DNA of 64,000 nucleotides, taken from contig NC_019903.1 of assembly GCF_000243135.2 (NCBI RefSeq), positions 2,146,001 to 2,210,000 of the forward strand, given 5' to 3'. The stretch is from Desulfitobacterium dichloroeliminans LMG P-21439 (lineage in GTDB: Bacteria > Bacillota > Desulfitobacteriia > Desulfitobacteriales > Desulfitobacteriaceae). How positions within the stretch are numbered: the first letter of the stretch is position 1; each line of letters begins with the position of its first letter. Shown in pieces: positions 1 through 64,000 of this stretch. The position numbers were made by a program, and so were the translations under genes. The notes below the pieces were generated by a model that had not been told where the DNA came from, did no database searches, and saw only the letters and a list, made by a program, of their open reading frames with translations.

Positions 1-66
1 TATGGTCGCAACCACGAAGATTGTCATCACTGCCAGAAAGATTCGCTTAATAGTGTACTTTAGCAT
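1..66 (-). CDS. Peptide ABC transporter permease, OppB/DppB type (N-terminal fragment)
   Basis: Only the first 22 codons lie in the window. They begin MLKYTIKRIFLAVMTIFVVA, the typical start of the first membrane helix of OppB/DppB-type permeases, which form the membrane channel of oligopeptide or nickel ABC importers. The ATG at 64-66 is preceded by a GAGGGG ribosome site about 10 nt away. The rest lies beyond the left edge. The family is inferred from this short hydrophobic N-terminus alone, so the substrate cannot be named. Confidence 0.6.
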   Translation of the reverse strand, partial: MLKYTIKRIFLAVMTIFVVATI

Positions 67-422
67 ACGTCAATAACCCCTCACTCTTATAAAAGCCTGT
101 CCCCGTCATTAAAGCAAATTTAGACGCAAAAAAATGCGTCCTAATTCTCATATGAATGACCATATATAAGCCATTATATAAAACAGAGATGCGTATCAAT
201 TCTATCAACCAGAGCGAACTTTGTCAATTTGGATATTTTACGAAGGTTCTGATAATGATTGGTAAAATTAATAAGAACAGGTATATATTAGAAGCTAGAG
301 GTCGCATCCGACAAAATCCGAGTTTTAAGCAAAAAACAGGGTTTATGAAGTAAAATGTAGAATAGGGGCGATTTCTCGCCCCTCTAACAGAACTGTGCTT
401 TTGGTATATCAACTGCTTTACT
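67..422. other. Intergenic region between oppB-like start and spo0A end
   Basis: No convincing gene is present; short open frames here lack ribosome sites. A GACGCA/TGCGTC hairpin with a six-A loop lies at 123-140 in the leader of the oppB-like gene. The other feature is the spo0A-proximal hairpin listed separately. Confidence 0.6.
365..382 (-). terminator. Hairpin after spo0A
   Basis: GGGGCGA and TCGCCCC form a 7-bp GC-rich stem with a TTTC loop about 40 nt past the spo0A stop. The following sequence on the minus strand is T-rich but has no long uninterrupted T run, so termination strength is uncertain. Confidence 0.65.
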
Positions 423-1217
423 TCAGCTAACTTTACTCATAACTCTTAACTTATCCGCTAATAGAGCGACAAACTCAGAATTGGTAGGTTTCTGTCTTTC
501 GATATTCATGGAATACCCAAAAATACGTTTTAAGGTTTCCGTATGGCCCCGTTCCCAAGCTAATTCGATGGCATGACGTATGCCCCGTTCTACTCGGCTG
601 GGAGCGGTATCATACTTCTTGGCTATAGCCGGATAAAGTTCTTTGGTCACGGCACCTAATAATGAAACATCTTCCACAACCATAAGTATGGCATCTCTTA
701 TGTACTGGTATCCCTTTACATGAGCAGGTATCCCGATCTGATGCATCATATTGGTAACTTCAGCTCCTAAATTGACGCTGCTTCCGGCATTGGTAACAGA
801 ACTTATCGAGGAAGTCATAGGACTAGAAGAAGGAGTACAGTTTTGGGTTAAACTGCGAACTCTCTTACCTAATACTTCCAAATCAAAAGGTTTCAAAATG
901 AAGTAATCCACCCCTAAAACCATCGCTTGATGGGTCAGGGATTCTTGACCAAATGCCGTAAGCATGATCACCTTAGGACGTGAAATTGCGGTTCGTCCAT
1001 TGATCCGCTCTAAAACACCCAAACCATCCAAGCTAGGCATAACCAAATCGATTATGATAAGGTCTGGTTCTTGAGATTGAACGAGATCCCATGCTTCGAC
1101 TCCATTATACGCTACCCCCACCACCTCAAGGTCATCCTGACTTTGAAGAAAATCTTGTAGCATTTGGCACAAATTTCGATTATCATCCGCAACAACAATT
1201 TTTACTTTCTTTCCCAT
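423..1217 (-). CDS. spo0A: Spo0A, master response regulator of sporulation
   Basis: This is the phosphorelay-controlled DNA-binding protein that commits the cell to sporulation. The receiver domain (about residues 1-125) has the acidic pair D11/D12, the phosphoacceptor Asp at about residue 57 in LIIIDLVMP, and the conserved Lys in ILKPFD. The C-terminal sigma-interacting/HTH domain carries the family-typical stretches PAHVKGYQYIRDAI and SRVERGIRHAIE, which place the DNA-recognition helix. Length (264 aa) is normal. I chose the ATG at 1217 because AAGGCGGG lies 12 nt before it, whereas the ATG at 1229 directly abuts that site. The promoter region upstream contains a Spo0A box. Confidence 0.97.
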   Translation of the reverse strand: MGKKVKIVVADDNRNLCQMLQDFLQSQDDLEVVGVAYNGVEAWDLVQSQEPDLIIIDLVMPSLDGLGVLERINGRTAISRPKVIMLTAFGQESLTHQAMVLGVDYFILKPFDLEVLGKRVRSLTQNCTPSSSPMTSSISSVTNAGSSVNLGAEVTNMMHQIGIPAHVKGYQYIRDAILMVVEDVSLLGAVTKELYPAIAKKYDTAPSRVERGIRHAIELAWERGHTETLKRIFGYSMNIERQKPTNSEFVALLADKLRVMSKVS

Positions 1218-1305
1218 TTCTCTTATCATCCCGCCTTGTGATATTTTCCGGACTTTTAATCTCTCTATACTGTCAATTCTCTCTTGTCTTCTTGCCGGTG
1301 ACCCT

Positions 1306-1330
1306 ATTATACTTCAATGGAGATGTCGAA
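1306..1330 (-). promoter_or_regulatory. spo0A promoter -10 with overlapping Spo0A box
   Basis: On the minus strand a perfect TATAAT lies at 1306-1311. A perfect Spo0A box, TTCGACA (TGTCGAA on the plus strand, 1324-1330), sits where the -35 element is expected; no good -35 hexamer is visible. This geometry is typical of Spo0A~P-activated promoters and suggests positive autoregulation. Confidence 0.65.
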
Positions 1331-1466
1331 ATCGTAAAAAATAAGTAATCAACTGAATTATCTTATTTTTCAAAAAAGCCTAGAAACAAAGGAGTTTGTG
1401 GATATATATGGATATTTATCCATCGTTAAATATTTCCATTTTTCCCCAATTGAGTTATTTGTTGTT

Positions 1467-1493
1467 ATTTCCGCCCGAATCCCGGCGGGAAAT
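1467..1493 (-). terminator. Hairpin after acetyltransferase gene
   Basis: ATTTCCGCC and GGCGGGAAAT pair with one bulged base, 43 nt past the stop of the acetyltransferase. There is no T run, so it may be a transcript-end or stability hairpin and not a strict intrinsic terminator. Confidence 0.4.
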
Positions 1494-1535
1494 CCACTTA
1501 AGTAGTGGTGTTCATTTTCATAGATAATCATAAGA

Positions 1536-2039
1536 TTAAGCAAGAATTCTCTGCATTACGATGACATCCAAACATTGTTCGAACTTTTTACCGACTTCTC
1601 GATATTTACCCGTTTCGAAAAAACCATGCTTTAGAGCTAGGTTAAGACTCTTCTCATTAGTCGCCGTAATCAAACCCAATAAGGTATGGTATCCTAATTT
1701 TCTCGCCTCTTTGCAGAGGGTTTCTAACAGGGCATCTCCCATTGATTTACCGGACCATTCAGGTGCTATATATATGGAAAACTCTCCACTTTCTTTGTAA
1801 GCTGGTCGGGTGTGGAAAGGCGATAAACTCCCCCATCCAGTGACTCCCCTCTGGTTTTCAACCACGAATAGTGGGTAATAGGGATCTAAATGTGATTCAA
1901 ACCAGCGTTCAGCTCTCTCGAGAGAACGTTCTTCGAGGTCAAAAGTTGCCACTGTGTTCAGTACTGCCCAATTATATATTTCATTGATTTGCACCAAATC
2001 CTCATGGGTAGCTTTACGAAGGTTAAATTCGGGTCCCAT
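1536..2039 (-). CDS. GNAT acetyltransferase, phosphinothricin/methionine-sulfoximine type
   Basis: A 167-residue single-domain GNAT enzyme that would transfer acetyl from acetyl-CoA to an amino group. The N-terminal LRKATHEDLVQINEIYNWAV and the central VTGWGSLSPFHTRPAY and ESGEFSIYIAPEWSGKSMGD stretches match the PAT/YwnH subfamily, which acetylates phosphinothricin or methionine sulfoximine and can give resistance to glutamine-synthetase inhibitors. The acetyl-CoA loop is present but reads WSGKSMG, a weaker form of the usual RGKGIG. GGGGGGAG lies 5 nt before the ATG. It appears monocistronic; the actual substrate is not shown by the sequence. Confidence 0.85.
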   Translation of the reverse strand: MGPEFNLRKATHEDLVQINEIYNWAVLNTVATFDLEERSLERAERWFESHLDPYYPLFVVENQRGVTGWGSLSPFHTRPAYKESGEFSIYIAPEWSGKSMGDALLETLCKEARKLGYHTLLGLITATNEKSLNLALKHGFFETGKYREVGKKFEQCLDVIVMQRILA

Positions 2040-2169
2040 AATACTCCCCCCTACCTCTACTTTATCATAATTCGTTTGAGGGACCTTTTGTCCTTGCTCA
2101 TGAAATGCATAACAACTCCAAAATAAGGGAACATTGAATTAGAAATTTAGCAAAGGAGGTCTTGTGAAC

Positions 2170-2355
2170 ATGAATGCATCTGTTGATGAAAATTGTATTG
2201 GTTGCGGCGCTTGTGTGTCCGTTTGTCCTGAGGTCTTCCGAATGAATGATGAGGGTCTTGCTGAAGCTTATGTCAATCCAGTACCCAGTGAACTCGAAGA
2301 ATCCGCTCAAGAAGCTGCGGATGGCTGTCCCACCGATGCCATTCATCTTGATTAG
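2170..2355 (+). CDS. Single-cluster [4Fe-4S] ferredoxin
   Basis: A 61-residue soluble electron carrier. CIGCGACVSVCPEVF supplies three cluster Cys plus the CP motif, and the fourth ligand is in DGCPTDAIHLD near the C-terminus, so one [4Fe-4S] cluster is expected, as in Thermotoga or Desulfovibrio monocluster ferredoxins. GGAGGT at 2155-2160 is 9 nt from the ATG at 2170; the in-frame GTG at 2164 is too close to that site. The gene stands alone and is followed by a strong terminator; its partner is unknown, although a siroheme reductase-like gene converges on it. Confidence 0.93.
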   Translation: MNASVDENCIGCGACVSVCPEVFRMNDEGLAEAYVNPVPSELEESAQEAADGCPTDAIHLD

Positions 2356-2376
2356 GACTACACCTATATTAACATA

Positions 2377-2402
2377 GGGGGCGTATCGTTTGATACGCCC
2401 CC
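2377..2402. terminator. Bidirectional terminator, ferredoxin / reductase
   Basis: A perfect 11-bp stem (GGGGGCGTATC with GATACGCCCCC) and GTTT loop are followed by TAAAAATTTT. It separates two convergent genes and probably ends both transcripts. Confidence 0.9.
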
Positions 2403-2427
2403 TAAAAATTTTCTATCCAAATTGAAC

Positions 2428-3312
2428 TTAAGAATTGATAACTTTTATAACCGTTTCATGCAATCCATCTAAGCCGATACGATCGATCATTCTACCTAAT
2501 CGTTCTTGAGGCTTAGCATGCTCTTTAAAGTATTCAACCACTGCATCCATAACCGGTATCAGTTCATCTGCTTGAAGGTTTTCCACTAACAGATCTCCGC
2601 TACGTGGTTTCACACCGCCATTACCGCCTACATAGACATGATAACCTTTACTGGTTCCCATCACGCCCAAGTCAACGTTCATGGAGTCCGTGCATTTATT
2701 GGGGCAACCGGCAATCCCGATTTTGAATTTCGCAGGTAAAGACATACCATGGTATCGTTTGTCGATCTCCATGCCAATACCCAGGGTCTCTTGCAACCCT
2801 CGTTTGCAGAAGGTCTTTCCCGGGCAGACCTTGACACTGCGCACACACATTCCTATAGCATGTCCAGGGTCCATACCCAAATCATCCCAGGCATTAGAGA
2901 TATCCGCCGGATCTAATCCCACTATGGCAATCCGCTGTGCGGAAGTCACTTTAATGGCTGCGGCGTTGTATTTCTCTGCTACATCGGCAATTTTTCGTAA
3001 TATCTCAGGGGTGGCAACTCCGGCAGGAATATGTGGAGCTATGGCATAAGTCTTTTTATCCATCTGTAAAATAGCACCCTTAGGTTGAGCCTTTGCCTTT
3101 GCCTCATCAGACATTTCCCCTTGCTCTACCGAATTGACAGCTGTTAGCAGCTTCTCGGGATCCAATTTATGCATCTGTGCTGCATTAAGCAAAGTCTCAT
3201 TCACAGAGAAAGGGCAACCCAAGCAGTGCAAGCCAAGTTCCTGCATAGCTTCAACTGTTTTGGGGTTCGCTGCCATAATATCCTTAAGCTTCATTTCTAA
3301 AGTAAATTTCAT
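2428..3312 (-). CDS. DUF1858-sulfite/nitrite reductase-like siroheme Fe-S protein
   Basis: Two parts are visible. Residues ~1-60 are a DUF1858/prismane-associated redox-disulfide domain with the C-x2-C in LHCLGCPFS. Residues ~85-294 are a compact sulfite/nitrite reductase module with the siroheme-[4Fe-4S] ligand pattern CPGKTFC followed by GCPNKC. At 294 aa it is far shorter than assimilatory enzymes (~550 aa), like the small Dsr-like reductases of anaerobes whose substrates are mostly unknown. GAGGTG lies 6 nt before the ATG at 3312, which makes this a better start than in-frame codons upstream. A 48-residue zinc-ribbon gene lies 20 nt upstream in the same operon. Electron transfer to sulfite, nitrite or an unknown acceptor is inference. 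Confidence 0.85.
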   Translation of the reverse strand: MKFTLEMKLKDIMAANPKTVEAMQELGLHCLGCPFSVNETLLNAAQMHKLDPEKLLTAVNSVEQGEMSDEAKAKAQPKGAILQMDKKTYAIAPHIPAGVATPEILRKIADVAEKYNAAAIKVTSAQRIAIVGLDPADISNAWDDLGMDPGHAIGMCVRSVKVCPGKTFCKRGLQETLGIGMEIDKRYHGMSLPAKFKIGIAGCPNKCTDSMNVDLGVMGTSKGYHVYVGGNGGVKPRSGDLLVENLQADELIPVMDAVVEYFKEHAKPQERLGRMIDRIGLDGLHETVIKVINS

Positions 3313-3332
3313 CTCAAACACCTCGATATCTT

Positions 3333-3479
3333 TCAACCATGAATTAACGCCGGAAGACAATGAACACAGACGTGCTTTTCCTCCCCTTGGTGTACATAAG
3401 TTATGACGGGTGTGAGCTCACTGGTTGTTCCACAATGCGAGCAATCTAGTTCAATATTCTCTTTCTTCATATCAGCCAT
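3333..3479 (-). CDS. Small zinc-ribbon-like protein
   Basis: A 48-residue frame beginning MADMKKENIELDCSHCGTTS and ending HVCVHCLPALIHG. Two C-x2-C pairs 22 residues apart form a classic zinc-ribbon or rubredoxin-like knuckle. AAGGAGGA lies 7 nt before the ATG, one of the best ribosome sites in the window, and the stop is 20 nt before the reductase start, so the two should be co-translated. A metal-binding or redox accessory role for the siroheme protein is inference from that arrangement. Confidence 0.75.
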   Translation of the reverse strand: MADMKKENIELDCSHCGTTSELTPVITYVHQGEEKHVCVHCLPALIHG

Positions 3480-3634
3480 TTATTTATCCTCCTTAACGAT
3501 TATGAGTTAACTCTACCAAAAAAGCAGAAACCATGTTGTGACCTAGAGCACTTCTTGGTGTGCTTTTAGGAACACTTATGCTCTTACAATTCATTCTAAA
3601 CCTTTGCTCAAGAAAATATACTTGGGCAAATCAA

Positions 3635-3655
3635 AAACGCGCTTTGAGCGCGTTT
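3635..3655 (-). terminator. Intrinsic terminator after the 153-residue anchored protein
   Basis: AAACGCGCT and AGCGCGTTT form a 9-bp stem with a TTG loop, followed on the minus strand by a short T run. It lies only 3 nt past the stop codon of the upstream gene. Confidence 0.85.
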
Positions 3656-3658
3656 GGT

Positions 3659-4120
3659 TCATTGAACTTTAGCTAATGATTGAGCATTGACTTTCTGAAT
3701 TTGAGTGATTTTCCACCCTTCTGTAGTGGATCGGGTCTCTATAAGATAAGTTTCAAGAATTTTATCCTTCATCGGAGAAGACCATTCTACACTCACCATA
3801 ATTACATTGGGATCTAACGAATTGGCAAATTCCAATTTCTTCAGGCTGATTAAGGGATTGTTTGTGACTTGTTTCTTCCAAAGTTCAACTTCCTGTTGTC
3901 CGAAAGGATTTAATTCCTTTGCTAAAATCAATTGTTCTGCAAGTTCGAGCTGTCTTGTGTCGAGATAGCCCCAATATCGTTGAACTGCAACCCGTGGAGA
4001 ATCTGCATACTGAGGTTCTGTTAGGGCAACCATTACTGCTTGAGGCGATTTCCAGGAAACAATTCCCGCTAAACAAATTAAAGTAATTGCCATGAGCATG
4101 ACATAACGGCTACGAGCCAT
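3659..4120 (-). CDS. Membrane-anchored hypothetical protein
   Basis: 153 residues. An N-terminal hydrophobic segment (about residues 7-23, VMLMAITLICLAGIV) would act as a signal anchor. The remainder is a soluble domain predicted outside the cytoplasm, with alternating short strands ending in ETYLIETRSTTEGWKITQIQ, reminiscent of NTF2-like or DUF4829 domains, though I cannot assign a family. There is no lipobox at the end of the helix. The gene lies just downstream of spoVM with its own terminator; a link to sporulation is possible but not shown. Confidence 0.7.
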   Translation of the reverse strand: MARSRYVMLMAITLICLAGIVSWKSPQAVMVALTEPQYADSPRVAVQRYWGYLDTRQLELAEQLILAKELNPFGQQEVELWKKQVTNNPLISLKKLEFANSLDPNVIMVSVEWSSPMKDKILETYLIETRSTTEGWKITQIQKVNAQSLAKVQ

Positions 4121-4221
4121 TTTCTCACTCCTCGCTTGTCTTTTACTCTATATCTATAGACAAGAGGGTGATTTCATGTCATGTTTTAAGTATTTTTTTA
4201 TGTGATACAAACTAGCTAATC

Positions 4222-4287
4222 CTAATTGAACACTTTACGGAGAAAGCTGAGTACGAACTCAGGCAGACGTACATAATAAACCTTCAT
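4222..4287 (-). CDS. spoVM: SpoVM-like spore coat/cortex morphogenetic peptide
   Basis: A 21-residue frame, MKVYYVRLPEFVLSFLRKVF plus a final Asn. Its start lines up with Bacillus subtilis SpoVM (MKFYTIKLPKF...), sharing the pattern M-K-x-Y-x-[IV]-[KR]-L-P-x-F and an amphipathic, cationic helix. SpoVM recognises the convex forespore surface and recruits SpoIVA to start coat assembly. GAGGTGAT lies 5 nt before the ATG, an almost full anti-16S match. At 21 aa it is shorter than the 26 aa of B. subtilis. A CATAAGTT about 26 nt upstream could be part of a sigma-E promoter, but no good -35 is seen. The family call rests on this short motif and the strong ribosome site. Confidence 0.8.
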   Translation of the reverse strand: MKVYYVRLPEFVLSFLRKVFN

Positions 4288-4342
4288 TCAAATCACCTCT
4301 TTCCTTCTTTATTAACTTATGCACTCGATCACCTGATGGGAC

Positions 4343-4693
4343 TCAAATTATTTGGTAATTTTTGACTGCCTCTTCCAACTGGGCGACCAATTGCTTTTCT
4401 TCCTCGCTGCTTGCCGTAAAGTAAAGTCGTCCGATAATAGAGCTGATAATCCTGAGGACGTCCTCAACCACAAGTTTATCTTTCATTGCTAGTTGAGCGC
4501 TGGTTTCCACAAGAGCAATCCCAAATTGATGACCTACCCCTTCTTTCATTGTCTTCGTACAAGTTTTCCCAAGTAATTTCATTACTAACGAAGCCTCTTG
4601 GGCATCTAATTGACGAATGGCATCGATAACCGTGGTTAATCCTTGAACCATTCTTAATCCAACATTTGTCCAATTTACTTGTTGACTATCCAT
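4343..4693 (-). CDS. Hypothetical alpha-helical protein
   Basis: A 116-residue soluble, largely helical protein starting MDSQQVNWTNVGLRMVQGLT, with one cysteine (KTCTKTMKEG) and an acidic, helical C-terminus. There is no signal peptide and no recognisable domain. The ATG at 4693 is chosen because GGAGGGG lies 7 nt upstream; a longer start at 4711 would include that site. It is immediately upstream of spoVM on the same strand, so it could share a sporulation-related transcript, but I cannot assign a function. Confidence 0.6.
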   Translation of the reverse strand: MDSQQVNWTNVGLRMVQGLTTVIDAIRQLDAQEASLVMKLLGKTCTKTMKEGVGHQFGIALVETSAQLAMKDKLVVEDVLRIISSIIGRLYFTASSEEEKQLVAQLEEAVKNYQII

Positions 4694-4760
4694 GTTTTCC
4701 CCTCCATGCAAGTTTTCCGTGCCATACTATATGCGATGCTCTTGCAATGGGTGAAAAACA

Positions 4761-4796
4761 AAAAAAGGGTACAGAGAAATTAAAAATCTCGTACCC
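4761..4796 (-). terminator. Intrinsic terminator after pssA
   Basis: GGGTACGAGA and TCTCTGTACCC form a stem with one bulge, followed on the minus strand by TTTTTTTG. It lies about 30 nt past the pssA stop. Confidence 0.88.
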
Positions 4797-4823
4797 GACC
4801 TTCTTCAATGTATTTTTCGCAAT

Positions 4824-5351
4824 TTATTTTCCTAACTTCGGTACTTTGAAGGACGAAACCATAAGAAATGCCAGCAAAGCCAAGGCGATAGGATATACGA
4901 TCCACGGCAAGCTTTGATAAAAAAGCACAAGTAAGGCCATCAACCCTCCGGCAAAGGTGATAGGCACTCCAACAAAATGAGTCGTGATATTCAAAACATT
5001 AAACCGAGCCAAGCGTACCGCTCCACATAAAGCAAAAGCAGCAGCTAGAAGCACACCCCAAAATCCCATATGTCCCTCTAACAAAACCTTATAGGTTAAA
5101 ATCGCCGGAGCAACACCGAATGAAACCACATCACATAAAGAATCAAGTTCTCTACCAAAATCTGTACTAACAGATAATTTACGAGCAACTTTTCCATCCA
5201 TACTATCCATAAGCACCGATAATATGATGAGTCCGGATGCCACTTGGTAATTTCCATTCATCGTCCAAATAATTGCTAAAAAACCAAAAAATAAATTCCC
5301 TAAGGTAAATAGGCTCGGAATCATATCTACCTTAATAGACCTACTATTCAC
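4824..5351 (-). CDS. pssA: CDP-diacylglycerol-serine O-phosphatidyltransferase
   Basis: An integral membrane enzyme that makes phosphatidylserine from CDP-diacylglycerol and serine, the precursor of phosphatidylethanolamine. The CDP-alcohol phosphotransferase signature D-x2-D-G-x2-A-R-x8-G-x3-D-x3-D is complete in DSMDGKVARKLSVSTDFG followed by RELDSLCD (about residues 48-73). Several hydrophobic helices follow. At 175 aa it matches the short B. subtilis-type PssA. The start is GTG with GGGAGAGTG upstream. No psd gene is adjacent, so phosphatidylserine decarboxylation must be encoded elsewhere. Confidence 0.93.
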   Translation of the reverse strand: MNSRSIKVDMIPSLFTLGNLFFGFLAIIWTMNGNYQVASGLIILSVLMDSMDGKVARKLSVSTDFGRELDSLCDVVSFGVAPAILTYKVLLEGHMGFWGVLLAAAFALCGAVRLARFNVLNITTHFVGVPITFAGGLMALLVLFYQSLPWIVYPIALALLAFLMVSSFKVPKLGK

Positions 5352-5455
5352 GAATCTTCACTCTCCCAACATATTCTTGCCCAAATTATACTGCAGCATA
5401 ACTATCTCCATCTGGTGGGAGAACTATCAATCTTCATGTATACCCCTCTAATGTC

Positions 5456-5489
5456 AACTATAGCTTGGCTACCAGCTTATGCTATAGTT
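5456..5489. repeat. Inverted repeat between pssA and dinG
   Basis: AACTATAGC and GCTATAGTT form a perfect 9-bp inverted repeat separated by 16 nt, downstream of dinG and upstream of pssA. No T run follows on either strand, so it may be an operator or mRNA structure and not a terminator. Confidence 0.5.
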
Positions 5490-5506
5490 TAACATCTTTC
5501 CTCATT

Positions 5507-8296
5507 TTATAAAAGCAGTTCCTTCTGGCGCATCTCGTCAAGCCAGTTATCTATATGGTCAAGAATTTGCGTTTCGTTGCATCGGACATGGGTTTTGACA
5601 GGTAAAGAATTCAAGAATATCCTTCCATAGCGTTTCTCAATAACTCTGTTATCACAAAGAATCACAAGTCCTCGATCAGACTTGGAACGGATCAAACGAC
5701 CAAATCCTTGCTTAAAGCGAAGTACAGCTTCGGGGAGAAGAAATTCATAAAAGGCGTTTTTCCCTTGAGCCTCCAGATATTCGGAGCGGGCAGCTATCAA
5801 CGGTCGATTAGGCGGCCCAAAAGGAAGCTTGATAAGAATCACACAGGATAGCTTATCTCCAGGAATATCGATACCCTCCCAAAAGCTATTGGCTCCCAAT
5901 AAAACGCTCTTGGGATTGTTGATAAAGGCATCAAGAAGTGCATGGCGTCCCCCGTCAATCCCTTGAGCCAATAATTCAATTCCCGAATCTCCTAAATACC
6001 GACTTAAAGGGTGGTGTATTTCACGTAAAAATTGATGAGAGGTAAAAAGCACCAGAGTTCTACCTTTCATACGCTCTGTTACTTCAGAGATAAAAAGAGC
6101 AATCTTCTCAGAGTCAAACAAATTACTATGATTCGGCTCAATGAGATCTTTAACTACGATGAACTGCATTTGTTGGTCATAGTCAAAGGGAGAATCCACA
6201 ATCAAAGTAGCCGTATCCGTGCCTAAACCATTTTCTTGCAAAAAATGCTGAAAGGAGTTGGCAATGCTTAACGTTGCTGAGGTCAATACAGCACTATTGA
6301 GGGGCTTGAAAAGTTTCTCTTTTAGCAAAGTACTTACATCAACAGGTGAGGTTTTCAACAACAAACGATTATTACGTTCTAACCAACTAACACGAGTGCT
6401 TTTCTCCACCTGCATAGCGAGGTTAAAACAGTCCCGTACCTCTTCTAGATTACGTATCCGACCCGAAAGTTCATAAGCAAGGGAAGCTGCATCTTCATCA
6501 TCCAAAGGCTCAAGAAGATTATACATTGCTTTTAACAGGTCTACGATTGCTTTGAGGCGTCCTTGGAAATTTTCAATTTGCACAGTGATTGTCTGCCACC
6601 AGCTTTCGTTTTGACTGTGCGCTGTTAATCGGTAAGAAAGCTCATTGCCTAGAATCTGTTCGAAGCTGGCGAAGACTTCTTCTGTCTGCAGAAAAAGTTC
6701 ATCACAAGCCTCAGGCAATCTTTCTAAATGCCCCCGAAAACGATTCCAAAGTGATTCTGATAAAATGCGTTCCCATAATTGAGCACGGGCCTTCACATTC
6801 CCGTAAAAGCTTCCAGCCATTGAGCGACTAAGAAGATTCAGGACTCTGGAAATCTGCTCGAGACTTATCTCATTACCTAATTGCTCTAAGGCCGACTGGT
6901 GAAGATGATGAGCTTCATCAATTACTAATTCATGGAATTCCGGTAATATGTTGTTCTCCGTCTTAATATCCGAAAAAAGCAAAGAATGATTGACAATGAT
7001 TAGGTCTGCCTCTTCAGCACGTTTGCGGGCATGAAGCATATAACAACGGTTAGCCTGTGGGCATTTTCCCGGGACACAGCTTTCCTCTTCTGCGTTCAAA
7101 TTACCCCATAGTCTTGACAGACTGGGTATTTGGGAAACCTCTTGCCAGTCTCCGGTGCTCGTCTCCCTGAGCCAAATCATGACACTGAGAAGGGCAAGTC
7201 GTTCACCATAGTCATACTCTGTAAAGTGGCTTTGCACGGTGAGCCATCTTTTTAAACATAGATAATTCCCTTTTCCTTTTAATAAAACTCCATGAAAAGA
7301 GAACGGCAAGATTTGAGAAAGGATAGGCAGATCTTTTTTATAGAGCTGCTCCTGTAAGGGTATGGTATGAGTCGCTACTACAACCTTCTTATTTGTCTTC
7401 CGTGCCCACCAAAGGCTCGGGATTAAGTAAGCATAGGACTTGCCGGTACCAGTACCTGCCTCTGCAACACAATGAGTAGAGGTAGCTAAAGCCTTAGCAA
7501 CCGCTTTGGCCATATGTAGCTGACCTGGGCGGCTTTCGTAACCCTTCAGATTACTTTCAAGGATTCCCCCTGGGGTAAAACATTGATCAATCCACTTTAT
7601 ATCCTCAGGAATCGGGGCTTCCTCCTCCTGCGGTTCAAAAAGTCCTAACTCCTGATCGTATAGAACTAAATCCGTTCGTATTAATCGATCTGGGAACTCT
7701 TTCCTAATGGTCTTATCTAATTCCTTGAGAAAGCCAGTGAGCTTCGAGCCTCCAGCTAAAGGGAGTGCTCTTTGATAGAAACTGGCATCCAGAGTCATCC
7801 CTTTTTCCCAGCATTTCTTTAAGAGGTTCCAAGCAGCCTGGGCATCATTCATTGCCCGATGAGCCTTTTCTAAAGGTTCTAAGTCAAGCCTTTTCACAAG
7901 ATCTGCCAATCGATAATTATTCATATTGGGAAAAAAGACCCGAGCAATTTCCAAGGTATCCCAGATAGGGTTTTCAAAATGAATATTTAACGCACGCTCA
8001 ACAAACCCTAAATCGAAATTCACATTATGACCTACAATGATAGCATCCCGAAAAAGATTCAGAATTATATCGCAATAAGACTCAATGGGTTGGGCCTGCT
8101 TCAGTTCATCAAAGCTTAACCCTGTTAGTCGCAAAATCCGCTCAGGCACTTGCCTTTTCGGGGAAACCAAAACACTAAATATCTCTGGATCCTTCCCCTC
8201 GTCTATACTCAAGGCGGCAAATTCAATAATCTCATCTTTGTATATATCTAATCCAGTGGTTTCTATATCTATAACCACTATCTTTTTAGCAATCAT
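5507..8296 (-). CDS. dinG: DinG-family helicase with N-terminal DEDD 3'-5' exonuclease
   Basis: 929 residues. The N-terminal DnaQ-like exonuclease has D10/E12 in VIDIETTG, HNVNFD near 90-95 and HRAMNDAQ near 146-153. The XPD/DinG-type superfamily 2 helicase has Walker A GTGTGKS (281-287), DEAH at 460-463 and motif VI QGFGRLIRS near the C-terminus. Four Cys (about 347, 407, 412, 418) between motifs I and II are placed like the [4Fe-4S] ligands of the XPD/DinG family. Fused exonuclease-helicases of this type are normal in Firmicutes (B. subtilis DinG has the exonuclease but lacks the Fe-S cluster). A role in DNA repair or replication through damage is inferred from the family. AAAGGGGC precedes the ATG. 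Confidence 0.93.
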   Translation of the reverse strand: MIAKKIVVIDIETTGLDIYKDEIIEFAALSIDEGKDPEIFSVLVSPKRQVPERILRLTGLSFDELKQAQPIESYCDIILNLFRDAIIVGHNVNFDLGFVERALNIHFENPIWDTLEIARVFFPNMNNYRLADLVKRLDLEPLEKAHRAMNDAQAAWNLLKKCWEKGMTLDASFYQRALPLAGGSKLTGFLKELDKTIRKEFPDRLIRTDLVLYDQELGLFEPQEEEAPIPEDIKWIDQCFTPGGILESNLKGYESRPGQLHMAKAVAKALATSTHCVAEAGTGTGKSYAYLIPSLWWARKTNKKVVVATHTIPLQEQLYKKDLPILSQILPFSFHGVLLKGKGNYLCLKRWLTVQSHFTEYDYGERLALLSVMIWLRETSTGDWQEVSQIPSLSRLWGNLNAEEESCVPGKCPQANRCYMLHARKRAEEADLIIVNHSLLFSDIKTENNILPEFHELVIDEAHHLHQSALEQLGNEISLEQISRVLNLLSRSMAGSFYGNVKARAQLWERILSESLWNRFRGHLERLPEACDELFLQTEEVFASFEQILGNELSYRLTAHSQNESWWQTITVQIENFQGRLKAIVDLLKAMYNLLEPLDDEDAASLAYELSGRIRNLEEVRDCFNLAMQVEKSTRVSWLERNNRLLLKTSPVDVSTLLKEKLFKPLNSAVLTSATLSIANSFQHFLQENGLGTDTATLIVDSPFDYDQQMQFIVVKDLIEPNHSNLFDSEKIALFISEVTERMKGRTLVLFTSHQFLREIHHPLSRYLGDSGIELLAQGIDGGRHALLDAFINNPKSVLLGANSFWEGIDIPGDKLSCVILIKLPFGPPNRPLIAARSEYLEAQGKNAFYEFLLPEAVLRFKQGFGRLIRSKSDRGLVILCDNRVIEKRYGRIFLNSLPVKTHVRCNETQILDHIDNWLDEMRQKELLL

Positions 8297-8470
8297 AATA
8301 AGCCCCTTTCTTAAGTCATTTTACACATATTTTCACAGGGAATCAATGTAACCTGCCAAAAGAAGGGATTAGCCAAGAAAGAGCGAATAAATGCTATGAC
8401 TATTCAGATTTTGAATCGAATATTTGTAATAGGATAAGACTCTACATAATGTTTCTGGGAGGAACAAACC

Positions 8471-9268
8471 TTGAATAAGCTCCGTAAGATTTTTTCTTGG
8501 ATGTGTATCATCCTTTTACTCTTTTTACTTAGTGGTTGTGCTGAGAGACCCTTTTTATCCAAAGGGGGTATTTATTCAATAGTAACGATGTCTTCTGAGG
8601 GAGAAGTACAGAAAATACCTATCCAATTAACTTGGAATACAAACTTTGCGGTGATGCAACAGCTTCTTCTCGAAGCCTCCTTTGTCTTGGGGGATCTGCA
8701 TTCTTTGCCTGATTCTGATGCCAGCGCTACCACCGTTGAAAGCGATACCACCGTTGAAAGCGATACCACCGTTGAAAGCGATACCACCGTTGAAAGCGTT
8801 CCAAAACAAAACCCTGTTAACCCTAATGAGACTTCAGCACTTTCAATAGCGGAAGACTCTCTTCCCCCGGTTAGTGTTCTTGAAGCTAAAAAAGATTTTT
8901 CAGAAATAAATTTTGAAGATCGAGAAAGAATAGAGATAGAAGGACAAAACAGTCAGAACATACTACCCGCTATCTCCTCAATGATGGCTGAGCTTCCGAT
9001 TCGTCCATCAGAAACAATTTTATTAGAAGCTACTTTTCCTGAAGCTAAATCCTTTGAACTTCTTATCGATGATGAACTCACTACATTAGAAATTACCAAT
9101 ATTCAAATAGAGGTCAGCGGGCTTCATCCTGGTCGAGTTATTTTGAACCAAACTATGGTCCTTCAGGGTATCCCTAATCCAAATCTTGAATCTGCTTTTA
9201 GTCAATTTCTTGTCATGCTACAGAAGACCGAGCAGGTACCTATACGCTATGATAATGAATTGAATTAA
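8471..9268 (+). CDS. Repeat-containing lipoprotein
   Basis: 265 residues with a TTG start behind GGGAGGAA. The N-terminus is a lipoprotein signal: KLRK, a hydrophobic core, then the lipobox LLSGC with Cys at about residue 23, so the mature protein is membrane-tethered outside. After ~65 residues of globular sequence come four tandem TTVESD units and an acidic linker, followed by a C-terminal domain of ~90 residues with alternating strands (LLEATFPEAKSFELLIDDEL). The repeat behaves as a spacer. The layout loosely recalls GerM-like spore lipoproteins but I cannot establish homology; function unknown. Confidence 0.8.
   Translation: MNKLRKIFSWMCIILLLFLLSGCAERPFLSKGGIYSIVTMSSEGEVQKIPIQLTWNTNFAVMQQLLLEASFVLGDLHSLPDSDASATTVESDTTVESDTTVESDTTVESVPKQNPVNPNETSALSIAEDSLPPVSVLEAKKDFSEINFEDRERIEIEGQNSQNILPAISSMMAELPIRPSETILLEATFPEAKSFELLIDDELTTLEITNIQIEVSGLHPGRVILNQTMVLQGIPNPNLESAFSQFLVMLQKTEQVPIRYDNELN
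8729..8800 (+). repeat. Four copies of an 18-bp in-frame tandem repeat
   Basis: The unit accaccgttgaaagcgat is repeated four times (the last copy ends in gtt), encoding TTVESD. Copies are essentially identical at nucleotide level, implying recent expansion or gene conversion; copy-number changes would keep the frame. Confidence 0.95.
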
Positions 9269-9272
9269 ATCC

Positions 9273-9335
9273 AAAAAAGAAAACAAGAAGCACATTTAAA
9301 CTGTCAGTTTAATTAGCAGCTTCTTGTTTTCTTTT
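9273..9335. terminator. Bidirectional terminator after lipoprotein gene
   Basis: AAAAGAAAACAAGAAGC pairs with GCTTCTTGTTTTCTTTT, and an inner TTAAACTG/CAGTTTAA hairpin lies in the loop. The A and T tracts make it usable in either direction between two convergent genes. Confidence 0.8.
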
Positions 9336-9389
9336 ATATCCACATCAAGAATTAAGTTGGCACAAGGATAACAAGGTAATATGCTATCC

Positions 9390-10022
9390 CTATTTAGTTG
9401 GGCTGGGGAAGTGGCTACAAAATCGATAAAAGCCAAACACATACATAGCTAATTTCTCTGGTCGCAGATGTTCCCAATTTTGAATGCTCATCTCTTCTCC
9501 AAAACTATTTCTTAAAATCCCATTACTTTGAATCCAGCCACTGGGCCCATCCTCATGTAGCTTTATTTCCCAAATCGAGTTAGCATCTTGGACATGAACC
9601 GATGCGATATGAAGACAACACCGAGCATGGTAAATTTCAATCAGCTTCACAATTAAAGTTGTTATGGGATCAATGGTATAAGTCCCATAGCTGGGATTAA
9701 TCTGAGCTTCTTGCATAATCTTTCTCACTAATTCATCGACTGCTTTTTCTCGATTGTAACGCTGCTCAAACGGAATATTCAAGTTCCTAACCCGAACTGA
9801 ACCCAAACTCAAGTCAAAATAGAGGGGGTCATGCCCTTCGAGATTAAGAATTAGAAAATTCCCATCGACTTGAATATGTCCCGGTACGCGCGAGAGGAGT
9901 TGATGTGCAATTTGGTACGAGAGGATTTGAGAAGAAACTTCTCGCTCATCACGCCGTGCACAGCTTTGACATTCCTTTACCGGATTTACTTCTAAGGCTA
10001 ACCTCAACCTTGACACCCCCAT
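9390..10022 (-). CDS. Hypothetical protein with N-terminal CxxC
   Basis: 210 residues, soluble, no signal peptide. Near the N-terminus is KECQSCARRDERE, and two more Cys occur at HARCCLHI, a possible metal or disulfide arrangement. The centre contains alternating strand/helix sequence (VDGNFLILNLEGHDPLYFDL). No family recognised. The ATG at 10022 has no good ribosome site; a TTG at 10007, preceded by GGGGGTG, may be the true start. It is followed by a long shared terminator and is probably monocistronic. Confidence 0.65.
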   Translation of the reverse strand: MGVSRLRLALEVNPVKECQSCARRDEREVSSQILSYQIAHQLLSRVPGHIQVDGNFLILNLEGHDPLYFDLSLGSVRVRNLNIPFEQRYNREKAVDELVRKIMQEAQINPSYGTYTIDPITTLIVKLIEIYHARCCLHIASVHVQDANSIWEIKLHEDGPSGWIQSNGILRNSFGEEMSIQNWEHLRPEKLAMYVFGFYRFCSHFPSPTK

Positions 10023-10157
10023 TTATTTCTTAATCTAAACTTATCTATAGTATACACAATTTTATAGTAATAATCATCATAATATTTTAAATTTTTAAAA
10101 TTCATTACACAATTATTTTTAACCAGTCTTATCATTATATATTTTAACAAAAGCTGT

Positions 10158-10191
10158 TAAGAAAAGGAGCCTTGTACATCTCCTTTTCTTA
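10158..10191. terminator. Hairpin after ABM-domain gene
   Basis: TAAGAAAAGGAG and CTCCTTTTCTTA form a perfect 12-bp stem with a 10-nt loop. The A-rich and T-rich arms provide a modest T tract in each direction. Confidence 0.7.
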
Positions 10192-10222
10192 CATCGCCAC
10201 CATTCTTTAAGTATCCCACCAC

Positions 10223-10486
10223 TTAGAATTTCTCATCAATCACGTCAAACATTTGCGGAGTGGACTGTTTAAAGGCTTTGTTTTCCCCTAGGGTAGATGC
10301 CCAATTATCGTATGCATTCACATCGTCCCATTTCGTCATAACCATTATTTCATTCGTATTCGTTTGCTCATTGATACTAGCATACTTAAACCCTCCGATC
10401 TGATCTAGGTCATCTAATCCGCTTCGGATATCTGATAATAACCGGTCACGATCGGGTGAGTCGAAAGTATGAACGATTGTTAGCAT
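10223..10486 (-). CDS. Antibiotic biosynthesis monooxygenase (ABM)-like small protein
   Basis: 87 residues, close to the usual length of single dimeric alpha/beta-barrel (ABM) domains. The start MLTIVHTFDSPDRDRLL and the middle TNEIMVMTKWDDVNAYDNWA follow the beta-alpha-beta layout, with the family-typical tryptophan and the ...W.....Y..W pattern. Such proteins include quinol monooxygenases, haem-degrading proteins and many of unknown role. Without a recognisable haem-ligand or catalytic residue I leave it as ABM-like. GAGGGGG precedes the ATG; the gene is monocistronic. Confidence 0.75.
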   Translation of the reverse strand: MLTIVHTFDSPDRDRLLSDIRSGLDDLDQIGGFKYASINEQTNTNEIMVMTKWDDVNAYDNWASTLGENKAFKQSTPQMFDVIDEKF

Positions 10487-10723
10487 AATTGTACCCCCTC
10501 ATCATAATGTTTAATCGCTTTTTATTCTGTCCTATCCTTTCTTCTTCCATACAAAGGGATTCACTTTTAATCGTGTTTGACATAAACTATTGTAGACGTT
10601 TTCCATCTGTTTTTTATTCTATGATAAAAGAATGAATATTCCTTCTAGTCGTCGTTTTTTAACACCTAAAGTGCTATAATTAAAGTGTTCCAACTTAAAT
10701 GTGTGAGCAAAAGGAGGATCCAG

Positions 10724-11038
10724 ATGAAGTTAGTTTACTTGAAAACAGACTTCCCGAACGGCAGATCCCATATCCTTATGAAAAACACCGAATCTCAAAG
10801 CCAAGAACTGAATCATTTCGTTCTTGTACTTACCAATAAAGGGACCCTTTGGGTTGATGTTTTTTGGCCTTACGATGATGAATCCGAGCGATATACCCGC
10901 CGCATTTCAGAACAACATTTCTGGCAGGCTTTCCGCGAATGGCGTCTCGCCGGATTTCAACTAGGGGACAATGAGCAAGTGGCTACAGTCTTAGCTAGGC
11001 GTCAATTGAATCTCAAAAAGCACCCCGTTGATGCCTAA
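10724..11038 (+). CDS. Hypothetical protein
   Basis: 104 residues starting MKLVYLKTDFPNGRSHILMK; soluble, rich in aromatic residues (VDVFWPYDDESERYTRRI, HFWQAFREWRLAGF), with a basic C-terminus. No known domain recognised. AAAGGAGGA lies 7 nt before the ATG at 10724, which decides against the longer in-frame start at 10685. A TATAAT at 10675-10680 could be its -10, although no good -35 is seen. A near-perfect terminator follows. Confidence 0.7.
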   Translation: MKLVYLKTDFPNGRSHILMKNTESQSQELNHFVLVLTNKGTLWVDVFWPYDDESERYTRRISEQHFWQAFREWRLAGFQLGDNEQVATVLARRQLNLKKHPVDA

Positions 11039-11060
11039 ATCTATTATAAGAGTAACTAAT

Positions 11061-11120
11061 AGCATAAAAAAAGCGTTCAAACTCAGGTCTCTGGCAACGT
11101 TTGAACGCCTTTTTTATGCT
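11061..11120. terminator. Long bidirectional terminator
   Basis: AGCATAAAAAAAGCGTTCAA and its complement TTGAACGCCTTTTTTATGCT form a nearly unbroken stem of about 22 bp around a 16-nt loop. It separates convergent transcripts and has T tracts on both strands. Confidence 0.92.
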
Positions 11121-11419
11121 TATTCTTCATCTAGAGGACCATTCCTCTTAATCTTCTGGGCTGGTGATTTCATTGCCTGTTTGTCAAGACGGTAAATAAA
11201 AGCTAAGAGCTCAGCGACAACTTGATAGAGCTGTGGAGGTATCTCTTCCCCATACTCAACTTTCATAAGGGTCTCAATTAATACCTCATCTTTTTGAATG
11301 GGAATTCCATATTCAATGGCTTGCTCAATAATTTTACGAGCTACTTCCCCAGAGCCTTTAGCTACGACTTTTGGAGCTCCGGCATGGTCATAAGCAAGGG
11401 CAGCGGCTTTTTCCTTCAT
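11120..11419 (-). CDS. FlhB C-terminal-domain-like protein (YlqH type)
   Basis: 99 residues corresponding to the cytoplasmic C-terminal domain of FlhB, the substrate-specificity switch of flagellar export. The start KEKAAALAYDHAGAPKVVAK and IPIQKDEVLIETLMKVEYGE follow the FlhB pattern, but the autocleavage motif NPTH is missing, with GAPKVVAKG in its place. B. subtilis YlqH is the same kind of stand-alone fragment. Its ATG overlaps the stop of the FliK-like gene (ATGA), so the two are translationally coupled. A partnership between them is likely; an export role without flagellar genes nearby is inference. Confidence 0.85.
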   Translation of the reverse strand: MKEKAAALAYDHAGAPKVVAKGSGEVARKIIEQAIEYGIPIQKDEVLIETLMKVEYGEEIPPQLYQVVAELLAFIYRLDKQAMKSPAQKIKRNGPLDEE

Positions 11420-13179
11420 ACCTGATAGTTCACCCCTTCACGCAATTCTCCTTTGAGAAATCGATGAAATTCTTCCGCAGTCTTGAGCTGCCCTACTCCG
11501 ATGGGGTGAAGGGTAATTCCCATTTGCTGGAATATGGTGCGGGTCGACTCATAATTTTCCTCAATCAAAGTCTGTAGCTCTTCTTGTTTTTCGCTTAAAA
11601 GCTTAAGGGTTAACTGACCTTCATACAACCATCCCTCTAGTCCCAGCTCACCTAATGTGGGGGTTTCGGCATGAAGTGCTAAACGACAATGATCTAGGTC
11701 TATTTTTTTGCCCTTGCGTGAAGCTTTAAAGGCTAGCGTCTGGGTATATAGCTCTCCTTCTGATTGGAGAGGTATTTCCATGAGGTAAAAGGGAGCATCA
11801 GGGTTACCTGCTTGCAAGAGAATTTGCTGCCCTGTTAAGCGCTCCAGAAGACCGGAAAAGAGGGATTTCTCGGCTCCGGTGGACTCACTACTATTTAGCA
11901 AGGATAGGATGATACCCTTAAGGCTCTTTTTTAGCTCTATTTGCAAATTCTGGATATCCCCATCTTTCATAGTCTCAATATTTTTGAGTCTCCGTTCATA
12001 ATCTAAGCCCAAACCCTTAAATAACATAAAGAGCTGCAGAAAGCCATCTGTGCCGAGATTAGACCACTGAGGAATATTATTATTGATAAAGGAAGCAATC
12101 ATTTCTTTTCCTGAAAGATTGAACATCTCCTCATTGACAGCATTTTGAACACCTTTGCTACTTTGCAGGCCTTTCCCATCGATAAGCACTGATGTACCCT
12201 TACCATCAATGGGGATCGGGGTGCCCTTGCTTTCCATGGTCACGGGGGCGCCCTTGCTATCTGTGGTCACAGGAGTGCCCTTGCCATCTGTAGCCACAGG
12301 GGTGCCCTTGCCATCTGTGGTCACGGGAGTGCCCTTGCCATCTGTGGTCACGGGAGTGCCCTTGCCATCTGTGGTCACGGGGGCGCCCTTGCTATCTGTG
12401 GTCACAGGAGTGCCCTTGCCATCTGTAGCCACAGGGGTGCCCTTGCCATCTGTGGTCACGGGAGTGCCCTTGCCATCTGTGGTCACGGGAGTGCCCTTGC
12501 CATCTGTGGTCACGGGAGTGCCCTTGCCATCTGTGGTCACGGGAGTGTCCTTGCCATCTGTGGTCACGGGAGTGCCCTTGCCATCTGTAACTACAGGGGT
12601 GCCCTTGCCATCTGTGGTCACCGGGGCGCCCTTGCCATCTGTGGTCACGGGAGTGCCCTTGCCATCTGTAACTACAGGGGTGCCCTTGCCATCTGTGGTC
12701 ACGGGAGTGCCCTTGCCATCTGTAACTACAGGGGTGCCCTTGCCATCTGTGGTCACCGGGGCGCCCTTGCCATCTGTGGTCACGGGAGTGCCCTTGCCAT
12801 CTGTAACTACAGGGGTGCCTTTGCTTTCTGTTAGAACTGAACTTAATAGATCAGATATGGATTTCCCCCTAGGGGAAGCAAACTCAATATATAGTCGCTC
12901 CAGCCTTTGGGAATCAGTGGGGGTATCTTTACCGGAATAATTACTATTATCTCGAACAAGCACAACTCCATTCTCATCAATTTTATGGATTGATGCCCAG
13001 AATTTCGCACCCGGTTCAACGGAAATCTCCAGCATAGCCGGAATCACTTGTCCAGCAATGCGAATTTGAGCCTTCCCGCTAGGATCCTTCTGGATGACCT
13101 CGACAAGGAATTTCTGCCCCGGTTGAAGTCCAGTATTTTTTAAAGGTAGATTAATTGGCCCCAAACCTTGTAGCTCCAA
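11416..13179 (-). CDS. FliK-like (YlqG-type) protein with 24-unit tandem repeat
   Basis: 587 residues, TTG start behind AGGAGTGGG. Residues ~1-115 hold an OB-like beta domain (KFLVEVIQKDPSGKAQIRIA). Residues 118-333 are 24 tandem 9-residue units of consensus DGKGTPVTT. Residues ~340-587 resemble the FliK/YlqG C-terminal domain (LLQAGNPDAPFYLMEIPLQ, then LALHAETPTLGELGLEGWLY). FliK measures hook length and flips FlhB specificity; here it is coupled with an FlhB-domain protein, which fits such a pair. The repeat makes it far longer than typical homologues and would act as an extended, Thr/Pro/Gly-rich spacer. Confidence 0.82.
   Translation of the reverse strand: MELQGLGPINLPLKNTGLQPGQKFLVEVIQKDPSGKAQIRIAGQVIPAMLEISVEPGAKFWASIHKIDENGVVLVRDNSNYSGKDTPTDSQRLERLYIEFASPRGKSISDLLSSVLTESKGTPVVTDGKGTPVTTDGKGAPVTTDGKGTPVVTDGKGTPVTTDGKGTPVVTDGKGTPVTTDGKGAPVTTDGKGTPVVTDGKGTPVTTDGKDTPVTTDGKGTPVTTDGKGTPVTTDGKGTPVTTDGKGTPVATDGKGTPVTTDSKGAPVTTDGKGTPVTTDGKGTPVTTDGKGTPVATDGKGTPVTTDSKGAPVTMESKGTPIPIDGKGTSVLIDGKGLQSSKGVQNAVNEEMFNLSGKEMIASFINNNIPQWSNLGTDGFLQLFMLFKGLGLDYERRLKNIETMKDGDIQNLQIELKKSLKGIILSLLNSSESTGAEKSLFSGLLERLTGQQILLQAGNPDAPFYLMEIPLQSEGELYTQTLAFKASRKGKKIDLDHCRLALHAETPTLGELGLEGWLYEGQLTLKLLSEKQEELQTLIEENYESTRTIFQQMGITLHPIGVGQLKTAEEFHRFLKGELREGVNYQV
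12181..12828 (-). repeat. 27-bp minisatellite, 24 in-frame copies
   Basis: Each 27-bp unit encodes nine residues (consensus DGKGTPVTT; variants VVT, VAT, GAP, DSKGAP). Variants fall in a higher-order pattern: units 1-5 recur as 6-10, and units 15-17 recur as 20-22, both with a period of five units (135 bp). This indicates block duplications on top of single-unit expansion. Because 27 is divisible by three, copy-number changes keep the frame. The opposite strand is also free of stops as a side effect. Confidence 0.97.
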
Positions 13180-13200
13180 ATTATCCCACTCCTATATGAA

Positions 13201-13791
13201 CTAGTTCTTCTTATCCTTACCCTTGTTCATTTTCAAATCCTTCTGCAATGCCTTCAAGGCCTGGTGCGTTTTAGCATCTATTCTCTGTCCTAAATTTCCT
13301 TCAAAATCTTCATTGTTCACGTATATCCTCTCAATCTTTTTTTCAGATAAAGAAGATTTTTTAGAATGCAAGTTATTCTTGTTGAAGGAACTCTTATCGG
13401 AGACTGCCTTTTTCCTTGATCGCTGTTTTAGATTACCCTTATCATGTTTTTCTTTAACTGAAGGAATCTTTTTGCCATCTGCTGTCTCTGGTTGATTGCT
13501 TGACGATTTGTTATCAGAAGGGAATTGCGCTTCCACCCACTGACGAACAAATTCTGGTTCCTGAGTCACAACAAAGGCTTCTTGAATCGACCCATTGCTT
13601 TTCAGTAGAATTTTACAACCCGTTTGTGTTTCGTATTTATAAACAATCCCGCGCTCTGGAGAGCGGTTAACTTGTATTACTCCAGGTATTATATCGGAAA
13701 TTTGTGGGTTTTGGCTTAGTTCTTCAAGCCAATCCAAGGCATCTTGAATAATTCCGTGTTCCCGCTTGACTTTATTTCTTCGATGTTTCAT
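13201..13791 (-). CDS. Hypothetical protein with very basic C-terminal half
   Basis: 196 residues. The N-terminal ~95 residues look globular (LEELSQNPQISDIIPGVI, GIVYKYETQTGCKILLKS). The rest is Lys/Ser-rich and low in complexity, suggesting an unfolded nucleic-acid-binding tail. There is a loose resemblance to DUF2103-type proteins, but I would not assign it. AAGGTGA precedes the ATG, and only 4 nt separate it from the upstream phosphodiesterase stop, so it is the distal gene of that operon, just before the FliK-like gene. Confidence 0.65.
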   Translation of the reverse strand: MKHRRNKVKREHGIIQDALDWLEELSQNPQISDIIPGVIQVNRSPERGIVYKYETQTGCKILLKSNGSIQEAFVVTQEPEFVRQWVEAQFPSDNKSSSNQPETADGKKIPSVKEKHDKGNLKQRSRKKAVSDKSSFNKNNLHSKKSSLSEKKIERIYVNNEDFEGNLGQRIDAKTHQALKALQKDLKMNKGKDKKN

Positions 13792-13795
13792 CTAT

Positions 13796-14290
13796 TCACC
13801 TTGATTCAGAGAAGATATGCCGGGCATCAATCTCCTTGCCCGCAATATTAACTATTCCCATCGAATAGCTAGTCTGCCGCCGTTTATCCGTGGGAGAACC
13901 CGGATTAAACAGAAGGATTTCACCATGTTTTTTTAGATAGGGTTCATGGCTATGACCAAAAATAATCAGATCAACTTGGTCATGCTCAAAATTCCTCATC
14001 GCTCTCTCAGTGGTTGTGCGTCCCGGTCCTTCAGCTCCGTGGGTCAAGCCAATTTTAATTTCCCCGCAGCTAACTATGCTTCGCTGCGGTAAGCGAGCTA
14101 ATTCCCAACCATCACAATTCCCTTTTACTGCTTCTAGTGGGGCTACCTGCTTTAAATCTGTTAAGAGACCAATGTCTATCACATCACCAGCGTGGAGGAT
14201 TAAGTCCACTCCTTCAACCTGCTCCCAAACCCACCTTGGTAAAGATTTTCCCTCACGCAAATGCGTATCAGACATAACCGCTATTTTCAT
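13796..14290 (-). CDS. YfcE/MJ0936-type metallophosphoesterase
   Basis: 164 residues with every calcineurin-like motif: SDTH (residues 7-10), HAGDVID, GNCD, THG, GHSH and the family-specific NPGSP. Bacterial and archaeal members (YfcE, MJ0936, B. subtilis YsnB) are Mn-dependent phosphodiesterases active on model substrates; physiological substrates are generally unknown. AAAGGGTG lies 8 nt before the ATG at 14290. The start overlaps the end of the upstream MFS gene by 23 nt, implying co-translation. Confidence 0.9.
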   Translation of the reverse strand: MKIAVMSDTHLREGKSLPRWVWEQVEGVDLILHAGDVIDIGLLTDLKQVAPLEAVKGNCDGWELARLPQRSIVSCGEIKIGLTHGAEGPGRTTTERAMRNFEHDQVDLIIFGHSHEPYLKKHGEILLFNPGSPTDKRRQTSYSMGIVNIAGKEIDARHIFSESR

Positions 14291-15533
14291 GGTGTTCACC
14301 CTTTCGAAGATGCCTAAGTACAAAAACAATCCCAACCATAAATATTAAAGTGAGAATTCCGCTTATGACAAAAGTTACTTTCGCTCCCCAGAAATCCGAC
14401 AATGTTCCCGCATAAAGACTTCCTACCGGGATCATACCACCAAAAACAAGGTTATAAGCACTCATAACTCTTCCCCGATAGTGTCCATCCACAGTTATTT
14501 GAATTAGTGAATTGGCGGAAGCAGAGAAAACGATCATTGACCAACCTAAAAAAACAAGAAACAAAGCACTGGTGAAATATGTATTCTGCAATCCGACTAC
14601 AACATTGAAAATCCCTAAGCCAAAGGCACCAATCAGAAGCATACGGGGTTGCGGACCTTCGGCACTTCTAATGGCCACAGTTAAGGCTCCAATGAGGGCT
14701 CCAAACCCTAAAGAGCTCATCAGAAGCCCGTATCCTAAGGCCTCTTCCTGCAAATCAATTTTTGCAAGCACAGGTACCAGAACATTAAAATTCATGGCGA
14801 TGGCACTTAAAAATCCCATCATCATCATGACCAATAGAATGCGCGGGGTTTTCCCTATATATCTCAGACCATCAAGAATATCTTTTCTTAAGGATTTATG
14901 CCTAGCCTTAATACGTTCGCCATGTGGTATAGCTTTTACGAAAATCAAAATCCCCAACACTCCTATGAAGCTAAATCCATTAATCAAAAAACACCACATC
15001 GGCCCCCAGAAGCCCATGATAATACCAGCAATGGCTGGACCGATGAGACGAGCCCCATTAAAAATTGCCGAATTCAAAGCAATTCCGTTGGCTAAATGCT
15101 CCCTACCCACTAATTCGATTATAAATGATTGTCGGGCCGGGATATCCACAGTATTCGCGATACCGAGAGTAAAAGCCATTATGATAAGCATCCAATATTG
15201 AATAGCCCCAGTTCCTACTAAGAAGGCCAAAGCAAATGCTAAAATCATGAAGATACTTTGGGTTACAATCAGAACGTTTCGTTTGGGTAGCCTATCAATC
15301 CAAGCTCCGGCCTGAAGGGAAAACAGCATGGTCGGTAAGAATTGCATTGCCGAGACCCAGCCGAGTAAAAAAGGCGAATTTGTCAACTGCAAAACTAACC
15401 ACACCTGCCCAATATTCTGAGTCCAGGTTCCGATAAGTGAAATAATCTGCCCTCCCCAGAACCAGCGGAACGGGGAATGCGTTAGTGCCGGAAATGCTCG
15501 ATATATATATGAGTGTTCTTTTAAACCTGCCAT
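14268..15533 (-). CDS. MFS transporter, MFS_3/EntS type
   Basis: 421 residues with 10-12 hydrophobic helices. The N-terminus ALTHSPFRWFWGGQIISLIG and the loop after helix 2, GAWIDRLPKRNVLI, are characteristic of the EntS/MFS_3 branch, whose members export siderophores, drugs or other small molecules; the motif-A equivalent is G-A-W-I-D-R-L-P-K-R. Ribosome site GGAGGTAAAGAGG precedes the ATG. A 15-bp perfect palindrome 26 nt upstream of the start suggests local repression by a regulator not encoded next to it. Substrate unknown. Confidence 0.85.
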   Translation of the reverse strand: MAGLKEHSYIYRAFPALTHSPFRWFWGGQIISLIGTWTQNIGQVWLVLQLTNSPFLLGWVSAMQFLPTMLFSLQAGAWIDRLPKRNVLIVTQSIFMILAFALAFLVGTGAIQYWMLIIMAFTLGIANTVDIPARQSFIIELVGREHLANGIALNSAIFNGARLIGPAIAGIIMGFWGPMWCFLINGFSFIGVLGILIFVKAIPHGERIKARHKSLRKDILDGLRYIGKTPRILLVMMMMGFLSAIAMNFNVLVPVLAKIDLQEEALGYGLLMSSLGFGALIGALTVAIRSAEGPQPRMLLIGAFGLGIFNVVVGLQNTYFTSALFLVFLGWSMIVFSASANSLIQITVDGHYRGRVMSAYNLVFGGMIPVGSLYAGTLSDFWGAKVTFVISGILTLIFMVGIVFVLRHLRKGEHHENSGYV

Positions 15534-15558
15534 CTACCTCTTTACCTCCATAAGTAAA

Positions 15559-15573
15559 ACATAGATTCTATGT
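15559..15573. promoter_or_regulatory. Palindromic candidate operator upstream of the MFS gene
   Basis: ACATAGATTCTATGT is a perfect 15-bp palindrome centred 33 bp before the MFS start codon. Size and symmetry suit a TetR- or MarR-type dimer. No promoter can be placed with certainty around it. Confidence 0.45.
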
Positions 15574-15617
15574 ATTGTTAACTACACAACAAAACATAAC
15601 CGTCGCTTAGTATGATA

Positions 15618-15641
15618 AAAGCATCTTTGACAGATGCTTAA
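15618..15641 (-). terminator. Hairpin in the MFS leader region
   Basis: AAGCATCT and AGATGCTT pair around a 5-nt loop and are followed on the minus strand by TTATC. It lies between the preceding gene and the MFS gene and could terminate read-through or attenuate the MFS transcript. Confidence 0.4.
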
Positions 15642-15750
15642 TACTATTGATATTAGGTTATACATGCATCAATAAAAAATTATAACATAATTTCCGGAGT
15701 TCCAGAAAACAATATACTATCTAAAACCTTGCTACCTATCTACAATAAAA

Positions 15751-15775
15751 AAGGCGTAGCTTAATTGCTCGCCTT
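15751..15775 (-). terminator. Intrinsic terminator after hypothetical gene
   Basis: AAGGCG-AGC and GCT-A-CGCCTT pair around AATTAA, followed on the minus strand by TTTTTTATTG. It lies 10 nt past the stop of the gene at 15786-16157. Confidence 0.82.
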
Positions 15776-15785
15776 GGTGAGTAAC

Positions 15786-16157
15786 CTAATGGTAATATCG
15801 TCCAACAGATCTTTGATGTCTTATTGCCTTACGCACTTCGTTTGCGACTTTCCAAGTTTCTTGATATTGCGGGGTCATCAAGCTCAATTTTCCTGAATGC
15901 TTATCGATTAAAATATCCACGCCGGGCTTTCTTCCCTCCGTTTTTTCACCCGGCCTCATTATGTCAATCCCTATTTTATTCTCATCATATTCAGGAGGAA
16001 CAAGATAATTCAACACTTCTTCAGTAGCATCTATCAATTCAACCACTTGATCTTGAGGATATCCTTCGCAAAGCAAGATATCCCGCACTTGTGAAAGTGG
16101 ATGATCAAGCGTTAGTAGCATCTGGGCCCGTTGAACTAAGTTGTAATCAATTTCCAC
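15786..16157 (-). CDS. Hypothetical protein
   Basis: About 123 residues, soluble, with an N-terminal helical part (YNLVQRAQMLLTLDHPLSQV) and a C-terminal part containing PGVDILIDKHSGKLSLMTPQ. There are no recognisable catalytic motifs and no known domain. I prefer the GTG at 16157, which has AGAGGTGG 6 nt upstream; the TTG at 16175 lacks a ribosome site. Monocistronic, with its own terminator. Confidence 0.65.
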   Translation of the reverse strand: MEIDYNLVQRAQMLLTLDHPLSQVRDILLCEGYPQDQVVELIDATEEVLNYLVPPEYDENKIGIDIMRPGEKTEGRKPGVDILIDKHSGKLSLMTPQYQETWKVANEVRKAIRHQRSVGRYYH

Positions 16158-16286
16158 GACGCCACCTCTTTTCAATTATTTCTACAATTTCATTTTACCC
16201 TTGAGCTACATTGGAAATACGAACTACTTCTTGTCGGACTTGGAGAACTTGACCAATTCAATCAATATTTATATCAGGAGGTTCTC

Positions 16287-16730
16287 ATGAATAAATTTTT
16301 ATCTCTTCCCGCTATTATAGCTGCTATCTCCGGTGTCACCATGGCTCTTCAAGGCACATTGAATTCTGAACTCTATCAAAAATCGTCAATTTTAGCCACC
16401 ACCTTGGTAGTTCATATAATCGGAACTGTCGTGGCATTAATTGCAGTCCTAATCGCTCGGGTCCCGTTCTTAGAATACAATTGGCTTTCTATACCATGGT
16501 ATCTTTATCTTGGCGGAGTTCTTAGTGTCGTTATTGTTGGATTAGTAGCCTTGAGCATTCCCAAGATTGGTGTATGCAACGCGACAACCGCTATTATCAT
16601 CGGTCAGGTGGGCGCTGCCCTTATTATTGATCATCTCGGACTATTCGGCACTGAGCGTCTTGCTTGGAATCCTTGGCAATTACTCGGATTGATTCTCTTT
16701 GCCGCTGGGGCCAAGCTCCTCTATACTTAA
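16287..16730 (+). CDS. DMT-superfamily small membrane protein (DUF606/YdcZ)
   Basis: 147 residues with four or five hydrophobic helices, the usual length of the DUF606 family. The first helix LPAIIAAISGVTMALQGTLN is the family signature. DUF606 proteins are often encoded as pairs and presumed to form small-molecule transporters; only one copy is present here, so it would act as a homodimer or with a distant partner. AGGAGGT lies 6 nt before the ATG. No adjacent substrate clue. Confidence 0.85.
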   Translation: MNKFLSLPAIIAAISGVTMALQGTLNSELYQKSSILATTLVVHIIGTVVALIAVLIARVPFLEYNWLSIPWYLYLGGVLSVVIVGLVALSIPKIGVCNATTAIIIGQVGAALIIDHLGLFGTERLAWNPWQLLGLILFAAGAKLLYT

Positions 16731-16746
16731 TGATCAGAAATTTCCC

Positions 16747-17310
16747 TTAGCCAAGTTTTGCTCGCGTGTCAATGGCCGCCATATTGATCACAATCTGATA
16801 GATTTCATCAGCAACAGAAAACTTTCTAATTTGACCATTAGCAACCATAATTACTGTATTCTTTCCGCCACTGGTCTGATCATTTTCAATTAAGCGCAAT
16901 AGAAATGTATAGGCTTCGCTGGTTGCTGCCAGCTGTTTAAATTCTCCTTCAGCTACAAAAAGTATCCAATAGCCAGTTGACACTTCATTCCCGAGATAAA
17001 GAGACGAGGCTGGAGATCCGAGATTTGTATCTCCGGTGGAATAAAGATAACCTGATGATGTATCAGGATAGGTAGTGCTTATATTCTTATTGAAATCATA
17101 GGTACTATCCCCATTACAATTCGGATCATAGGACCCGGTGGAAGAGTCAACCAGTTGAGCCGCAGGGTCGCTAAGGCGTGCATAGACATCACTAAAAAAA
17201 TTCGGGAAAATAATATACGCTCCTATTCCTATGAGCAATACCCAAAAGGCCAATGCCTGTAAATCCTGCCCTATATCATTGCGCGGTGGCCGCCCCCAAA
17301 AATTCGACAA
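16747..17310 (-). CDS. Single-pass membrane protein of unknown function
   Basis: 187 residues, TTG start behind GAGGAGGGG. One membrane helix near the N-terminus (about residues 20-38, LAFWVLLIGIGAYIIFP) is preceded by an Arg-containing cytoplasmic end, so the C-terminal ~145 residues should be outside. That part begins with a Ser/Thr/Asp/Asn-rich linker (residues ~52-100) and ends in a globular stretch that includes KNTVIMVANGQIRKFSVADE. No known domain recognised. Convergent with the DUF606 gene, 16 nt apart. Confidence 0.65.
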   Translation of the reverse strand: MSNFWGRPPRNDIGQDLQALAFWVLLIGIGAYIIFPNFFSDVYARLSDPAAQLVDSSTGSYDPNCNGDSTYDFNKNISTTYPDTSSGYLYSTGDTNLGSPASSLYLGNEVSTGYWILFVAEGEFKQLAATSEAYTFLLRLIENDQTSGGKNTVIMVANGQIRKFSVADEIYQIVINMAAIDTRAKLG

Positions 17311-17462
17311 CTGAACCCCTCCTCTATCCCGATCATGAGATCCTATAAGTAATTATACTAATGAAAGTTGTTCGATATGTTTGTCCATAGCAAAGCGTCA
17401 CCAAAAGTCTTTTGCTTGCATAACTCTTCATCTCCGTCTAGAATAATACCGAGGTGTGCAAG

Positions 17463-19229
17463 ATGGAGAGACTTCGCAAAAAACTTAGTTTATTACCGGA
17501 CAAACCGGGAGTTTATCTTATGAAAGATACTTCCGGCCAAATCATATATGTAGGCAAAGCCAAAATCCTTAAAAACCGAGTCCGTTCGTATTTCACGGGT
17601 TCCCATAATGGAAAAACTCAGCTGATGATTAGCCAAATTGCAGACTTTGAGACTATTCTCACGGATTCAGAAGTAGAGGCCTTGCTTTTAGAATGCAATT
17701 TAATCAAAAAACATAATCCCAAATACAATATTTTATTGAGAGATGATAAAACCTACCCTTTTATAACGATTACCGATGAAGATCATCCGCGCATCTTAGT
17801 AACACGGCAGGTAAAAAAGGGAGCAGGAAAATATTACGGACCCTATCCTAATGCGACAGCAGCCAAGGAAGCGGCGCGCTTGCTGAATCGACTTTTCCCC
17901 TTTCGCAAATGTCGTCAGATTCCTAGCAAGCCCTGTCTTTACTATCATCTTGGTCAATGTCTAGGTCCATGTACCCAGAATGTGCCCCGAGTGGCCTATG
18001 AGACTATTCGCAAGGATGCTGCCACCTTTCTCAAGGGGGATCAAGGAGCCATCCTTAAAGCCTTACAGTCCAAGATGATACAGGCTGCGGAGAACTTAGA
18101 ATTTGAACGAGCCCAAGAATTTAGGGACCTGATTGAAGATCTTAAGAAAGTCGGAGAAAAGCAGAATATCACCTTAAACGACTTTGTGGATCGAGATGTG
18201 GTAGGATATGCTTTTTCTCGAGATCAACTATGTATACAAATTTTTTATCTACGCCAAGGCAAACTCCTCTCCCGGGATAATTTTATCTTCCCCTATTATG
18301 AAGAACCGGAAGAGGCCTTCATCTCTTTTTTAGCCCAGTTCTATACCGAAAGCCCCACCCTTCCCCAAGAAATACTCTTGCCTCCGCTTGATCTCAGCGT
18401 ATTAGGCAAGCTTTTCCCCATGGTTATACCTCAAAAGGGCCAAAAGCATGATTTAGTCCAGATGGCCATGGAAAATGCCCAAACCACTTTACACGAACAG
18501 ATCTCCATCGAAATTCGCGATTTGGAAGAATGCACCCAAGCCCTAGAGGAAATCGGGAATGCTTTAAACATACCCTCCCCGCGAACGATCGAATCCTTTG
18601 ACATTTCCAATATTGCGGGAACTCATAGTGTCGCTGGTATGATACAATTCATGGATGGAAAACCGAATCGCAGTCAATATCGCAAGTTCAAGATACAGCC
18701 CATGCCCACTATGGATGACACAGCCTCCATGCACCAAGTGATCGAGCGACGTTATGCACGCCTCCTTCAAGAAAGCCTCCCCCTCCCAGATCTAATTCTC
18801 GTGGATGGGGGTAAGGGTCAGATCAATGCGGCAAAAGAAGCCCTCGCAGCCTTGAAGGTTGATATTTATGTAGCGGGTATGGTCAAAAATGATCGGCATC
18901 AAACCTCAGTTCTAATGGACTCAGCAGGACATCCCCATTTTTTTGAACGTCGGTCAGCCGGTTTCCGCCTACTAGAACGAATTCAAAATGAAGTCCATCG
19001 TTTTGCAATCACCTTCCATCGACAGCAACGCACAAAAAGCATGATGCTCTCTGAGCTTGACGGTATACCTGGTGTCGGACAGAAGAGAAGACAACAACTA
19101 TTGCGGTATTTTAAATCGATAGACAACATCCGCCAAGCCAACTTAGAGGATCTTCAGAAAGCAGGGCTTCCTTCTTCAGCAGCTGCCGCCATATATGCAC
19201 ACTTTAATGACAAAGGAGTTAAGCTATGA
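17463..19229 (+). CDS. uvrC: UvrABC system subunit C
   Basis: 588 residues, the dual-incision nuclease of nucleotide excision repair. N-terminal GIY-YIG domain (KPGVYLMKDTSGQIIYVGKA), a Cys-bearing segment (CRQIPSKPCLYYHLGQCLGP), the UVR UvrB-binding motif (LEFERAQEFRDLIEDLKK), the RNase H-like C-terminal nuclease (ESFDISNIAGTHSVAGMI; LILVDGGKGQINAA) and a helix-hairpin-helix tail (LDGIPGVGQKRRQQLL) are all present. I start at the ATG at 17463 because GAGGTG overlaps the GTG at 17454. The stop overlaps the start of a 52-residue gene. Confidence 0.97.
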   Translation: MERLRKKLSLLPDKPGVYLMKDTSGQIIYVGKAKILKNRVRSYFTGSHNGKTQLMISQIADFETILTDSEVEALLLECNLIKKHNPKYNILLRDDKTYPFITITDEDHPRILVTRQVKKGAGKYYGPYPNATAAKEAARLLNRLFPFRKCRQIPSKPCLYYHLGQCLGPCTQNVPRVAYETIRKDAATFLKGDQGAILKALQSKMIQAAENLEFERAQEFRDLIEDLKKVGEKQNITLNDFVDRDVVGYAFSRDQLCIQIFYLRQGKLLSRDNFIFPYYEEPEEAFISFLAQFYTESPTLPQEILLPPLDLSVLGKLFPMVIPQKGQKHDLVQMAMENAQTTLHEQISIEIRDLEECTQALEEIGNALNIPSPRTIESFDISNIAGTHSVAGMIQFMDGKPNRSQYRKFKIQPMPTMDDTASMHQVIERRYARLLQESLPLPDLILVDGGKGQINAAKEALAALKVDIYVAGMVKNDRHQTSVLMDSAGHPHFFERRSAGFRLLERIQNEVHRFAITFHRQQRTKSMMLSELDGIPGVGQKRRQQLLRYFKSIDNIRQANLEDLQKAGLPSSAAAAIYAHFNDKGVKL

Positions 19230-19384
19230 TTCTCAACTACCGCGTCGAACTCTGTCGTCAATGCTATTACAAACGGACTAGACGATGTGGAAAATCGGAT
19301 CTGTACATTCATAATCTGACACCGGCCGAGCCGGGAGGAGAATGTAAAAATCACCGACTTGTGCCTTGGGTTCCCTATTACTAA
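19226..19384 (+). CDS. Cys-rich mini-protein translationally coupled to uvrC
   Basis: A 52-residue frame that starts inside the uvrC stop (ATGA overlap), with AAAGGAG 7 nt before the ATG, so translation should be coupled. It begins MILNYRVELCRQCYYKRTRR and contains four Cys: C-x2-C, then a single Cys after 7 residues (RRCGKSD) and another 18 residues later (GECKN). The protein is basic with an aromatic end, WVPYY. The Cys spacing suggests a metal site. No known family recognised; a role linked to DNA repair is inference from the coupling. Confidence 0.68.
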   Translation: MILNYRVELCRQCYYKRTRRCGKSDLYIHNLTPAEPGGECKNHRLVPWVPYY

Positions 19385-19464
19385 AACTAGATCTATCTAG
19401 TGTTCTTTTCTATAAAACCCTTTCCCCCGATCCACAATATTATGCTTAACTTAAAAATTAATGT

Positions 19465-19496
19465 AAAAAAAAACACCTCTCTCACGAGAGGTGTTT
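19465..19496 (-). terminator. Terminator of the large RNA
   Basis: AAACACCTCTC and GAGAGGTGTTT form an 11-bp stem with a GTGA loop, followed on the minus strand by an unbroken T tract of nine or more. Confidence 0.95.
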
Positions 19497-20065
19497 ATCT
19501 TTGAGCCTTAGGACACAGACGAATAAATATTGCGCCATAGGTCGAGTAGGTTTTCCCACTGAGCTCCTCCAGTTTCCTGTAAAGGCGGTTTCCCCTTTCC
19601 CTCAGCCTAGAATGTCGCCCAATCTAGCACTTGATCGCCACTAAGAACGCACTTTAATCCTCGTTAGTTTTCGCTCTAGAAGTTTTCCTTAACGGCCCAT
19701 GACAGCTTAGCCTCTTTTGCAGAAAAGAATTTCAGGCAGACTCAAACCCATCGGCCAATGAGCAGAAGTCCCTTTAGCCCTCCCAACATCTCCACCTCAA
19801 GGCAGGCTACACTGCACTAAGTTCCTTCCTAATGCAGGTTCATACCCCAAGCCGTAACCAAAAACTCAGCCACGAACTTAGGCCTCCACGGAAGAGGGTA
19901 TCGCCCGCATGCCATTGCGGATCCCCCTCAACCTTAACCCCCAGCAGCAACCCTCGACTGGGCGTCGAAAGCCACCACCAGGAACTTCATCGGTATGCCC
20001 TTAGCGGATTATTAGGCCCGCCTTCGACTGCCATTTCACGCACTAGAATAGCGCACCATAGCTCA
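19465..20065 (-). ncRNA. Large structured noncoding RNA, probable OLE RNA
   Basis: About 600 nt on the minus strand without a convincing reading frame, clearly more G- and purine-rich than the surrounding intergenic DNA, bounded by a strong sigma-A promoter (20072-20101) and a strong terminator (19465-19496). Many GNRA-like loops, GGAAAC turns and short complementary blocks imply an elaborate fold. Size, gene-like boundaries and host type match OLE (ornate, large, extremophilic) RNA, ~610 nt, which with OapA protein forms membrane RNPs. I lack a covariance match, so the class name is inference; no OapA-like four-helix protein is adjacent. RNase P, tmRNA and SRP RNA signatures are absent. Confidence 0.7.
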
Positions 20066-20071
20066 AAGACA

Positions 20072-20101
20072 ATTATAATATTTATATTATAACGAAATCA
20101 A
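20072..20101 (-). promoter_or_regulatory. Sigma-A promoter of the large RNA
   Basis: On the minus strand TTGATT (20096-20101) and TATAAT (20072-20077) are 18 bp apart in very AT-rich DNA. The expected start near 20065 marks the boundary where base composition changes to the G-rich RNA. Confidence 0.85.
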
Positions 20102-20180
20102 TCTTTTTTACAACTCAACATTGACTGTCCTTGAGCTTGCTTTACTTCGAAAATGAACGCAAGAATCCAATAAGCTGGTA

Positions 20181-20459
20181 TTAAACTGATTTTGCCTCAA
20201 TTGCTGGCATTCCATCATTAAATATTCGCCGCAGCATGACTTCAATACTTCCCGGTAAATCCTGAGCGGCTTTCTGTAGTTGGGAAGCCCTCCATTCAAT
20301 TTCATCCATCAATACTTTAACCTGAGGATTAGAAATATAAGCTTGAGGTTGTTCCTCTTGAAAAATACCTTTTACTAGGAATAACATAACAAGAATTATA
20401 AAAACTCGCCAAATATAACGCAATGGATATACCTTCCTTTCCTGAGCCGATATATCCAT
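20181..20459 (-). CDS. Small single-pass membrane protein
   Basis: 92 residues starting MDISAQERKVYPLRYIWRVF. One helix (about residues 15-33, YIWRVFIILVMLFLVKGIF) follows a basic N-terminus, so the soluble helical C-terminus (VLMDEIEWRASQLQKAAQDL) is probably outside. AAGGATAA precedes the ATG. It lies upstream of the large RNA on the same strand, but that RNA has its own promoter. It is too small and has too few helices to be the OLE partner OapA. Function unknown. Confidence 0.65.
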   Translation of the reverse strand: MDISAQERKVYPLRYIWRVFIILVMLFLVKGIFQEEQPQAYISNPQVKVLMDEIEWRASQLQKAAQDLPGSIEVMLRRIFNDGMPAIEAKSV

Positions 20460-20585
20460 AGTTTATCCTTCTTGTCTCACTTTAAGCCTCATTTTATCAA
20501 TCCAACTAGAAAATCTGGAAATTCGAGCACAGTGGCTAATGTGCCGGTAAGCAGACTATCTATGTGCGCAATCTTATAGAGGGAC

Positions 20586-20623
20586 GTAAAAAGGTCTGAT
20601 GTAAAATACATCAGACCTTTTTA
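20586..20623. terminator. Intrinsic terminator after ahcY
   Basis: An 18-bp perfect stem (GTAAAAAGGTCTGATGTA with its complement) and a 2-nt gap, with T tracts on both strands, starting 17 nt past the ahcY stop. Confidence 0.93.
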
Positions 20624-20639
20624 CGCACTCAAGATAAAC

Positions 20640-21890
20640 TTAGCTATGCTGCCAATTCGCTAGATAATTTTCCTGTTCCTCAGACAGTAGATCAATCTTC
20701 AATCCCAAAGTTCTTAACTTTAGCTCAGCCACTCGCTTATCTATCTCTAAGGGAACGGAATAAACTTTAGACTCTAAGGAATCCTTGGCAGTCGCCAAAT
20801 AATGTAAGGCAAGAGCCTGTAAGGCAAAAGTCATATCCATGACCTCTGCAGGATGGCCATCCCCAGCAGCTAGGTTGACCAACCGGCCTTCAGCTAAGAG
20901 ATATATTCGGCGACCATCCTGAAGTAGATATTCTTCAATATTGTTACGAACTTCGCGACAACTCTGCGCCATAGCCCTTAGTTGGACTTTATTCACTTCC
21001 ACATCAAAATGACCGGCATTGGATAAGATCGCACCATCTTTCATCACTTGGAAATGTTCACCTGTAATCACGTCTTTATTCCCGGTAACCGTTACAAAAA
21101 AGTCGCCTAAGGGGGCAGCCTCAACCATAGGCATGACCTCGAAACCATCCATCCAGGCTTCATTGGCTTTAATCGGGTTGACTTCGCAGATGATGACTCG
21201 GGCACCAAGGCCCTTGGCTCTCATGGCAACACCTTTACCGCACCATCCATAGCCGACGACACAAACAGTTTTTCCGGCTACTACCAAATTGGTCGTGCGC
21301 ATAATCCCATCCCATACCGATTGGCCGGTGCCATAACGATTATCAAATAAATACTTCATTTCAGCATCATTGACGGCAATCATGGGAAATGCCAATTCTC
21401 CATTCTTCTCCATTGCTCGTAAACGGAGAATCCCGGTGGTCGTTTCTTCGGCACCACCTTGGACCTTGCCGATTAATTCTCGGCGTTCTTTGTGAATGGT
21501 CGAGACTAAATCGCCACCATCATCGATAATGTAATCCGGGCCAAAATCCAGTGCCTTATGAAGGTGTTGATGATACTCCTCATCAGTTGCACCATACCAA
21601 GCGTGAGCATGAACACCTCCGGCCACTAAAGCAGCCACTACATCATCTTGGGTGGATAAAGGATTACTAGCCACCACTGTGACCTCCGCTCCACCTGCTT
21701 GAACAACTTTGGCAAGATAAGCTGTCTTCGCCTCTAAATGCAGGCAAATAGTTACTTTTTTACCTTTAAAGGGCAGAGTTCTCTCGAACTCCTCCCTCAA
21801 AGTATTTAATACAGGCATATGAGCTTTAACCCAGTCAATTTTCAATTGACCTTTTGTTGCCAAATTAATATCTCGTATTGTTGATTCCAT
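20640..21890 (-). CDS. ahcY: Adenosylhomocysteinase
   Basis: 416 residues. It hydrolyses S-adenosylhomocysteine to adenosine (or S-inosylhomocysteine in some lineages) and homocysteine, removing the product inhibitor of methyltransferases. The NAD-binding Rossmann motif [18 protein letters not shown], the substrate stretch [19 protein letters not shown] and SNAGHFDVE are present. Length matches the shorter bacterial/archaeal form without the ~40-residue insert. The last codons end in LANWQHS instead of the K-x-x-x-Y end of longer enzymes. It is 36 nt downstream of mrp and probably in the same operon. Most Firmicutes use Pfs/LuxS, so SAH recycling by AhcY is notable. Confidence 0.95.
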
Positions 21891-21926
21891 AGTTCTCCCG
21901 GCTTAACCGGCCACCCCTTTTCCTCT

Positions 21927-22766
21927 TTATTCAGTTGTCTTAATGATGTCGGCTAATCGTTGAGCAATTTCAGTAAATTTTTCCGCTTCGTAATCCTCGA
22001 TCTTGCCGAGGTCTGACATAGTCGCTAAAACTGGATCAATGGGTAGTTGTCCGAGATAGGGAATTTCGTTATTGGCAGCTTCCGTTTCTCCTTGAGGTTT
22101 ACCAAAAATCTCAATCCTATCTTCACAATGAGGGCATGATACATAAGCCATATTTTCAATCAGGCCAAAGATGGGTGCATCGTATTTTTTCACCATATTG
22201 ATAGCTTTACGAACAATCATTCCAGCTAATTGCTGAGGGCTGGTTACGATGACTACACCGGATACGGGCAAACTTTGCATCACCGTAATGGGTACGTCCC
22301 CAGTTCCCGGCGGTAGATCAATAAGTAAATAGTCCAGTTCTCCCCAGATGACATCGGCCCAGAACTGCTGTACAAGCTGGGTAATAATCGAACCTCTCCA
22401 GATAACCGGATCATCTTCGTTGGGGACCATTAGATTTAAGGACATGACCTTTATGCCATGTTGTGATTCTGCAGGAACGACTCCTGTCTCATTTATGTTA
22501 GCTTTGCCTTTTAAACCGAAAATCTTCGGAATACTTGGTCCAGTAATGTCCGCATCTAAGATACCCACCTTATAGCCTTTTCTCATTAAACTTACGGCAA
22601 GCATTGAAGTGACAGAGGATTTACCTACCCCCCCTTTGCCGCTCATAATAGCGATAACCTTTTTAATGTTACTAGCTTGTTGGGCTTTCGTTTTTTCTGG
22701 TTTAGCTGAACAACTACCTGTAGTACAGGTACTCGCAGATGAACATGAGCCGCATGCATCACTCAT
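21927..22766 (-). CDS. mrp: Mrp/NBP35-type Fe-S cluster carrier ATPase
   Basis: 279 residues, a P-loop ATPase of the Mrp/ApbC family that carries [4Fe-4S] clusters to apoproteins. The deviant Walker A motif SGKGGVGKSS (about residues 42-51), the ADITGPSIPKIFG stretch and the ligand pair CPHC (about residues 211-214) are seen. The N-terminus is unusually Cys-rich (DACGSCSSASTCTTGSCS), as in eukaryotic NBP35 and many anaerobe proteins. AGAAGGAAG precedes the ATG. Its operon partner is ahcY. Abundant Fe-S proteins in this window fit the need for it. Confidence 0.93.
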   Translation of the reverse strand: MSDACGSCSSASTCTTGSCSAKPEKTKAQQASNIKKVIAIMSGKGGVGKSSVTSMLAVSLMRKGYKVGILDADITGPSIPKIFGLKGKANINETGVVPAESQHGIKVMSLNLMVPNEDDPVIWRGSIITQLVQQFWADVIWGELDYLLIDLPPGTGDVPITVMQSLPVSGVVIVTSPQQLAGMIVRKAINMVKKYDAPIFGLIENMAYVSCPHCEDRIEIFGKPQGETEAANNEIPYLGQLPIDPVLATMSDLGKIEDYEAEKFTEIAQRLADIIKTTE

Positions 22767-22872
22767 TTTTCTTCTTCCTTTCTTTTATGAATCTCGAAAA
22801 ACCACTTTAATATAAATAGTGTCCCTTTCCATAACCTTTGTCAAGTTTGACTAATTTTTCAGGGACTTAACT

Positions 22873-24672
22873 CTAAAGAAGAGTCTCCAAGCGATCTAGG
22901 AGTCCTTTAAAGACCTGTAAAGCTTCTCTCACAGGTAGCGGTGTCTCCATATCCACCCCTGCCTTGCGCAATAACTCGATGGGATAGTCTGAGCTGCCGC
23001 TAGACAAAAATTCAAGATAACTCTTCACAGCGGGCTCTCCTTCCTCGAGAATCTTTCTGCCTAAGGCCGTAGCTGCTGAGAATCCCGTGGCATACTTATA
23101 AACATAGAATGCGTTGTAAAAATGAGGAATCCTCGCCCATTCTATAGCGATCTGAGGATCCATAACCACATCCGGACCATAATAATCCTCATTGAGTTTA
23201 AGATAGATACTAGACAACAAATCAGCAGTAAGAGCCTCCCCAGCTTCCACCATGGCATGGGTTTTCATTTCAAACTCCGCGAACATGGTTTGACGGAAAA
23301 CAGTGCCACGAAATTGCTCTAGGTAATGATTTAATAAATAGGCTAGCAATTTCGGGTCTTCAGTTGTATTAAGTAAGTGATTCATGACTAAACCTTCATT
23401 AAGGGTAGAGGCAACTTCAGCCACAAATATCGTGTACCCGGCATAAATATGAGGTTGAGTCTGGTTCGAATAATAGGTATGGAGTGAATGACCCATCTCA
23501 TGAGCGATCGTAAACATCGAATCCAAGGTATCTTGATGATTGAGTAAGACATAAGGATGGGAACCGTATGTACCCCATGAATAAGCACCGCTCGTCTTGC
23601 CTTCGTTTTCATACACATCGATCCAGTGTGAATTGAATCCCTTCTCTAAAACCTCACCATAATCTAGTCCTAAAGGCTTCAACCCTGCCAAACACATTTC
23701 GACAGCTTGCGTATAGGGAATATTCATCTTGACTTCAGACACAACAGGTACATAGATATCATACATATGAAGCTCGTCAAGTCCCATAGCCTTCTTTCTC
23801 AGCTTCACGTAGCGATGAAGCTCTGGCAGAAACTCACGAACCGTTTCAATTAAGGAATGATAGACAGTAAGAGGAACCTTGTCGGCATTTAAGGATGACT
23901 CAATTGCCGAGGGGTAACGACGCGCCTTAGCGAAAAAGGCATCACCTTTGATATTTGAATTGAGAGTAGCTGCCCAAGTATTTATCTGCTTTTGATAGGT
24001 AGCATAGAAGGTTTCAAAAGCCTCTTGTCGAACACGTCGATCTTCGCTTTCCATAAATTGAATATAATTACCTTTGGTGAGCTCAACTTCCGCGCCTTTT
24101 TCATCCTTAATGGTAGGGAATTTCAGATCAGCGTTATTGGCCATCCCGAAAATGGTGCTAGGACCATCGGCAATTTCTCCCATCTCGGCGAGAAGCTTTT
24201 CTTCCGCTGGACTTAAAACATGTTCCCGTTTACGTAGAATATCATCTAAGGCATGATCGTAGAGGGCTAGTTGGGCATTTGCTTGACGAAATTCCTGAAG
24301 CTTCCCATCCGGTAGGGAGAGAATTTCAGGAACTACGAAGGCCAGAGCGCTCCCGACACGTACGGAGAGGGTACCGGCTCGATCTGTTAAGGCTTGATAA
24401 TGGGATTCTCGATTATCCTCATCACGACGCATCCGTGCATAGGTGTAGATTTCTCCCACCCTTTGGCCGATTTCGTCAACCCAGGCAAAGCATGCTAATA
24501 ATGTCTCAGCACTCTCCCCCAGCCGCCCTTGAAATTCTGTAGCTTGTACCAAAAGCTTTTCGGCTTTTGTATACTCTTCTTCCCAAGCTTGATCATGGGG
24601 AAAAATGTCTTCAAGATTCCATTTATATTCTTGAGGGATCTCCGAGCGAGATTTTTGTTTAGCTTGTTCCAT
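22873..24672 (-). CDS. pepF: Oligoendopeptidase F (M3B metallopeptidase)
   Basis: 599 residues, the normal PepF length. The zinc site HEMGH lies in FTIAHEMGHSLHTYY (about residues 387-401) and the third ligand Glu in AEVASTLNEG. PepF cleaves 7-17-residue peptides in the cytoplasm; in Bacillus it can degrade sporulation signal peptides. No signal peptide. AGGAGGT lies before the ATG. It appears monocistronic and runs away from the sRNA and pheA promoters. Confidence 0.95.
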   Translation of the reverse strand: MEQAKQKSRSEIPQEYKWNLEDIFPHDQAWEEEYTKAEKLLVQATEFQGRLGESAETLLACFAWVDEIGQRVGEIYTYARMRRDEDNRESHYQALTDRAGTLSVRVGSALAFVVPEILSLPDGKLQEFRQANAQLALYDHALDDILRKREHVLSPAEEKLLAEMGEIADGPSTIFGMANNADLKFPTIKDEKGAEVELTKGNYIQFMESEDRRVRQEAFETFYATYQKQINTWAATLNSNIKGDAFFAKARRYPSAIESSLNADKVPLTVYHSLIETVREFLPELHRYVKLRKKAMGLDELHMYDIYVPVVSEVKMNIPYTQAVEMCLAGLKPLGLDYGEVLEKGFNSHWIDVYENEGKTSGAYSWGTYGSHPYVLLNHQDTLDSMFTIAHEMGHSLHTYYSNQTQPHIYAGYTIFVAEVASTLNEGLVMNHLLNTTEDPKLLAYLLNHYLEQFRGTVFRQTMFAEFEMKTHAMVEAGEALTADLLSSIYLKLNEDYYGPDVVMDPQIAIEWARIPHFYNAFYVYKYATGFSAATALGRKILEEGEPAVKSYLEFLSSGSSDYPIELLRKAGVDMETPLPVREALQVFKGLLDRLETLL

Positions 24673-24800
24673 TTTGCTTACCTCCTAAATCACACTTACC
24701 TGCTTATTATACACATTAGGGGGAATATTTAGCAAAAATCTCTTCTGCAGTTATTTATCTAAAGTCTGATGTTAAATATTATAACAGGGGATACTCTATA

Positions 24801-24885
24801 AAAAAGTGAAACAGGCAGCGTACGTTCCACTGCCTGTTTCTGCCACCTCGTCCACCTATCTCCCAGGAAGGTTCCCCAACCTTCC
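24801..24885 (-). ncRNA. Probable small RNA, ~85 nt
   Basis: Bounded by a sigma-A-like promoter and an 11-bp terminator (GAAACAGGCAG with CTGCCTGTTTC, then CACTTTTTT). The first 25 nt form a stable hairpin, GGAAGGTT-GGGG-AACCTTCC. The single-stranded linker GGGAGATAGGTGGACGAGG is rich in anti-Shine-Dalgarno-complementary or SD-like GGAG/AGGTGG runs, which could pair with target mRNAs. No coding frame fits. The class is not recognised; a CsfG-like spore-former RNA is only a thought. Confidence 0.62.
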
Positions 24886-24891
24886 ACACAT

Positions 24892-24920
24892 ATTTTAACG
24901 TGCTTATAGGGTTTGTGCAA
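24892..24920 (-). promoter_or_regulatory. Sigma-A promoter of the small RNA
   Basis: TTGCAC (24915-24920) and TAAAAT (24892-24897) on the minus strand with a 17-bp spacer. No open frame with a ribosome site follows before the terminator. Confidence 0.75.
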
Positions 24921-24982
24921 GTTTAAAGTGAGCGGAAATCTCTTAAAATCACATCTTTTAGACATAGAAAAGGAAAAAGCCT

Positions 24983-25011
24983 TTTACATTGTCGAAAGTT
25001 ATTGATATAAT
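24983..25011 (+). promoter_or_regulatory. pheA promoter with embedded Spo0A box
   Basis: TTTACA (24983-24988) and TATAAT (25006-25011) are separated by exactly 17 bp. The spacer contains TGTCGAA (24990-24996), a perfect Spo0A box; a protein bound there would block polymerase. The box could be chance, since a 7-mer occurs several times in 64 kb. Confidence 0.7.
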
Positions 25012-25028
25012 TGGTAAAATCAAATTAT

Positions 25029-25075
25029 GCTTAACTCACCCCTTTCATCGGGATAGTTAAGCTCTTTTTATTTTT
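25029..25075 (+). terminator. Promoter-proximal terminator in the pheA leader
   Basis: GCTTAACT and AGTTAAGC close a stem with an inner CCC/GGG pairing, followed by TCTTTTTATTTTT. It starts about 11 nt after the expected transcript start and lies before the pheA ribosome site, so transcription must pass it. It may act as an attenuator, but no T-box or Phe-rich leader peptide is seen. Confidence 0.75.
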
Positions 25076-25102
25076 GAAAATACCATTGGGGAGGAAGATA
25101 GA

Positions 25103-25960
25103 ATGAGAATTGGATATTTGGGACCGACGGGCAGCTTTTCAGAAGAAGCGCTCCAGCTCTTTTTAACCACTCAACCGGAAATAATGGAACCTCCAGTGGA
25201 GCTCATTCCTTTCACAACGATTCCTAAACTTTTAACTGCTTGTCAAGCTCTTGAGATTGAAGGTGCCTTCGTTCCGCTAGAAAACTCAACCGAAGGTCAA
25301 GTTGCCGTTACCATGGATATGCTAGGTCAAACTGAAAATCTGTATATTATGAGAGAATTTATTCACCCAGTCGATCAATGCTTAATCACCGCCAAACCAC
25401 TGCACCCGCAGGAGATTGAACAAGTATTTTCTCACGAACAAGCCTTAGGGCAATGTCGTGACTTCTTAGAAACTCAACTACCCCAAGCAAGGCATTCTCC
25501 CTGCTTCAGTACTGCGGAGGCGGCAACGAAAATCTCACATAATCCGGACAATAATTGGGCTGCCATCGGTCCTCGTCGATCAGCAGAAATCTATAAACTA
25601 CACTGTCTAGCTGAAAAAATTCAAGACTCTATGCTCAATGCGACACGTTTTGCTTTCGTTGGTCATCATCTCGCCGAGATGAGCGAGGAAGACAAGACAT
25701 CACTTCTAATTGTCACAGGAGATACTCCCGGTGCCCTAGCCAGTGCACTTCAAGAATTTTCCCAACGAAATATAAATTTAAGCCGTATTGAATCGCGACC
25801 TTCAAAAAAAAGGTTGGGAGAGTATGTGTTCTTCATTGACATCGATGGTTATGTTTTCTCTTCTTCGCTCCAAGATGCTCTCTGGGCTTTAAAAAATATA
25901 GGCGTTAATACTAAACTTCTCGGCTCATACCCTAAAGCCAAACCACTCGCCAAAGATTAA
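25103..25960 (+). CDS. pheA: Prephenate dehydratase
   Basis: 285 residues, monofunctional. It converts prephenate to phenylpyruvate for phenylalanine synthesis. The PDT domain (about residues 1-185) starts MRIGYLGPTGSFSEEALQLF and has the catalytic stretch LNATRFAFVG. The C-terminal ACT domain (TSLLIVTGDTPGALASAL; NLSRIESRPSK) carries the ESRP motif that senses phenylalanine. GGGGAGGAAG precedes the ATG. The leader has a terminator-like hairpin. A bidirectional terminator separates it from convergent thrC. Confidence 0.96.
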   Translation: MRIGYLGPTGSFSEEALQLFLTTQPEIMEPPVELIPFTTIPKLLTACQALEIEGAFVPLENSTEGQVAVTMDMLGQTENLYIMREFIHPVDQCLITAKPLHPQEIEQVFSHEQALGQCRDFLETQLPQARHSPCFSTAEAATKISHNPDNNWAAIGPRRSAEIYKLHCLAEKIQDSMLNATRFAFVGHHLAEMSEEDKTSLLIVTGDTPGALASALQEFSQRNINLSRIESRPSKKRLGEYVFFIDIDGYVFSSSLQDALWALKNIGVNTKLLGSYPKAKPLAKD

Positions 25961-25970
25961 TAGGAAATAT

Positions 25971-26015
25971 AAAACGAGTTCGGGGGATGAGCATATCAGC
26001 ACCCGAACTCGTTTT
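25971..26015. terminator. Bidirectional terminator, pheA / thrC
   Basis: AAAACGAGTTCGGG and CCCGAACTCGTTTT form a perfect 14-bp stem between convergent pheA and thrC. A/T-rich stem bases serve as T tracts on each strand. Confidence 0.9.
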
Positions 26016-26018
26016 GGC

Positions 26019-27494
26019 TTAAGATATATAAACTTTTCTAATCAGCTCAGAAATCTCTTTTGGTCTGACGTGGCTCAGACCAAAGGTTTGTTTATCCTCT
26101 AATCCCTGAAGTCCTTGGGGAATCGCCCAACCGGTGATCTCACTCAGCTTCTTTAAATTAATCCATTCATCCCCTGATACAGCACTGGCATCGATGCCCT
26201 CAAGAACAGTTTTAGCAAATTTGAACGGGCTTGCCGTTGAAGCAATGATTGTAAATGTCTTATCACCCGTCTTCTTCGTATAATCATCGTATACTTTCAC
26301 GGCAACGGCAGTATGAGGATCTAAGACATAAGAGTATTCTTGGTAGACAGCCTTAATGACCATCTGAACCTCTGCTTCACTGGCCCAGCCGGCAACAACT
26401 GCCTCCCTTGCCATGGCCAGTGTGTCGGAATCAACCTTGAATTCACCTCGTTCCTGAAGTTGTTTATACCAATTGTTGATTTTATCCGGTCTTTTCCCCG
26501 ACATCTCATACAAAAAGCGTTCGAAGTTGCTGGATATCAAGATATCCATCGATGGCGAGGAGGTCACATAAAAAGATCGATTACGATTGTAGATTCCCTC
26601 AACAAAGAAATCCGTCAAAACATTATTCTCATTGGAGGCACAAATCAGTTTATTAATCGGTAACCCCATCATCCTGGCATAATAGGCTGCAAGGATATTA
26701 CCAAAGTTACCCGTGGGCACAACCACATTCATCTTTTCTCCGGGACGAAGTGATTGGGACTCCACTGCTTGTAGATAAGCCCAAAAATAATAGACGATTT
26801 GCGGCAAGAGCCTACCCCAGTTGATTGAATTAGCTGAAGAAAAAGCGATCCCCCGTTGATTAAAGGTTTCTCTCAATTTTGAATTGGCGAAGATCTCCTT
26901 TACTGCGGATTGACATTGGTCAAAGTTGCCCATGACGGGAACCACTCGGGTATTCACTCCATCAGTTGTGGTCATTTGCCGCTCTTGAACGGTGCTGACG
27001 CCACTCTCGGGATAAAAGACTATAATCTCTGTGCCCTTTACATTCTTAAAGCCTTCCAAGGCAGCCTTGCCGGTATCACCCGAAGTAGCTACAAGAATCA
27101 GGACTCTATCTGTTTGGGTTAAAACCTTCATACTTTCTCCAAGTAAATGGGGCAGAACTTGTAACGCCATATCCTTAAAGGCAGCAGTAGGTCCATGCCA
27201 TAATTCCAGTATTCCCATCTTCCCTACGTTTACCAATGGTGCGGGATTATCAGAATCAAAGACATTCTTATTATATATTTCTGAAGCCTCAATACATTTT
27301 TCTTTCGTAAAATCGGGAAGATAGGATTGAAAAATCAATTGGGCAAGCTGCGGATAGGTTATTCCGCGAATGTCTTCCCAGTTGATTTTAGGGTAATGCT
27401 TTGGAACAAATAATCCTCCCACCGGAACCATACCCAAGGCAATGGCTTCTTTTCCTGTTTGTTCCGGATAGTTTCCTCTAGTGCTTTCGTACAA
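26019..27494 (-). CDS. thrC: Threonine synthase
   Basis: 491 residues, a PLP enzyme that converts O-phosphohomoserine to threonine. The N-terminus MYESTRGNYPEQTGKEAI, the PLP-lysine motif in GPTAAFKDMALQ, and the glycine-rich phosphate loop VATSGDTGKAALEG match the long ThrC form (E. coli/yeast type). The start is a TTG behind GGGGAGTG; the homologous start YESTRG in other species supports it. No hom or thrB gene adjoins. Confidence 0.95.
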   Translation of the reverse strand: MYESTRGNYPEQTGKEAIALGMVPVGGLFVPKHYPKINWEDIRGITYPQLAQLIFQSYLPDFTKEKCIEASEIYNKNVFDSDNPAPLVNVGKMGILELWHGPTAAFKDMALQVLPHLLGESMKVLTQTDRVLILVATSGDTGKAALEGFKNVKGTEIIVFYPESGVSTVQERQMTTTDGVNTRVVPVMGNFDQCQSAVKEIFANSKLRETFNQRGIAFSSANSINWGRLLPQIVYYFWAYLQAVESQSLRPGEKMNVVVPTGNFGNILAAYYARMMGLPINKLICASNENNVLTDFFVEGIYNRNRSFYVTSSPSMDILISSNFERFLYEMSGKRPDKINNWYKQLQERGEFKVDSDTLAMAREAVVAGWASEAEVQMVIKAVYQEYSYVLDPHTAVAVKVYDDYTKKTGDKTFTIIASTASPFKFAKTVLEGIDASAVSGDEWINLKKLSEITGWAIPQGLQGLEDKQTFGLSHVRPKEISELIRKVYIS

Positions 27495-27677
27495 TGCGCT
27501 TCACTCCCCAAGACAATATCCGATTTGTATTCGCCACAGATAGACATTTTTCCTTCTCCAGTATACCATAACTATAGGAAAGTCATTCTCCAAAGACAGA
27601 GGAAGGTGTCGCACTTCTGGAGAATTATTCAAATATCGAAAATCTTTCAGCAGATCATATGGAAAAGGAGCATTAAA

Positions 27678-29066
27678 ATGAGTGTAAAGGAGACTACTCA
27701 CCGTCAATATCGGCAAACCCTCATTTTCGGTTTAATAATGATTATCGAGGAGCTTTTCCCACAAGAAAAACTCAAGATTCAGTATTCCATTTTGGATGGT
27801 GTATACTGCGAATTAGAAAATTCCCCTCTCTCTTCTCGAGAAGTATCCCAAATCGATGAAAGGTTGCATGAGTGGGTAGACACCAAGCCCCAAATCCTGT
27901 CCTGCGAGGAGGAGGATGGGTTCTTCCACACAAAGGTCAACCAGACATTTGTAAAGTCTCTTTACCCTGCTTTACGCCCCACAGGAGCCCTTTACCCCTA
28001 TACCTTAATCTATTATCATCCTGGCTTTATCTTACACTTCTCCAACTCTGAATATCCCTGCGAGCTACCCAACTTTGTCCCGCCAGAAAAATTAGCCGCC
28101 ACCTTTCTGGAATCTCAACGTTGGGTAGAAAACCTCCACTTGGATCAGGTAGAAGATATTAATCAAAATATCCTTGATGGTAAAACCATGGAGTTAATCT
28201 CTTTAGCAGAAGCATTACATGAAAAGAAAATCTCATTAATTGCAGACCGAATCCTCAGCCAAATTAAAAATCTACGTATTATTCTTATCTCAGGCCCTTC
28301 ATCTTCTGGAAAAACCACTTTCGCTCAACGCCTATCTACTCAACTTTGTGTTAATGGTATTCGTCCCAACGCCCTGTCTCTGGATGATTATTTCTTAGAC
28401 CGAGAGCACACCCCTCGCGATCAAGACGGTCAATATGATTTCGAGGCTCTTGAAGCTCTCGACTTACCTCTATTAAATCAACATGTAAGTGCATTAATTC
28501 GTGGTGAAGAAATTGAGTGTCCTATCTTCGATTTTGTGGAGGGGCGACGCAAGAACGAAGGTAAACGTATGAAATTAGCAAACGATGAAATATTGATTAT
28601 GGAAGGGATCCATGCGCTAAATCCACGGCTATTACCCTCTTTGGTGCGTTCTCATCTCTTCAAGATCTATATAAGTGCCCTCTTCCAGCCCAATATTGAT
28701 GCTCATAACCGAATCTCGACAACGGATGTACGTCAAATTCGGCGTATCGTCCGCGATGATAAGTACCGGGGGATTAACTCCGAAAAAACCCTTAATCAAT
28801 GGCCCAGTGTACGACGAGGAGAGATCAACAACATTTTCCCCTATCAAGAGGAAGCAGATGTTATGTTCAATTCCAGCCTATTATATGAATTGAACGCTCT
28901 TAAAGCCTATGCGGAACCTCTGCTCATTACCATTACAACTGACCATCCCTATCATGCCACCGCGGCCCATCTCTTAAGACTTCTACATCATTTTCAAACT
29001 ATGGATGTGGGTAAAGTTCCTTTCAACTCTATCTTAAGAGAGTTTATTGGTGGCGGAATATATTAG
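27678..29066 (+). CDS. Uridine kinase/phosphoribulokinase-like P-loop kinase with N-terminal ThrRS-like region
   Basis: 462 residues. The first ~190 residues resemble the catalytic-domain-preceding (second additional) part of threonyl-tRNA synthetase; the rest is a PRK/uridine kinase domain with Walker A GPSSSGKTT (about residue 218), a DDYF motif (LSLDDYFLDREHTPRDQDGQ) and MEGIHALNP. Family members are annotated as nucleoside or uridine kinase, but the true substrate is often unknown. AAAAGGAG lies 8 nt before the ATG at 27678; longer in-frame starts upstream lack a ribosome site. Confidence 0.85.
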   Translation: MSVKETTHRQYRQTLIFGLIMIIEELFPQEKLKIQYSILDGVYCELENSPLSSREVSQIDERLHEWVDTKPQILSCEEEDGFFHTKVNQTFVKSLYPALRPTGALYPYTLIYYHPGFILHFSNSEYPCELPNFVPPEKLAATFLESQRWVENLHLDQVEDINQNILDGKTMELISLAEALHEKKISLIADRILSQIKNLRIILISGPSSSGKTTFAQRLSTQLCVNGIRPNALSLDDYFLDREHTPRDQDGQYDFEALEALDLPLLNQHVSALIRGEEIECPIFDFVEGRRKNEGKRMKLANDEILIMEGIHALNPRLLPSLVRSHLFKIYISALFQPNIDAHNRISTTDVRQIRRIVRDDKYRGINSEKTLNQWPSVRRGEINNIFPYQEEADVMFNSSLLYELNALKAYAEPLLITITTDHPYHATAAHLLRLLHHFQTMDVGKVPFNSILREFIGGGIY

Positions 29067-29081
29067 TATTTATCTGCAAAA

Positions 29082-29114
29082 ATGGAGCTGACCATTTATT
29101 ATGATCAGCTCCAT
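29082..29114. terminator. Hairpin after the kinase gene
   Basis: ATGGAGCTGA and TCAGCTCCAT form a perfect 10-bp stem with a 13-nt loop between two convergent genes. The T tract is short on the plus strand; on the minus strand the stem is followed by TTTTTGC. Confidence 0.75.
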
Positions 29115-29134
29115 TCATATTCGTATCGTTCTTA

Positions 29135-29320
29135 TTACTTATCGGTAGCGAGGATTCCGCCCGTCGCAAAATCTCCCCTGGCCATCTCCCGAATAATAAT
29201 ACTTACACTCTCAGGTTTCGCACCTGTGGATTCGACAATGGCCTGGGTCACTTTTTCTACCATTTGCCTTTTTTGCTCATGTGTCCGCCCTTCTAGTAAA
29301 TCAATCTGAACGAATGGCAT
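29135..29320 (-). CDS. 4-oxalocrotonate tautomerase family protein
   Basis: 61 residues beginning Met-Pro-Phe-Val-Gln-Ile, so after Met removal Pro1 is the catalytic base typical of this superfamily. The following EGRTHEQKRQMVEKVTQAIV and the end RGDFATGGILATDK match bacterial 4-OT/YwhB-like proteins. It probably isomerises a keto-enol acid. The ATG is fixed at 29320 by the need for Pro2. No aromatic degradation genes are adjacent; the FAH-family gene nearby could share keto-acid chemistry, but this is speculative. Confidence 0.9.
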   Translation of the reverse strand: MPFVQIDLLEGRTHEQKRQMVEKVTQAIVESTGAKPESVSIIIREMARGDFATGGILATDK

Positions 29321-29428
29321 CACAAATCATCCTTTCCAATGTCTATAAAACTATATTATAGTATTATTATGCCGCTCTTATTAGCACCCTAGTATCCAAG
29401 GTGTCTCGATGCACCATTTGAATTACAC

Positions 29429-29734
29429 TCAACTATTTAGCACCCCAATGCCAAACTCGTAATCCTTCTCTTTAGCTAGCTGAAGTAGCAGTTCCGGAGA
29501 AGCAATCATGGCTTCCTTTTCCTGTCGTGAAAAGCGTTTGATGAAAGCTTCTAAGCGAAGTGCCTGACTGCGGTTCTCCACTACCCAAGCTTGCTTGAGA
29601 ATTACAGGCCTCCGTCCTCGGGTATACTTAGCACCTTTCCCCTCATTGTGCTCCTTAATTCTTCTCTCCAAGTGCGGTGTTATACCTGTATAGAGAGTCT
29701 TTCCTGCACAAAGAAGGATATAAACCCAGTACAT
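29429..29734 (-). CDS. GIY-YIG nuclease-like protein (YhbQ/UPF0213)
   Basis: 101 residues consisting of one GIY-YIG domain: MYWVYILLCAGKTLYTGIT has the Y-x-Y-I-L and Y-T-G-I elements, followed by the conserved Arg (LERRIKEHN) and Glu later (RLEAFIKR). Stand-alone YhbQ/UPF0213 members are presumed DNA-repair or structure-specific nucleases. It starts 3 nt after the stop of the FAH-family gene, so the two are co-translated despite unrelated predicted jobs. Confidence 0.88.
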   Translation of the reverse strand: MYWVYILLCAGKTLYTGITPHLERRIKEHNEGKGAKYTRGRRPVILKQAWVVENRSQALRLEAFIKRFSRQEKEAMIASPELLLQLAKEKDYEFGIGVLNS

Positions 29735-29737
29735 ATT

Positions 29738-30493
29738 CTAACTGACCTTATTCTCTAGCTTGCCGATGCCTTCGATCTCAACGGTGATGACATCGCCAGC
29801 TTTCATGGGGCCAACTCCTTCCGGAGTACCGGTCATAATAAGGTCTCCGGGGTTCAGTGTCATGATCTGTGAAATATAGCTGATTAACTCGGGAACAGAA
29901 CTAAGTAAATTTCGAGTATTGGAAGACTGCCTCACTTCACCATTCAGTAAAGAACGGATGTTCAAGTTATTATAATCAAGTTCTGGAACAATCCACGGAC
30001 CGATGGGACAAAAGGTATCGAAACCTTTACAGCGGGTCCATTGACCATCCTTCTTTTGTAAATCTCTTGCCGTGACATCATTTCCACAGGTATAACCAAA
30101 GATATAATCCGGCGCCTGGTCTACCGAGATATTCTTGGCGGTTTTCCCCATGACTACCACAAGCTCAGCCTCATATTCAACTTGTTGGCTCATATCCGGA
30201 TAATCAATCACATCTTCTGGGCCGATCAATGCTGTCGAGGGTTTAAGGAAAATCACGGGGTCATCATGGCGAGTATGTCCTAACTCCACGATGTGCTTGG
30301 CATAGTTTAAGCCGATGCAAACAATTTTACTCGGCTGTACCGGTGCTAAGAGACGCACCCCTGCCAAGGAAATGATTTGTCCGGTTTTCTGGCAACCATC
30401 TTCTAAATATGATCGGTCAAGAACATTGATACTTTCACCCTCGACTTGGCCGAATAGTATTTTCCCCTCATAAGAAAACCTTAAGTATCTCAT
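29738..30493 (-). CDS. Fumarylacetoacetate hydrolase-family protein
   Basis: 251 residues. The FAH core has the metal-site Glu motif VEYEAELVVVMGK and the downstream FGYTCGNDVTARDLQ with Asp, plus TGTPEGVGPMKAGDV, which places it with FAHD1/YcgM-type acylpyruvate hydrolases or oxaloacetate decarboxylases. An N-terminal ~50-residue cap domain is present. AAGGGAGAG precedes the ATG. Without pathway neighbours the substrate (acylpyruvate, oxaloacetate or a catechol-derived keto acid) is undetermined. Confidence 0.9.
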   Translation of the reverse strand: MRYLRFSYEGKILFGQVEGESINVLDRSYLEDGCQKTGQIISLAGVRLLAPVQPSKIVCIGLNYAKHIVELGHTRHDDPVIFLKPSTALIGPEDVIDYPDMSQQVEYEAELVVVMGKTAKNISVDQAPDYIFGYTCGNDVTARDLQKKDGQWTRCKGFDTFCPIGPWIVPELDYNNLNIRSLLNGEVRQSSNTRNLLSSVPELISYISQIMTLNPGDLIMTGTPEGVGPMKAGDVITVEIEGIGKLENKVS

Positions 30494-30558
30494 TAAATCT
30501 CTCCCTTCCCCAAAATTACTTTCGATAACTACTAATATTATAACTTCTGGAGGTTATT

Positions 30559-31230
30559 ATGAGCAAAGACGATTCCGAACTATTAACCGCCCCGCAAAGA
30601 GTGGAGTCTATTCTGATCCTTTTGGGAAAGACTTACCCTGATGCCCATTGTGAACTTAACTTTTCCAGCCCATTTGAGCTGCTTATCGCCACCATGCTCA
30701 GTGCTCAGGCTACGGATAAAAAAGTGAACCAAGTGACTGAAAAGCTCTTCCTGAAACACAAAACTCCTGAAGACTTTTTGACCTTGACTCTGTACGAGAT
30801 GGAAAACGCCATCAAAGAACTAGGACTCTACCATAATAAAGCCAAAAACATCCTCTCTACCTGCCGTATTTTAGTAGAGGACTATGGAAGTAGGGTTCCC
30901 GATCAGATGGACGCTCTGACTCAATTGCCCGGAGTGGGCAGAAAAACAGCCAATGTGGTATTAAGTAATGCCTTTAATATACCCGCTTTGGCTGTGGACA
31001 CCCATGTTCTCCGCGTCTCTAATCGCTTGGGATTAGCCTCTGGCACAAATCCCGATCTCATTGAGAAACAGCTGAAGAGCCTGATTCCCCGTTCTCAGTG
31101 GATTCAAGCTCATCATTGGCTTATTTGGCATGGCCGCAGAATCTGTGCCGCCCGAAATCCCAAATGCCAAGATTGTCCCTTGACTACTTTGTGTCCAAGC
31201 TCATCCATCCCGGTCCCAATACCAAATTAG
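30559..31230 (+). CDS. nth: Endonuclease III
   Basis: 223 residues, a base-excision-repair DNA glycosylase/AP lyase for oxidised pyrimidines. The helix-hairpin-helix LPGVGRKTANVVLSNAF contains the catalytic Lys, and the catalytic Asp follows in VDTHVLRVSNRLGL. The C-terminal [4Fe-4S] loop C-x6-C-x2-C-x5-C is complete (CAARNPKCQDCPLTTLC). GGAGGT precedes the ATG. Its stop shares 4 bp with the stop of the convergent HD-GYP gene, so no room for a terminator exists between them. Confidence 0.97.
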   Translation: MSKDDSELLTAPQRVESILILLGKTYPDAHCELNFSSPFELLIATMLSAQATDKKVNQVTEKLFLKHKTPEDFLTLTLYEMENAIKELGLYHNKAKNILSTCRILVEDYGSRVPDQMDALTQLPGVGRKTANVVLSNAFNIPALAVDTHVLRVSNRLGLASGTNPDLIEKQLKSLIPRSQWIQAHHWLIWHGRRICAARNPKCQDCPLTTLCPSSSIPVPIPN

Positions 31231-32288
31231 CTTAACACCTCGGTAATAAAGATGGTTCTCTTCTCAACCATATTATATTCTTTGGCCTGTCCTACCTCAA
31301 ACTTCATATCATCAAACACGCGAACCACCGGTCGTGCTGGAATACTGGGATTTTGGTTAACCACTACCCCAATCTCCCCGGTGTTCAAACGAACTGTACT
31401 CCCCGAGGGATAAGCTGCAATATTGCGAAGAAACAAGCGCACAGGCTCTAAGGGGAAGGCTTTACCCACAAGGCCCATGAGAACTTCACACCCTTCGTGA
31501 GGCATAATTCTCTCCATGCCGCTATGATCGGAGGTCAATTTATCATAGAGGTTGGCAATAGCTACGATTTGAGCAAGAGGATGGATTTCATCTCCTCTAA
31601 GCTGGCGGGGATAACCGGTTCCATCAATATATTCATGGTGCTGAAAGGCAATATGGGCAACAACAAGATTGAGGTCCTTACGCTTGCGAAGCTCTTCAAA
31701 GCCGAGTTTCGTATGGGTCTTCACCAGCTCCTCTTCTTCTTCTGTCAGAGAATCATGCTTCTCAAGGAGACTTTGTGGAAGGTGTACCATACCGATGTCA
31801 TGAAGAAGGGCACCAATCGCGAGGGTTTCCAATTTTTCTTTATCCAAAAGCATAACCTTGCCCAAAACAGTAGCAAGGACACAAACATTCACGGAGTGCG
31901 CAAAGGTATGATTATCCTTACTACGAATATCCATCATATTGACTAGGATGTCTTTTTTAAACATGATTTCTTCCACGATTTTACTCACCATGTTGCGCAA
32001 ATGAAAATCATCGATATCCTTTCCCACTCGGATAGCTTGAGATGCCTGCTCGATAATTTCAATAGCTTGCCGGCGATTATCTTCATCGATTATATCTTCC
32101 GGGACAACGTCTTCAAAACGATCATCCTCAATATAAACTATGGTGATTCCCATGTCTCTCATTTTACTAATATAGAGAGGTGTGAGTTTAACCCCTTTTC
32201 CAAGTAAAACCCGCCCGTTGCTCGAATATATAGTTTTCCCCAATACATCACCGATTTTTAGGGTATTCACACTGACTTGACGCACCAA
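31227..32288 (-). CDS. HD-GYP domain protein, putative c-di-GMP phosphodiesterase
   Basis: 353 residues, GTG start behind a run of G. The N-terminal ~110 residues are a DUF3391-like or uncharacterised region (VNTLKIGDVLGKTIYSSNGR). The HD-GYP domain follows with HDIGMVHLP (HD pair) and HHEYIDGTGYPRQLRGDEI (HH...GYP), all metal ligands intact. A C-terminal ~60-residue strand-rich segment resembles a PilZ/DUF-type tail (YPSGSTVRLNTGEIGVVVNQ). No GGDEF protein is in the window. It is probably cytoplasmic and cleaves cyclic di-GMP. Confidence 0.9.
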   Translation of the reverse strand: MVRQVSVNTLKIGDVLGKTIYSSNGRVLLGKGVKLTPLYISKMRDMGITIVYIEDDRFEDVVPEDIIDEDNRRQAIEIIEQASQAIRVGKDIDDFHLRNMVSKIVEEIMFKKDILVNMMDIRSKDNHTFAHSVNVCVLATVLGKVMLLDKEKLETLAIGALLHDIGMVHLPQSLLEKHDSLTEEEEELVKTHTKLGFEELRKRKDLNLVVAHIAFQHHEYIDGTGYPRQLRGDEIHPLAQIVAIANLYDKLTSDHSGMERIMPHEGCEVLMGLVGKAFPLEPVRLFLRNIAAYPSGSTVRLNTGEIGVVVNQNPSIPARPVVRVFDDMKFEVGQAKEYNMVEKRTIFITEVLS

Positions 32289-32437
32289 GCCCCCCCCTTT
32301 TGAAAAAACTTATTATTATTTATCCTACACTATTAAAGTTTCTTTTAAAATCCCTCTTTAGTCCTATCTACAACAAAATTTATTATCAACAAGTTTTCCC
32401 ATTCATCAGTGGTGCCGGAAAAGGGCATACGAAAACT

Positions 32438-32462
32438 AAAAGCCGCTCAATGGGCGGCTTTT
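32438..32462 (-). terminator. Terminator after vanW-like gene
   Basis: AAAAGCCGCTC and GGGCGGCTTTT form an 11-bp stem (one G-T pair) with an AAT loop and a T-rich 3' arm on the minus strand. It begins 3 nt past the stop. Confidence 0.88.
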
Positions 32463-32464
32463 AA

Positions 32465-33595
32465 CTATTTAGGATCACTTAACCAATCTTCCGGTTTTAC
32501 TGGATAGCCATCGGGTTCTTGAAGTAAAGGATGTCTTGAATCAGATTGACCAAAGACCCTCACTCTAATCCAGTTCTTACCTGTAGTAGCACTTATCAGC
32601 AAATAACTTTGCGTCGAATTACGGAAACGAAAATCTAGTACTCCATAAGCAACAGTAGCATCCTCTTGTAGAGGGACATAGGAAACTGGTAATGAATGAG
32701 TATGTCTTTCTAAAATCTGTAGATTAGCCTGTTTGACCGCCTGATATAGGGTTGTAGAATCCTGACAGATCCCCCCACCATCATCGATACCGACTTGATT
32801 GCCCAAAAAAACATAAGCTGGTAAATATCCGCGCTCGGGATCCCGTTTTCCCACTACATCATTAAAAGAGAACTCTTCACCAGGGGGAAGGAGGAGCCCA
32901 TTGATTGCCTCAGCCGCAAGCTGGACATTATTTACACGCTCATAAAAATAAGGGTCAAAATAAGTCGTATAATCACCTAAAGGGCTCTTTACTTTCGCCA
33001 ACTCCGCAGTTGTAGGATGAATCTCTATAACCTCGGTGATTAACGGTACCGCCTCTAAACCGTCGCTTTGTAGTAATTGTTCCCATGATCTTTCAACATT
33101 AACGAGCACTCCGGCGCTACCCCTATCTAATACTACTGAACCATCTCCATAATAAACTCGAGAAGCCTTTCCCTCTTGATCTATGCTTTGGGCAATTGTT
33201 TTCAATTGGGAAACAATCTCTTCATCATAAAGTTTTTGGGGTGATGGAGATGAAAAAGACATTCTGCGCAAATATTCTAAGGAATCCGTGATGAAGTTAC
33301 CCGTTGAAATTGTGAATTGACTTGTCAGATAATCGTGCAGATTTTGATAGGTTTGGGTAAGCACTAATGGGTAAATAGTTTGATCGTGGATCACGGCCTT
33401 AGGAATCTCCTCAATAAGCACTTCATACGCTTCTTCTTGAACCATTCCACTAATATCTTTACCCCAGATAACCAGTCCATCAGGTGCCTTGGCATAACCA
33501 GCCCCATAGGTAACAGAAGCTCCAGCCAGAATGGAAATGAGGAGCTGACCAAGTAGGATAGCAAAAAGAAGCCCCCATGTTTTCCTTCTTAACAT
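32465..33595 (-). CDS. VanW-family exported protein
   Basis: 376 residues. An N-terminal signal anchor (WGLLFAILLGQLLISILAGA) directs it outside. A peptidoglycan-binding-like PGBD-4 region is suggested in the first ~180 residues; the VanW domain follows (about 215-345) with FSFNDVVGKRDPERGYLPAY and GGGICQDSTTLYQAVKQANL. VanW was named from a vancomycin-resistance cluster but is widespread in spore-formers with unknown chemistry, presumably in the cell envelope. It is 12 nt downstream of the PRC-barrel gene. Its ribosome site is weak, so coupling is likely. Confidence 0.88.
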   Translation of the reverse strand: MLRRKTWGLLFAILLGQLLISILAGASVTYGAGYAKAPDGLVIWGKDISGMVQEEAYEVLIEEIPKAVIHDQTIYPLVLTQTYQNLHDYLTSQFTISTGNFITDSLEYLRRMSFSSPSPQKLYDEEIVSQLKTIAQSIDQEGKASRVYYGDGSVVLDRGSAGVLVNVERSWEQLLQSDGLEAVPLITEVIEIHPTTAELAKVKSPLGDYTTYFDPYFYERVNNVQLAAEAINGLLLPPGEEFSFNDVVGKRDPERGYLPAYVFLGNQVGIDDGGGICQDSTTLYQAVKQANLQILERHTHSLPVSYVPLQEDATVAYGVLDFRFRNSTQSYLLISATTGKNWIRVRVFGQSDSRHPLLQEPDGYPVKPEDWLSDPK

Positions 33596-33607
33596 AGTTC
33601 AGCCAAC

Positions 33608-34384
33608 TTAGTTCTTATGAAGTAAAGAAGTGATTTCCATTAGCTTGCTTCGTGTAGTAATCTGACGAATTGTAGTTTCTGTCATCGGCTCACCTGCATG
33701 TAATATTTCGCCATTATCCAATTCAACATCTTGAACTACAGTCTTACCAACAAAATATTGCAGTTGACGTTGCTCAAAGAGATTGAACTCTGGAGCTTCA
33801 TTTTGTTGACTTGCTGAACCTTCTTCGGCAGCTACTAGAGGAGCTTCGCTAACCTTTGGTTCTACCACTTCAATTCTACCGCTTACAGCTTGACTAACAA
33901 CTTCAGTTACAGATTCCCGAGGATCCACTTCAATAATCAGGAGCTCTTTACCATAAGTAATGATTTGTTCCCCATTAACTTGATGCCCATCGCCATTATT
34001 GTCCGTAATTACGCACTGAGCAATCTTTCCGGTCTGTTCGTCGATGAGAATCTCTTTAACTTCCCCAATCAATGCACCTTTTTTTGTCAATACTTTCGTT
34101 CCTATAACCTGAACACCTTGTTGAATCAATTCTTGCGCTTCATTGCTATTAGCCACACTTTGAATCACATCCGGGTTAGGAACGGTCAAAGCAAACTCTC
34201 CTAATCCAATAATATCAGCGAAGGAAATCACTTTAGCTCCAAAATAATCTGTGGGTTGATCCACCACAAAAAAATCTAAGCTTCCCTTTTGAGGATTAAG
34301 AATATAGTCTTTTACCACTCCCACTTGTGTTCCTTCTGATATGCTAATAATACGCAAACCTTTGATTTCTGCACTTGCCTTCAT
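33608..34384 (-). CDS. PRC-barrel domain protein
   Basis: About 258 residues with two PRC-barrel domains, one near residues 5-75 (GLRIISISEGTQVGVVKDYI) and a second near 90-160 (TKVLTKKGALIGEVKEILID). A C-terminal ~100-residue acidic/strand-rich extension contains GEILHAGEPMTETTIRQI. PRC-barrels occur in RimM and photosynthetic reaction centre H subunits, usually as protein-interaction modules. I take the ATG at 34384 because AGGAAGGA directly abuts the one at 34396. It sits between a membrane TPR-like gene (4 nt upstream) and vanW, forming a three-gene envelope operon. Confidence 0.85.
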   Translation of the reverse strand: MKASAEIKGLRIISISEGTQVGVVKDYILNPQKGSLDFFVVDQPTDYFGAKVISFADIIGLGEFALTVPNPDVIQSVANSNEAQELIQQGVQVIGTKVLTKKGALIGEVKEILIDEQTGKIAQCVITDNNGDGHQVNGEQIITYGKELLIIEVDPRESVTEVVSQAVSGRIEVVEPKVSEAPLVAAEEGSASQQNEAPEFNLFEQRQLQYFVGKTVVQDVELDNGEILHAGEPMTETTIRQITTRSKLMEITSLLHKN

Positions 34385-34388
34385 CTCA

Positions 34389-35384
34389 TTAATCATTCCT
34401 TCCTAAAATCTCCCTTGGAACAGGTAGGTTTTCCACTTCTAGCCATTCCACGAGTTTAATACCCCACTCCGGAGGTGCATTTTGAATATATTCATTGAGA
34501 TAAGGAGTGACCTTATCCAACGCATCATAAATTGAGGAACCATTTTTCCAGTGTTCACAAATTTCCATAATTAAGTAATAAGCAATGTCATAAGATGGCT
34601 TTTGTTCTAAGGCCAAAATAAACCATTCAGCAGCAAGGTGAAAGCGTCCCTGTTCCTTCGCCTGGAACCCACGATCAATAAGGTACTCTAAACCGAATTC
34701 TTCAGTCTGCCTGAACGAAGTAATCAATGACGATGAGGACGCGTTGCTTTCAGTCTCCTCGCTCAATAACACTGTCTCAAAACCATTAGGTTCCTCGTAG
34801 AATCCTGCATCAATCGGTTCTAGAGGCTCATTATCCTGCTCAAGCTCAATTACCTCAATTAATTCAGGTTCTACGGGTAGTTCAGGCGCTTCAGTTGCTT
34901 CAATTGACTCAGTTGGTTCCTTAGAATCCTTAAATTCTTTATAATTCGCAGCATCGGCAAGATCTTCTACAATAAGCTCCGCTTTGGAATCATCATCCTC
35001 TGCAACCTCTGCCTCTAAATCCATCTGTTGCTGAACCTCTATGAGTACTACCGTAGAATCTGTCACGATTTGTGCTTCTTCCGATCCCTTTAAATCAATG
35101 ACTTCTGGTTGATCCGAATAGGTATCCTCTTCATTGATGACCCTTTCCCGATTCCTAGCAACCATGATTACTATGGCTAAAAGCAGGAACCCACCAACGC
35201 CTAAAATCCAAAGCAAAATTCTTCCATGGCGTAGTGCATAAGGGAAAATTTGGGCAAATAAAACAATTAACAAGGACGCCGATAAAACCTCGATCTTCTT
35301 CAAATTCAATCGATCAGCTATCCGAAGTACTATAAATATAAAAGGAGCACTGACTATCATTACAGTTATCCAATATAACGAAAT
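34389..35384 (-). CDS. Membrane protein with acidic linker and TPR-like C-terminus
   Basis: About 331 residues. Helices span roughly residues 1-20 and 35-75, followed by a strongly acidic, low-complexity linker of ~130 residues and a helical C-terminal domain containing FQAKEQGRFHLAAEWFILAL, which looks like a TPR. Start choice is odd. The first ATG (35360) has no ribosome site and cuts the first helix short, whereas an ATT eight codons upstream (35384) has GGGGGGAG 6 nt before it and completes a hydrophobic helix (ISLYWITVMIVSAPFIFIVL). I use the ATT; a conservative start is 35360. First gene of the PRC/VanW operon. Confidence 0.65.
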   Translation of the reverse strand: MSLYWITVMIVSAPFIFIVLRIADRLNLKKIEVLSASLLIVLFAQIFPYALRHGRILLWILGVGGFLLLAIVIMVARNRERVINEEDTYSDQPEVIDLKGSEEAQIVTDSTVVLIEVQQQMDLEAEVAEDDDSKAELIVEDLADAANYKEFKDSKEPTESIEATEAPELPVEPELIEVIELEQDNEPLEPIDAGFYEEPNGFETVLLSEETESNASSSSLITSFRQTEEFGLEYLIDRGFQAKEQGRFHLAAEWFILALEQKPSYDIAYYLIMEICEHWKNGSSIYDALDKVTPYLNEYIQNAPPEWGIKLVEWLEVENLPVPREILGRND

Positions 35385-35470
35385 CTTTCGCTCCCCCCCT
35401 TATTATCTTCGACTATCTCGTATATTCGACACAAACCAAGTTTCTCCTTCTCTTTCTATTAATTACCGTA

Positions 35471-36865
35471 TCATAGCTGTAGTAATGTCCACCCAAAAGC
35501 ACAACATACCGCTGCTAAGTAAGCAGGTATGGTGTATTTCATTAACTGGTGGACCTCAATCCCTGCCACAGCAGAGGTTACAGCTACAAATCCCCATGGA
35601 ATTAAAGCTGCTCCGGTCCAAATTCCGACCACCTGGCCCAAAACCGCTAAAGGGACCGCCGGTAATTGAGAAACTTGGCTCAGGGCAATCGCAATCCCCC
35701 CCACTAAAGGTAAGCACGAGAATCCAGAGCCATCCAAGGAACCGAGAATGGCAATGAATACAATGAGCCCTGATACCGTCCATTTCGTAAGCGGAATTAT
35801 TTCAGAAAGAAGGATTGAGTAATCATAAAAATAGCCAGGTCCATCCAACAGAAAAATCTGCTCATAACCGGCCATCGTTCCCATAAAAAAGAAGCTGGAC
35901 ATCATGACTATGGGTGTAAATACTCCCATAGCATAACGCATTCCATCCTTGACGTAAACAATAAATTGAGCAAGAGCTCTTTTCCTTTCAGTAAGAACTG
36001 TACAAATACAAAGGATCAACAAGGTCACTCCACCAATTAATCCACTAGCTTCATCGCCACGGATTTTATACATCAGAATGATAGTTACAGTGCCTAAATA
36101 GCTTAAACCTATGATTCCTGCTATCCACTGATTTCTCTCGGGGGATGAGCCCTGCTGGGCGACCTTTTTTTCCGTTCTTTCTATTCCTTGATTGCCTCTC
36201 TGCCCGGAATTCATTAGTTTCTCTGGCAATTCTTCCTTATTTAGAAAAAGCTTCAGGGCCATATAACCAATGAAAGAACCACAACTACCGCTCAAGATAA
36301 CCACTGGGAAAGAGGCCGAGAGAATCACCGAAATAGGAATCCCTGTAGCCTTGCTCATTAATGAAGGGGCACCTTGGATTACGAAATCCCCCGATAATCC
36401 TATGCCCTTCCCAAAAACCGCCAAACTTACCGCAAGAGGGATGGGATGGATTCCCGCCCGCCCTAAAGCAGGTATAACTGCTGCTCCTAGAAGGGTCAAG
36501 GCGGGAGTAGGCCAAATCAATAGAGTTAATACCCACATGGCTAACCCTATTGACCAATAAGCTGCACTGATGGTTCTAATTCTCATCAAGGGACGAACTA
36601 AGATTTGATCCGCTCCCGACTCTCGGAGCAACTTTGTTAGCGCGACGATGAGACCAATCAGTACGATAACTCCGAGTAGATTATCCGTAGCAAGGATTAT
36701 TGCTCTGAACGAAATCTGCACCGCTTCAATACCATTGCCACTTTGGGCTATTCCCACTCCAAATAAGCCGATTGTGGCAGGCAATAAGGGTAGCTTACGG
36801 AAGAACAAAGCAATTACAATAATCAGGATAAAGAAAAGAAACACCCAATGCGCTATACTAAACAT
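35471..36865 (-). CDS. Multi-pass permease of the ion-transporter (GntP/DcuC/CitMHS-like) group
   Basis: 464 residues with roughly 12 membrane helices and a polar loop near residues 215-245. Repeated glycine- and proline-rich re-entrant-type stretches (WPTPALTLLGAAVIPALGRA and DGSGFSCLPLVGGIAIALSQ) are typical of the ion-transporter superfamily, whose members take up organic acids. I cannot decide the subfamily or substrate. GAGGGGG lies 7 nt before the ATG at 36865, preferred over the ATG at 36880. Organic-acid uptake would suit the malate/lactate genes elsewhere in the window, but that link is speculative. Confidence 0.75.
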   Translation of the reverse strand: MFSIAHWVFLFFILIIVIALFFRKLPLLPATIGLFGVGIAQSGNGIEAVQISFRAIILATDNLLGVIVLIGLIVALTKLLRESGADQILVRPLMRIRTISAAYWSIGLAMWVLTLLIWPTPALTLLGAAVIPALGRAGIHPIPLAVSLAVFGKGIGLSGDFVIQGAPSLMSKATGIPISVILSASFPVVILSGSCGSFIGYMALKLFLNKEELPEKLMNSGQRGNQGIERTEKKVAQQGSSPERNQWIAGIIGLSYLGTVTIILMYKIRGDEASGLIGGVTLLILCICTVLTERKRALAQFIVYVKDGMRYAMGVFTPIVMMSSFFFMGTMAGYEQIFLLDGPGYFYDYSILLSEIIPLTKWTVSGLIVFIAILGSLDGSGFSCLPLVGGIAIALSQVSQLPAVPLAVLGQVVGIWTGAALIPWGFVAVTSAVAGIEVHQLMKYTIPAYLAAVCCAFGWTLLQL

Positions 36866-37025
36866 GATTATCCCCCTCATTCCCCTTAATCTGCCACTTC
36901 AATCATGGAAGTATACATAAGAATAACCTTAACCCCCGGCAGCACAGTTGTGATAAAAGAGAATGAAAGCATAAAAAAAGACTGCCCATAATGAGCAGCC
37001 CCTGAATCTCTAATTTACCAAATAC
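36866..37025. other. Gap between permease and small membrane protein
   Basis: It holds the terminator of the 52-residue gene (36973-36998) and the permease leader; no further gene seen. Confidence 0.5.
36973..36998 (-). terminator. Terminator after small membrane gene
   Basis: CTGCTC-ATTAT-GGGCAG forms a short stem followed on the minus strand by TTTTTTT. It lies about 30 nt past the stop of the 52-residue gene. Confidence 0.7.
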
Positions 37026-37184
37026 CTACGCGTGGGAAGGTCTTGTGGCATTACTTCTTGTTCCTTTAGGAGTGTTAAAAGAATTGAAGCTAACCGAGAA
37101 GATTTGGCGACATGAAGCGCACACAGCGATTCCGCAACTTACTAAAAAAGTCCCCAGAATAATCATTGCGATCCAAGCTAACAT
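37026..37184 (-). CDS. Small membrane protein with CxxC
   Basis: A 52-residue frame starting MLAWIAMIILGTFLVSCGIA with AAGGAGGT 7 nt before the ATG. A single membrane helix (about residues 2-23) is followed by CASC and a basic, Ser/Asn/Thr-rich tail of ~28 residues. The hydrophobic N-terminus ends LVSCGIA, which resembles a lipobox, though the helix lacks the positive residues that normally precede one. Own terminator, so monocistronic. No family recognised. Confidence 0.65.
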   Translation of the reverse strand: MLAWIAMIILGTFLVSCGIAVCASCRQIFSVSFNSFNTPKGTRSNATRPSHA

Positions 37185-37373
37185 AACATCTACCTCCTTC
37201 GTCCTAGTATATAAGTAGTGACATGATGCTATATATCAATTCAAGTAATATCTTTCACTAATCTTAATCATATTATATGTGAAAACAAAGGCAAATGCAA
37301 GTGAAAGTTCTTATTTTCTTAAATTAAAAATACTCTGACTTTTTTGCCAACTATTATTTCCCTTTTAACTGAA
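37185..37373. other. Leader region without recognised gene
   Basis: AT-rich DNA upstream of the small membrane gene. I see no reading frame with a ribosome site and no clear structured RNA. Confidence 0.5.
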
Positions 37374-37399
37374 AAAGACCCTGCAAGAGCAAGGTCTTT
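37374..37399 (-). terminator. Terminator after yigZ
   Basis: AAAGACC and GGTCTTT, extended by CTTGC/GCAAG-type pairing, form a hairpin followed on the minus strand by TTTTTC. Confidence 0.85.
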
Positions 37400-37403
37400 C
37401 ATC

Positions 37404-38039
37404 CTATTCTACTTGTTCAGCACACAAAGTCATTTCTATCTCCCGTGGAACCACTTTTCGTTCAGTAAAATCGGCTAACCAGTCTAAGAACTGCTGTTTT
37501 ACTGCCGAAGGAATATATACTTGAAATTTCACAGTCGCTAGGAATTCCTCATTACGGGTTGCCCAAGAATACTGCTTTAACCAATATTTTAACGGCTCAT
37601 ACCACTCATAACCAGCTTCGATTTCATAAATCTGATGAGGAACCAACCTCCCTAAGGGTGCTTGATCCATCAACTGACGTGCAGTGCCACCATAGGCGCG
37701 GCTTAGCCCACCCGTACCGAGAAGAATCCCCCCAAAATAACGAATAACCACCAAAAGGACATCCCATAACTGACGATATTGAAGAACATCGAGGACAGGT
37801 CTTCCGCCTGTTCCTTGTGGCTCTCCATCATCTGTGGACTTCTCCAATTGGCCTTGGTAGAGTCGATAAGCATAGACATAATGTCGAGCATTCGGGTAAT
37901 CCTTCCGAACTTCCCGAAGTCTTTGCTCAACTTCCTCCGTGTCGGTGACAGAAAAAACAATGCCAATAAAACGCGATTTATCGATGACTTGCTCCCATGT
38001 TGAAGCGTTTAACACGGTAACATAGCTTTCCACAGTCAT
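37404..38039 (-). CDS. yigZ: YigZ/IMPACT family protein
   Basis: 211 residues. The N-terminal UPF0029/IMPACT domain contains KSRFIGIVFSV, the acidic ESTDDGEPQGTGGRP-type signature (KSTDDGEPQGTGGRPVLDVL) and VVIRYFGGILLGTGGLSRAY. The C-terminal ~75 residues match the YigZ-specific ferredoxin-like domain. Relatives bind nucleic acid or ribosome-associated factors; the bacterial role is unsettled. GGAGTA precedes the ATG. It is 5 nt downstream of a thioesterase gene in an operon with menG. Confidence 0.93.
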   Translation of the reverse strand: MTVESYVTVLNASTWEQVIDKSRFIGIVFSVTDTEEVEQRLREVRKDYPNARHYVYAYRLYQGQLEKSTDDGEPQGTGGRPVLDVLQYRQLWDVLLVVIRYFGGILLGTGGLSRAYGGTARQLMDQAPLGRLVPHQIYEIEAGYEWYEPLKYWLKQYSWATRNEEFLATVKFQVYIPSAVKQQFLDWLADFTERKVVPREIEMTLCAEQVE

Positions 38040-38044
38040 TACTC

Positions 38045-38434
38045 CTATTCACTACGTTTTGACAGTGTCTTCTTCATAAATTTTTCAGCATCGATTAAAA
38101 ATCGTTCATGAACGCCTGTTCCAATAAGTTCTTTTTCATCGAAGGCTTCAAGTTTAAAGACTAAACGGCGACGGTCAATCTCAAGCAGCTCAGCTACAGC
38201 CCAGACTTTCATGCCGAGAGGTGTTGCCGCTGTATGCTTAATTTCGATTGAGACACCTACACTGCTTTGTCCGTCCTCTAACGCTAACGCACCTACAGCT
38301 GCTTCCTCCATCATAGCGACTAAAGAGGGTGTAGCAAATACATCTAAGGATCCACTTCCCATTGTTTTTGCAGTGTTGGTCTGATCAACCAGTTTTTCTG
38401 CCCTTCCTTTTGCTCCAAGAGTTAATTCTCCCAT
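38045..38434 (-). CDS. Hotdog thioesterase, fluoroacetyl-CoA thioesterase (FlK)-like
   Basis: 129 residues in a single hotdog domain. FATPSLVAMMEEAAVGAL has the Thr and Glu, and IEIKHTAATPLGMKV the His, of the Thr-Glu-His triad of FlK-like acyl-CoA thioesterases. Most homologues hydrolyse unknown acyl-CoAs and are not fluoroacetate detoxifiers. GGGGTGA precedes the ATG. The gene lies between menG and yigZ with short gaps, so it probably belongs to the same transcript; a menaquinone link (DHNA-CoA hydrolysis) is possible but unproven. Confidence 0.88.
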   Translation of the reverse strand: MGELTLGAKGRAEKLVDQTNTAKTMGSGSLDVFATPSLVAMMEEAAVGALALEDGQSSVGVSIEIKHTAATPLGMKVWAVAELLEIDRRRLVFKLEAFDEKELIGTGVHERFLIDAEKFMKKTLSKRSE

Positions 38435-38455
38435 CTAATCACCCCATGTCTTTCA

Positions 38456-39181
38456 TCAATTATTCTTAGGCTTGCGACCACAGACGATCGCCACAACCCC
38501 ACCGGCAAGATCAATATAACGACTATCCGTTAAACCGCAACGGGCAAAAATTCTTGCTAGTTCTTGTTGAGCGGGAAATTCTACTGCTGAGTCATGAAGA
38601 TACTGGTAAGCCTTTCCTTTCCCGGCCCAGATTTTCCCCATCAAAGGGACTAGTTTATTAAAATAGAGCCAATAGCCCTGCTTAAAACCTGGCATTGTCG
38701 GCTTAGCCATGTCTAAAGAGACAACCATACAGCCCGGCTTAACGACACGGACCATCTCCCGAACTCCTCTTTCCAAATCGGGTAGATTTCTAAGCCCCCA
38801 GCCCACGGTCGCTCCGTCAAAGGAGTTATCCGCAAAGGGCAGGTTCATGGCATCTCCTTGCCTAAGCTCAATGATTGCCCGATAAGGAGAGGTCGCCAAA
38901 TTCTCCTTGGCTTTACCTAGCATATTTTCTGAGAAATCTAATCCTGTTACATGTCCCTGCTCTCCAACCGTCATGGCTAATTCTAAAGAGAGCTGTGCTG
39001 TCCCACAACAGATATCAACCATCTTCATGCCAGGTTTTGCTTCAACAGTTTGAACTGCTTTTCTTCGCCATCCTTTATCTAAACCAAAACTCATCAAGCT
39101 ATTCATCAGATCATAACGCTTGGCAATCGAGTTAAATGTTTCTTGAACATAGGTTGCTTTATCTTTACCGGAAAAATCCAT
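38456..39181 (-). CDS. menG: Demethylmenaquinone methyltransferase
   Basis: 241 residues, SAM-dependent C-methyltransferase of the UbiE/MenG (COQ5) family, last step of menaquinone synthesis. Typical N-terminus YVQETFNSIAKRYDLMNSLM, SAM motif MVDICCGTAQLSLELA, GATVGWGLRNLPDLE and the closing YIDLAGGVVAIVCGRK are present. GTGAGGA precedes the ATG. Its presence implies a quinone-based respiratory chain. It heads a short operon with the thioesterase and yigZ. Confidence 0.95.
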   Translation of the reverse strand: MDFSGKDKATYVQETFNSIAKRYDLMNSLMSFGLDKGWRRKAVQTVEAKPGMKMVDICCGTAQLSLELAMTVGEQGHVTGLDFSENMLGKAKENLATSPYRAIIELRQGDAMNLPFADNSFDGATVGWGLRNLPDLERGVREMVRVVKPGCMVVSLDMAKPTMPGFKQGYWLYFNKLVPLMGKIWAGKGKAYQYLHDSAVEFPAQQELARIFARCGLTDSRYIDLAGGVVAIVCGRKPKNN

Positions 39182-39255
39182 CGATCAAAATCCTCACTTT
39201 CTAGACCTCCATAACATTCCTCAATTAGGATTGTAATGGATTATTCTTTGCTTGT

Positions 39256-40239
39256 CTACTTTACCCCACCGCTACTTAGAATTTCACGCAGGTGATCCAA
39301 AGTGATTCCGGACCTCAGGGCGATGCTGAGAAGCAAACGCACTTTCTCCGTAGAAAGGTCTCCGGCAAATAAGGCACCATGCTCTTGAAGATTGGCTCCA
39401 CCACCAGGATAACCATAGATGGGGGCAGTACGTCCAAACAAACAACGGGAGGTCACGACTGTGGGTATATTGCGGGCGGTGATTCTTTTGAGTGCCGGAA
39501 CCACTTCCGGAGGAAGATTTCCTCTGCCGAAGGCCTCGATTACTACTCCCTCGACTTGAGAATCCACCATACAATCTAACAGCCTATCGTTCATACCAGT
39601 GAATGCCTTACAAATAATCACCTTCGCCAAGGATGGAGGAAGGTCGAATTTTACAGAGGGCTCGGGTTTACGGTGCCACAGTACATCTTCGTTGTCAATG
39701 CTACCGAGAGAACCTAATTCTCCCGAACTAAAGGCGTCCACATGGCTGGTATGTAGTTTTCTGACATCCCTTGCCGCATGGATTTCTTCATTTAAAGCAA
39801 TCAATACTCCTCGTTCTTTGGCACGGGAATCTAAGGCAATCCTCAGGGAATTATGTAAATTTCGAGGTCCATCTGAGTCCCGCTCTGAAGCATCTCTCTG
39901 AGACGCCGTGAGGATAACCGGTCGTGTATCTTTAACTGTAAGATCCAAGAAATAAGCTGTCTCCTCTAAGGTATCGGTTCCATGAGTAATAATGATCCCT
40001 TTGCAATCCGGATCAGCAAAGGATTCATTGACTACCTTTGCCAATTGGAGCATCCGCTCCGGATCAAAATTACAGCTGGCTACATTACTAAATTCAACCA
40101 CATCCCATGAGGCGTCTTTTTGTAGCTCGGGTATGCTTTCTAATAAATCGTGTCCAGTAACGGCTGGTACTGTTTTGCCACCTGGATCCTTGAGCATGGC
40201 TATCGTACCACCGGTGGCTATCAGTTTAACCTTTTTCAT
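39256..40239 (-). CDS. L-asparaginase (type I/II fold)
   Basis: 327 residues. The two catalytic threonine motifs are intact: LIATGGTIAM near the N-terminus and THGTDTLEETAYFLDL near residues 88-103, with Lys in the region RDVRKLHTSHVDAF. It hydrolyses asparagine to aspartate and ammonia. There is no signal peptide, so it should be cytoplasmic. GAGGGAAAG precedes the ATG. Monocistronic; no terminator is evident in the 70-nt gap before menG, so read-through into menG is possible. Confidence 0.94.
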   Translation of the reverse strand: MKKVKLIATGGTIAMLKDPGGKTVPAVTGHDLLESIPELQKDASWDVVEFSNVASCNFDPERMLQLAKVVNESFADPDCKGIIITHGTDTLEETAYFLDLTVKDTRPVILTASQRDASERDSDGPRNLHNSLRIALDSRAKERGVLIALNEEIHAARDVRKLHTSHVDAFSSGELGSLGSIDNEDVLWHRKPEPSVKFDLPPSLAKVIICKAFTGMNDRLLDCMVDSQVEGVVIEAFGRGNLPPEVVPALKRITARNIPTVVTSRCLFGRTAPIYGYPGGGANLQEHGALFAGDLSTEKVRLLLSIALRSGITLDHLREILSSGGVK

Positions 40240-40370
40240 TTCTTTCCCTCACTTTTCTCTACGCCCAGTGATGTTTTTCCACCAAAAATAAGTATACATT
40301 CATTTTAATATTATTTCCTCCTCAGAAAAAGCAAATTTCAAGATAGCTTATATGATTATAATAAATTCTC

Positions 40371-40399
40371 TTGTACAACCAACGAATTCCCACTATTAT
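40371..40399 (+). promoter_or_regulatory. comFB promoter
   Basis: TTGTAC (40371-40376) and TATTAT (40394-40399) with a 17-bp spacer lie about 35 bp before the comFB start. Confidence 0.7.
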
Positions 40400-40434
40400 G
40401 AAGGTAGGATAGTAACTCTAGAGGAGGCAGAGCG

Positions 40435-40704
40435 ATGTATGAATTAAAAAACCACACCGAAAGTGTGGTACAACATGTTCTCAAAGAGTATATGGAAAAA
40501 TATCAATTACCCTGCGCTTGTGAGCTTTGTCAAGCCGATATTAAAGCTCTTTCCTTAAACCAGTTACCCAGCAGATACTATGTTTCTCTCCGTGGAGAAA
40601 TATTGACCCAATGGGAGGCAGATTCCCTGCCAGATAAAGCTCGAGTTATTTCCGCTATTGTTAATGCTGCCCAGCGCGTGGCAGAAACACCCTCACACTC
40701 CTAA
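40435..40704 (+). CDS. comFB: ComFB-like protein
   Basis: 89 residues of the late-competence ComFB family: HTESVVQHVLKEYMEKYQLP, then the Cys motif CACELC with C-x-C-x2-C, then NQLPSRYYVSLRGEIL. B. subtilis ComFB is small and Zn-bound, and cyanobacterial and bacillar relatives bind cyclic dinucleotides. It stands alone here, without comFA or comFC. The ATG follows AGAGGAGGCAG. A regulatory role, perhaps with the HD-GYP c-di-GMP enzyme, is inference. Confidence 0.88.
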   Translation: MYELKNHTESVVQHVLKEYMEKYQLPCACELCQADIKALSLNQLPSRYYVSLRGEILTQWEADSLPDKARVISAIVNAAQRVAETPSHS

Positions 40705-40724
40705 TCCGAAGCTGTACATCTAGA

Positions 40725-40841
40725 CTAACTGCTAATGATGATTAAGATTATAACCAAAAATTGAATGATTAATGCCGCGACTTTAAAAGGTGAGTTCACT
40801 GTAAACTGTACTTTAATTGGAACGCTCTCTACTTTTTCCAT
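40725..40841 (-). CDS. Small membrane protein
   Basis: A 38-residue frame, starting MEKVESVPIKVQFTVNSPFK and ending in a hydrophobic helix, VAALIIQFLVIILIIIS. AAAGGAGAG lies a few bases before the ATG. One membrane helix with an N-terminal cytoplasmic or membrane-associated part is expected. It converges on comFB; too short for family assignment. Confidence 0.55.
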   Translation of the reverse strand: MEKVESVPIKVQFTVNSPFKVAALIIQFLVIILIIISS

Positions 40842-41003
40842 CCTGCTCTCCTTTTAGTCTCTCATTACTTAATTTCTACTCTAATTGCACCAAATTAAAA
40901 AATTGCACTTACTCGCCATGAAATGGTCTCTACTATTTATATTCCTTTTCCTATCTGCATGTGAGATATCATCTTCTCAACTCGTGTAAAGTGAGGTATT
41001 GTT

Positions 41004-41678
41004 TTGCTCGATCCAAAAACACTTAGACGTTTTAGTCTATTCACAGCCCTACCTGATGAAGATTTAGCACCTATTTTGCCTCTTTTCAAAACCCGGAAAT
41101 ATCGCAAAGGGCAAGTTCTCTTTATTGAAGGAGAAATCGGCTCAGAGGTTTATTTTATCCTCGAAGGTCAAGTAAAGCTCAGCAAGACCTTGCCTAATGG
41201 TGATGAACAAATTCTTGATTGGTGCGGTCCCAGCGACAGCCTCGCAGATATACTCTTGGTTGAACCCGGTTCCTATCCAGCGACTGCAGAGGCACTGAAA
41301 GATAGTACACTTCTGGTGTTGCCCAATCAAGGGGTGGTTGGGATTTTAGAAAGTCATCCTCATTTAGCAGTAGCACTCATTCGCAAGCTCAATATGCGTT
41401 TACGAATGAATCAAGAGTTCATCCGCGTTTTGACGAGCCGTTCTACGGCAGGGATTTTGGCAATGCTCTTACTCCGCCTAGCCAAGCCAGCTACTGCCCT
41501 CGGACAACCCATTTACTACGATGCCACACTTACTAACAAGGACTTAGCCAGTATGATTGGTACTTCAAGGGAATTGGTTAATCGCACTCTTAATCAATGG
41601 AAGAAATCCGATATTATCCGCCAAAATGAGGATCGTATTGAAATTCTGCGCCCTCATGAATTAGCGGATTGGCCATGA
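41004..41678 (+). CDS. Crp/Fnr-family transcription regulator
   Basis: 224 residues, TTG start behind GTGAGGT. The cyclic-nucleotide-binding beta-roll (RKYRKGQVLFIEGEIGSEVY) is followed by a dimer helix and the winged-helix domain with recognition helix TSRELVNRTLNQWKKS. The cysteines needed for an FNR [4Fe-4S] cluster or for CprK-type redox sensing are missing (one Cys only, DWCGP), so the effector is probably a small molecule. Its 3' end overlaps the convergent gene by 18 bp. An inverted repeat TAATT-N6-AATTA (40882-40897) lies upstream. Confidence 0.92.
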   Translation: MLDPKTLRRFSLFTALPDEDLAPILPLFKTRKYRKGQVLFIEGEIGSEVYFILEGQVKLSKTLPNGDEQILDWCGPSDSLADILLVEPGSYPATAEALKDSTLLVLPNQGVVGILESHPHLAVALIRKLNMRLRMNQEFIRVLTSRSTAGILAMLLLRLAKPATALGQPIYYDATLTNKDLASMIGTSRELVNRTLNQWKKSDIIRQNEDRIEILRPHELADWP

Positions 41679-42530
41679 GGCAAGTGGGCGAGGGCCTGTT
41701 GATATCTCCATATCTAAGGAACGAAGACCGTTCCAAGCATCTTCCCAAGACAATTCGGGATTACGCCGCCAAAAAACCATGGCGGCTCTTACTTTTTCTA
41801 TACTGCTTTCTTGTGGTAACAGGCGAAGATAACTTTTTCCGCCCCAGGCCTTCACCCATTCCGTATAACAGAGCTGGTACTCCGGGTTTGCTTTCTTCAT
41901 ATGTTTCAGAGCAAAAAAGGAGGCAATACCTATTAAAGTCGAATCTTCATTTCCTCGACTAAAGGGTTGACCATCTAAATCCTGACCGCCAATAATCAAC
42001 AAACTATAGAGTAGATGAATACGCACGACTTGTCGCACAATCTCTGGATTCAATTTTAAAATCTCGGCGAGCCTTCCTAAGGGACGCAGAAAAATCTTAG
42101 CACAGGGTTCAGAATATGAAATCTGAGCAAACACGGATAAGGGTAGAGGAAAAAGGTCGTCCATGCCTGACTCCGCTAATTTGGATATCAATTCATTTTC
42201 CATGTGAGATACTTTTCGGTCCTGTTGTTGAATTTTTTGGGAAGTTTCGCGGAGGAAGGATTCTGCTTCTTTCGGCTGCTCGGGCAGCTCCTCCAGCCAT
42301 TCTCTTATACGAGCTCGCCGAGGCAAAATGATCTCCAGCAGAGTAGCCGTTTCCTGATGGAGGGTTTTAAATCCTTTTTTGATTTCCTCTGGATTGCGGT
42401 AAAGTCCCCGCATGAGCGTTTCGGCACCATGGGGTACCTCCATAGTTTCATCAAAGCGTATCACCGCTTCTCCATTTCTTTCCGGAAAGCGAAGCCCCAT
42501 AGCTTCTTCGGCCTCTAGGCGCAATGACAT
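41661..42530 (-). CDS. Hypothetical protein
   Basis: 289 residues, soluble and largely helical, with charged N-terminal half (ILPRRARIREWLEELPEQPK) and a C-terminal half containing IHLLYSLLIIGGQDLDGQPF and AMVFWRRNPELSWEDAWNGL. No known domain, signal peptide or metal motif recognised. GGGGGAG precedes the ATG. The overlap with the convergent Crp gene suggests mutual antisense effects at the 3' ends. Confidence 0.65.
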   Translation of the reverse strand: MSLRLEAEEAMGLRFPERNGEAVIRFDETMEVPHGAETLMRGLYRNPEEIKKGFKTLHQETATLLEIILPRRARIREWLEELPEQPKEAESFLRETSQKIQQQDRKVSHMENELISKLAESGMDDLFPLPLSVFAQISYSEPCAKIFLRPLGRLAEILKLNPEIVRQVVRIHLLYSLLIIGGQDLDGQPFSRGNEDSTLIGIASFFALKHMKKANPEYQLCYTEWVKAWGGKSYLRLLPQESSIEKVRAAMVFWRRNPELSWEDAWNGLRSLDMEISTGPRPLASWPIR

Positions 42531-42669
42531 TTAGACTCCCCCTTGGCCAGTTCTTGTTTCATCATATGGCCTTTGTGGCTTCCTCATGCCATAATTTTTG
42601 TAGAACCTTGCATAATTTGACCCTTGGAGTTGGGTTTGTTAAAATAAGTAAAACTCCGGAAGAAATGAG

Positions 42670-44931
42670 ATGATTTTCATGACTGAACGCAAATATCACG
42701 GCTTAACCTTAGATTTGTTTCAAGAAGAAGCCTTAGATGCCATTGATGCCGGAAAATCCGTGATCGTCGCTGCTCCCACAGGAACAGGAAAAACTCTAGT
42801 TGCCGATTATTTAGTCGAAAAAGTCATGTCCGAAGGACGACGAATTATTTACACCGCACCTATTAAAGCACTAAGCAACCAAAAGTTTAAGGATTATAAA
42901 GCACTATTTGGGGTTGAAAATGTCGGTATTCTTACCGGTGATGTAGTACTCAATTCGGAAGCTCCTTTACTTATTATGACAACTGAGATTTTTAGAAATC
43001 AAGTGATTACGAACGACCCTACCTTACAATCCGTGTCCTACATCATTTTCGATGAGATTCATTGGCTTAACGATGAGGAGCGAGGTACTGTCTGGGAAGA
43101 GTCCATTATTTTAGCTCCGTCTCACATGAAGCTATTGGGCTTGAGTGCTACCATTGCCAATGCTCATCAACTGGTAGAGTGGATAGGAACCATTCGCCAA
43201 GAGGATGTCGCTTTGATTGAGGAACATCGTCGCATTGTTCCTTTAGAGTACTATTATTTTTCTAAGGATACCGGTCTAATCACCTATGATAAACTCTGGA
43301 AGTATTATCGCCAAAGAATTAAATCCGCCGAGCCTCAAGAAGGTAGTTTGTTTGCCCCAACCAGTCATATTGATTTAATAAAAGTCATTCAAAAACACTA
43401 TCTGCCCGCTCTCTACTTTGTTTTCAGTCGCAAACAGTGTGCTGATAAGGCCTCGGAATTGGCCATTTTAACCAATTATTTAAAGCCTGAAGAAAGAAAT
43501 CAAGTAGAGGATGCTTTTCTAGATCATTTTGGCCCGGAAGAAGAATGGTCAGCCTCCACTCGATTGCTACGACGGCTTGCCGTCAAAGGTATTGCCTTTC
43601 ACCATGCGGGGCTTATACCCTCGCAAAAAGTCCTGGTTGAGGAGCTTTTCCTTAAACGTCTTATTCATGTCCTTTATTGTACTGAAACTTTCAGTGTGGG
43701 AATCAATTACCCGGTTCGTTCTGTTTGTTTCGATAGCCTTAATAAATTCGATGGTCGTAACTTTCGCTCCTTGGCTAATCACGAATTTTTTCAAATGTCC
43801 GGGCGGGCGGGCCGTCGGGGATTAGATGAGCGCGGTTATTCCTTTGCTTTAGTAGATCTAAATTATATGGAAAAAAGCCCCCCTCCCCGCTTCAATATGG
43901 ACCGTTTAGAACCGCTTACCAGTCAGTTTAAATTAAGCTTTAACACGGTCTTGAATCTTCAACTTACCCTTACACTTGAGCAAATCCAAATCTATTTTCA
44001 GAAAAGCTTTGCCGCTCACAGTAATCTACAGACCCACGGCTATCTGGTTGCTGAGCTAGCTCAACTGGAGGAGGAGTTTGGCAAGAAAGGCGAACATGTC
44101 TGTAAACATGCTGACAGCTATACCTGTCCCGTCAAATACCTCCCGAAAAAGACAGAATTAGACCGTCTTAAGCGATCCTATCACGCTTTAGGACCACGGC
44201 GCCAAAATCGAGTCTACGGACGAGAGATGGCCCGCAAAATAAAAAATTGGGAAAAGCTATTATCCCATGTCCCGCAAAAATGTCCTAACTCAAAATTAGA
44301 TCTTTGCGAGAAAGAAAATAAACAGCGCCGAAAATTGCAGCAAAGCATGGTCGATATCCGTAAAGAGCTGAAGGCCTTACCCGGCCAAGACTATTTCTTT
44401 AATGAATTCCAATATAAAAAGAATCAATTGATTCAGCTGGGATATATCCGTGATGACGAGTTACTCCCCCGCGGAGAATGCGCGTGCCATATCTACGTCC
44501 AGGAATTATTAGTCACGGAGTTAATTTTTTCTGATGTATTCGATACCTTGAACGACGACCAATTAAATGCTTTGCTTTCAGCTATTGATTTTGAGGCTCG
44601 TAAAAATGATTATTTCCAAAGGTTACCCGTCTTAGATTGGACACCCGTCCAAGAACTATCCAGTTATATTCAAAGCGTCTGTGGCACAGATTCAGTACGC
44701 TATGATCCAAGGGTATCGGTCATTGTCTACTCATGGAGTCAAGGTCTTTCTTTTCCGGAGGTACAGCGACTATCCAATCTGGATGAAGGGGATATCATCT
44801 CCGTTATTCGTCGCACTATTGACTTACTCCGTCAAATGCGGGATGCCGTCAAGGAACCGGCATTGCTTCAGCGTTTGAAAGTTTGTATGGATAAACTTGA
44901 TCGTGATGAAGCGTCAGTATTAGCCCTTTAA
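42670..44931 (+). CDS. Ski2/Mtr4-like DEAD/DEAH-box helicase
   Basis: 753 residues. Superfamily 2 motifs in order: Walker A APTGTGKTL (about residue 38), APIKALSNQK, TTEIFRNQ, DEIHWLND, LSATIANAHQ, FHHAGLIP and QMSGRAGRRG. These place it with Ski2-like RNA helicases (cyanobacterial/Firmicute branch). The C-terminal half contains unusual cysteines, VCKHADSYTC, KCPNSKLDLC and ECACH, suggestive of a metal site. The substrate may be RNA. The ATG at 42670 is 7 nt after GGAAG; an ATG at 42679 is an alternative. It is monocistronic or co-transcribed with the small gene downstream. Confidence 0.9.
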   Translation: MIFMTERKYHGLTLDLFQEEALDAIDAGKSVIVAAPTGTGKTLVADYLVEKVMSEGRRIIYTAPIKALSNQKFKDYKALFGVENVGILTGDVVLNSEAPLLIMTTEIFRNQVITNDPTLQSVSYIIFDEIHWLNDEERGTVWEESIILAPSHMKLLGLSATIANAHQLVEWIGTIRQEDVALIEEHRRIVPLEYYYFSKDTGLITYDKLWKYYRQRIKSAEPQEGSLFAPTSHIDLIKVIQKHYLPALYFVFSRKQCADKASELAILTNYLKPEERNQVEDAFLDHFGPEEEWSASTRLLRRLAVKGIAFHHAGLIPSQKVLVEELFLKRLIHVLYCTETFSVGINYPVRSVCFDSLNKFDGRNFRSLANHEFFQMSGRAGRRGLDERGYSFALVDLNYMEKSPPPRFNMDRLEPLTSQFKLSFNTVLNLQLTLTLEQIQIYFQKSFAAHSNLQTHGYLVAELAQLEEEFGKKGEHVCKHADSYTCPVKYLPKKTELDRLKRSYHALGPRRQNRVYGREMARKIKNWEKLLSHVPQKCPNSKLDLCEKENKQRRKLQQSMVDIRKELKALPGQDYFFNEFQYKKNQLIQLGYIRDDELLPRGECACHIYVQELLVTELIFSDVFDTLNDDQLNALLSAIDFEARKNDYFQRLPVLDWTPVQELSSYIQSVCGTDSVRYDPRVSVIVYSWSQGLSFPEVQRLSNLDEGDIISVIRRTIDLLRQMRDAVKEPALLQRLKVCMDKLDRDEASVLAL

Positions 44932-44981
44932 CATGCATAACTATTCCAAGAAATGCTCATAATTGTCTTGAGGTGATGTAC

Positions 44982-45386
44982 TTGGAATATGTGGTTTGTT
45001 TAAAAAAGGAAATGGAGCTTTTTAGTGAGCAAGAGGCACAGCAGAGGTACCTTGAGCTTGTTGCCATGGGGTACAAAGAGAAAGATATTCTTCTAGCCGC
45101 GCCCGTCCCCGTGCAAATTCATCTCAATATGGGAAAAAACACTGGGACCCAAGCTAATCCGGCCATGTACTCTGGGGTGGACAATGGATTCCAAAACACT
45201 ACTACGCCCGGATACCCCATGTCTATGCACAGCTATGAAACACAAGTCGACCAGAATGCAACCATGACTATGGCAACAGATAGTGCTGGGTATGAACCTG
45301 TACAAACCGGCATGGATATGTCCTTGTTTAGAAACACCGGTGAGCTAGAATCAACTGATGAACTTCCTTCAGACACCATAAGTTAA
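44982..45386 (+). CDS. Hypothetical protein with Thr/Met/Gln-rich C-terminus
   Basis: About 134 residues from a TTG at 44982 (GAGGTGAT lies 4-6 nt before it; GTG 44973 and ATG 44976 overlap that site). The N-terminal ~45 residues form a likely structured head (ELFSEQEAQQRYLELVAMGY) resembling general-stress/YflT-type folds. The remaining residues are low-complexity, rich in Thr, Met, Gln, Asn and Gly, and probably disordered. No function assigned. It is 50 nt downstream of the helicase, possibly co-transcribed, and ends at a bidirectional terminator. Confidence 0.62.
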   Translation: MEYVVCLKKEMELFSEQEAQQRYLELVAMGYKEKDILLAAPVPVQIHLNMGKNTGTQANPAMYSGVDNGFQNTTTPGYPMSMHSYETQVDQNATMTMATDSAGYEPVQTGMDMSLFRNTGELESTDELPSDTIS

Positions 45387-45428
45387 AAACCAAAGATGAA
45401 CTCACTTACATGAGTTCATCTTTGGTTT
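45387..45428. terminator. Bidirectional terminator before rubredoxin
   Basis: AAACCAAAGATGAACTCA and TGAGTTCATCTTTGGTTT form a perfect 18-bp stem with a 6-nt loop between two convergent genes. Confidence 0.92.
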
Positions 45429-45433
45429 ATGTA

Positions 45434-45598
45434 TTATTCTTCAACGACTTCAAACTGGTCTTTGCTTACTCCGCAAGTTGGGCAAACCCAATCCTCAGGA
45501 ATATCCTCGAAAGCTGTACCAGGTGCAACACCGGAATCCGGGTCTCCTACTGCTGGATCATATACATACTGACAAATAGTGCATACATACTTTTTCAT
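45434..45598 (-). CDS. Rubredoxin
   Basis: 54 residues, starting [20 protein letters not shown], with the second iron pair in [13 protein letters not shown]. The two C-x2-C pairs bind one Fe(S-Cys)4 centre; the conserved Tyr, Asp-Pro and Trp-Val-Cys-Pro residues are all in place. It carries electrons in anaerobes, often to rubrerythrin or superoxide reductase, neither of which is adjacent. GAAGGGATG precedes the ATG. Monocistronic. Confidence 0.96.
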
Positions 45599-45696
45599 AT
45601 TATTCATCCCTTCTCATTTAATTCGTGACATAAATCTTTAGAAGTTACCTTTATATTATGTCCATACTCTATATTATCATCTCATATATAGGTTGC

Positions 45697-46149
45697 CTAG
45701 ATTGAGTTTCCATAAAACGAAATCCTGTAGTGATTCCACATGTACTTGCGGAAATTTTCCGTACATTGGCAAGGAGATTCGTGCTCACAAAAACCTACTT
45801 CCAGTTTACCTAAGAGATGGTGATAGAGTATATGAACATTGATATAAACATGCTCAGATAACTTGCGCACCTTTAGATATTGCTTCAGAGCAAGAAAAAA
45901 TCCTACAAACGAGAGAATACTCAACAAAGAAGAGAGTTCGATAGTTGGAGGAAACATCACACTCCCTAGACATAAAAAGCCTAAGGAAATTACAGCCATT
46001 ACCCAAGCCACTTCCCGATGTCTAGCGCTCTGGAGTTCCCGATATCGACTTAAAAACTCCAAAAGCAATCCTCTCAAATGGCTCGGCACACTATGTGATT
46101 CAACAGGATTCCAGCTATTACTGGATACTTGTTGCACAAAAACTCCCAC
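45697..46149 (-). CDS. Hypothetical membrane protein
   Basis: 150 residues, GTG start behind AGGAGAGGG. Two adjacent membrane helices (about residues 48-68 and 75-90) lie between cytoplasmic ends. The C-terminus has C-x5-C-x-C (EHESPCQCTENFRKY region). A helix-helix-hairpin with flanking charged parts is expected, with both termini inside. No family recognised. Confidence 0.65.
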   Translation of the reverse strand: MGVFVQQVSSNSWNPVESHSVPSHLRGLLLEFLSRYRELQSARHREVAWVMAVISLGFLCLGSVMFPPTIELSSLLSILSFVGFFLALKQYLKVRKLSEHVYINVHILYHHLLGKLEVGFCEHESPCQCTENFRKYMWNHYRISFYGNSI

Positions 46150-46197
46150 GACCTATTCCCTCTCCTTTTCTAAATACCGGAAGATCTCATTTCATGA

Positions 46198-46893
46198 TTA
46201 AAGATCTCTCGCAATGATACGCTGTGCTAAGTCAGCAAGATCCCCCGTGTATGTTGTTTTGATCCCTTCCATGGTATCCCCAACATAGAAGGTTTTCATG
46301 CCGATTTCTTGGGCCACTAAATCTTCTACTGGATGGTTACCTACCATTAAGCATTCACTTGGGTCCAGTTCAAGATTCTGAGCTAACTCCCTATAGAATC
46401 CAATGTGGGGTTTACAAAAATGAAAAGACTCAATAGAAGGAATCACTTGAAACATTTGCGGTGTTAAACCCGCCCAACGAATCCGCTCTTCGATGGCTAA
46501 CAGTGGCATCACTGGATTAGCAGCAATAGCAACCTTATATCCTCCTTCTAGAGCACTCGTCACGGCTTCTTTCCCATGCTGATTAATCTTAACTAAGTAA
46601 CTTAACGCCGGAAAATCAGTTGCATAAAAAGCCTCGAATATGGGCCATAAAGTGTTATAGGTTAGACCTGTCCCTTTTGTAAAATCGGCAATGAACACTT
46701 GCAAGTTAGTCTTTCCCTCTTGAGGTTGTTTAATCATAACCTCAGTAGAACGGCTGAGTTGCTTAGCGAATTTCTCAGGTGAAAGAAGACTCTTAAATCG
46801 AGGAGCTAAAAGCCCCACATAGTTCTTCATGAATTCCTCTTGGTTCATCAAAGTCAAGGTTCCGTCTAAGTCAAAAAAAATTGCTTTAATCAT
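46198..46893 (-). CDS. HAD-superfamily hydrolase
   Basis: 231 residues. Motif I FFDLDGTLT, motif II IAANP (Ser/Thr replaced by Ala-Asn context), and motifs III/IV KPHIGFYRE and VGNHPVEDLVAQE are seen. It is likely a small phosphatase of the subgroup I with a four-helix cap; the substrate is unknown. Motif II normally carries Ser/Thr, so AANPVMP is slightly atypical. AGGAGGA precedes the ATG. Monocistronic, downstream of a hairpin after lutB-lutA. Confidence 0.88.
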   Translation of the reverse strand: MIKAIFFDLDGTLTLMNQEEFMKNYVGLLAPRFKSLLSPEKFAKQLSRSTEVMIKQPQEGKTNLQVFIADFTKGTGLTYNTLWPIFEAFYATDFPALSYLVKINQHGKEAVTSALEGGYKVAIAANPVMPLLAIEERIRWAGLTPQMFQVIPSIESFHFCKPHIGFYRELAQNLELDPSECLMVGNHPVEDLVAQEIGMKTFYVGDTMEGIKTTYTGDLADLAQRIIARDL

Positions 46894-47015
46894 AGTTCCT
46901 CCTAGATCACCTTAGGTCAAGAGGGAGCAGTTGCACTGACACAACTTCTCCCCATATTTTGTATATATATTTTACCACAAAAACAAAGAAACAAGGAAAT
47001 ATTTCTAGTCAAATG

Positions 47016-47052
47016 ATCAAAAAGCACTGCTTTTGAGCAGTGCTTTTGATCT
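47016..47052. terminator. Terminator after the lut operon
   Basis: GATCAAAAAGCACTGCT and AGCAGTGCTTTTGATC pair around TTTG, giving a stem of about 15 bp with a T run in the 3' arm on both strands. It lies about 55 nt past the lutB-lutA stop. Confidence 0.9.
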
Positions 47053-47106
47053 ATCAACCTATTTTATCGTCAACACTTTTCTTAAAATTGGCAACTTCGC
47101 TTTGGA

Positions 47107-49260
47107 TCATCTGTTCTTTTGCCGCTTTTCCAATAGTAATTGTGCCGTATGCTTAACTTTCACGTTCAGATCGGTTTGATCCAATCCACCAGAAATTTGC
47201 ATGAGACATCCCGGGCAATCTACAGCTACGACTTCAGCCCCTGTGGCTTCAATATTGCGGAGTTTTCTCTCCAAAATCGGCCCAGACATTTCGGGGAACT
47301 TAATGGAATATGATCCTGCGAATCCACAGCAACGATCTGACTCGTTCATCTCTACAAGATCAACACCTTTTATATTGGAGAGGATATTACGTGGTTCTTG
47401 AATAACATTCATCTTACGCCTTAAGTGACAGGAGTCATGATAGGTGACTTTCAAAGGTACCCCGTCTCCATCCTCTTCCAAACCACCTAAAATCGATAGA
47501 AGCTTTGAGAAGTCCATTGATTTCTTGCTGAGCTCTTCGGCGCGCTTAAACATGGCCGGATCGTCAGCAAGCAGCTCTTTAAAGCTATCAATAAGGGCAT
47601 GGGTACAGGTCGGGCAGGCTGAGACCACGTAATCTACACTTTCAGCATTCATCGCTTCAATATTCATGACTGCCAATTTTCGAGCATTCTTGCGATCGCC
47701 CATATAGGTTGCCGGTGCGCCACAGCAAGATTGTCCTTCGGGGAAAATTACTTTATACCCTTTTTCATTTAAAACCTTAACAACACCTTCGCCAATTTTA
47801 GGATACACGAAGTCGACAAGGCAACCACCAAAGAATGCTACCGTACCTTGGGGATTCTTGATATCTTGATCAATCTTCTTAATTACATCACGAAAAGGTA
47901 CATCAGCGACGGTAGGCAAGCTCCGCTTATCGGTTAAGCCTGACAAGAAGAAAGGTAAGTGGCGAATCATCGGCTGACCCTTAGAAATGGGCAGTTGGGC
48001 TTTCGAAGCAACTCGTAAAAGGGAATGGAATAAGCGACGGTTGGATACAACATCCAAAATAAATTTCGGTGTTACGGCCAAGCCCTTTTGATCACCAATC
48101 CGATTCCGAATCTCAAGAATCATGCCGGGAATATCCAGCTTACCGGCACAGACTTCCGTACATTTTCCGCATTGGAGACAGAGATTCTGTGGATTTTCCG
48201 CATCCTTTTCTGAGTTAAGAAAAGCGGTTAAGATAGTTCCAATGCCTCCGGTATAAATATGCCCGTAAACATGTCCGCCAACCAGTTGGAAAGCAGGACA
48301 TACATTTAAACAGGCCGCGCAGCGAATACATTGGAAGGTTTGCTTAAATTGCTCATCTGCGTACATTTTGCGGCGTCCATTGTCCATTAAGATGATATGA
48401 AATTCCTTATCTTGAACGGACCCGTCTGGATAATAAGTTGGATTAGGACCTGTAATCATGGTCACATAGCTAGTCAGCTGTTGAGCTGTGCCATTACGCG
48501 GCAAAGTCTGCAAAATATAGCCGGCATCTTCGAATTTAGGAACAAATTTCTCAAGTCCCACTAGGAAAACATGAACCCGAGGCATTGTCGAAGTCAAACG
48601 GGCGTTTCCCTCATTAGTTACCATCATTAGAGTTCCAGTCTCAGCGACGGCAATATTAGCTCCGGAAATTCCCATATCAGCTTCCATGAATTTCTTGCGC
48701 ATTTCTGCCCGTGCGGTTTTGACAAGCTTGGTGATAACAGGGTCATTATGATAGCTAAGGTTATCATTAAATGTATCAGCCACTTGCTCTTTGGTCATAT
48801 GGATAGCGGGCATAACCATATGGGAGGGCTTTTGTCCCGCTAATTGAATAATCCATTCTCCTAAGTCTGTTTCTTGAACGTCAAAGCCCTCGTTGATTAA
48901 TGCATCATTAAGATGAATCTCCTCAGAGGCCATTGACTTGGATTTAACAATGTTCTTCACTTGCTGTTGTCTCGCCAGTTCGATGATATACTTCTTGGCA
49001 TCATCTCCGGTTTCAGCACGGAAAACTTTCGCACCTCTAGCCATTGCTGCCTTCTCAAATTGGTCCATCATCTCATCGAGATGCTCGGCAGCGTAGGATT
49101 TTACTTCAACGACCTTTTCACGAAGATTTTCAAAATCGTAGCCTTGGTAGGCTTGCTCGCGGTTCTTACCATAAACGTCACCAAAACGACCTAATGCTCC
49201 ACGGAGAATAGGATTCTCCAAAGCATCCTCAACTCTCTTTTTAAAATTTGCATCAGCCAT
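47107..49260 (-). CDS. lutB: LutB-LutA fusion: LUD/Fe-S/CCG oxidoreductase
   Basis: 717 residues. An N-terminal LUD (DUF162) domain (about 70-300), two ferredoxin-type clusters (CIRCAACLNVCP and CLQCGKCTEVCAG, about 315-375), then two CCG domains (SCCGAPATYM and RCCGFAGSYS). In B. subtilis LutA (CCG) and LutB (LUD+Fe-S) are separate; here they are fused, as in Desulfovibrio L-lactate dehydrogenase LldEF. It should oxidise L-lactate (or a related 2-hydroxyacid) to the keto acid on the cytoplasmic face. It overlaps lutC by 8 bp. GGGGAGGGTG precedes the ATG. Confidence 0.9.
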   Translation of the reverse strand: MADANFKKRVEDALENPILRGALGRFGDVYGKNREQAYQGYDFENLREKVVEVKSYAAEHLDEMMDQFEKAAMARGAKVFRAETGDDAKKYIIELARQQQVKNIVKSKSMASEEIHLNDALINEGFDVQETDLGEWIIQLAGQKPSHMVMPAIHMTKEQVADTFNDNLSYHNDPVITKLVKTARAEMRKKFMEADMGISGANIAVAETGTLMMVTNEGNARLTSTMPRVHVFLVGLEKFVPKFEDAGYILQTLPRNGTAQQLTSYVTMITGPNPTYYPDGSVQDKEFHIILMDNGRRKMYADEQFKQTFQCIRCAACLNVCPAFQLVGGHVYGHIYTGGIGTILTAFLNSEKDAENPQNLCLQCGKCTEVCAGKLDIPGMILEIRNRIGDQKGLAVTPKFILDVVSNRRLFHSLLRVASKAQLPISKGQPMIRHLPFFLSGLTDKRSLPTVADVPFRDVIKKIDQDIKNPQGTVAFFGGCLVDFVYPKIGEGVVKVLNEKGYKVIFPEGQSCCGAPATYMGDRKNARKLAVMNIEAMNAESVDYVVSACPTCTHALIDSFKELLADDPAMFKRAEELSKKSMDFSKLLSILGGLEEDGDGVPLKVTYHDSCHLRRKMNVIQEPRNILSNIKGVDLVEMNESDRCCGFAGSYSIKFPEMSGPILERKLRNIEATGAEVVAVDCPGCLMQISGGLDQTDLNVKVKHTAQLLLEKRQKNR

Positions 49261-49828
49261 TGACTACACCCTCCCCTGCTTGTTCATCTACAAATACTAC
49301 CACCAATTGTTCAGGGCCATGAACGCCGATTGTTAAAACCCGTTCGATATCTGAAGTACGGCTTGGACCTGTGATAAAACCAACAAAGCCAGGAATTCTA
49401 GGCTCCCTATGAACTGTCGCTAACGCCGTCATAATATCCGGCAATAAGGTTGAAGTCTGAACAAGAGCGATATGTAACGGTGTGAAAGATGAGCAAAGCC
49501 GCTCATTGACATCCTCTGCATATTGGACTAAAGTCCCCAATTCAGAAATAGCCCATTTCATCTCCGTAATTCCGGCACCCACTGTCGGAGTCACTTCATG
49601 ATAACGATCAGTAAATACAGTTATACCATGGTCAGTTAGCTTTTTATCCAAATTCATAGCTGCGACCATTGGGGAATGAACCATCGCTACATTCCCAATT
49701 CCTTTATCCTTAAGGATTTTAGCAATAAGAGCTTCTGCTTCCTCTAGCGTTTGGGTTCGATAACACTCGCCAGACACGGCTTGAAGCTTTGCCTCAAAAC
49801 GCTCATATAAATGATTCAATTCTTCCAT
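49253..49828 (-). CDS. lutC: LutC, LUD-domain subunit
   Basis: 191 residues of the LUD family (DUF162) without Fe-S motifs; TWISELGTLVQ-type sequence appears as MKWAISELGTLVQYAEDVNE, followed by PGFVGFITGPSRTSDIERVL, the conserved signature with TGPSRTADIE. It is the third component of the LutABC/LldEFG complex. The ATG at 49828 follows GAAGGGGTG. It is the first gene of the two-gene lut operon, with its own promoter and a GntR-like site. Confidence 0.93.
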   Translation of the reverse strand: MEELNHLYERFEAKLQAVSGECYRTQTLEEAEALIAKILKDKGIGNVAMVHSPMVAAMNLDKKLTDHGITVFTDRYHEVTPTVGAGITEMKWAISELGTLVQYAEDVNERLCSSFTPLHIALVQTSTLLPDIMTALATVHREPRIPGFVGFITGPSRTSDIERVLTIGVHGPEQLVVVFVDEQAGEGVVNG

Positions 49829-49881
49829 TTGACACACCCCTTCTTCATTTCTCTCTCTTTGCATAGTGGCCTTATCTATAT

Positions 49882-49910
49882 ATATAATTTTGGTCAGGCC
49901 ACCATGCCAA
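49882..49910 (-). promoter_or_regulatory. lutC promoter with GntR/FadR-type operator in spacer
   Basis: On the minus strand TTGGCA (49905-49910), a 17-bp spacer and TTATAT (49882-49887). The spacer contains TGGCCTGACCA (plus strand TGGTCAGGCCA, 49891-49901), which matches the T-N-G-T-N3-A-C-N-A-type operator of FadR-subfamily GntR regulators such as LutR/LldR with one changed base. No such regulator gene is in the window. Confidence 0.6.
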
Positions 49911-49994
49911 TATGTTACTTCAAAATTGGCAATTTTACAATGGCTTTCTAAAAATTATAATATATTTTGTCATTTATGGATCCCTTCAAATTGC

Positions 49995-50049
49995 ATAACA
50001 AAGAAAACAAAGAGATGGACGTTATCCATCTCTTTGTTTTCTTTGTTAT
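49995..50049. terminator. 25-bp perfect hairpin after malic enzyme
   Basis: Two 25-nt arms (49995-50019 and 50025-50049), fully complementary, with a 5-nt loop and A/T-rich outer parts, giving T tracts on both strands. It lies 30 nt past the malic enzyme stop and separates it from the lut operon. Confidence 0.9.
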
Positions 50050-50078
50050 AATTTAGTATTTATTGATAGAACTAAGGC

Positions 50079-51335
50079 TTATTTGTATTGGTTAGCTAAT
50101 CTCTTCTTCAGATTATCAGCAATTTCTTGAGGATCCATTGGACGTCTTGCAATACCAGAATCCATTGCTGCCTTAGCGACTGCTGCTGCAACCGCAGGAG
50201 CAACTTCAGGGTTGAAAGTGCTCGGAATGATGTACTCAGCAGTGAGCTCTTCATCAGTAACAATATTAGCAATGGCATAAGCTGCTGCTACTTTCATAGC
50301 ATCGTTGATGTCAGTTGCGCGAACATCGATAGCACCACGGAACATTCCAGGGAAGGCCAGAACGTTGTTGATTTGGTTATGGACGTCAGAACGGCCTGTG
50401 GAGATGACTTTAGCGCCTGCATCGATAGCTCTTTGAATTGGCCAGATTTCAGGAATTGGGTTAGCTTGGCAGAAGACAATAGGATCCTTCGCCATGGAAC
50501 GGATCATATCTTCATTAAGCACATCAGGAGCAGAAATTCCGATGAATACATCAGCACCTACTAAAGCACCAGCCAGATCTCCACTAAACTTTTCTGGGTT
50601 AGTTGCTTTAGCGATTTCTTCTTTCCAAGGATTCATACCTGCTGCGCGGCCATCATAAATGGCACCCTTGGTATCGCACATAATAACATTCTTCAGGCCC
50701 ATGCTCATGAGAAGTTTGATGATAGCGATACCGGCTGCTCCGGCACCGTTAGCAACGACTTTAACATCTTCGATCTTTTTGTCGACAACTTTTAATGCAT
50801 TTACCAAACCGGCTAAGGTTACAACTGCGGTGCCGTGTTGGTCGTCATGGAAAATAGGTCCCTTGAAGATTCCGCGAGCTTTAAGCTTTTCTTCTATTTC
50901 AAAACACTCAGGTGCTTTGATATCTTCTAAGTTAACGCCACCAAAAGTAGGGGAAGTTAACTCAACAATTTCAACGATTTTATCGACATCGTTGGTGTTA
51001 ACGCAAAGCGGGAAAGCGTCTACATCACCAAAAGCTTTGAAGAGAAGTGACTTACCTTCCATTACCGGCATAGCTGCTGCAGGACCAAGGTTACCAAGAC
51101 CTAGGATAGCAGTACCATCGGAAACGATACTAACGTAGTTGGCATGATTGGTGTAAATATCAAGATTTTCAATATCAGCACCAATTTCTTTAACAGGCTC
51201 AGCTACACCAGGAGAATAAGCAAGAGTAAGATCATCACGATCTTTAGTCGGTACGGTGACTCTAACTTCGAGTTTACCAGGTTTAACTTTATGAAATTCT
51301 AAAGCCTCTTCACGAAGATTTTTAATACGGGTCAT
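50079..51335 (-). CDS. Malic enzyme (NAD(P)-dependent, short form)
   Basis: 418 residues; oxidative decarboxylation of malate to pyruvate and CO2. The N-terminal malic domain has LTLAYSPGVAEPVKEI and DGTAILGLGNLGPAAAMPVM; the metal/substrate site is HDDQHGTAVV; the Rossmann part has VANGAGAAGIAIIKLL and CQANPIPEI-type motif. This is the B. subtilis YtsJ/MaeB-like size class. GAGGGGATG precedes the ATG. It is the last gene of the CoA-ligase/lyase cluster and could pull malate to pyruvate. An IclR-like palindrome lies in its upstream gap. Confidence 0.95.
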   Translation of the reverse strand: MTRIKNLREEALEFHKVKPGKLEVRVTVPTKDRDDLTLAYSPGVAEPVKEIGADIENLDIYTNHANYVSIVSDGTAILGLGNLGPAAAMPVMEGKSLLFKAFGDVDAFPLCVNTNDVDKIVEIVELTSPTFGGVNLEDIKAPECFEIEEKLKARGIFKGPIFHDDQHGTAVVTLAGLVNALKVVDKKIEDVKVVANGAGAAGIAIIKLLMSMGLKNVIMCDTKGAIYDGRAAGMNPWKEEIAKATNPEKFSGDLAGALVGADVFIGISAPDVLNEDMIRSMAKDPIVFCQANPIPEIWPIQRAIDAGAKVISTGRSDVHNQINNVLAFPGMFRGAIDVRATDINDAMKVAAAYAIANIVTDEELTAEYIIPSTFNPEVAPAVAAAVAKAAMDSGIARRPMDPQEIADNLKKRLANQYK

Positions 51336-51459
51336 TTAGACATCCCCTCTCATTATTAAAACTAATGGATAGTATGTGATTTAGCCAGATAATTTATGAT
51401 CATTACGTAAGCTAAAAACATCACACAAGCTATAAGCATTTCACAATGCCTAATATAAT

Positions 51460-51472
51460 GAAACGTTGTTTC
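51460..51472. promoter_or_regulatory. Inverted repeat GAAAC-GTT-GTTTC upstream of malic enzyme
   Basis: GAAACGTTGTTTC (extended to TTTCGCA on one side) lies 125 bp upstream of the malic enzyme start. The same 13-bp element with one changed central base (GAAACGTAGTTTC) lies in the leader of the ligase operon at 55355-55367. KdgR-like IclR proteins bind TGAAAC-N-GTTTCA-type sites. A weak promoter-like TATATT overlaps it. Confidence 0.6.
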
Positions 51473-51488
51473 GCAATTTTTTAATAAT

Positions 51489-51516
51489 GCGGTCGCTTCA
51501 TGAAGAAGCGACCCGC
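51489..51516 (-). terminator. Hairpin after the lyase gene
   Basis: GCGGTCGCTTC and GAAGCGACCCGC pair with one bulge around ATGAA, about 40 nt past the CitE-like stop. No T run follows, so it may be a processing or partial termination site within the operon. Confidence 0.5.
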
Positions 51517-51554
51517 AAATGATAATTCTAAGTAGAAATTAGCACTATTGCTAA

Positions 51555-52442
51555 TTATTTACCAGCGTTCTTAGCATCGATTTCAGCTTGAGCAGCTAAG
51601 ATATCTTGTGCATTGAGATATACAGGGGTGTCTACCATTTTTCCGTTCAAGGAAACGGCAGCTTTACCTTTGGCAAGACCTTCTTCTTCGAAGACTTTAA
51701 CAACATCTTTTGCCCATTGAACATCAGCAGGATCTGGAGCATAAAGGGTGTTGGAAGGCTCAACTTGTCCTGGATGAATGATCATACGACCTTCATAACC
51801 CATTTGCTTACCATCAGCAACGTTCTTTTCGAAGCCAGGGATATCTTTGTAATCAACGAAAGGAGCGTCGATAGCAACGATACCAGCTGTGCGGCAAGCT
51901 ACCGCAACTTTAGCGCGAGCGTATTGTTGCTCAACAGCTGCAGAGGTAAGTTTAACACGCATATCACGGCAATAGTCAACTGCACCAAAGATAGCATTAA
52001 CATTACGTTTGCTAGCTAAGCAGCATTCTCCAGCGTTTTGGACACCTTTAGCGGTTTCAAGAAGCATAGAAATTTTAACAGTTCCAACAGGAATGCCACG
52101 ACGCATTTCTAATTCTTCTAGTTTCCAGTCGAGACGTTGTACGTCAGCTGCACAACCGGTTTTCGCTAAGGTTACTCCGTCTAAACCTGGCCACACAATA
52201 GCCTCTAAGTCATCATTGGTCATGCCGGTTTCCCAGTTGTTGATACGAACATAAACTTGAGCTCCGCCATCGCGACCTCTGTGAAGATTTTCCTTGATCA
52301 TAACACGGGTAACTTCTTTCTCGGAAGGTGGTATAGCATCTTCGAGGTCAAAGGTAATGATGTCAGCAGGAATCGAGGCAATCTTGTCAATGAATTTTGG
52401 ATTGTTTCCAGGAATGTACATAATAGATCTCATAACAGCCAT
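51555..52442 (-). CDS. CitE/malyl-CoA lyase-like (HpcH/HpaI) protein
   Basis: 295 residues in the CitE/MCL branch of Mg-dependent TIM-barrel C-C lyases. RSIMYIPGNNPKFIDK, DIITFDLEDAIPPSEK and YVRINNWET match the CoA- and acid-binding motifs; the metal ligands Glu (LLETAKGVQNAGE) and Asp (AIFGAVDYCRDM) are present. Candidate reactions: malyl-CoA = acetyl-CoA + glyoxylate, or citryl-/citramalyl-CoA cleavage. Citrate lyase would need CitF and CitD, which are absent, so a stand-alone acyl-CoA lyase paired with the adjacent CoA ligase is more likely. AGGGGGTATATACC precedes the ATG. Confidence 0.87.
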   Translation of the reverse strand: MAVMRSIMYIPGNNPKFIDKIASIPADIITFDLEDAIPPSEKEVTRVMIKENLHRGRDGGAQVYVRINNWETGMTNDDLEAIVWPGLDGVTLAKTGCAADVQRLDWKLEELEMRRGIPVGTVKISMLLETAKGVQNAGECCLASKRNVNAIFGAVDYCRDMRVKLTSAAVEQQYARAKVAVACRTAGIVAIDAPFVDYKDIPGFEKNVADGKQMGYEGRMIIHPGQVEPSNTLYAPDPADVQWAKDVVKVFEEEGLAKGKAAVSLNGKMVDTPVYLNAQDILAAQAEIDAKNAGK

Positions 52443-52530
52443 GGTATATACCCCCTAAAAATTTAATAATATTTCTAAGGACATAAATGTCCCTAGTTGC
52501 AATGTTAATATGGCTTCTTACTATGTAAGC

Positions 52531-52590
52531 TATTCGACGCCTGACCGATACTAATTGATTAGCAATCTAGTAGCGCTAAGTCACCGAATA
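52531..52590 (+). other. 23S rRNA 3'-end-like short sequence
   Basis: In the gap between the alpha-ligase and lyase genes, CTGACCGATACTAATTGAT (52541-52559) closely resembles the conserved 3' end of 23S rRNA (CTGAC-GATACTAAT-GAT). A little further, TAGCG-n-TAAGTCACCG (52571-52586) loosely resembles the start of 5S rRNA. The rest is not rRNA. It may be a degenerate rRNA remnant, or coincidence for the second part. Confidence 0.35.
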
Positions 52591-52611
52591 ACCAGCCATG
52601 AGTGAGTAACT

Positions 52612-52652
52612 TTTCCCGCCCAGATAAGGATGCTCCCCATCTGAGCGGGAAA
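52612..52652 (-). terminator. Hairpin after ligase alpha gene
   Basis: TTTCCCGC-CAGAT and ATCTG-GCGGGAAA pair (13 bp, one mismatch) around a 13-nt loop, 30 nt past the alpha-subunit stop. The T tract is weak, so read-through into the lyase gene is plausible. Confidence 0.6.
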
Positions 52653-52681
52653 TTGTCATTTCATTAGAATAATCAATTAAT

Positions 52682-53578
52682 TTATTTACCTAACTTTTCC
52701 TTAAGAATTATAGGAATATCTGTTGGCCTTTCAGCAACGAAACCACCTGCTTGTGTGATAGCTTCCATTTTACTCTTGGCTGAACCACGTCCGCGCTCAA
52801 CAATATTGGAAGCATGGGAGAATCGTTGTCCTTCAGGTGCCCAAGCACCAGCTACGTAGATTACGAAAGGCTTGGTGAATTTACCTGCAGCAATAACTTC
52901 TGCGCATTCTTCTTCCTGTGAACCGCCGATTTCTGCATAAACTGCAACGCCTGCAGTATCGGGATCCTCTTCAAAGAACGGTAAAAGATCAGCCATCGAA
53001 GTACCCAAGACAGGCTCAGTTCCAGTATGAACAACCGTACTGACACCAAAGCCACCCTCACGTAGTACCCAAGGGATGGTCCCTGATTGTCCACCGCTAC
53101 GGGAGAATACACCAATATTCCCTTTTTGGAAAAATTTATTAGCCCACTCCACGTTTCCGCCGAGCCAACCGACTACAGCTTCCCCGGGGGTGAGAATGCC
53201 AATGGATCCAGGTCCAATCAGTCTCGAACCTTTAAGATTGGCATAAGCAATCATATCCATAATATCATGGATAGGCGTGCCTTCTACGCAAGGAATAATA
53301 TTCTTAACTCCTGCATCAGCTGCCTCCATAACAGCGGTTTTTAAACCACTGCCCGGTACGAAAATAACGCTGAAATCTATTTCACCTTGTTCCCGAACAA
53401 TTTCCTTTACAGTATTGAAAACAGGAACGCCATGAATCTCTTGCCCGGATTTACCAGGACTTGTACCGCCAATCAGCTTCGTACCATATTCTTTCATATA
53501 CTTTGTCCGCATAGAACCTTCCCGACCGGTGATTCCTTGGACAATTACTCTGGTCTCTTTATTGATCAAAATGCCCAT
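52682..53578 (-). CDS. ADP-forming acyl-CoA ligase, alpha (SucD-like) subunit; putative malate-CoA ligase
   Basis: 298 residues. The CoA-binding fold IVQGITGREGSMRTKYMKEY and KLIGGTSPGKSGQEIHGVPVF match SucD/MtkB. The GIGGDPI-like segment reads VVHTGTEPVLGTS, and the phospho-His position is at SHASNIVE near residue 250 (SucD GHAGAI). It works with the beta subunit to couple acid + CoA to ATP hydrolysis or synthesis. Which acid (malate, citrate, succinate) cannot be fixed from sequence; the adjacent lyase points to malate or citrate. GAGGGATAAGA precedes the ATG. Confidence 0.88.
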   Translation of the reverse strand: MGILINKETRVIVQGITGREGSMRTKYMKEYGTKLIGGTSPGKSGQEIHGVPVFNTVKEIVREQGEIDFSVIFVPGSGLKTAVMEAADAGVKNIIPCVEGTPIHDIMDMIAYANLKGSRLIGPGSIGILTPGEAVVGWLGGNVEWANKFFQKGNIGVFSRSGGQSGTIPWVLREGGFGVSTVVHTGTEPVLGTSMADLLPFFEEDPDTAGVAVYAEIGGSQEEECAEVIAAGKFTKPFVIYVAGAWAPEGQRFSHASNIVERGRGSAKSKMEAITQAGGFVAERPTDIPIILKEKLGK

Positions 53579-53624
53579 TCTTATCCCTCATTTAACAAAT
53601 TGCTAATTTTTATCTCAATCGAAA

Positions 53625-53912
53625 TTAAGCGCGTTTGGCGAGGTAATCATCGAGTCCAGTTACTGGAACTTCGATGGTGATAGCATCGTTACCATGGAAT
53701 TTGCAAGCAAACTCACAGGAAAGGCACTCAGTACCAAGGCGTAGAACTTCTTCCTCTGTACGATGTGCAACCGATGCTCTACCTTTATCATCTATTCCAA
53801 GCAAACCTCTGGCATATTTTTTGCACGCGTCTGCACATGCTTTTGTTTTGCATGTATCACACTTGCTGGTATCGATTGTGATTTTGCAACTTTTTTCGGC
53901 GAATTCCAGCAC
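53625..53912 (-). CDS. Cysteine-rich Fe-S protein inside the CoA-ligase operon
   Basis: 95 residues, GTG start, 9 nt after the beta-subunit stop and 46 nt before the alpha start. Eight Cys occur: one at residue 9, then C-x2-C-x4-C-x3-C (KCDTCKTKACADACKKYARG) and C-x2-C-x3-C (ECLSCEFACKFHG). This could ligate one or two [4Fe-4S] clusters but is not a textbook two-cluster ferredoxin. Position between the ligase subunits suggests a structural or regulatory part of the same complex; electron transfer to the lut-type oxidoreductase is another option. Both are inference. Confidence 0.72.
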   Translation of the reverse strand: MLEFAEKSCKITIDTSKCDTCKTKACADACKKYARGLLGIDDKGRASVAHRTEEEVLRLGTECLSCEFACKFHGNDAITIEVPVTGLDDYLAKRA

Positions 53913-53921
53913 GTTATTTCC

Positions 53922-55199
53922 CTACTTTCCTTGAGCTTCTTTCTCAGCTCTATATTCCTTGCTCAGAGCTAAGAGTCTTTCACCAATGAACTTCGTATCG
54001 GTAACATATTGTTTACCATAAATCTCGATTCTCTTACCAGGACCATCAGCAGTCATTAAATCAGCAAGTCCAGTGCGAAGAATTTCCAGAGATTCATCTT
54101 CCCTGTTCCCGCAGAGGAGGAGAACACAGGGTAGTCCATGTTTCTGGGTTGGAAGAATTTCACGAAGAACTTTTACGATAGCATGAGCATGATGCCATTG
54201 CTCCTGATTGGCCATCATGAAGCCACCGAGGAGATAACCATCAATATTCGGCTGAGAAAGCACTGATTTTGCCACTCGGTAGATCTTTGATGCTACTGGG
54301 TTTCCGCTTGTATCAGCATAGTTAGCAGGTTTTAAACCAACTTGATTCAGCGCGTCAAGTCCCATCATAGCTGAACCACCACCAATGGGGTGATAGCCGA
54401 TATGGCCTGGGCTGACTTCGTCATAGCCCATGTTCATTAGGAACCCTGTTCCACGAGCATCGGTCTCTTCGATACTCCAACCAATATAGTCGAGCTCTGT
54501 AGGCTCTCCCGGCAGGTCACGAGCAATATCAAAACCGAACTCTGGGTGACGACCAACTGAACTGTTGTCGATTTCCATCTTACAGTCAGCACAGATAAGA
54601 TCACCCTTACCTGTCATAATAAAAGGATTAATTTCTAGGGTCATGCAATCATATTTCTTGTACGTTTGGGAAAGTTTCGTCAAAAATTTTGCGAACTTGC
54701 TTAAGTCTTCAGGAGCAACGCCGGCTTTTGCAGCTAAATCCACTGCATCATAAGATTGCAATCCAGTGAGAGGATCAACATTGATCTTAAGCAGCTTTTC
54801 TTCAGGAACACTTTCGATATCCATTCCGCCCTCAAGACTGAACATGAGCATTGGGGAACGAGCTTCTCTTGCACCATTAACGACAAAGGAGCAATAGAAT
54901 TCTTTTTTGATATCGAGCTTTTCTTCCACAAGAACTTTACGCACCGGTAGGCCATTTACCGTCTTAGAGAGAATCTCTGCAGCAACAGCTGCTGCTTCTT
55001 CAGGAGTGTTAACAAGTTTAACAATCCCTGCTTTACCACGACCACCCGCTTGTACCTGACCTTTGACAGCTACAGGTCCGCCAATCCACTCGGCGATTTC
55101 CTTTGCTTCTTCGGGGGTCGATGCCGGACGACCCTTAGGTACCGGCATTCCTGCTTTTGCAAGCCAATCTTTACCTTGATACTCTAGAAATCTTGCCAT
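53922..55199 (-). CDS. ADP-forming acyl-CoA ligase, beta (SucC-like) subunit; putative malate-CoA ligase
   Basis: 425 residues. The ATP-grasp N-terminus ARFLEYQGKDWLAKAGMPVP and VKGQVQAGGRGKAGIVKLV are typical of SucC/MtkA; EINPF and the loop NEFYCSF-like ending follow. The C-terminus differs from SucC: HIGYHPIGGGSAMMGLDALN and LLCGNREDESLEILRTGLAD replace the usual GTN motif, and the protein is ~40 residues longer (CcsA, citryl-CoA synthetase, is of this size). GGAAGGGAT precedes the ATG. First gene of the operon with a strong promoter and an IclR-like operator just upstream. Confidence 0.87.
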   Translation of the reverse strand: MARFLEYQGKDWLAKAGMPVPKGRPASTPEEAKEIAEWIGGPVAVKGQVQAGGRGKAGIVKLVNTPEEAAAVAAEILSKTVNGLPVRKVLVEEKLDIKKEFYCSFVVNGAREARSPMLMFSLEGGMDIESVPEEKLLKINVDPLTGLQSYDAVDLAAKAGVAPEDLSKFAKFLTKLSQTYKKYDCMTLEINPFIMTGKGDLICADCKMEIDNSSVGRHPEFGFDIARDLPGEPTELDYIGWSIEETDARGTGFLMNMGYDEVSPGHIGYHPIGGGSAMMGLDALNQVGLKPANYADTSGNPVASKIYRVAKSVLSQPNIDGYLLGGFMMANQEQWHHAHAIVKVLREILPTQKHGLPCVLLLCGNREDESLEILRTGLADLMTADGPGKRIEIYGKQYVTDTKFIGERLLALSKEYRAEKEAQGK

Positions 55200-55342
55200 G
55201 CATAAATCCCTTCCATAATGTTATTTTCTTTACCTAGATACACCGATAAAACACTTGGTAAGACTCTCACCCTCCCTTGACTCTAACTTAAATCTGAGAT
55301 TTAGTGTGAGCTACATGGATAGGTAGTGTTACAAGGAAATTT

Positions 55343-55367
55343 GTTTCGCAATGCGAAACGTAGTTTC
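55343..55367. promoter_or_regulatory. Composite palindrome in the leader of the ligase operon
   Basis: GTTTCGCAATGCGAAAC (55343-55359) is a 17-bp perfect palindrome, and GAAACGTAGTTTC (55355-55367) overlaps it, making three half-sites in a row. It spans about +14 to +38 after the expected start of transcription, a road-block repressor position. The second element recurs near the malic enzyme start (51460-51472). Confidence 0.7.
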
Positions 55368-55387
55368 ATTTTCCTTTGCACACTGTT

Positions 55388-55416
55388 ATTATCTCTGGAA
55401 TTTAGGATTTAGTCAA
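55388..55416 (-). promoter_or_regulatory. Sigma-A promoter of the CoA-ligase operon
   Basis: TTGACT (55411-55416) and GATAAT (55388-55393) on the minus strand with a 17-bp spacer, about 190 bp before the beta-subunit start. Confidence 0.8.
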
Positions 55417-55804
55417 CCTATAAATGAACAAATTTGATAAGAAGATATATTATGAATATTCCGAATAATATGTATATTTATATAGCATTCGGGTTTCCCC
55501 TTGAGTTTTATCTATACAAATAATCAATACGATTCCTGTCTATTCTTACAAATACTAAAACATGGTTTTATCTTTTAAAACACTAATTATTATATTCTCT
55601 ATCCAGAACCAAACTCCTGCTAAAATCAAAAATTAATTATATAGTCTGAAGGTCAGACCAATGTAAAGATGTTTAGCCTTTTGGGTTCACATTAGATTCC
55701 CCTTATCTACCATGGTTTATGCAACAGTCAACCTAAATAGAATCATAATTTGGCAATCATCTTCATATAATTAGCCAGAATTTATTCTTATACCGGAGGT
55801 TATT
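55417..55804. other. Non-coding gap upstream of the CoA-ligase promoter
   Basis: AT-rich, no credible reading frame. It contains the GntR-like site at 55650-55660. A promoter for the TPR gene at 55805 cannot be placed with confidence. Confidence 0.5.
55650..55660. promoter_or_regulatory. GntR/FadR-type operator candidate
   Basis: AGGTCAGACCA fits the FadR-subfamily pattern and resembles TGGTCAGGCCA in the lutC promoter (49891-49901); both contain GGTCAG-R-CCA. A larger inverted repeat, GTCTGA-AGG-TCAGAC (55644-55658), overlaps it. It is over 230 bp from the ligase-operon promoter and 145 bp before the TPR gene. Confidence 0.45.
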
Positions 55805-56563
55805 ATGGGCCAAGTAAAATATGACTTACAAGTACTTTATGTTTATAAACTTTATTATTTTTTCTCCATATTCATCTTCTTTATTCTGACCAGCTTGTTT
55901 TTATGTTGGAGATTCGGTCCTTTGCTTGGAGTCTTTTCTTTTGTAATCGGATTTTGCACAGCTTATCTATTAATGATGCGCAAACAAAACTTTCCTCCTC
56001 CTGACAAAAAAAGTACCGCTCAAAAAATGGCAAAGGAAATCACTCAGGATTCAACACCCCTTGCAATTTCCCGTTTTGCTAGTCAACTCTATTTTTATTT
56101 TAGTGAAACCAGACAAGCCATAGCACTCTTAGAAAAGTATCAAAATACAAATGATCCCCTTCTGTGCGCAACCCTAGCCGACATCCTCCTTAGAGAAGAT
56201 CGACCTAAGCACGCCCTAAGCACAATTATGAAAAACCCTACTTTTTATTCAGAGCCTCTTTTACTCATTATTCTTGGCAATATCCTGCAGCACATGAATA
56301 AATGGCCCGATGCCATAAAAATCTATGAACACAGCCTTGCTTTAGCGCAAAAATCAGGTTTTCCGCATAATGGCACTGATAAATTTACTCAATTTCTTTT
56401 AACTCTAAGCTATACCGCCACAATCCACCATTCTCTTGGTGATTGCTATGTGGTAACAAGGGACTATACAAAGGCGAATAAACACTACATATTAGGGAAT
56501 ATCCGCTTCTTTGATATTTCACTCTGGAGAAAACTCAAATCACACGTCACATATACTGCATAA
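55805..56563 (+). CDS. Membrane protein with TPR-like repeats
   Basis: 252 residues. Two membrane helices near the N-terminus (about residues 15-35 and 40-58, FFSIFIFFILTSLFLCWRFG and LGVFSFVIGFCTAYLLMM), then a cytoplasmic helical domain with TPR-like pairs (LYFYFSETRQAIALLEKYQN; NKWPDAIKIYEHSLALAQKS; HHSLGDCYVVTRDYTKANKH). It has CGGAGGT 7 nt before the ATG. TPRs act as protein scaffolds; no partner is apparent. Divergent from the CoA-ligase operon, sharing the 600-bp intergenic region. Confidence 0.8.
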   Translation: MGQVKYDLQVLYVYKLYYFFSIFIFFILTSLFLCWRFGPLLGVFSFVIGFCTAYLLMMRKQNFPPPDKKSTAQKMAKEITQDSTPLAISRFASQLYFYFSETRQAIALLEKYQNTNDPLLCATLADILLREDRPKHALSTIMKNPTFYSEPLLLIILGNILQHMNKWPDAIKIYEHSLALAQKSGFPHNGTDKFTQFLLTLSYTATIHHSLGDCYVVTRDYTKANKHYILGNIRFFDISLWRKLKSHVTYTA

Positions 56564-56738
56564 TATTACATAAAACACCCTTATTTCATCATTCTTTATC
56601 TAAATTATCCGGTTACTCTCTCCCTTTTACAACACGTTTCACAACACAAATTTTTTATAATAAGGGCAACCCTGAAATAATACAGTTTTCTCACTAAAGA
56701 ACCAGCTGTATCATAAATAATAACTTAGAGGATGGTGA

Positions 56739-56963
56739 ATGGTTATGTTGTCAACTCATGAAGATGCATTAGAATTAATTCGCGAATTCGAGAATTCTTG
56801 TCGCGAGGTTCTGGTTACCCAAGGTATCTGTCAACAAGATTTAGACAATGCCTATCTCGATCTGCAATGGAAATTCCTTCACATGCTCCTCGCTGAAAAG
56901 GGAACTTTAGCACTTTGTTACAACAGAAGCCCTATGCGTAGTAAATCCCATTCTATTGCTTAG
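56739..56963 (+). CDS. Small hypothetical protein
   Basis: 74 residues, MVMLSTHEDALELIREFENS, soluble, with a helical core and Cys at CREVLVTQGICQQD. GAGGATGGTGA lies before the ATG. It overlaps the convergent ArgA-like gene by 11 bp. No domain recognised. Confidence 0.6.
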   Translation: MVMLSTHEDALELIREFENSCREVLVTQGICQQDLDNAYLDLQWKFLHMLLAEKGTLALCYNRSPMRSKSHSIA

Positions 56964-57414
56964 TCAGATTCAACATCATGGCATTTTCATCACAATTGGG
57001 GAATTTAACACAATGAATACATTCTTTCCATACTTTATGCGGCATATCTTCTTTGTCAATCATGGCAAATCCACACCGTTCGAAAAACACAGGTTGATAG
57101 GTCAAAGTAAATACCTTGGGGCATCCGATGGTTTGGGCATCATCGATCAACGCTTTTACGAGACTTCTGCCGAGTCCTTTCCCTTGGTATTCTTCCATGA
57201 CCGCTAAGGCTCGGATTTCGGATAAATCATCCCATATGATGTGCAATGCACCAGTAGCTACTACTCTACCTTCGTCTTCTACCACTAAAAATTCTCTGAG
57301 ACATTCATAGAGTGAATTTCGCGAGCGCGGAAGCATGAGTCCTTGATCAGCAAAGTGATTGATTAGAGCCATCATCTCTTCAACATCGCTTAATATTGCT
57401 CTTCGTAAATTCAT
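56953..57414 (-). CDS. argA: ArgA-like GNAT amino-acid N-acetyltransferase
   Basis: 153 residues, single GNAT domain. The acetyl-CoA loop EEYQGKGLGRSLVKALIDDA and the substrate segment QGLMLPRSRNSLYECLREFL match the short N-acetylglutamate synthases (stand-alone ArgA-like, without amino-acid-kinase domain) found in many Firmicutes and Deltaproteobacteria. The product would feed arginine synthesis; no other arg gene is adjacent. C-terminal Cys-containing KECIHCVKFPNCDEN is typical of this group. AATGGGGGGT precedes the ATG. Confidence 0.85.
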   Translation of the reverse strand: MNLRRAILSDVEEMMALINHFADQGLMLPRSRNSLYECLREFLVVEDEGRVVATGALHIIWDDLSEIRALAVMEEYQGKGLGRSLVKALIDDAQTIGCPKVFTLTYQPVFFERCGFAMIDKEDMPHKVWKECIHCVKFPNCDENAMMLNLTKQ

Positions 57415-57583
57415 TGGTTACCCCCCATTTCATCGTATAATTATACAATAAATTTTATATTTATAGAATAGAAATCCATTAGTTTATTTAATTTTTATAA
57501 TGATATTAATATAAAAATATTCTTATCAAATGCTTAGGGCTAAATTATTTGCTTTTGGTATAACTATTTTTCATACAATAAAT
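57415..57583. other. AT-rich gap upstream of the ArgA-like gene
   Basis: No gene or clear motif; it is the likely promoter region of the ArgA-like gene. Confidence 0.4.
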
Positions 57584-57634
57584 AAAAAAGGGTAGATTCC
57601 AAACGAACACTTCGTTAAGAATCACCCTTTTTTA
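57584..57634. terminator. Terminator after the 414-residue gene
   Basis: AAAAAAGGGT-GATT and AATC-ACCCTTTTTT form a stem with an inner AACGAA/TTCGTT pairing and A/T tracts on both sides, about 55 nt past the stop of the upstream gene. Confidence 0.82.
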
Positions 57635-57687
57635 TTTTCGGCAACTTTATTGCGCATCTTGTTTCTGTACTTTACCTTATTCGAAAG

Positions 57688-58932
57688 CTATGCATTCCCT
57701 GGATAATCACCAAAAGCATCTTTGCGGCAGGGATTGCTTCGGCAAACCAATTCATTAAGCCCTTCAGCTTGCCAATTGCTCGGAAGTGTCCAAATATGAT
57801 AGCGTTCAGGTTGCTTTAACCAAGACAACCAGAGCCTAAGCTCCTCCTCCATTTCTTTGCAGGTAAGCCAATGAATCTTTAAATCCCAGCCGTTGTAGGA
57901 TTTGCTTTTATCACCGCATAATAAGTTGCTTATCTCTAGAACACTGGATAAGAGAATGGTTTGGCTGGCATGAGACAAGGGCTTATCTAGGATAGGGCAG
58001 ACAACACTGATCTGATAACCCTCCTCAAAATAGAACCACTGACCAAGATCTACCACCCAATTTTCACTCCGGCCACTAGGTAACCATGGCCATTCCTTCG
58101 GTACTCCCCACAAAGCAGACGAAATTCCTCCTCCTTGAGAAAGCCATAAGGATAGGCTGTCTTTTGGTTTAAGTTGCTTTGTTTTTCCCTTTTCCTCCAA
58201 GATTTCTAGTATCCGTAGAATGGCAGCACAAAACTCTCCGTTTAATTCGCCCGAAGCATCTACCCATCCTTGGCATTGAAGGCTCTGAGCTAAGTCTCCA
58301 TTCTTCTCCCACTTTACCTTGGTCACTAAGTCAAATTTCCTACCTTTCTTCTTAATTTCTGCGATCTCAAGATTACCCCATATAAAAGAAATGGTTTGAT
58401 GCTTCAACTCTGCTCTGACTCCTCTGTCCATTAACTTTTCAAAAAAGCCTTTTATAACAGTGAGCTGTTGCTGAGCAACAGGGTTTAATTCTTGTCTCCA
58501 CTTAAGCCAATTGGGCCTCTTTTCCCCGATAGCAACTTTTTTCTGATTCCCTAGAGTTGAGTCAGGAATTAAATAGAGACTAGGCGATATGCGTTCCCTC
58601 CAGTATACCGCCTTGGCATTAATTAGGCCTCCAATCTTTGATAGCGCATGCAGGAAGAAGGGAGAGTAATCCGGAGCCACAAAATATATGACCGTTCGCG
58701 CACCATTGCTCAAACGGTTAGCCCAAAGCATACCTGCTAGTAAAAAATCCTCTTCTTTAGGCAGAGTCTCGCTTGCAACGATTCCTACCCGCAGAGCGGT
58801 CTCTCCCCCGAAGAAATAATGAAAATGCGGAGGAAGACGCAAATCCTTCTTTTTTTCTCTGGAACATTCTTGCCAATTTTGGGTAATAAAAATATCCGGA
58901 TGCTGCTCCCAGATTTCTAGCCAATTACTCAC
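57688..58932 (-). CDS. Hypothetical protein of unknown fold
   Basis: 414 residues, GTG start behind GGGAGGA. Soluble and rich in Trp and charged residues. The N-terminal part contains GGETALRVGIVASETLPKEE and TVIYFVAPDYSPFFLHALSK, an alternating strand/helix pattern that looks nuclease- or nucleotide-binding-like, and the middle is Lys-rich. I cannot match it to a family. Four Cys occur scattered, with CRSNPCRKD near the C-terminus. It looks lineage-restricted; a terminator follows it. Confidence 0.62.
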   Translation of the reverse strand: MSNWLEIWEQHPDIFITQNWQECSREKKKDLRLPPHFHYFFGGETALRVGIVASETLPKEEDFLLAGMLWANRLSNGARTVIYFVAPDYSPFFLHALSKIGGLINAKAVYWRERISPSLYLIPDSTLGNQKKVAIGEKRPNWLKWRQELNPVAQQQLTVIKGFFEKLMDRGVRAELKHQTISFIWGNLEIAEIKKKGRKFDLVTKVKWEKNGDLAQSLQCQGWVDASGELNGEFCAAILRILEILEEKGKTKQLKPKDSLSLWLSQGGGISSALWGVPKEWPWLPSGRSENWVVDLGQWFYFEEGYQISVVCPILDKPLSHASQTILLSSVLEISNLLCGDKSKSYNGWDLKIHWLTCKEMEEELRLWLSWLKQPERYHIWTLPSNWQAEGLNELVCRSNPCRKDAFGDYPGNA

Positions 58933-58997
58933 AATGATCCTCCCTTAATTTTTGTCACATTACATATTTACGCACAGAGTAGGGACATCATGACATC

Positions 58998-60056
58998 TTA
59001 GAGAAAAAAGAGCTCTGCCCTATTCAATATCTCAGAAACTGGAAGAGCCTTCCGGACATGTTCATCTCGACCTTCCATGGAGGTAGCAAAAAACATAGAA
59101 TTCCAGATACTCTCAGCTGTGAGTTCGACAACAGCTTTAAACAGAGGATCCATCTCCCAATCATCGAGGAGCTTATCCTGAGACAAACCATTGGTATTGA
59201 CCATGAGGCAAAATTCTCCACTCCCCATTCGTGATACTCCACCGGTTCTACCCACCCCCATCGCCGACCTAGTTGCCAACATATTTAGTTGCCAGCGACT
59301 GAGAGGCGCATTGGTCAAACCCACGAGTATAAGGGAACCCGGAACCTCACCACCAGAGTTGATCTTTAGTTTTAAACCTACCGGTACACCGTTAAGCAGA
59401 AAGTCCTCTAATCTCCCATAATTGGTTAAGGCCAACATCCCTATTAAGAATGGTCTTCCTTGTATGGAGACACTACGCGAAGCACTCCCAATTCCTCCCT
59501 TGAGTTGATATAAGGACATCCCAACCCCAGCCCCGACATTTCCTTGAACCATTAGACTATCCGTCGCTCGATTAAGGGCAAGAATTGCATCCCAAGGCTT
59601 CACATGGCGTCCGCGAATATCATTAAGGTAAGAATCGTCACATTCAAAAACGACCAAATTTGGAGTACGAGCATCATTGCCGATTTCTGGATTTTCCTTT
59701 AATAAATAGCTCAACATTCCTTGTGCAGCATCATTGACGCTTAAAGTATTTGTCAAGAGTATCGGTGAATTGAGTACTCCTGTTTCTTGAATAAAAGGTA
59801 CGCCAAGCGACTTGCCAAAGCCATTGATAACGTGTATACCCGCCCAACAGGGTTGACGATATAGATTGCCTGGATGAGGGCGGATAGCTGTAACTCCGGT
59901 GCGAACAGGGCCCTTTCCGGGAATCAATGGACCCGAGCCTTTGATTAGTGACACGTGACCGACTAAAACCCCAGGGACATCTGTGATATCGTTTTTGGGA
60001 CCTGGAGTTAACTCGCCCATCCACAACCCATAAGAACGCGCGCTTTTTCTCTGCAT
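58998..60056 (-). CDS. P1 family peptidase/DmpA-type aminopeptidase
   Basis: 352 residues of the DmpA/BapA Ntn-hydrolase-like family, which autocleaves to alpha and beta chains. The cleavage site Gly-Ser occurs in GGEVPGSLILVGLTNAPLSR, giving a new N-terminal Ser nucleophile. GVTAIRPHPGNLYRQPCWAG and DVPGVLVGHVSLIKGSGPLI are typical of the alpha chain. Members act as D-/L-aminopeptidases or beta-peptidyl aminopeptidases; the natural substrate is unclear. AGGGGGGATAAA lies before the ATG at 60056. Next to a TetR regulator on the same strand, 76 nt apart, which may control it. Confidence 0.9.
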   Translation of the reverse strand: MQRKSARSYGLWMGELTPGPKNDITDVPGVLVGHVSLIKGSGPLIPGKGPVRTGVTAIRPHPGNLYRQPCWAGIHVINGFGKSLGVPFIQETGVLNSPILLTNTLSVNDAAQGMLSYLLKENPEIGNDARTPNLVVFECDDSYLNDIRGRHVKPWDAILALNRATDSLMVQGNVGAGVGMSLYQLKGGIGSASRSVSIQGRPFLIGMLALTNYGRLEDFLLNGVPVGLKLKINSGGEVPGSLILVGLTNAPLSRWQLNMLATRSAMGVGRTGGVSRMGSGEFCLMVNTNGLSQDKLLDDWEMDPLFKAVVELTAESIWNSMFFATSMEGRDEHVRKALPVSEILNRAELFFL

Positions 60057-60132
60057 TTTATCCCCCCTTGACACTTTATGTATATCAAGGGATTTAGCAG
60101 AAGATGAGTCGTCAGCTGAAAACTATTACCTT

Positions 60133-60711
60133 CTACGCCCTATTTTTTCTTTCATTAAGCCCCTCAAAGAAAAGATCGATTATATCCTCTATCTCTCTTT
60201 CTAAATCTCCTTCGCCATTCACATACCAATGTAAAAAATGTTGAAGCACCATTCCTTCCAAACTTTCCGCCAAAAAGACAGGATCATACTTCTTGCTTAT
60301 TTCACCAATACGTTGTCCATGGCTTAAAATCCCGATAATTCCATAGTGCAATCCTTTGTCTAGCTCTGCTTCTTCTCTACTTTTCACTGCAACCCAAGCC
60401 ATCTCCCGTTCCTTCACCATAAATTCAGCCCAATTCTTTAGGACATGGTTTAATCTTTCCATGAGGGAATATCCTGCTTCGCGTCCAGTGCCAATCAAAT
60501 CCCGATACTTTCTTCGGGAATACTCCAAAACAACAGCTTCTTTCGATTGAAAATAATTATAAAAGGTGCCTTTTCCCACATCGGCCAACTGGGTAATTTC
60601 TTCCACCGAGGTCTGTACATATCCCTGCTTATGAAACAGCTCAATAGCACAACTATAAAGTCGATCGTAGGTCTCTTGTTTTTTACGCTCACGACGAGAC
60701 AATTCGGACAT
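60133..60711 (-). CDS. TetR-family transcription regulator
   Basis: 192 residues. The N-terminal HTH (SVEEITQLADVGKGTFYNYF) is diagnostic of TetR; the C-terminal ~140 residues are a variable ligand-binding domain. GGGAGGGCAGA lies before the ATG at 60711; the ATG at 60732 is upstream of that site and less likely. It is divergent from an HD-domain gene with a nested palindrome in between (60823-60851), a likely operator, and co-directional with the P1 peptidase. Ligand unknown. Confidence 0.92.
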   Translation of the reverse strand: MSELSRRERKKQETYDRLYSCAIELFHKQGYVQTSVEEITQLADVGKGTFYNYFQSKEAVVLEYSRRKYRDLIGTGREAGYSLMERLNHVLKNWAEFMVKEREMAWVAVKSREEAELDKGLHYGIIGILSHGQRIGEISKKYDPVFLAESLEGMVLQHFLHWYVNGEGDLEREIEDIIDLFFEGLNERKNRA

Positions 60712-60822
60712 AATCTGCCCTCCCATCAACAATCCAATTTATGGCTTATTATTGCTAATTCGTTATGTTCCATATTTTTCCTTCTCTAACCAAGGACATT
60801 ACTGATTATTTTTATCCATGGT

Positions 60823-60860
60823 CGAACGGATTGCCAAATCTTTGTCGTTCGTTATACAAT
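60823..60860 (+). promoter_or_regulatory. Promoter of the HD gene with nested palindrome
   Basis: TTGCCA (60831-60836) and TACAAT (60855-60860) with an 18-bp spacer. Overlapping them, CGAACG (60823-60828) and CGTTCG (60846-60851) form an outer, GATT/AATC (60829-60832, 60837-60840) an inner inverted repeat. The placement fits repression by the divergent TetR protein. Confidence 0.6.
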
Positions 60861-60914
60861 AGTGTGGCATAGAACCATATTCGCACTGGATGAGAGTACT
60901 TCTAGGGGGCTAAA

Positions 60915-61400
60915 ATGCTTTACCGTGTCCGCCAGTTTTATAATACTATCTATCCAAAGATTAATACCGAGGAACTGGAATGGGCCTTAAAACTTCTCCC
61001 CCCTTGCTCCGTTCCATTGTTTAAAAGCCAACCGCTACCCGAACAAAGGCATGCCTTAGATGTGGCTTTAGATTTGTGCGCCTCTGGAATTCATAACTCT
61101 CATCTTCTGGCGGCTGCCCTACTTCACGATTGCGGAAAAGCCAAACATCCTTTGAAGGTTTGGGAAAGGGTGGCCATCGTCCTCCTGCAAAAATTACCGC
61201 GCCAGATTTGGGATCACTTATTGTCTTGCCATTCTCCTCTTTCTCTCTCCCTGCGCACAGCTCAGGAGCATCCCTCTTGGGGAGCAGAGATGGCCCAAGA
61301 ATTCGGTTTAGACCTTCACATCATAGAACTCATTCGCGAGCATCATGATCCTCGGAGCAAAGAAGGGCGCTTACTCTACGAAGCCGATAATCGCCATTGA
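60915..61400 (+). CDS. HD-domain protein
   Basis: 161 residues. Metal-binding HD motif in LLAAALLHDCGKAKHP, with a preceding His (EQRHALDVALD) and later IRE-H-H-D (LIREHHDPRSKEG), giving a YqeK-like or general HD phosphohydrolase arrangement. Substrate unknown: nucleotides or second messengers are typical. AGGGGGC precedes the ATG. Followed by a terminator and convergent with a coiled-coil gene. Confidence 0.85.
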   Translation: MLYRVRQFYNTIYPKINTEELEWALKLLPPCSVPLFKSQPLPEQRHALDVALDLCASGIHNSHLLAAALLHDCGKAKHPLKVWERVAIVLLQKLPRQIWDHLLSCHSPLSLSLRTAQEHPSWGAEMAQEFGLDLHIIELIREHHDPRSKEGRLLYEADNRH

Positions 61401-61421
61401 ACTAAATAAATAGGCATAAGA

Positions 61422-61457
61422 AAAGAGAAGGCTACCTCGCGGTTAAGCCTTCTCTTT
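61422..61457. terminator. Terminator overlapping the end of the coiled-coil gene
   Basis: AAAGAGAAGGCT and AGCCTTCTCTTT form a perfect 12-bp stem with a 12-nt loop. The stop codon of the coiled-coil gene (61443-61445) lies within the loop, so the hairpin is shared between both convergent genes. Confidence 0.85.
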
Positions 61458-61730
61458 ATATTCATCAATTTTTTCTTGAAGCTTGACAATCTCCCGATTT
61501 TTAGAAAAAATCCATTTTGCAAAGCGTGTATTATCCCTTTGCAAACGAACGTTTTCCTTTTCCAAGCTATGAATAAGAGCCACTTTTTCTCGCTCTACCT
61601 TTTCCAATAGATTCATAAGAACTCTGCGGCTGACTCTCAAATGCTCTACACGCTGTTCCAATTCACCTATTCTTCCCTTGACTGCCTTGAGCTCTTCGCG
61701 AAGATTTGTCGTCTCTTCATGAATCTCCAA
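61443..61730 (-). CDS. Small coiled-coil protein
   Basis: About 95 residues that are almost wholly heptad-like coiled coil (LREELKAVKGRIGELEQRVE; LEKVEREKVALIHSLEKENV). I take the TTG at 61730, which has AGGGGGG 8 nt upstream; the ATG at 61751 lacks a good site. It has no Cys, no membrane segment and no known family. Such proteins often act as cytoskeletal or division adaptors, but nothing supports a particular role here. Confidence 0.6.
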   Translation of the reverse strand: MEIHEETTNLREELKAVKGRIGELEQRVEHLRVSRRVLMNLLEKVEREKVALIHSLEKENVRLQRDNTRFAKWIFSKNREIVKLQEKIDEYKEKA

Positions 61731-61821
61731 GCCTCTGACCCCCCTAGCCATAGTCTACATATGTATTCTATGCCGAGGTCGGACTTTTTAACCCTTTGCA
61801 AGTAAAGGAAGCTCATTCTTT

Positions 61822-62985
61822 CTAAGGGTGAGCCAAAAATTCTTGAACCCGTCGAACCGCTTCCACTAATACTACTGGCTCCTGAACCAAGCCAATACGA
61901 ACATATCCTTCACCATATTCCCCAAAGGCAACTCCCGGTACCACAATAACTCCTGCTTTTCTTGCTAAATCGAAGGCAAAAGTTCGGGAGTCCTGGTTTG
62001 TAGGTACGGGAGCCCAGATAAACATCGAACCTTGAGGAGAAGGCATGGACCACCCAGCTTGCACACACCCTTCGACCCAAATATCTCTTCGTTCCTGATA
62101 GGCTTGACGGTTGCTGATAACATTGTCCTGTGAGGCGCTGAGGGCATATGCTCCCGCCTGCAAAATAGGTTCAAATACCCCATAATCAATATTGGATTTT
62201 AATTCGGCCAAGGCATCAACGACCTGGGTATTCCCCACCACAAATCCCAGCCTCACTCCCGCTAAATTATAGGTCTTCGAAACAGAATGAAATTCAATCC
62301 CGACCTCTTTAGCACCCGGCACCTGAAGAAAGCTGGCTGGACGATAACCGTCAAAAGCCAGCTCAGAGTATGCCGCATCATGGCAAACGACAATCTCATT
62401 CTTCTTCGCAAAGTGTACGACTTCCTCAAAGAACGACAAAGGCGCTACGGCAGCAGTGGGGTTATTTGGATAATTGAGAAACATTATTTTAGCTTTACGA
62501 GCCATTTCAGGCGCAATAGCCGAAAGATCCGGTAAAAAACCATTTTCCTCCCGGAGGGGCAGAGCAACCTTTTCTCCTCCCGCCAAAATACAACCTGCTG
62601 TGTAGATAGGATATCCGGGATCGGGAATCAATGCTACATCGCCAGGGTCACACAATGCTAAAAAGATATGGGCCAGCCCATCTTGCGAACCCATCAGAGG
62701 AAGCACTTCTTTCTGCGGATCTAAATCCACGTCAAAGCGCTTTTTATACCAATGAGCACACTCTGCTCGGAAACTTGCCGTCCCTCGAGTAAGGGTATAG
62801 CCATAGTTACTGCCATCCAATACCCCTTCTGCTAAGACCTTCTGAATATCTTGTGAAGGTGCCCGGTCAGGGCTGCCGATGCTGAGATTGATCAGTTGTT
62901 TTCCGTCTTTCTCTAATTCTTTTTTCAAATCATCTAACTCCGAAAAAACCGAAGCTCCTAAACTGCTTAAACGGCGCGCTTTCAA
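61822..62985 (-). CDS. Class I/II aminotransferase, LL-DAP/aspartate aminotransferase-like
   Basis: 387 residues, TTG start behind GAGGAGGTTGGG. Fold type I PLP enzyme: NYPNNPTAAVAPL, HDAAYSELAFDGY, PLP lysine in SVSKTYNLAGVRLGF, and the C-terminal Arg in EGYVRIGLVQEP. The pattern (RLSSLGASVFSELDDLKKEL; YGYTLTRGTASFRAECAHWY) matches the DapL-like/MalY-related aspartate aminotransferase group of Firmicutes. Could serve lysine synthesis (LL-DAP route) or aspartate/alanine transamination. Upstream PHP gene is 59 nt away on the same strand, possibly co-transcribed. Confidence 0.88.
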   Translation of the reverse strand: MKARRLSSLGASVFSELDDLKKELEKDGKQLINLSIGSPDRAPSQDIQKVLAEGVLDGSNYGYTLTRGTASFRAECAHWYKKRFDVDLDPQKEVLPLMGSQDGLAHIFLALCDPGDVALIPDPGYPIYTAGCILAGGEKVALPLREENGFLPDLSAIAPEMARKAKIMFLNYPNNPTAAVAPLSFFEEVVHFAKKNEIVVCHDAAYSELAFDGYRPASFLQVPGAKEVGIEFHSVSKTYNLAGVRLGFVVGNTQVVDALAELKSNIDYGVFEPILQAGAYALSASQDNVISNRQAYQERRDIWVEGCVQAGWSMPSPQGSMFIWAPVPTNQDSRTFAFDLARKAGVIVVPGVAFGEYGEGYVRIGLVQEPVVLVEAVRRVQEFLAHP

Positions 62986-63044
62986 AACCCAACCTCCTCA
63001 TTATATAAAGAATGAAAGTAGCTGCAAAATGGCTCTTGTTCGCA

Positions 63045-63896
63045 TTAGTGATGATGAGAATAAGCAATTCTACGCAAATCCTCAACTACCCCTAAACAGG
63101 TTCCCCAGTCACCTATCTGAATACCCGGCTTGCGCTCTTCACCGTGAAAATCTGAACCGCCCGTCATAAGCAATCCATAGTTCTTTGCTAACTCTCGATA
63201 TTTTTTTTCATCCTCACGGGTGTGCTCAGAATGACATACCTCTATTCCTTGCAAGCCTGCCTCAACCCAATCCGCAACCCCTCGCTCCAAGCCAAATATA
63301 CCCGGATGAGCTAACACGGAAGCCCCTCCGGCTTGGCGCACTAAGGCGATTCCTTCTTCGGGGGTAATTTTATAACGAGGGACATAAGCCGGAGCTCCAG
63401 CCCCAATATAAAGTTCAAAGGCCTCCTTAACGCTTCCGACCACCCCTTTGCTGACAAGAACTTGAGCAATATGGGGTCTCCCGATGGATTCACCTCTGGA
63501 TACTTTTTCAACTTCGCTTTTTTGAATAGGGAGTCCCAACTCACGCAATTTCCCTATGATAGTAGTTACACGTTTAGAACGAGCCTCCCGTAATTCAGAA
63601 AGTTTATCCTGTAGAATAGTTGAATTAGGGTTCATCTCGTACCCTAGGATATGAACTTCAACCCCATTCCAATCCGTGTTGAGCTCAACCCCTTTAACAA
63701 TATCCACATCGAATAACAGACCAGCCTTAATCGCTTCTTCCCAACCGCTTAAGGTGTCATGATCTGTTATTCCTAATGCTTTTACCCCTTTTTCCGCAGC
63801 ACTTTTAACCAAATCCCATGGGGTTAATAAACCATCTGATGCAGTAGTGTGGCAATGCAAATCCGCTTCTGGATATCTAAGTTTTACTTCGAGCAT
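63045..63896 (-). CDS. PHP-domain phosphoesterase (YciV/TrpH type)
   Basis: 283 residues with PHP metal motifs: DLHCHTTASDG (His-x-His), ITDHDTLSG, the Glu in VKGVELN, LAHPGIFG, EVCHSEHTREDE and TGGSDFHGEE. Characterised TrpH/YciV proteins are Mn-dependent 5'-3' exoribonuclease or 3',5'-nucleoside bisphosphatases. GAGGTAAAGGTC precedes the ATG. The gene is intact. Confidence 0.9.
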   Translation of the reverse strand: MLEVKLRYPEADLHCHTTASDGLLTPWDLVKSAAEKGVKALGITDHDTLSGWEEAIKAGLLFDVDIVKGVELNTDWNGVEVHILGYEMNPNSTILQDKLSELREARSKRVTTIIGKLRELGLPIQKSEVEKVSRGESIGRPHIAQVLVSKGVVGSVKEAFELYIGAGAPAYVPRYKITPEEGIALVRQAGGASVLAHPGIFGLERGVADWVEAGLQGIEVCHSEHTREDEKKYRELAKNYGLLMTGGSDFHGEERKPGIQIGDWGTCLGVVEDLRRIAYSHHH

Positions 63897-64000
63897 GACC
63901 TTTACCTCTTTCCAAAAACCTCACCACATCATTTTAACACGGTTGCCAGAAATCGCATAAAATTTTTATAGGTTATTTTCTCAATTTCAGCCTTGGAGAA
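63897..64000. other. Right-edge leader region of the PHP gene
   Basis: AT-rich upstream DNA of the PHP gene; a TTAAAAT-like -10 on the minus strand near 63936 is the only possible motif, with no convincing -35. No other gene seen before the window ends. Confidence 0.4.

Follow-up and report, generated by a model that had tools for sequence, protein, structure and literature searches.

A free-standing OLE RNA gene in Desulfitobacterium, separated from its probable partner gene oapA

The minus strand of the analysed DNA stretch (64 kb, referred to as the window) carries an OLE RNA, a known kind of RNA (Table 1). We consider it highly probable that the full-length gene, ole, forms a unit of its own, that its product is likely an OapA-docked OLE particle, and that ole was relocated in an ancestor of the family Desulfitobacteriaceae. 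OLE RNA is a large structured non-coding RNA that acts at the membrane and contributes to stress tolerance, and it is among the largest structured bacterial RNAs without a known biochemical job. The RNA itself is not new; what the analysis adds is the detachment of ole, the joint loss of ole and oapA, and the missing OapB at its usual slot. A literature search of papers outside subscription found none in which 'OLE RNA' and 'Desulfitobacterium' occur together and no prior description of a clade-wide separation of ole and oapA. Desulfitobacterium would be among the published OLE-carrying genera, and no priority is claimed for the clade-wide separation.

The initial annotation had called a probable OLE RNA and proposed the Rfam covariance model RF01071 as a check on the minus strand. 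The model was matched end to end (model positions 1–616) with 395.8 bits, far over the curated gathering cut-off of 50 bits, and with an E-value of 8.7e-113 for the 64-kb window, so that both the call and the broader claim of a non-coding RNA gene are borne out by a match far beyond chance. The matched region comprises 584 nt with 51% G+C and is crossed by short mechanical ORFs only. It is the sole curated RNA match in the Rfam scan of the 64 kb, and ole occurs once in the genome (single contig, 3,624,449 bases searched). A match to mir-627 (E 0.039) was dismissed as chance.

Table 1. Features in and around the ole locus (positions within the window) and related family loci.
Feature	Position	Strand	Basis or remark
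OLE RNA (gene ole), full length	19492..20075	-	RF01071 1-616; covariation in an alignment of 25 family sequences
Intrinsic ole terminator (11-bp stem and T-run)	19471..19496	-	equivalent hairpin in 23/26 family copies
Likely promoter TTGTAA-16-TATAAT	20086..20113	-	position kept in congeners
Promoter of the initial annotation, TTGATT-18-TATAAT, less supported	20072..20101	-	-10 not kept in L002/L003
Terminal hairpin CAGGAAACUG, taken as P13	19570..19579	-	named from its place in the structure
OapC (YbxF) kink-turn-equivalent region around P5/P6, conserved	19930..19993	-	assigned by position
92-aa ORF upstream of ole, neighbour only	20181..20459	-	without family match
Adenosylhomocysteinase gene, upstream neighbour	20640..21890	-	
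uvrC, convergent downstream neighbour	17454..19229	+	
15 family loci with a riboswitch close to ole			L002, L003, L005-L008, L011-L013, L015-L018, L023, L026

When the Rfam OLE structure was projected onto the window sequence, both bases were present in 149 of the 159 model pairs; 130 of these were standard and 19 non-standard, and ten model pairs were absent. Helix 7 seemed ill-paired only through a one-base register shift in the model alignment: CUGCAUUAGG and CUUAGUGCAG form a ten-pair hairpin at this position, as read from the sequence and also seen in the energy fold. Compared with the OLE RNA of Halalkalibacterium halodurans, which is about 600 nt long, the window RNA (about 585 nt) has the same helices with covariation but is without the small hairpin at about model positions 424–435. 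Covariation was counted on an alignment of 25 OLE RNAs of the family, in which standard pairs occupied 88.1% of the cells. Double-sided changes occurred in 48 pairs, compared to 26.6 ± 2.7 in shuffled alignments and 11–20 with slid partners, and the cells with double changes numbered 161, compared to 51.8 ± 6.4 (shuffled) and 23–59 (slid). The covariance in relatives that had been proposed as a check was thus found, and hundreds of alignment columns were invariant across the 25 species. The window OLE RNA most likely folds like other OLE RNAs. The family members scored 380–440 bits. Full-length OLE RNAs sampled elsewhere in the phylum nearly all reached 405–560 bits, with one outlier at 170 bits; as the family scores lie below nearly all other phylum samples, they indicate a diverged but intact lineage.

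A strong terminator after ole, as claimed initially, is present in the form of an 11-bp stem followed by a T-run. A stem-loop with a T-run was found at the equivalent site in 23 of 26 family ole copies, with stems that differ in sequence yet pair, whereas among tandem copies, in which ole adjoins oapA, only 4/30 and 7/49 had a terminator after ole. Promoter-like matches in this A+T-rich stretch (7, with 3.8 ± 2.4 expected on both strands) were not clearly above chance, and the promoter call therefore rests on conservation. The promoter placed initially at TTGATT-18-TATAAT is the less supported one: this site overlaps the opening bases of the RNA model as well as the TTGTAA-16-TATAAT site, and it is the position of the latter that congeners L002 and L003 keep, as TTTAAA-17-TACAAT. 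The -10 element of the TTGTAA-16-TATAAT site ends 10 bases ahead of the model start, and relatives have a good -10 element about 4–39 bases before it; the TTGTAA-16-TATAAT site is the likely ole promoter. The 92-aa ORF between the adenosylhomocysteinase gene and ole carries a hydrophobic segment and had no Pfam or NCBIfam match, and a 187-aa ORF near uvrC (16747–17310, minus strand) had no Pfam match.

OLE and OapA have been published as almost mutually inclusive, and in 30 of 30 phylum loci inspected a small membrane protein with the D-x-x-x-D motif, the OapA signature (PMC11332333), is encoded right after ole. Neither in this genome nor at any of 25 further family loci does an oapA-like gene adjoin ole. 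The initial annotation had correctly noted this absence and considered that the partner might lie elsewhere, which proved to be the case. A search profile built from 24 tandem (ole-adjacent) OapA proteins identified one protein in the genome (E 2.5e-65) in which the D-x-x-x-D motif is kept; its gene is located at genome position 2464496–2465101, 298 kb from ole. The gene lies in a cluster in the order xseA, xseB, ispA, DUF212, oapA, dxs, followed by tlyA-, nadK-, argR- and recN-like genes, of which DUF212 and dxs were named by searches and the others read from the sequence. DUF212 and oapA are separated by 23 bases, exactly the place of ole in relatives such as L041 and L054. Since ole is missing from this classical ispA-DUF212-oapA-dxs cluster, it was oapA that stayed and ole that left.

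The OapA protein comprises 201 aa. It had no match to any Pfam domain, including CNNM, and searching PDB sequences with the profile of tandem OapA proteins also gave no match. Its predicted structure (mean pLDDT 79) aligned with the CNNM transmembrane domain 7m1t with Z 12.3 and an rmsd of 2.4 Å over 128 residues, and the next unrelated row of the fold comparison had Z 8.3. The model thus presents OapA as a small four-helix, CNNM-related membrane protein, a fold that has already been published for OapA of H. halodurans. The CNNM transmembrane fold is common to OapA and the MpfA/CorC exporters; the exporters, however, work without an RNA, and CBS and CorC_HlyC domains are absent from OapA.

The separation extends beyond this genome. 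When oapA loci were taken from named genomes and scanned, ole was beside oapA in none of the ten closest loci (L145–L154), which belong to Desulfosporosinus metallidurans, two other Desulfosporosinus, Paradesulfitobacterium ferrireducens, Peptococcaceae bacteria and Candidatus Dichloromethanomonas elyunquensis. Outside this clade, ole was directly upstream of oapA in 60 of the 61 loci with enough flank; three further loci, not counted among the 61, were cut by contig ends. Detachment of ole accordingly marks one clade, consisting of Desulfosporosinus, Paradesulfitobacterium and, probably, Desulfitobacterium. In contrast to the H. halodurans gene, the window ole is not beside oapA and has its own terminator. 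The one exception among the 61, the locus of the bacterium UBA5435 (L199) outside the family, has an oapA gene but no ole within 2 kb upstream of it, possibly an independent separation. A second, diverged OLE RNA (L004:1501–2078, 63% identity to the window copy) was observed on a 3.8-kb contig (C349) of the incomplete draft G040, whose assembly includes a typical family copy (L026) as well; it represents either contamination or a real second copy.

Despite this distance, the two genes share their fate. Among 45 family genomes, 24 had both ole and oapA, 20 had neither, one had ole only (a draft, 76% complete) and none had oapA only, and in all 24 genomes with both, the genes were unlinked, lying either on different contigs or no less than 190 kb from each other. 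In eight of eight ole-negative genomes examined, DUF212 was directly followed by dxs, hence oapA is truly gone. On a Dxs tree, the presence of ole/oapA changed state at least twice, with one loss inside the genus of G007–G035 and another affecting G044; both genes persist in G043, which belongs to the same genus as G044. The 20 negative genomes thus represent few loss events and not 20 independent ones, and for this reason P-values on the co-occurrence and on the MpfA counts given below are not read as probabilities. At the level of gene content, the joint loss of unlinked genes supports a mutual dependence of ole and oapA. The usual adjacency of the two genes lets linkage explain their co-occurrence; their separation here provides linkage-free evidence of mutual need.

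These data also bear on what the detached gene is. The initial annotation had kept open that the stretch belongs to another large RNA class, and a structured RNA merely resembling OLE might be suspected from the absence of oapA next to it and from scores under those of most of the phylum. Set against this, the end-to-end match of 395.8 bits and the covariation on the OLE structure rule the option out in practice, and oapA is present in the genome and is lost jointly with ole, leaving a different class with next to no probability. It is also very unlikely that ole has been a decaying, non-working relic since it left the side of oapA. Fernando and Breaker described apparently defective ole genes in oapA-less genomes (PMC11332333), and the ten absent and 19 non-standard pairs of the window RNA could be read in this way; however, part of the non-standard pairs arise where a hairpin that pairs perfectly is aligned one base off, an intact oapA is retained alongside ole, and the invariant columns, the compensatory changes and the conserved terminator positions all argue for maintenance. 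In addition, ole and oapA disappear together, and ole does not decay alone.

Another reading is suggested by the surroundings of ole in relatives. Scanning of 21 family loci revealed a c-di-AMP riboswitch (RF00379) downstream of ole, on the ole strand, in 18. In 15 of these the distance was 117–407 nt and the score 75–94 bits (Table 1), and the riboswitch precedes an NlpC/P60 hydrolase where this was tested or read. As a role of c-di-AMP has been proposed for OLE (PMC11332333), the functional link of ole might now be to the neighbourhood of a wall hydrolase under control of this riboswitch and not to OapA. However, a terminator lies between ole and the riboswitch, the riboswitch is absent from the 64-kb window, the synteny is explained by a single relocation passed on by descent, and it is the distant oapA with which ole is jointly lost. 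We regard a shift of the functional link as very unlikely and favour the reading of an OLE RNA that retains OapA as its partner.

OLE has been reported to be anticorrelated with MpfA-type transporters (PMC11332333). On a small scale the family shows this pattern too: CorC_HlyC proteins averaged 0.9 per ole-positive and 2.0 per ole-negative genome (1.1 and 2.3, respectively, in the better genomes). The genome analysed here contains ole together with two MpfA-type genes, found with Pfam CNNM, which missed OapA, and the exclusion between MpfA and OLE is therefore not strict. Five genomes with ole and oapA, G004 and G005 (genus g2), G036 and G037 (g5) and G040 (g7), had no CorC_HlyC protein found, in line with the published proposal of OLE particles as a replacement for MpfA.

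Of the three partners whose genes had been proposed for a genome search, oapA and OapC/YbxF were present, but OapB was absent from its usual slot. OapB has been published in about 60% of OLE species and binds P12.2/P13 (PMC9723947, PMC12265935), P13 being its site in H. halodurans. In six of seven phylum relatives checked, a protein of 93–100 aa is encoded between map and infA, and the one tested (L140) matched the solved OapB structure 7k9b (4.5e-14); in the seventh, G062, a coarse ORF listing did not clearly show such a protein. In this genome and in three family members, infA directly follows map, with no OapB between them. Pfam KOW was rejected as a detector of OapB, as it finds L24 and NusG and misses a confirmed OapB. 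Of the 26 family copies, 24 carry GGAAAC as the loop of the P13-like hairpin, whereas this loop reads GG(C/U)(G/A)AC in each of the 52 tandem OLE RNAs that were readable. The natural reading of these sequences is that OapB was lost with drift of its P13 site, a loss that may extend to the whole genome, and the OLE particle here probably does without OapB. The changed loop and the map-infA slot without OapB set the lineage apart from H. halodurans, in which P13 is bound by OapB. The variant 1 and 2 OLE RNAs of the TANB77 and RF39 clades are also largely without OapB, and in variant 1 the nucleotides that bind OapB are often missing (PMC11332333); in contrast to these, the lineage studied here keeps the OapB hairpin with a changed loop, has OapC, and its genomes are not reduced. 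OapC/YbxF has been published in about 45% of OLE species. A YbxF-like gene was found in the genome (best PDB match YbxF 3v7e, 1.7e-14), so that both OapA and OapC/YbxF genes of the H. halodurans system are present here too, and the region equivalent to the OapC kink-turn (nt 83–147 in H. halodurans OLE; PMC9723947) appears conserved (Table 1).

In the proposed course of events, ole would have left the DUF212-oapA site in the family ancestor and become a free-standing gene, which would now be transcribed alone from a sigma-A-type promoter to its intrinsic terminator. With a terminator of its own, the amounts of RNA and OapA could be set independently. The RNA would dock in the membrane on OapA, with its CNNM magnesium-transporter fold, and form a particle like that of H. 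halodurans, probably without OapB and with OapC/YbxF available. H. halodurans requires its particle when stressed by Mg2+, cold, alcohol or poor carbon sources (PMC11332333, PMC12265935). We lean slightly towards the view that the OLE particle of the family is a distinct version, characterized by an independently expressed, free-standing ole, loss of OapB with a matching P13 change, and pairwise loss of ole and oapA. The riboswitch beside the relocated ole, and the changed P13 loop together with the missing OapB slot, offer concrete points for testing. If this view is true, the family would offer a natural experiment on the mutual dependence of the OLE particle's parts.
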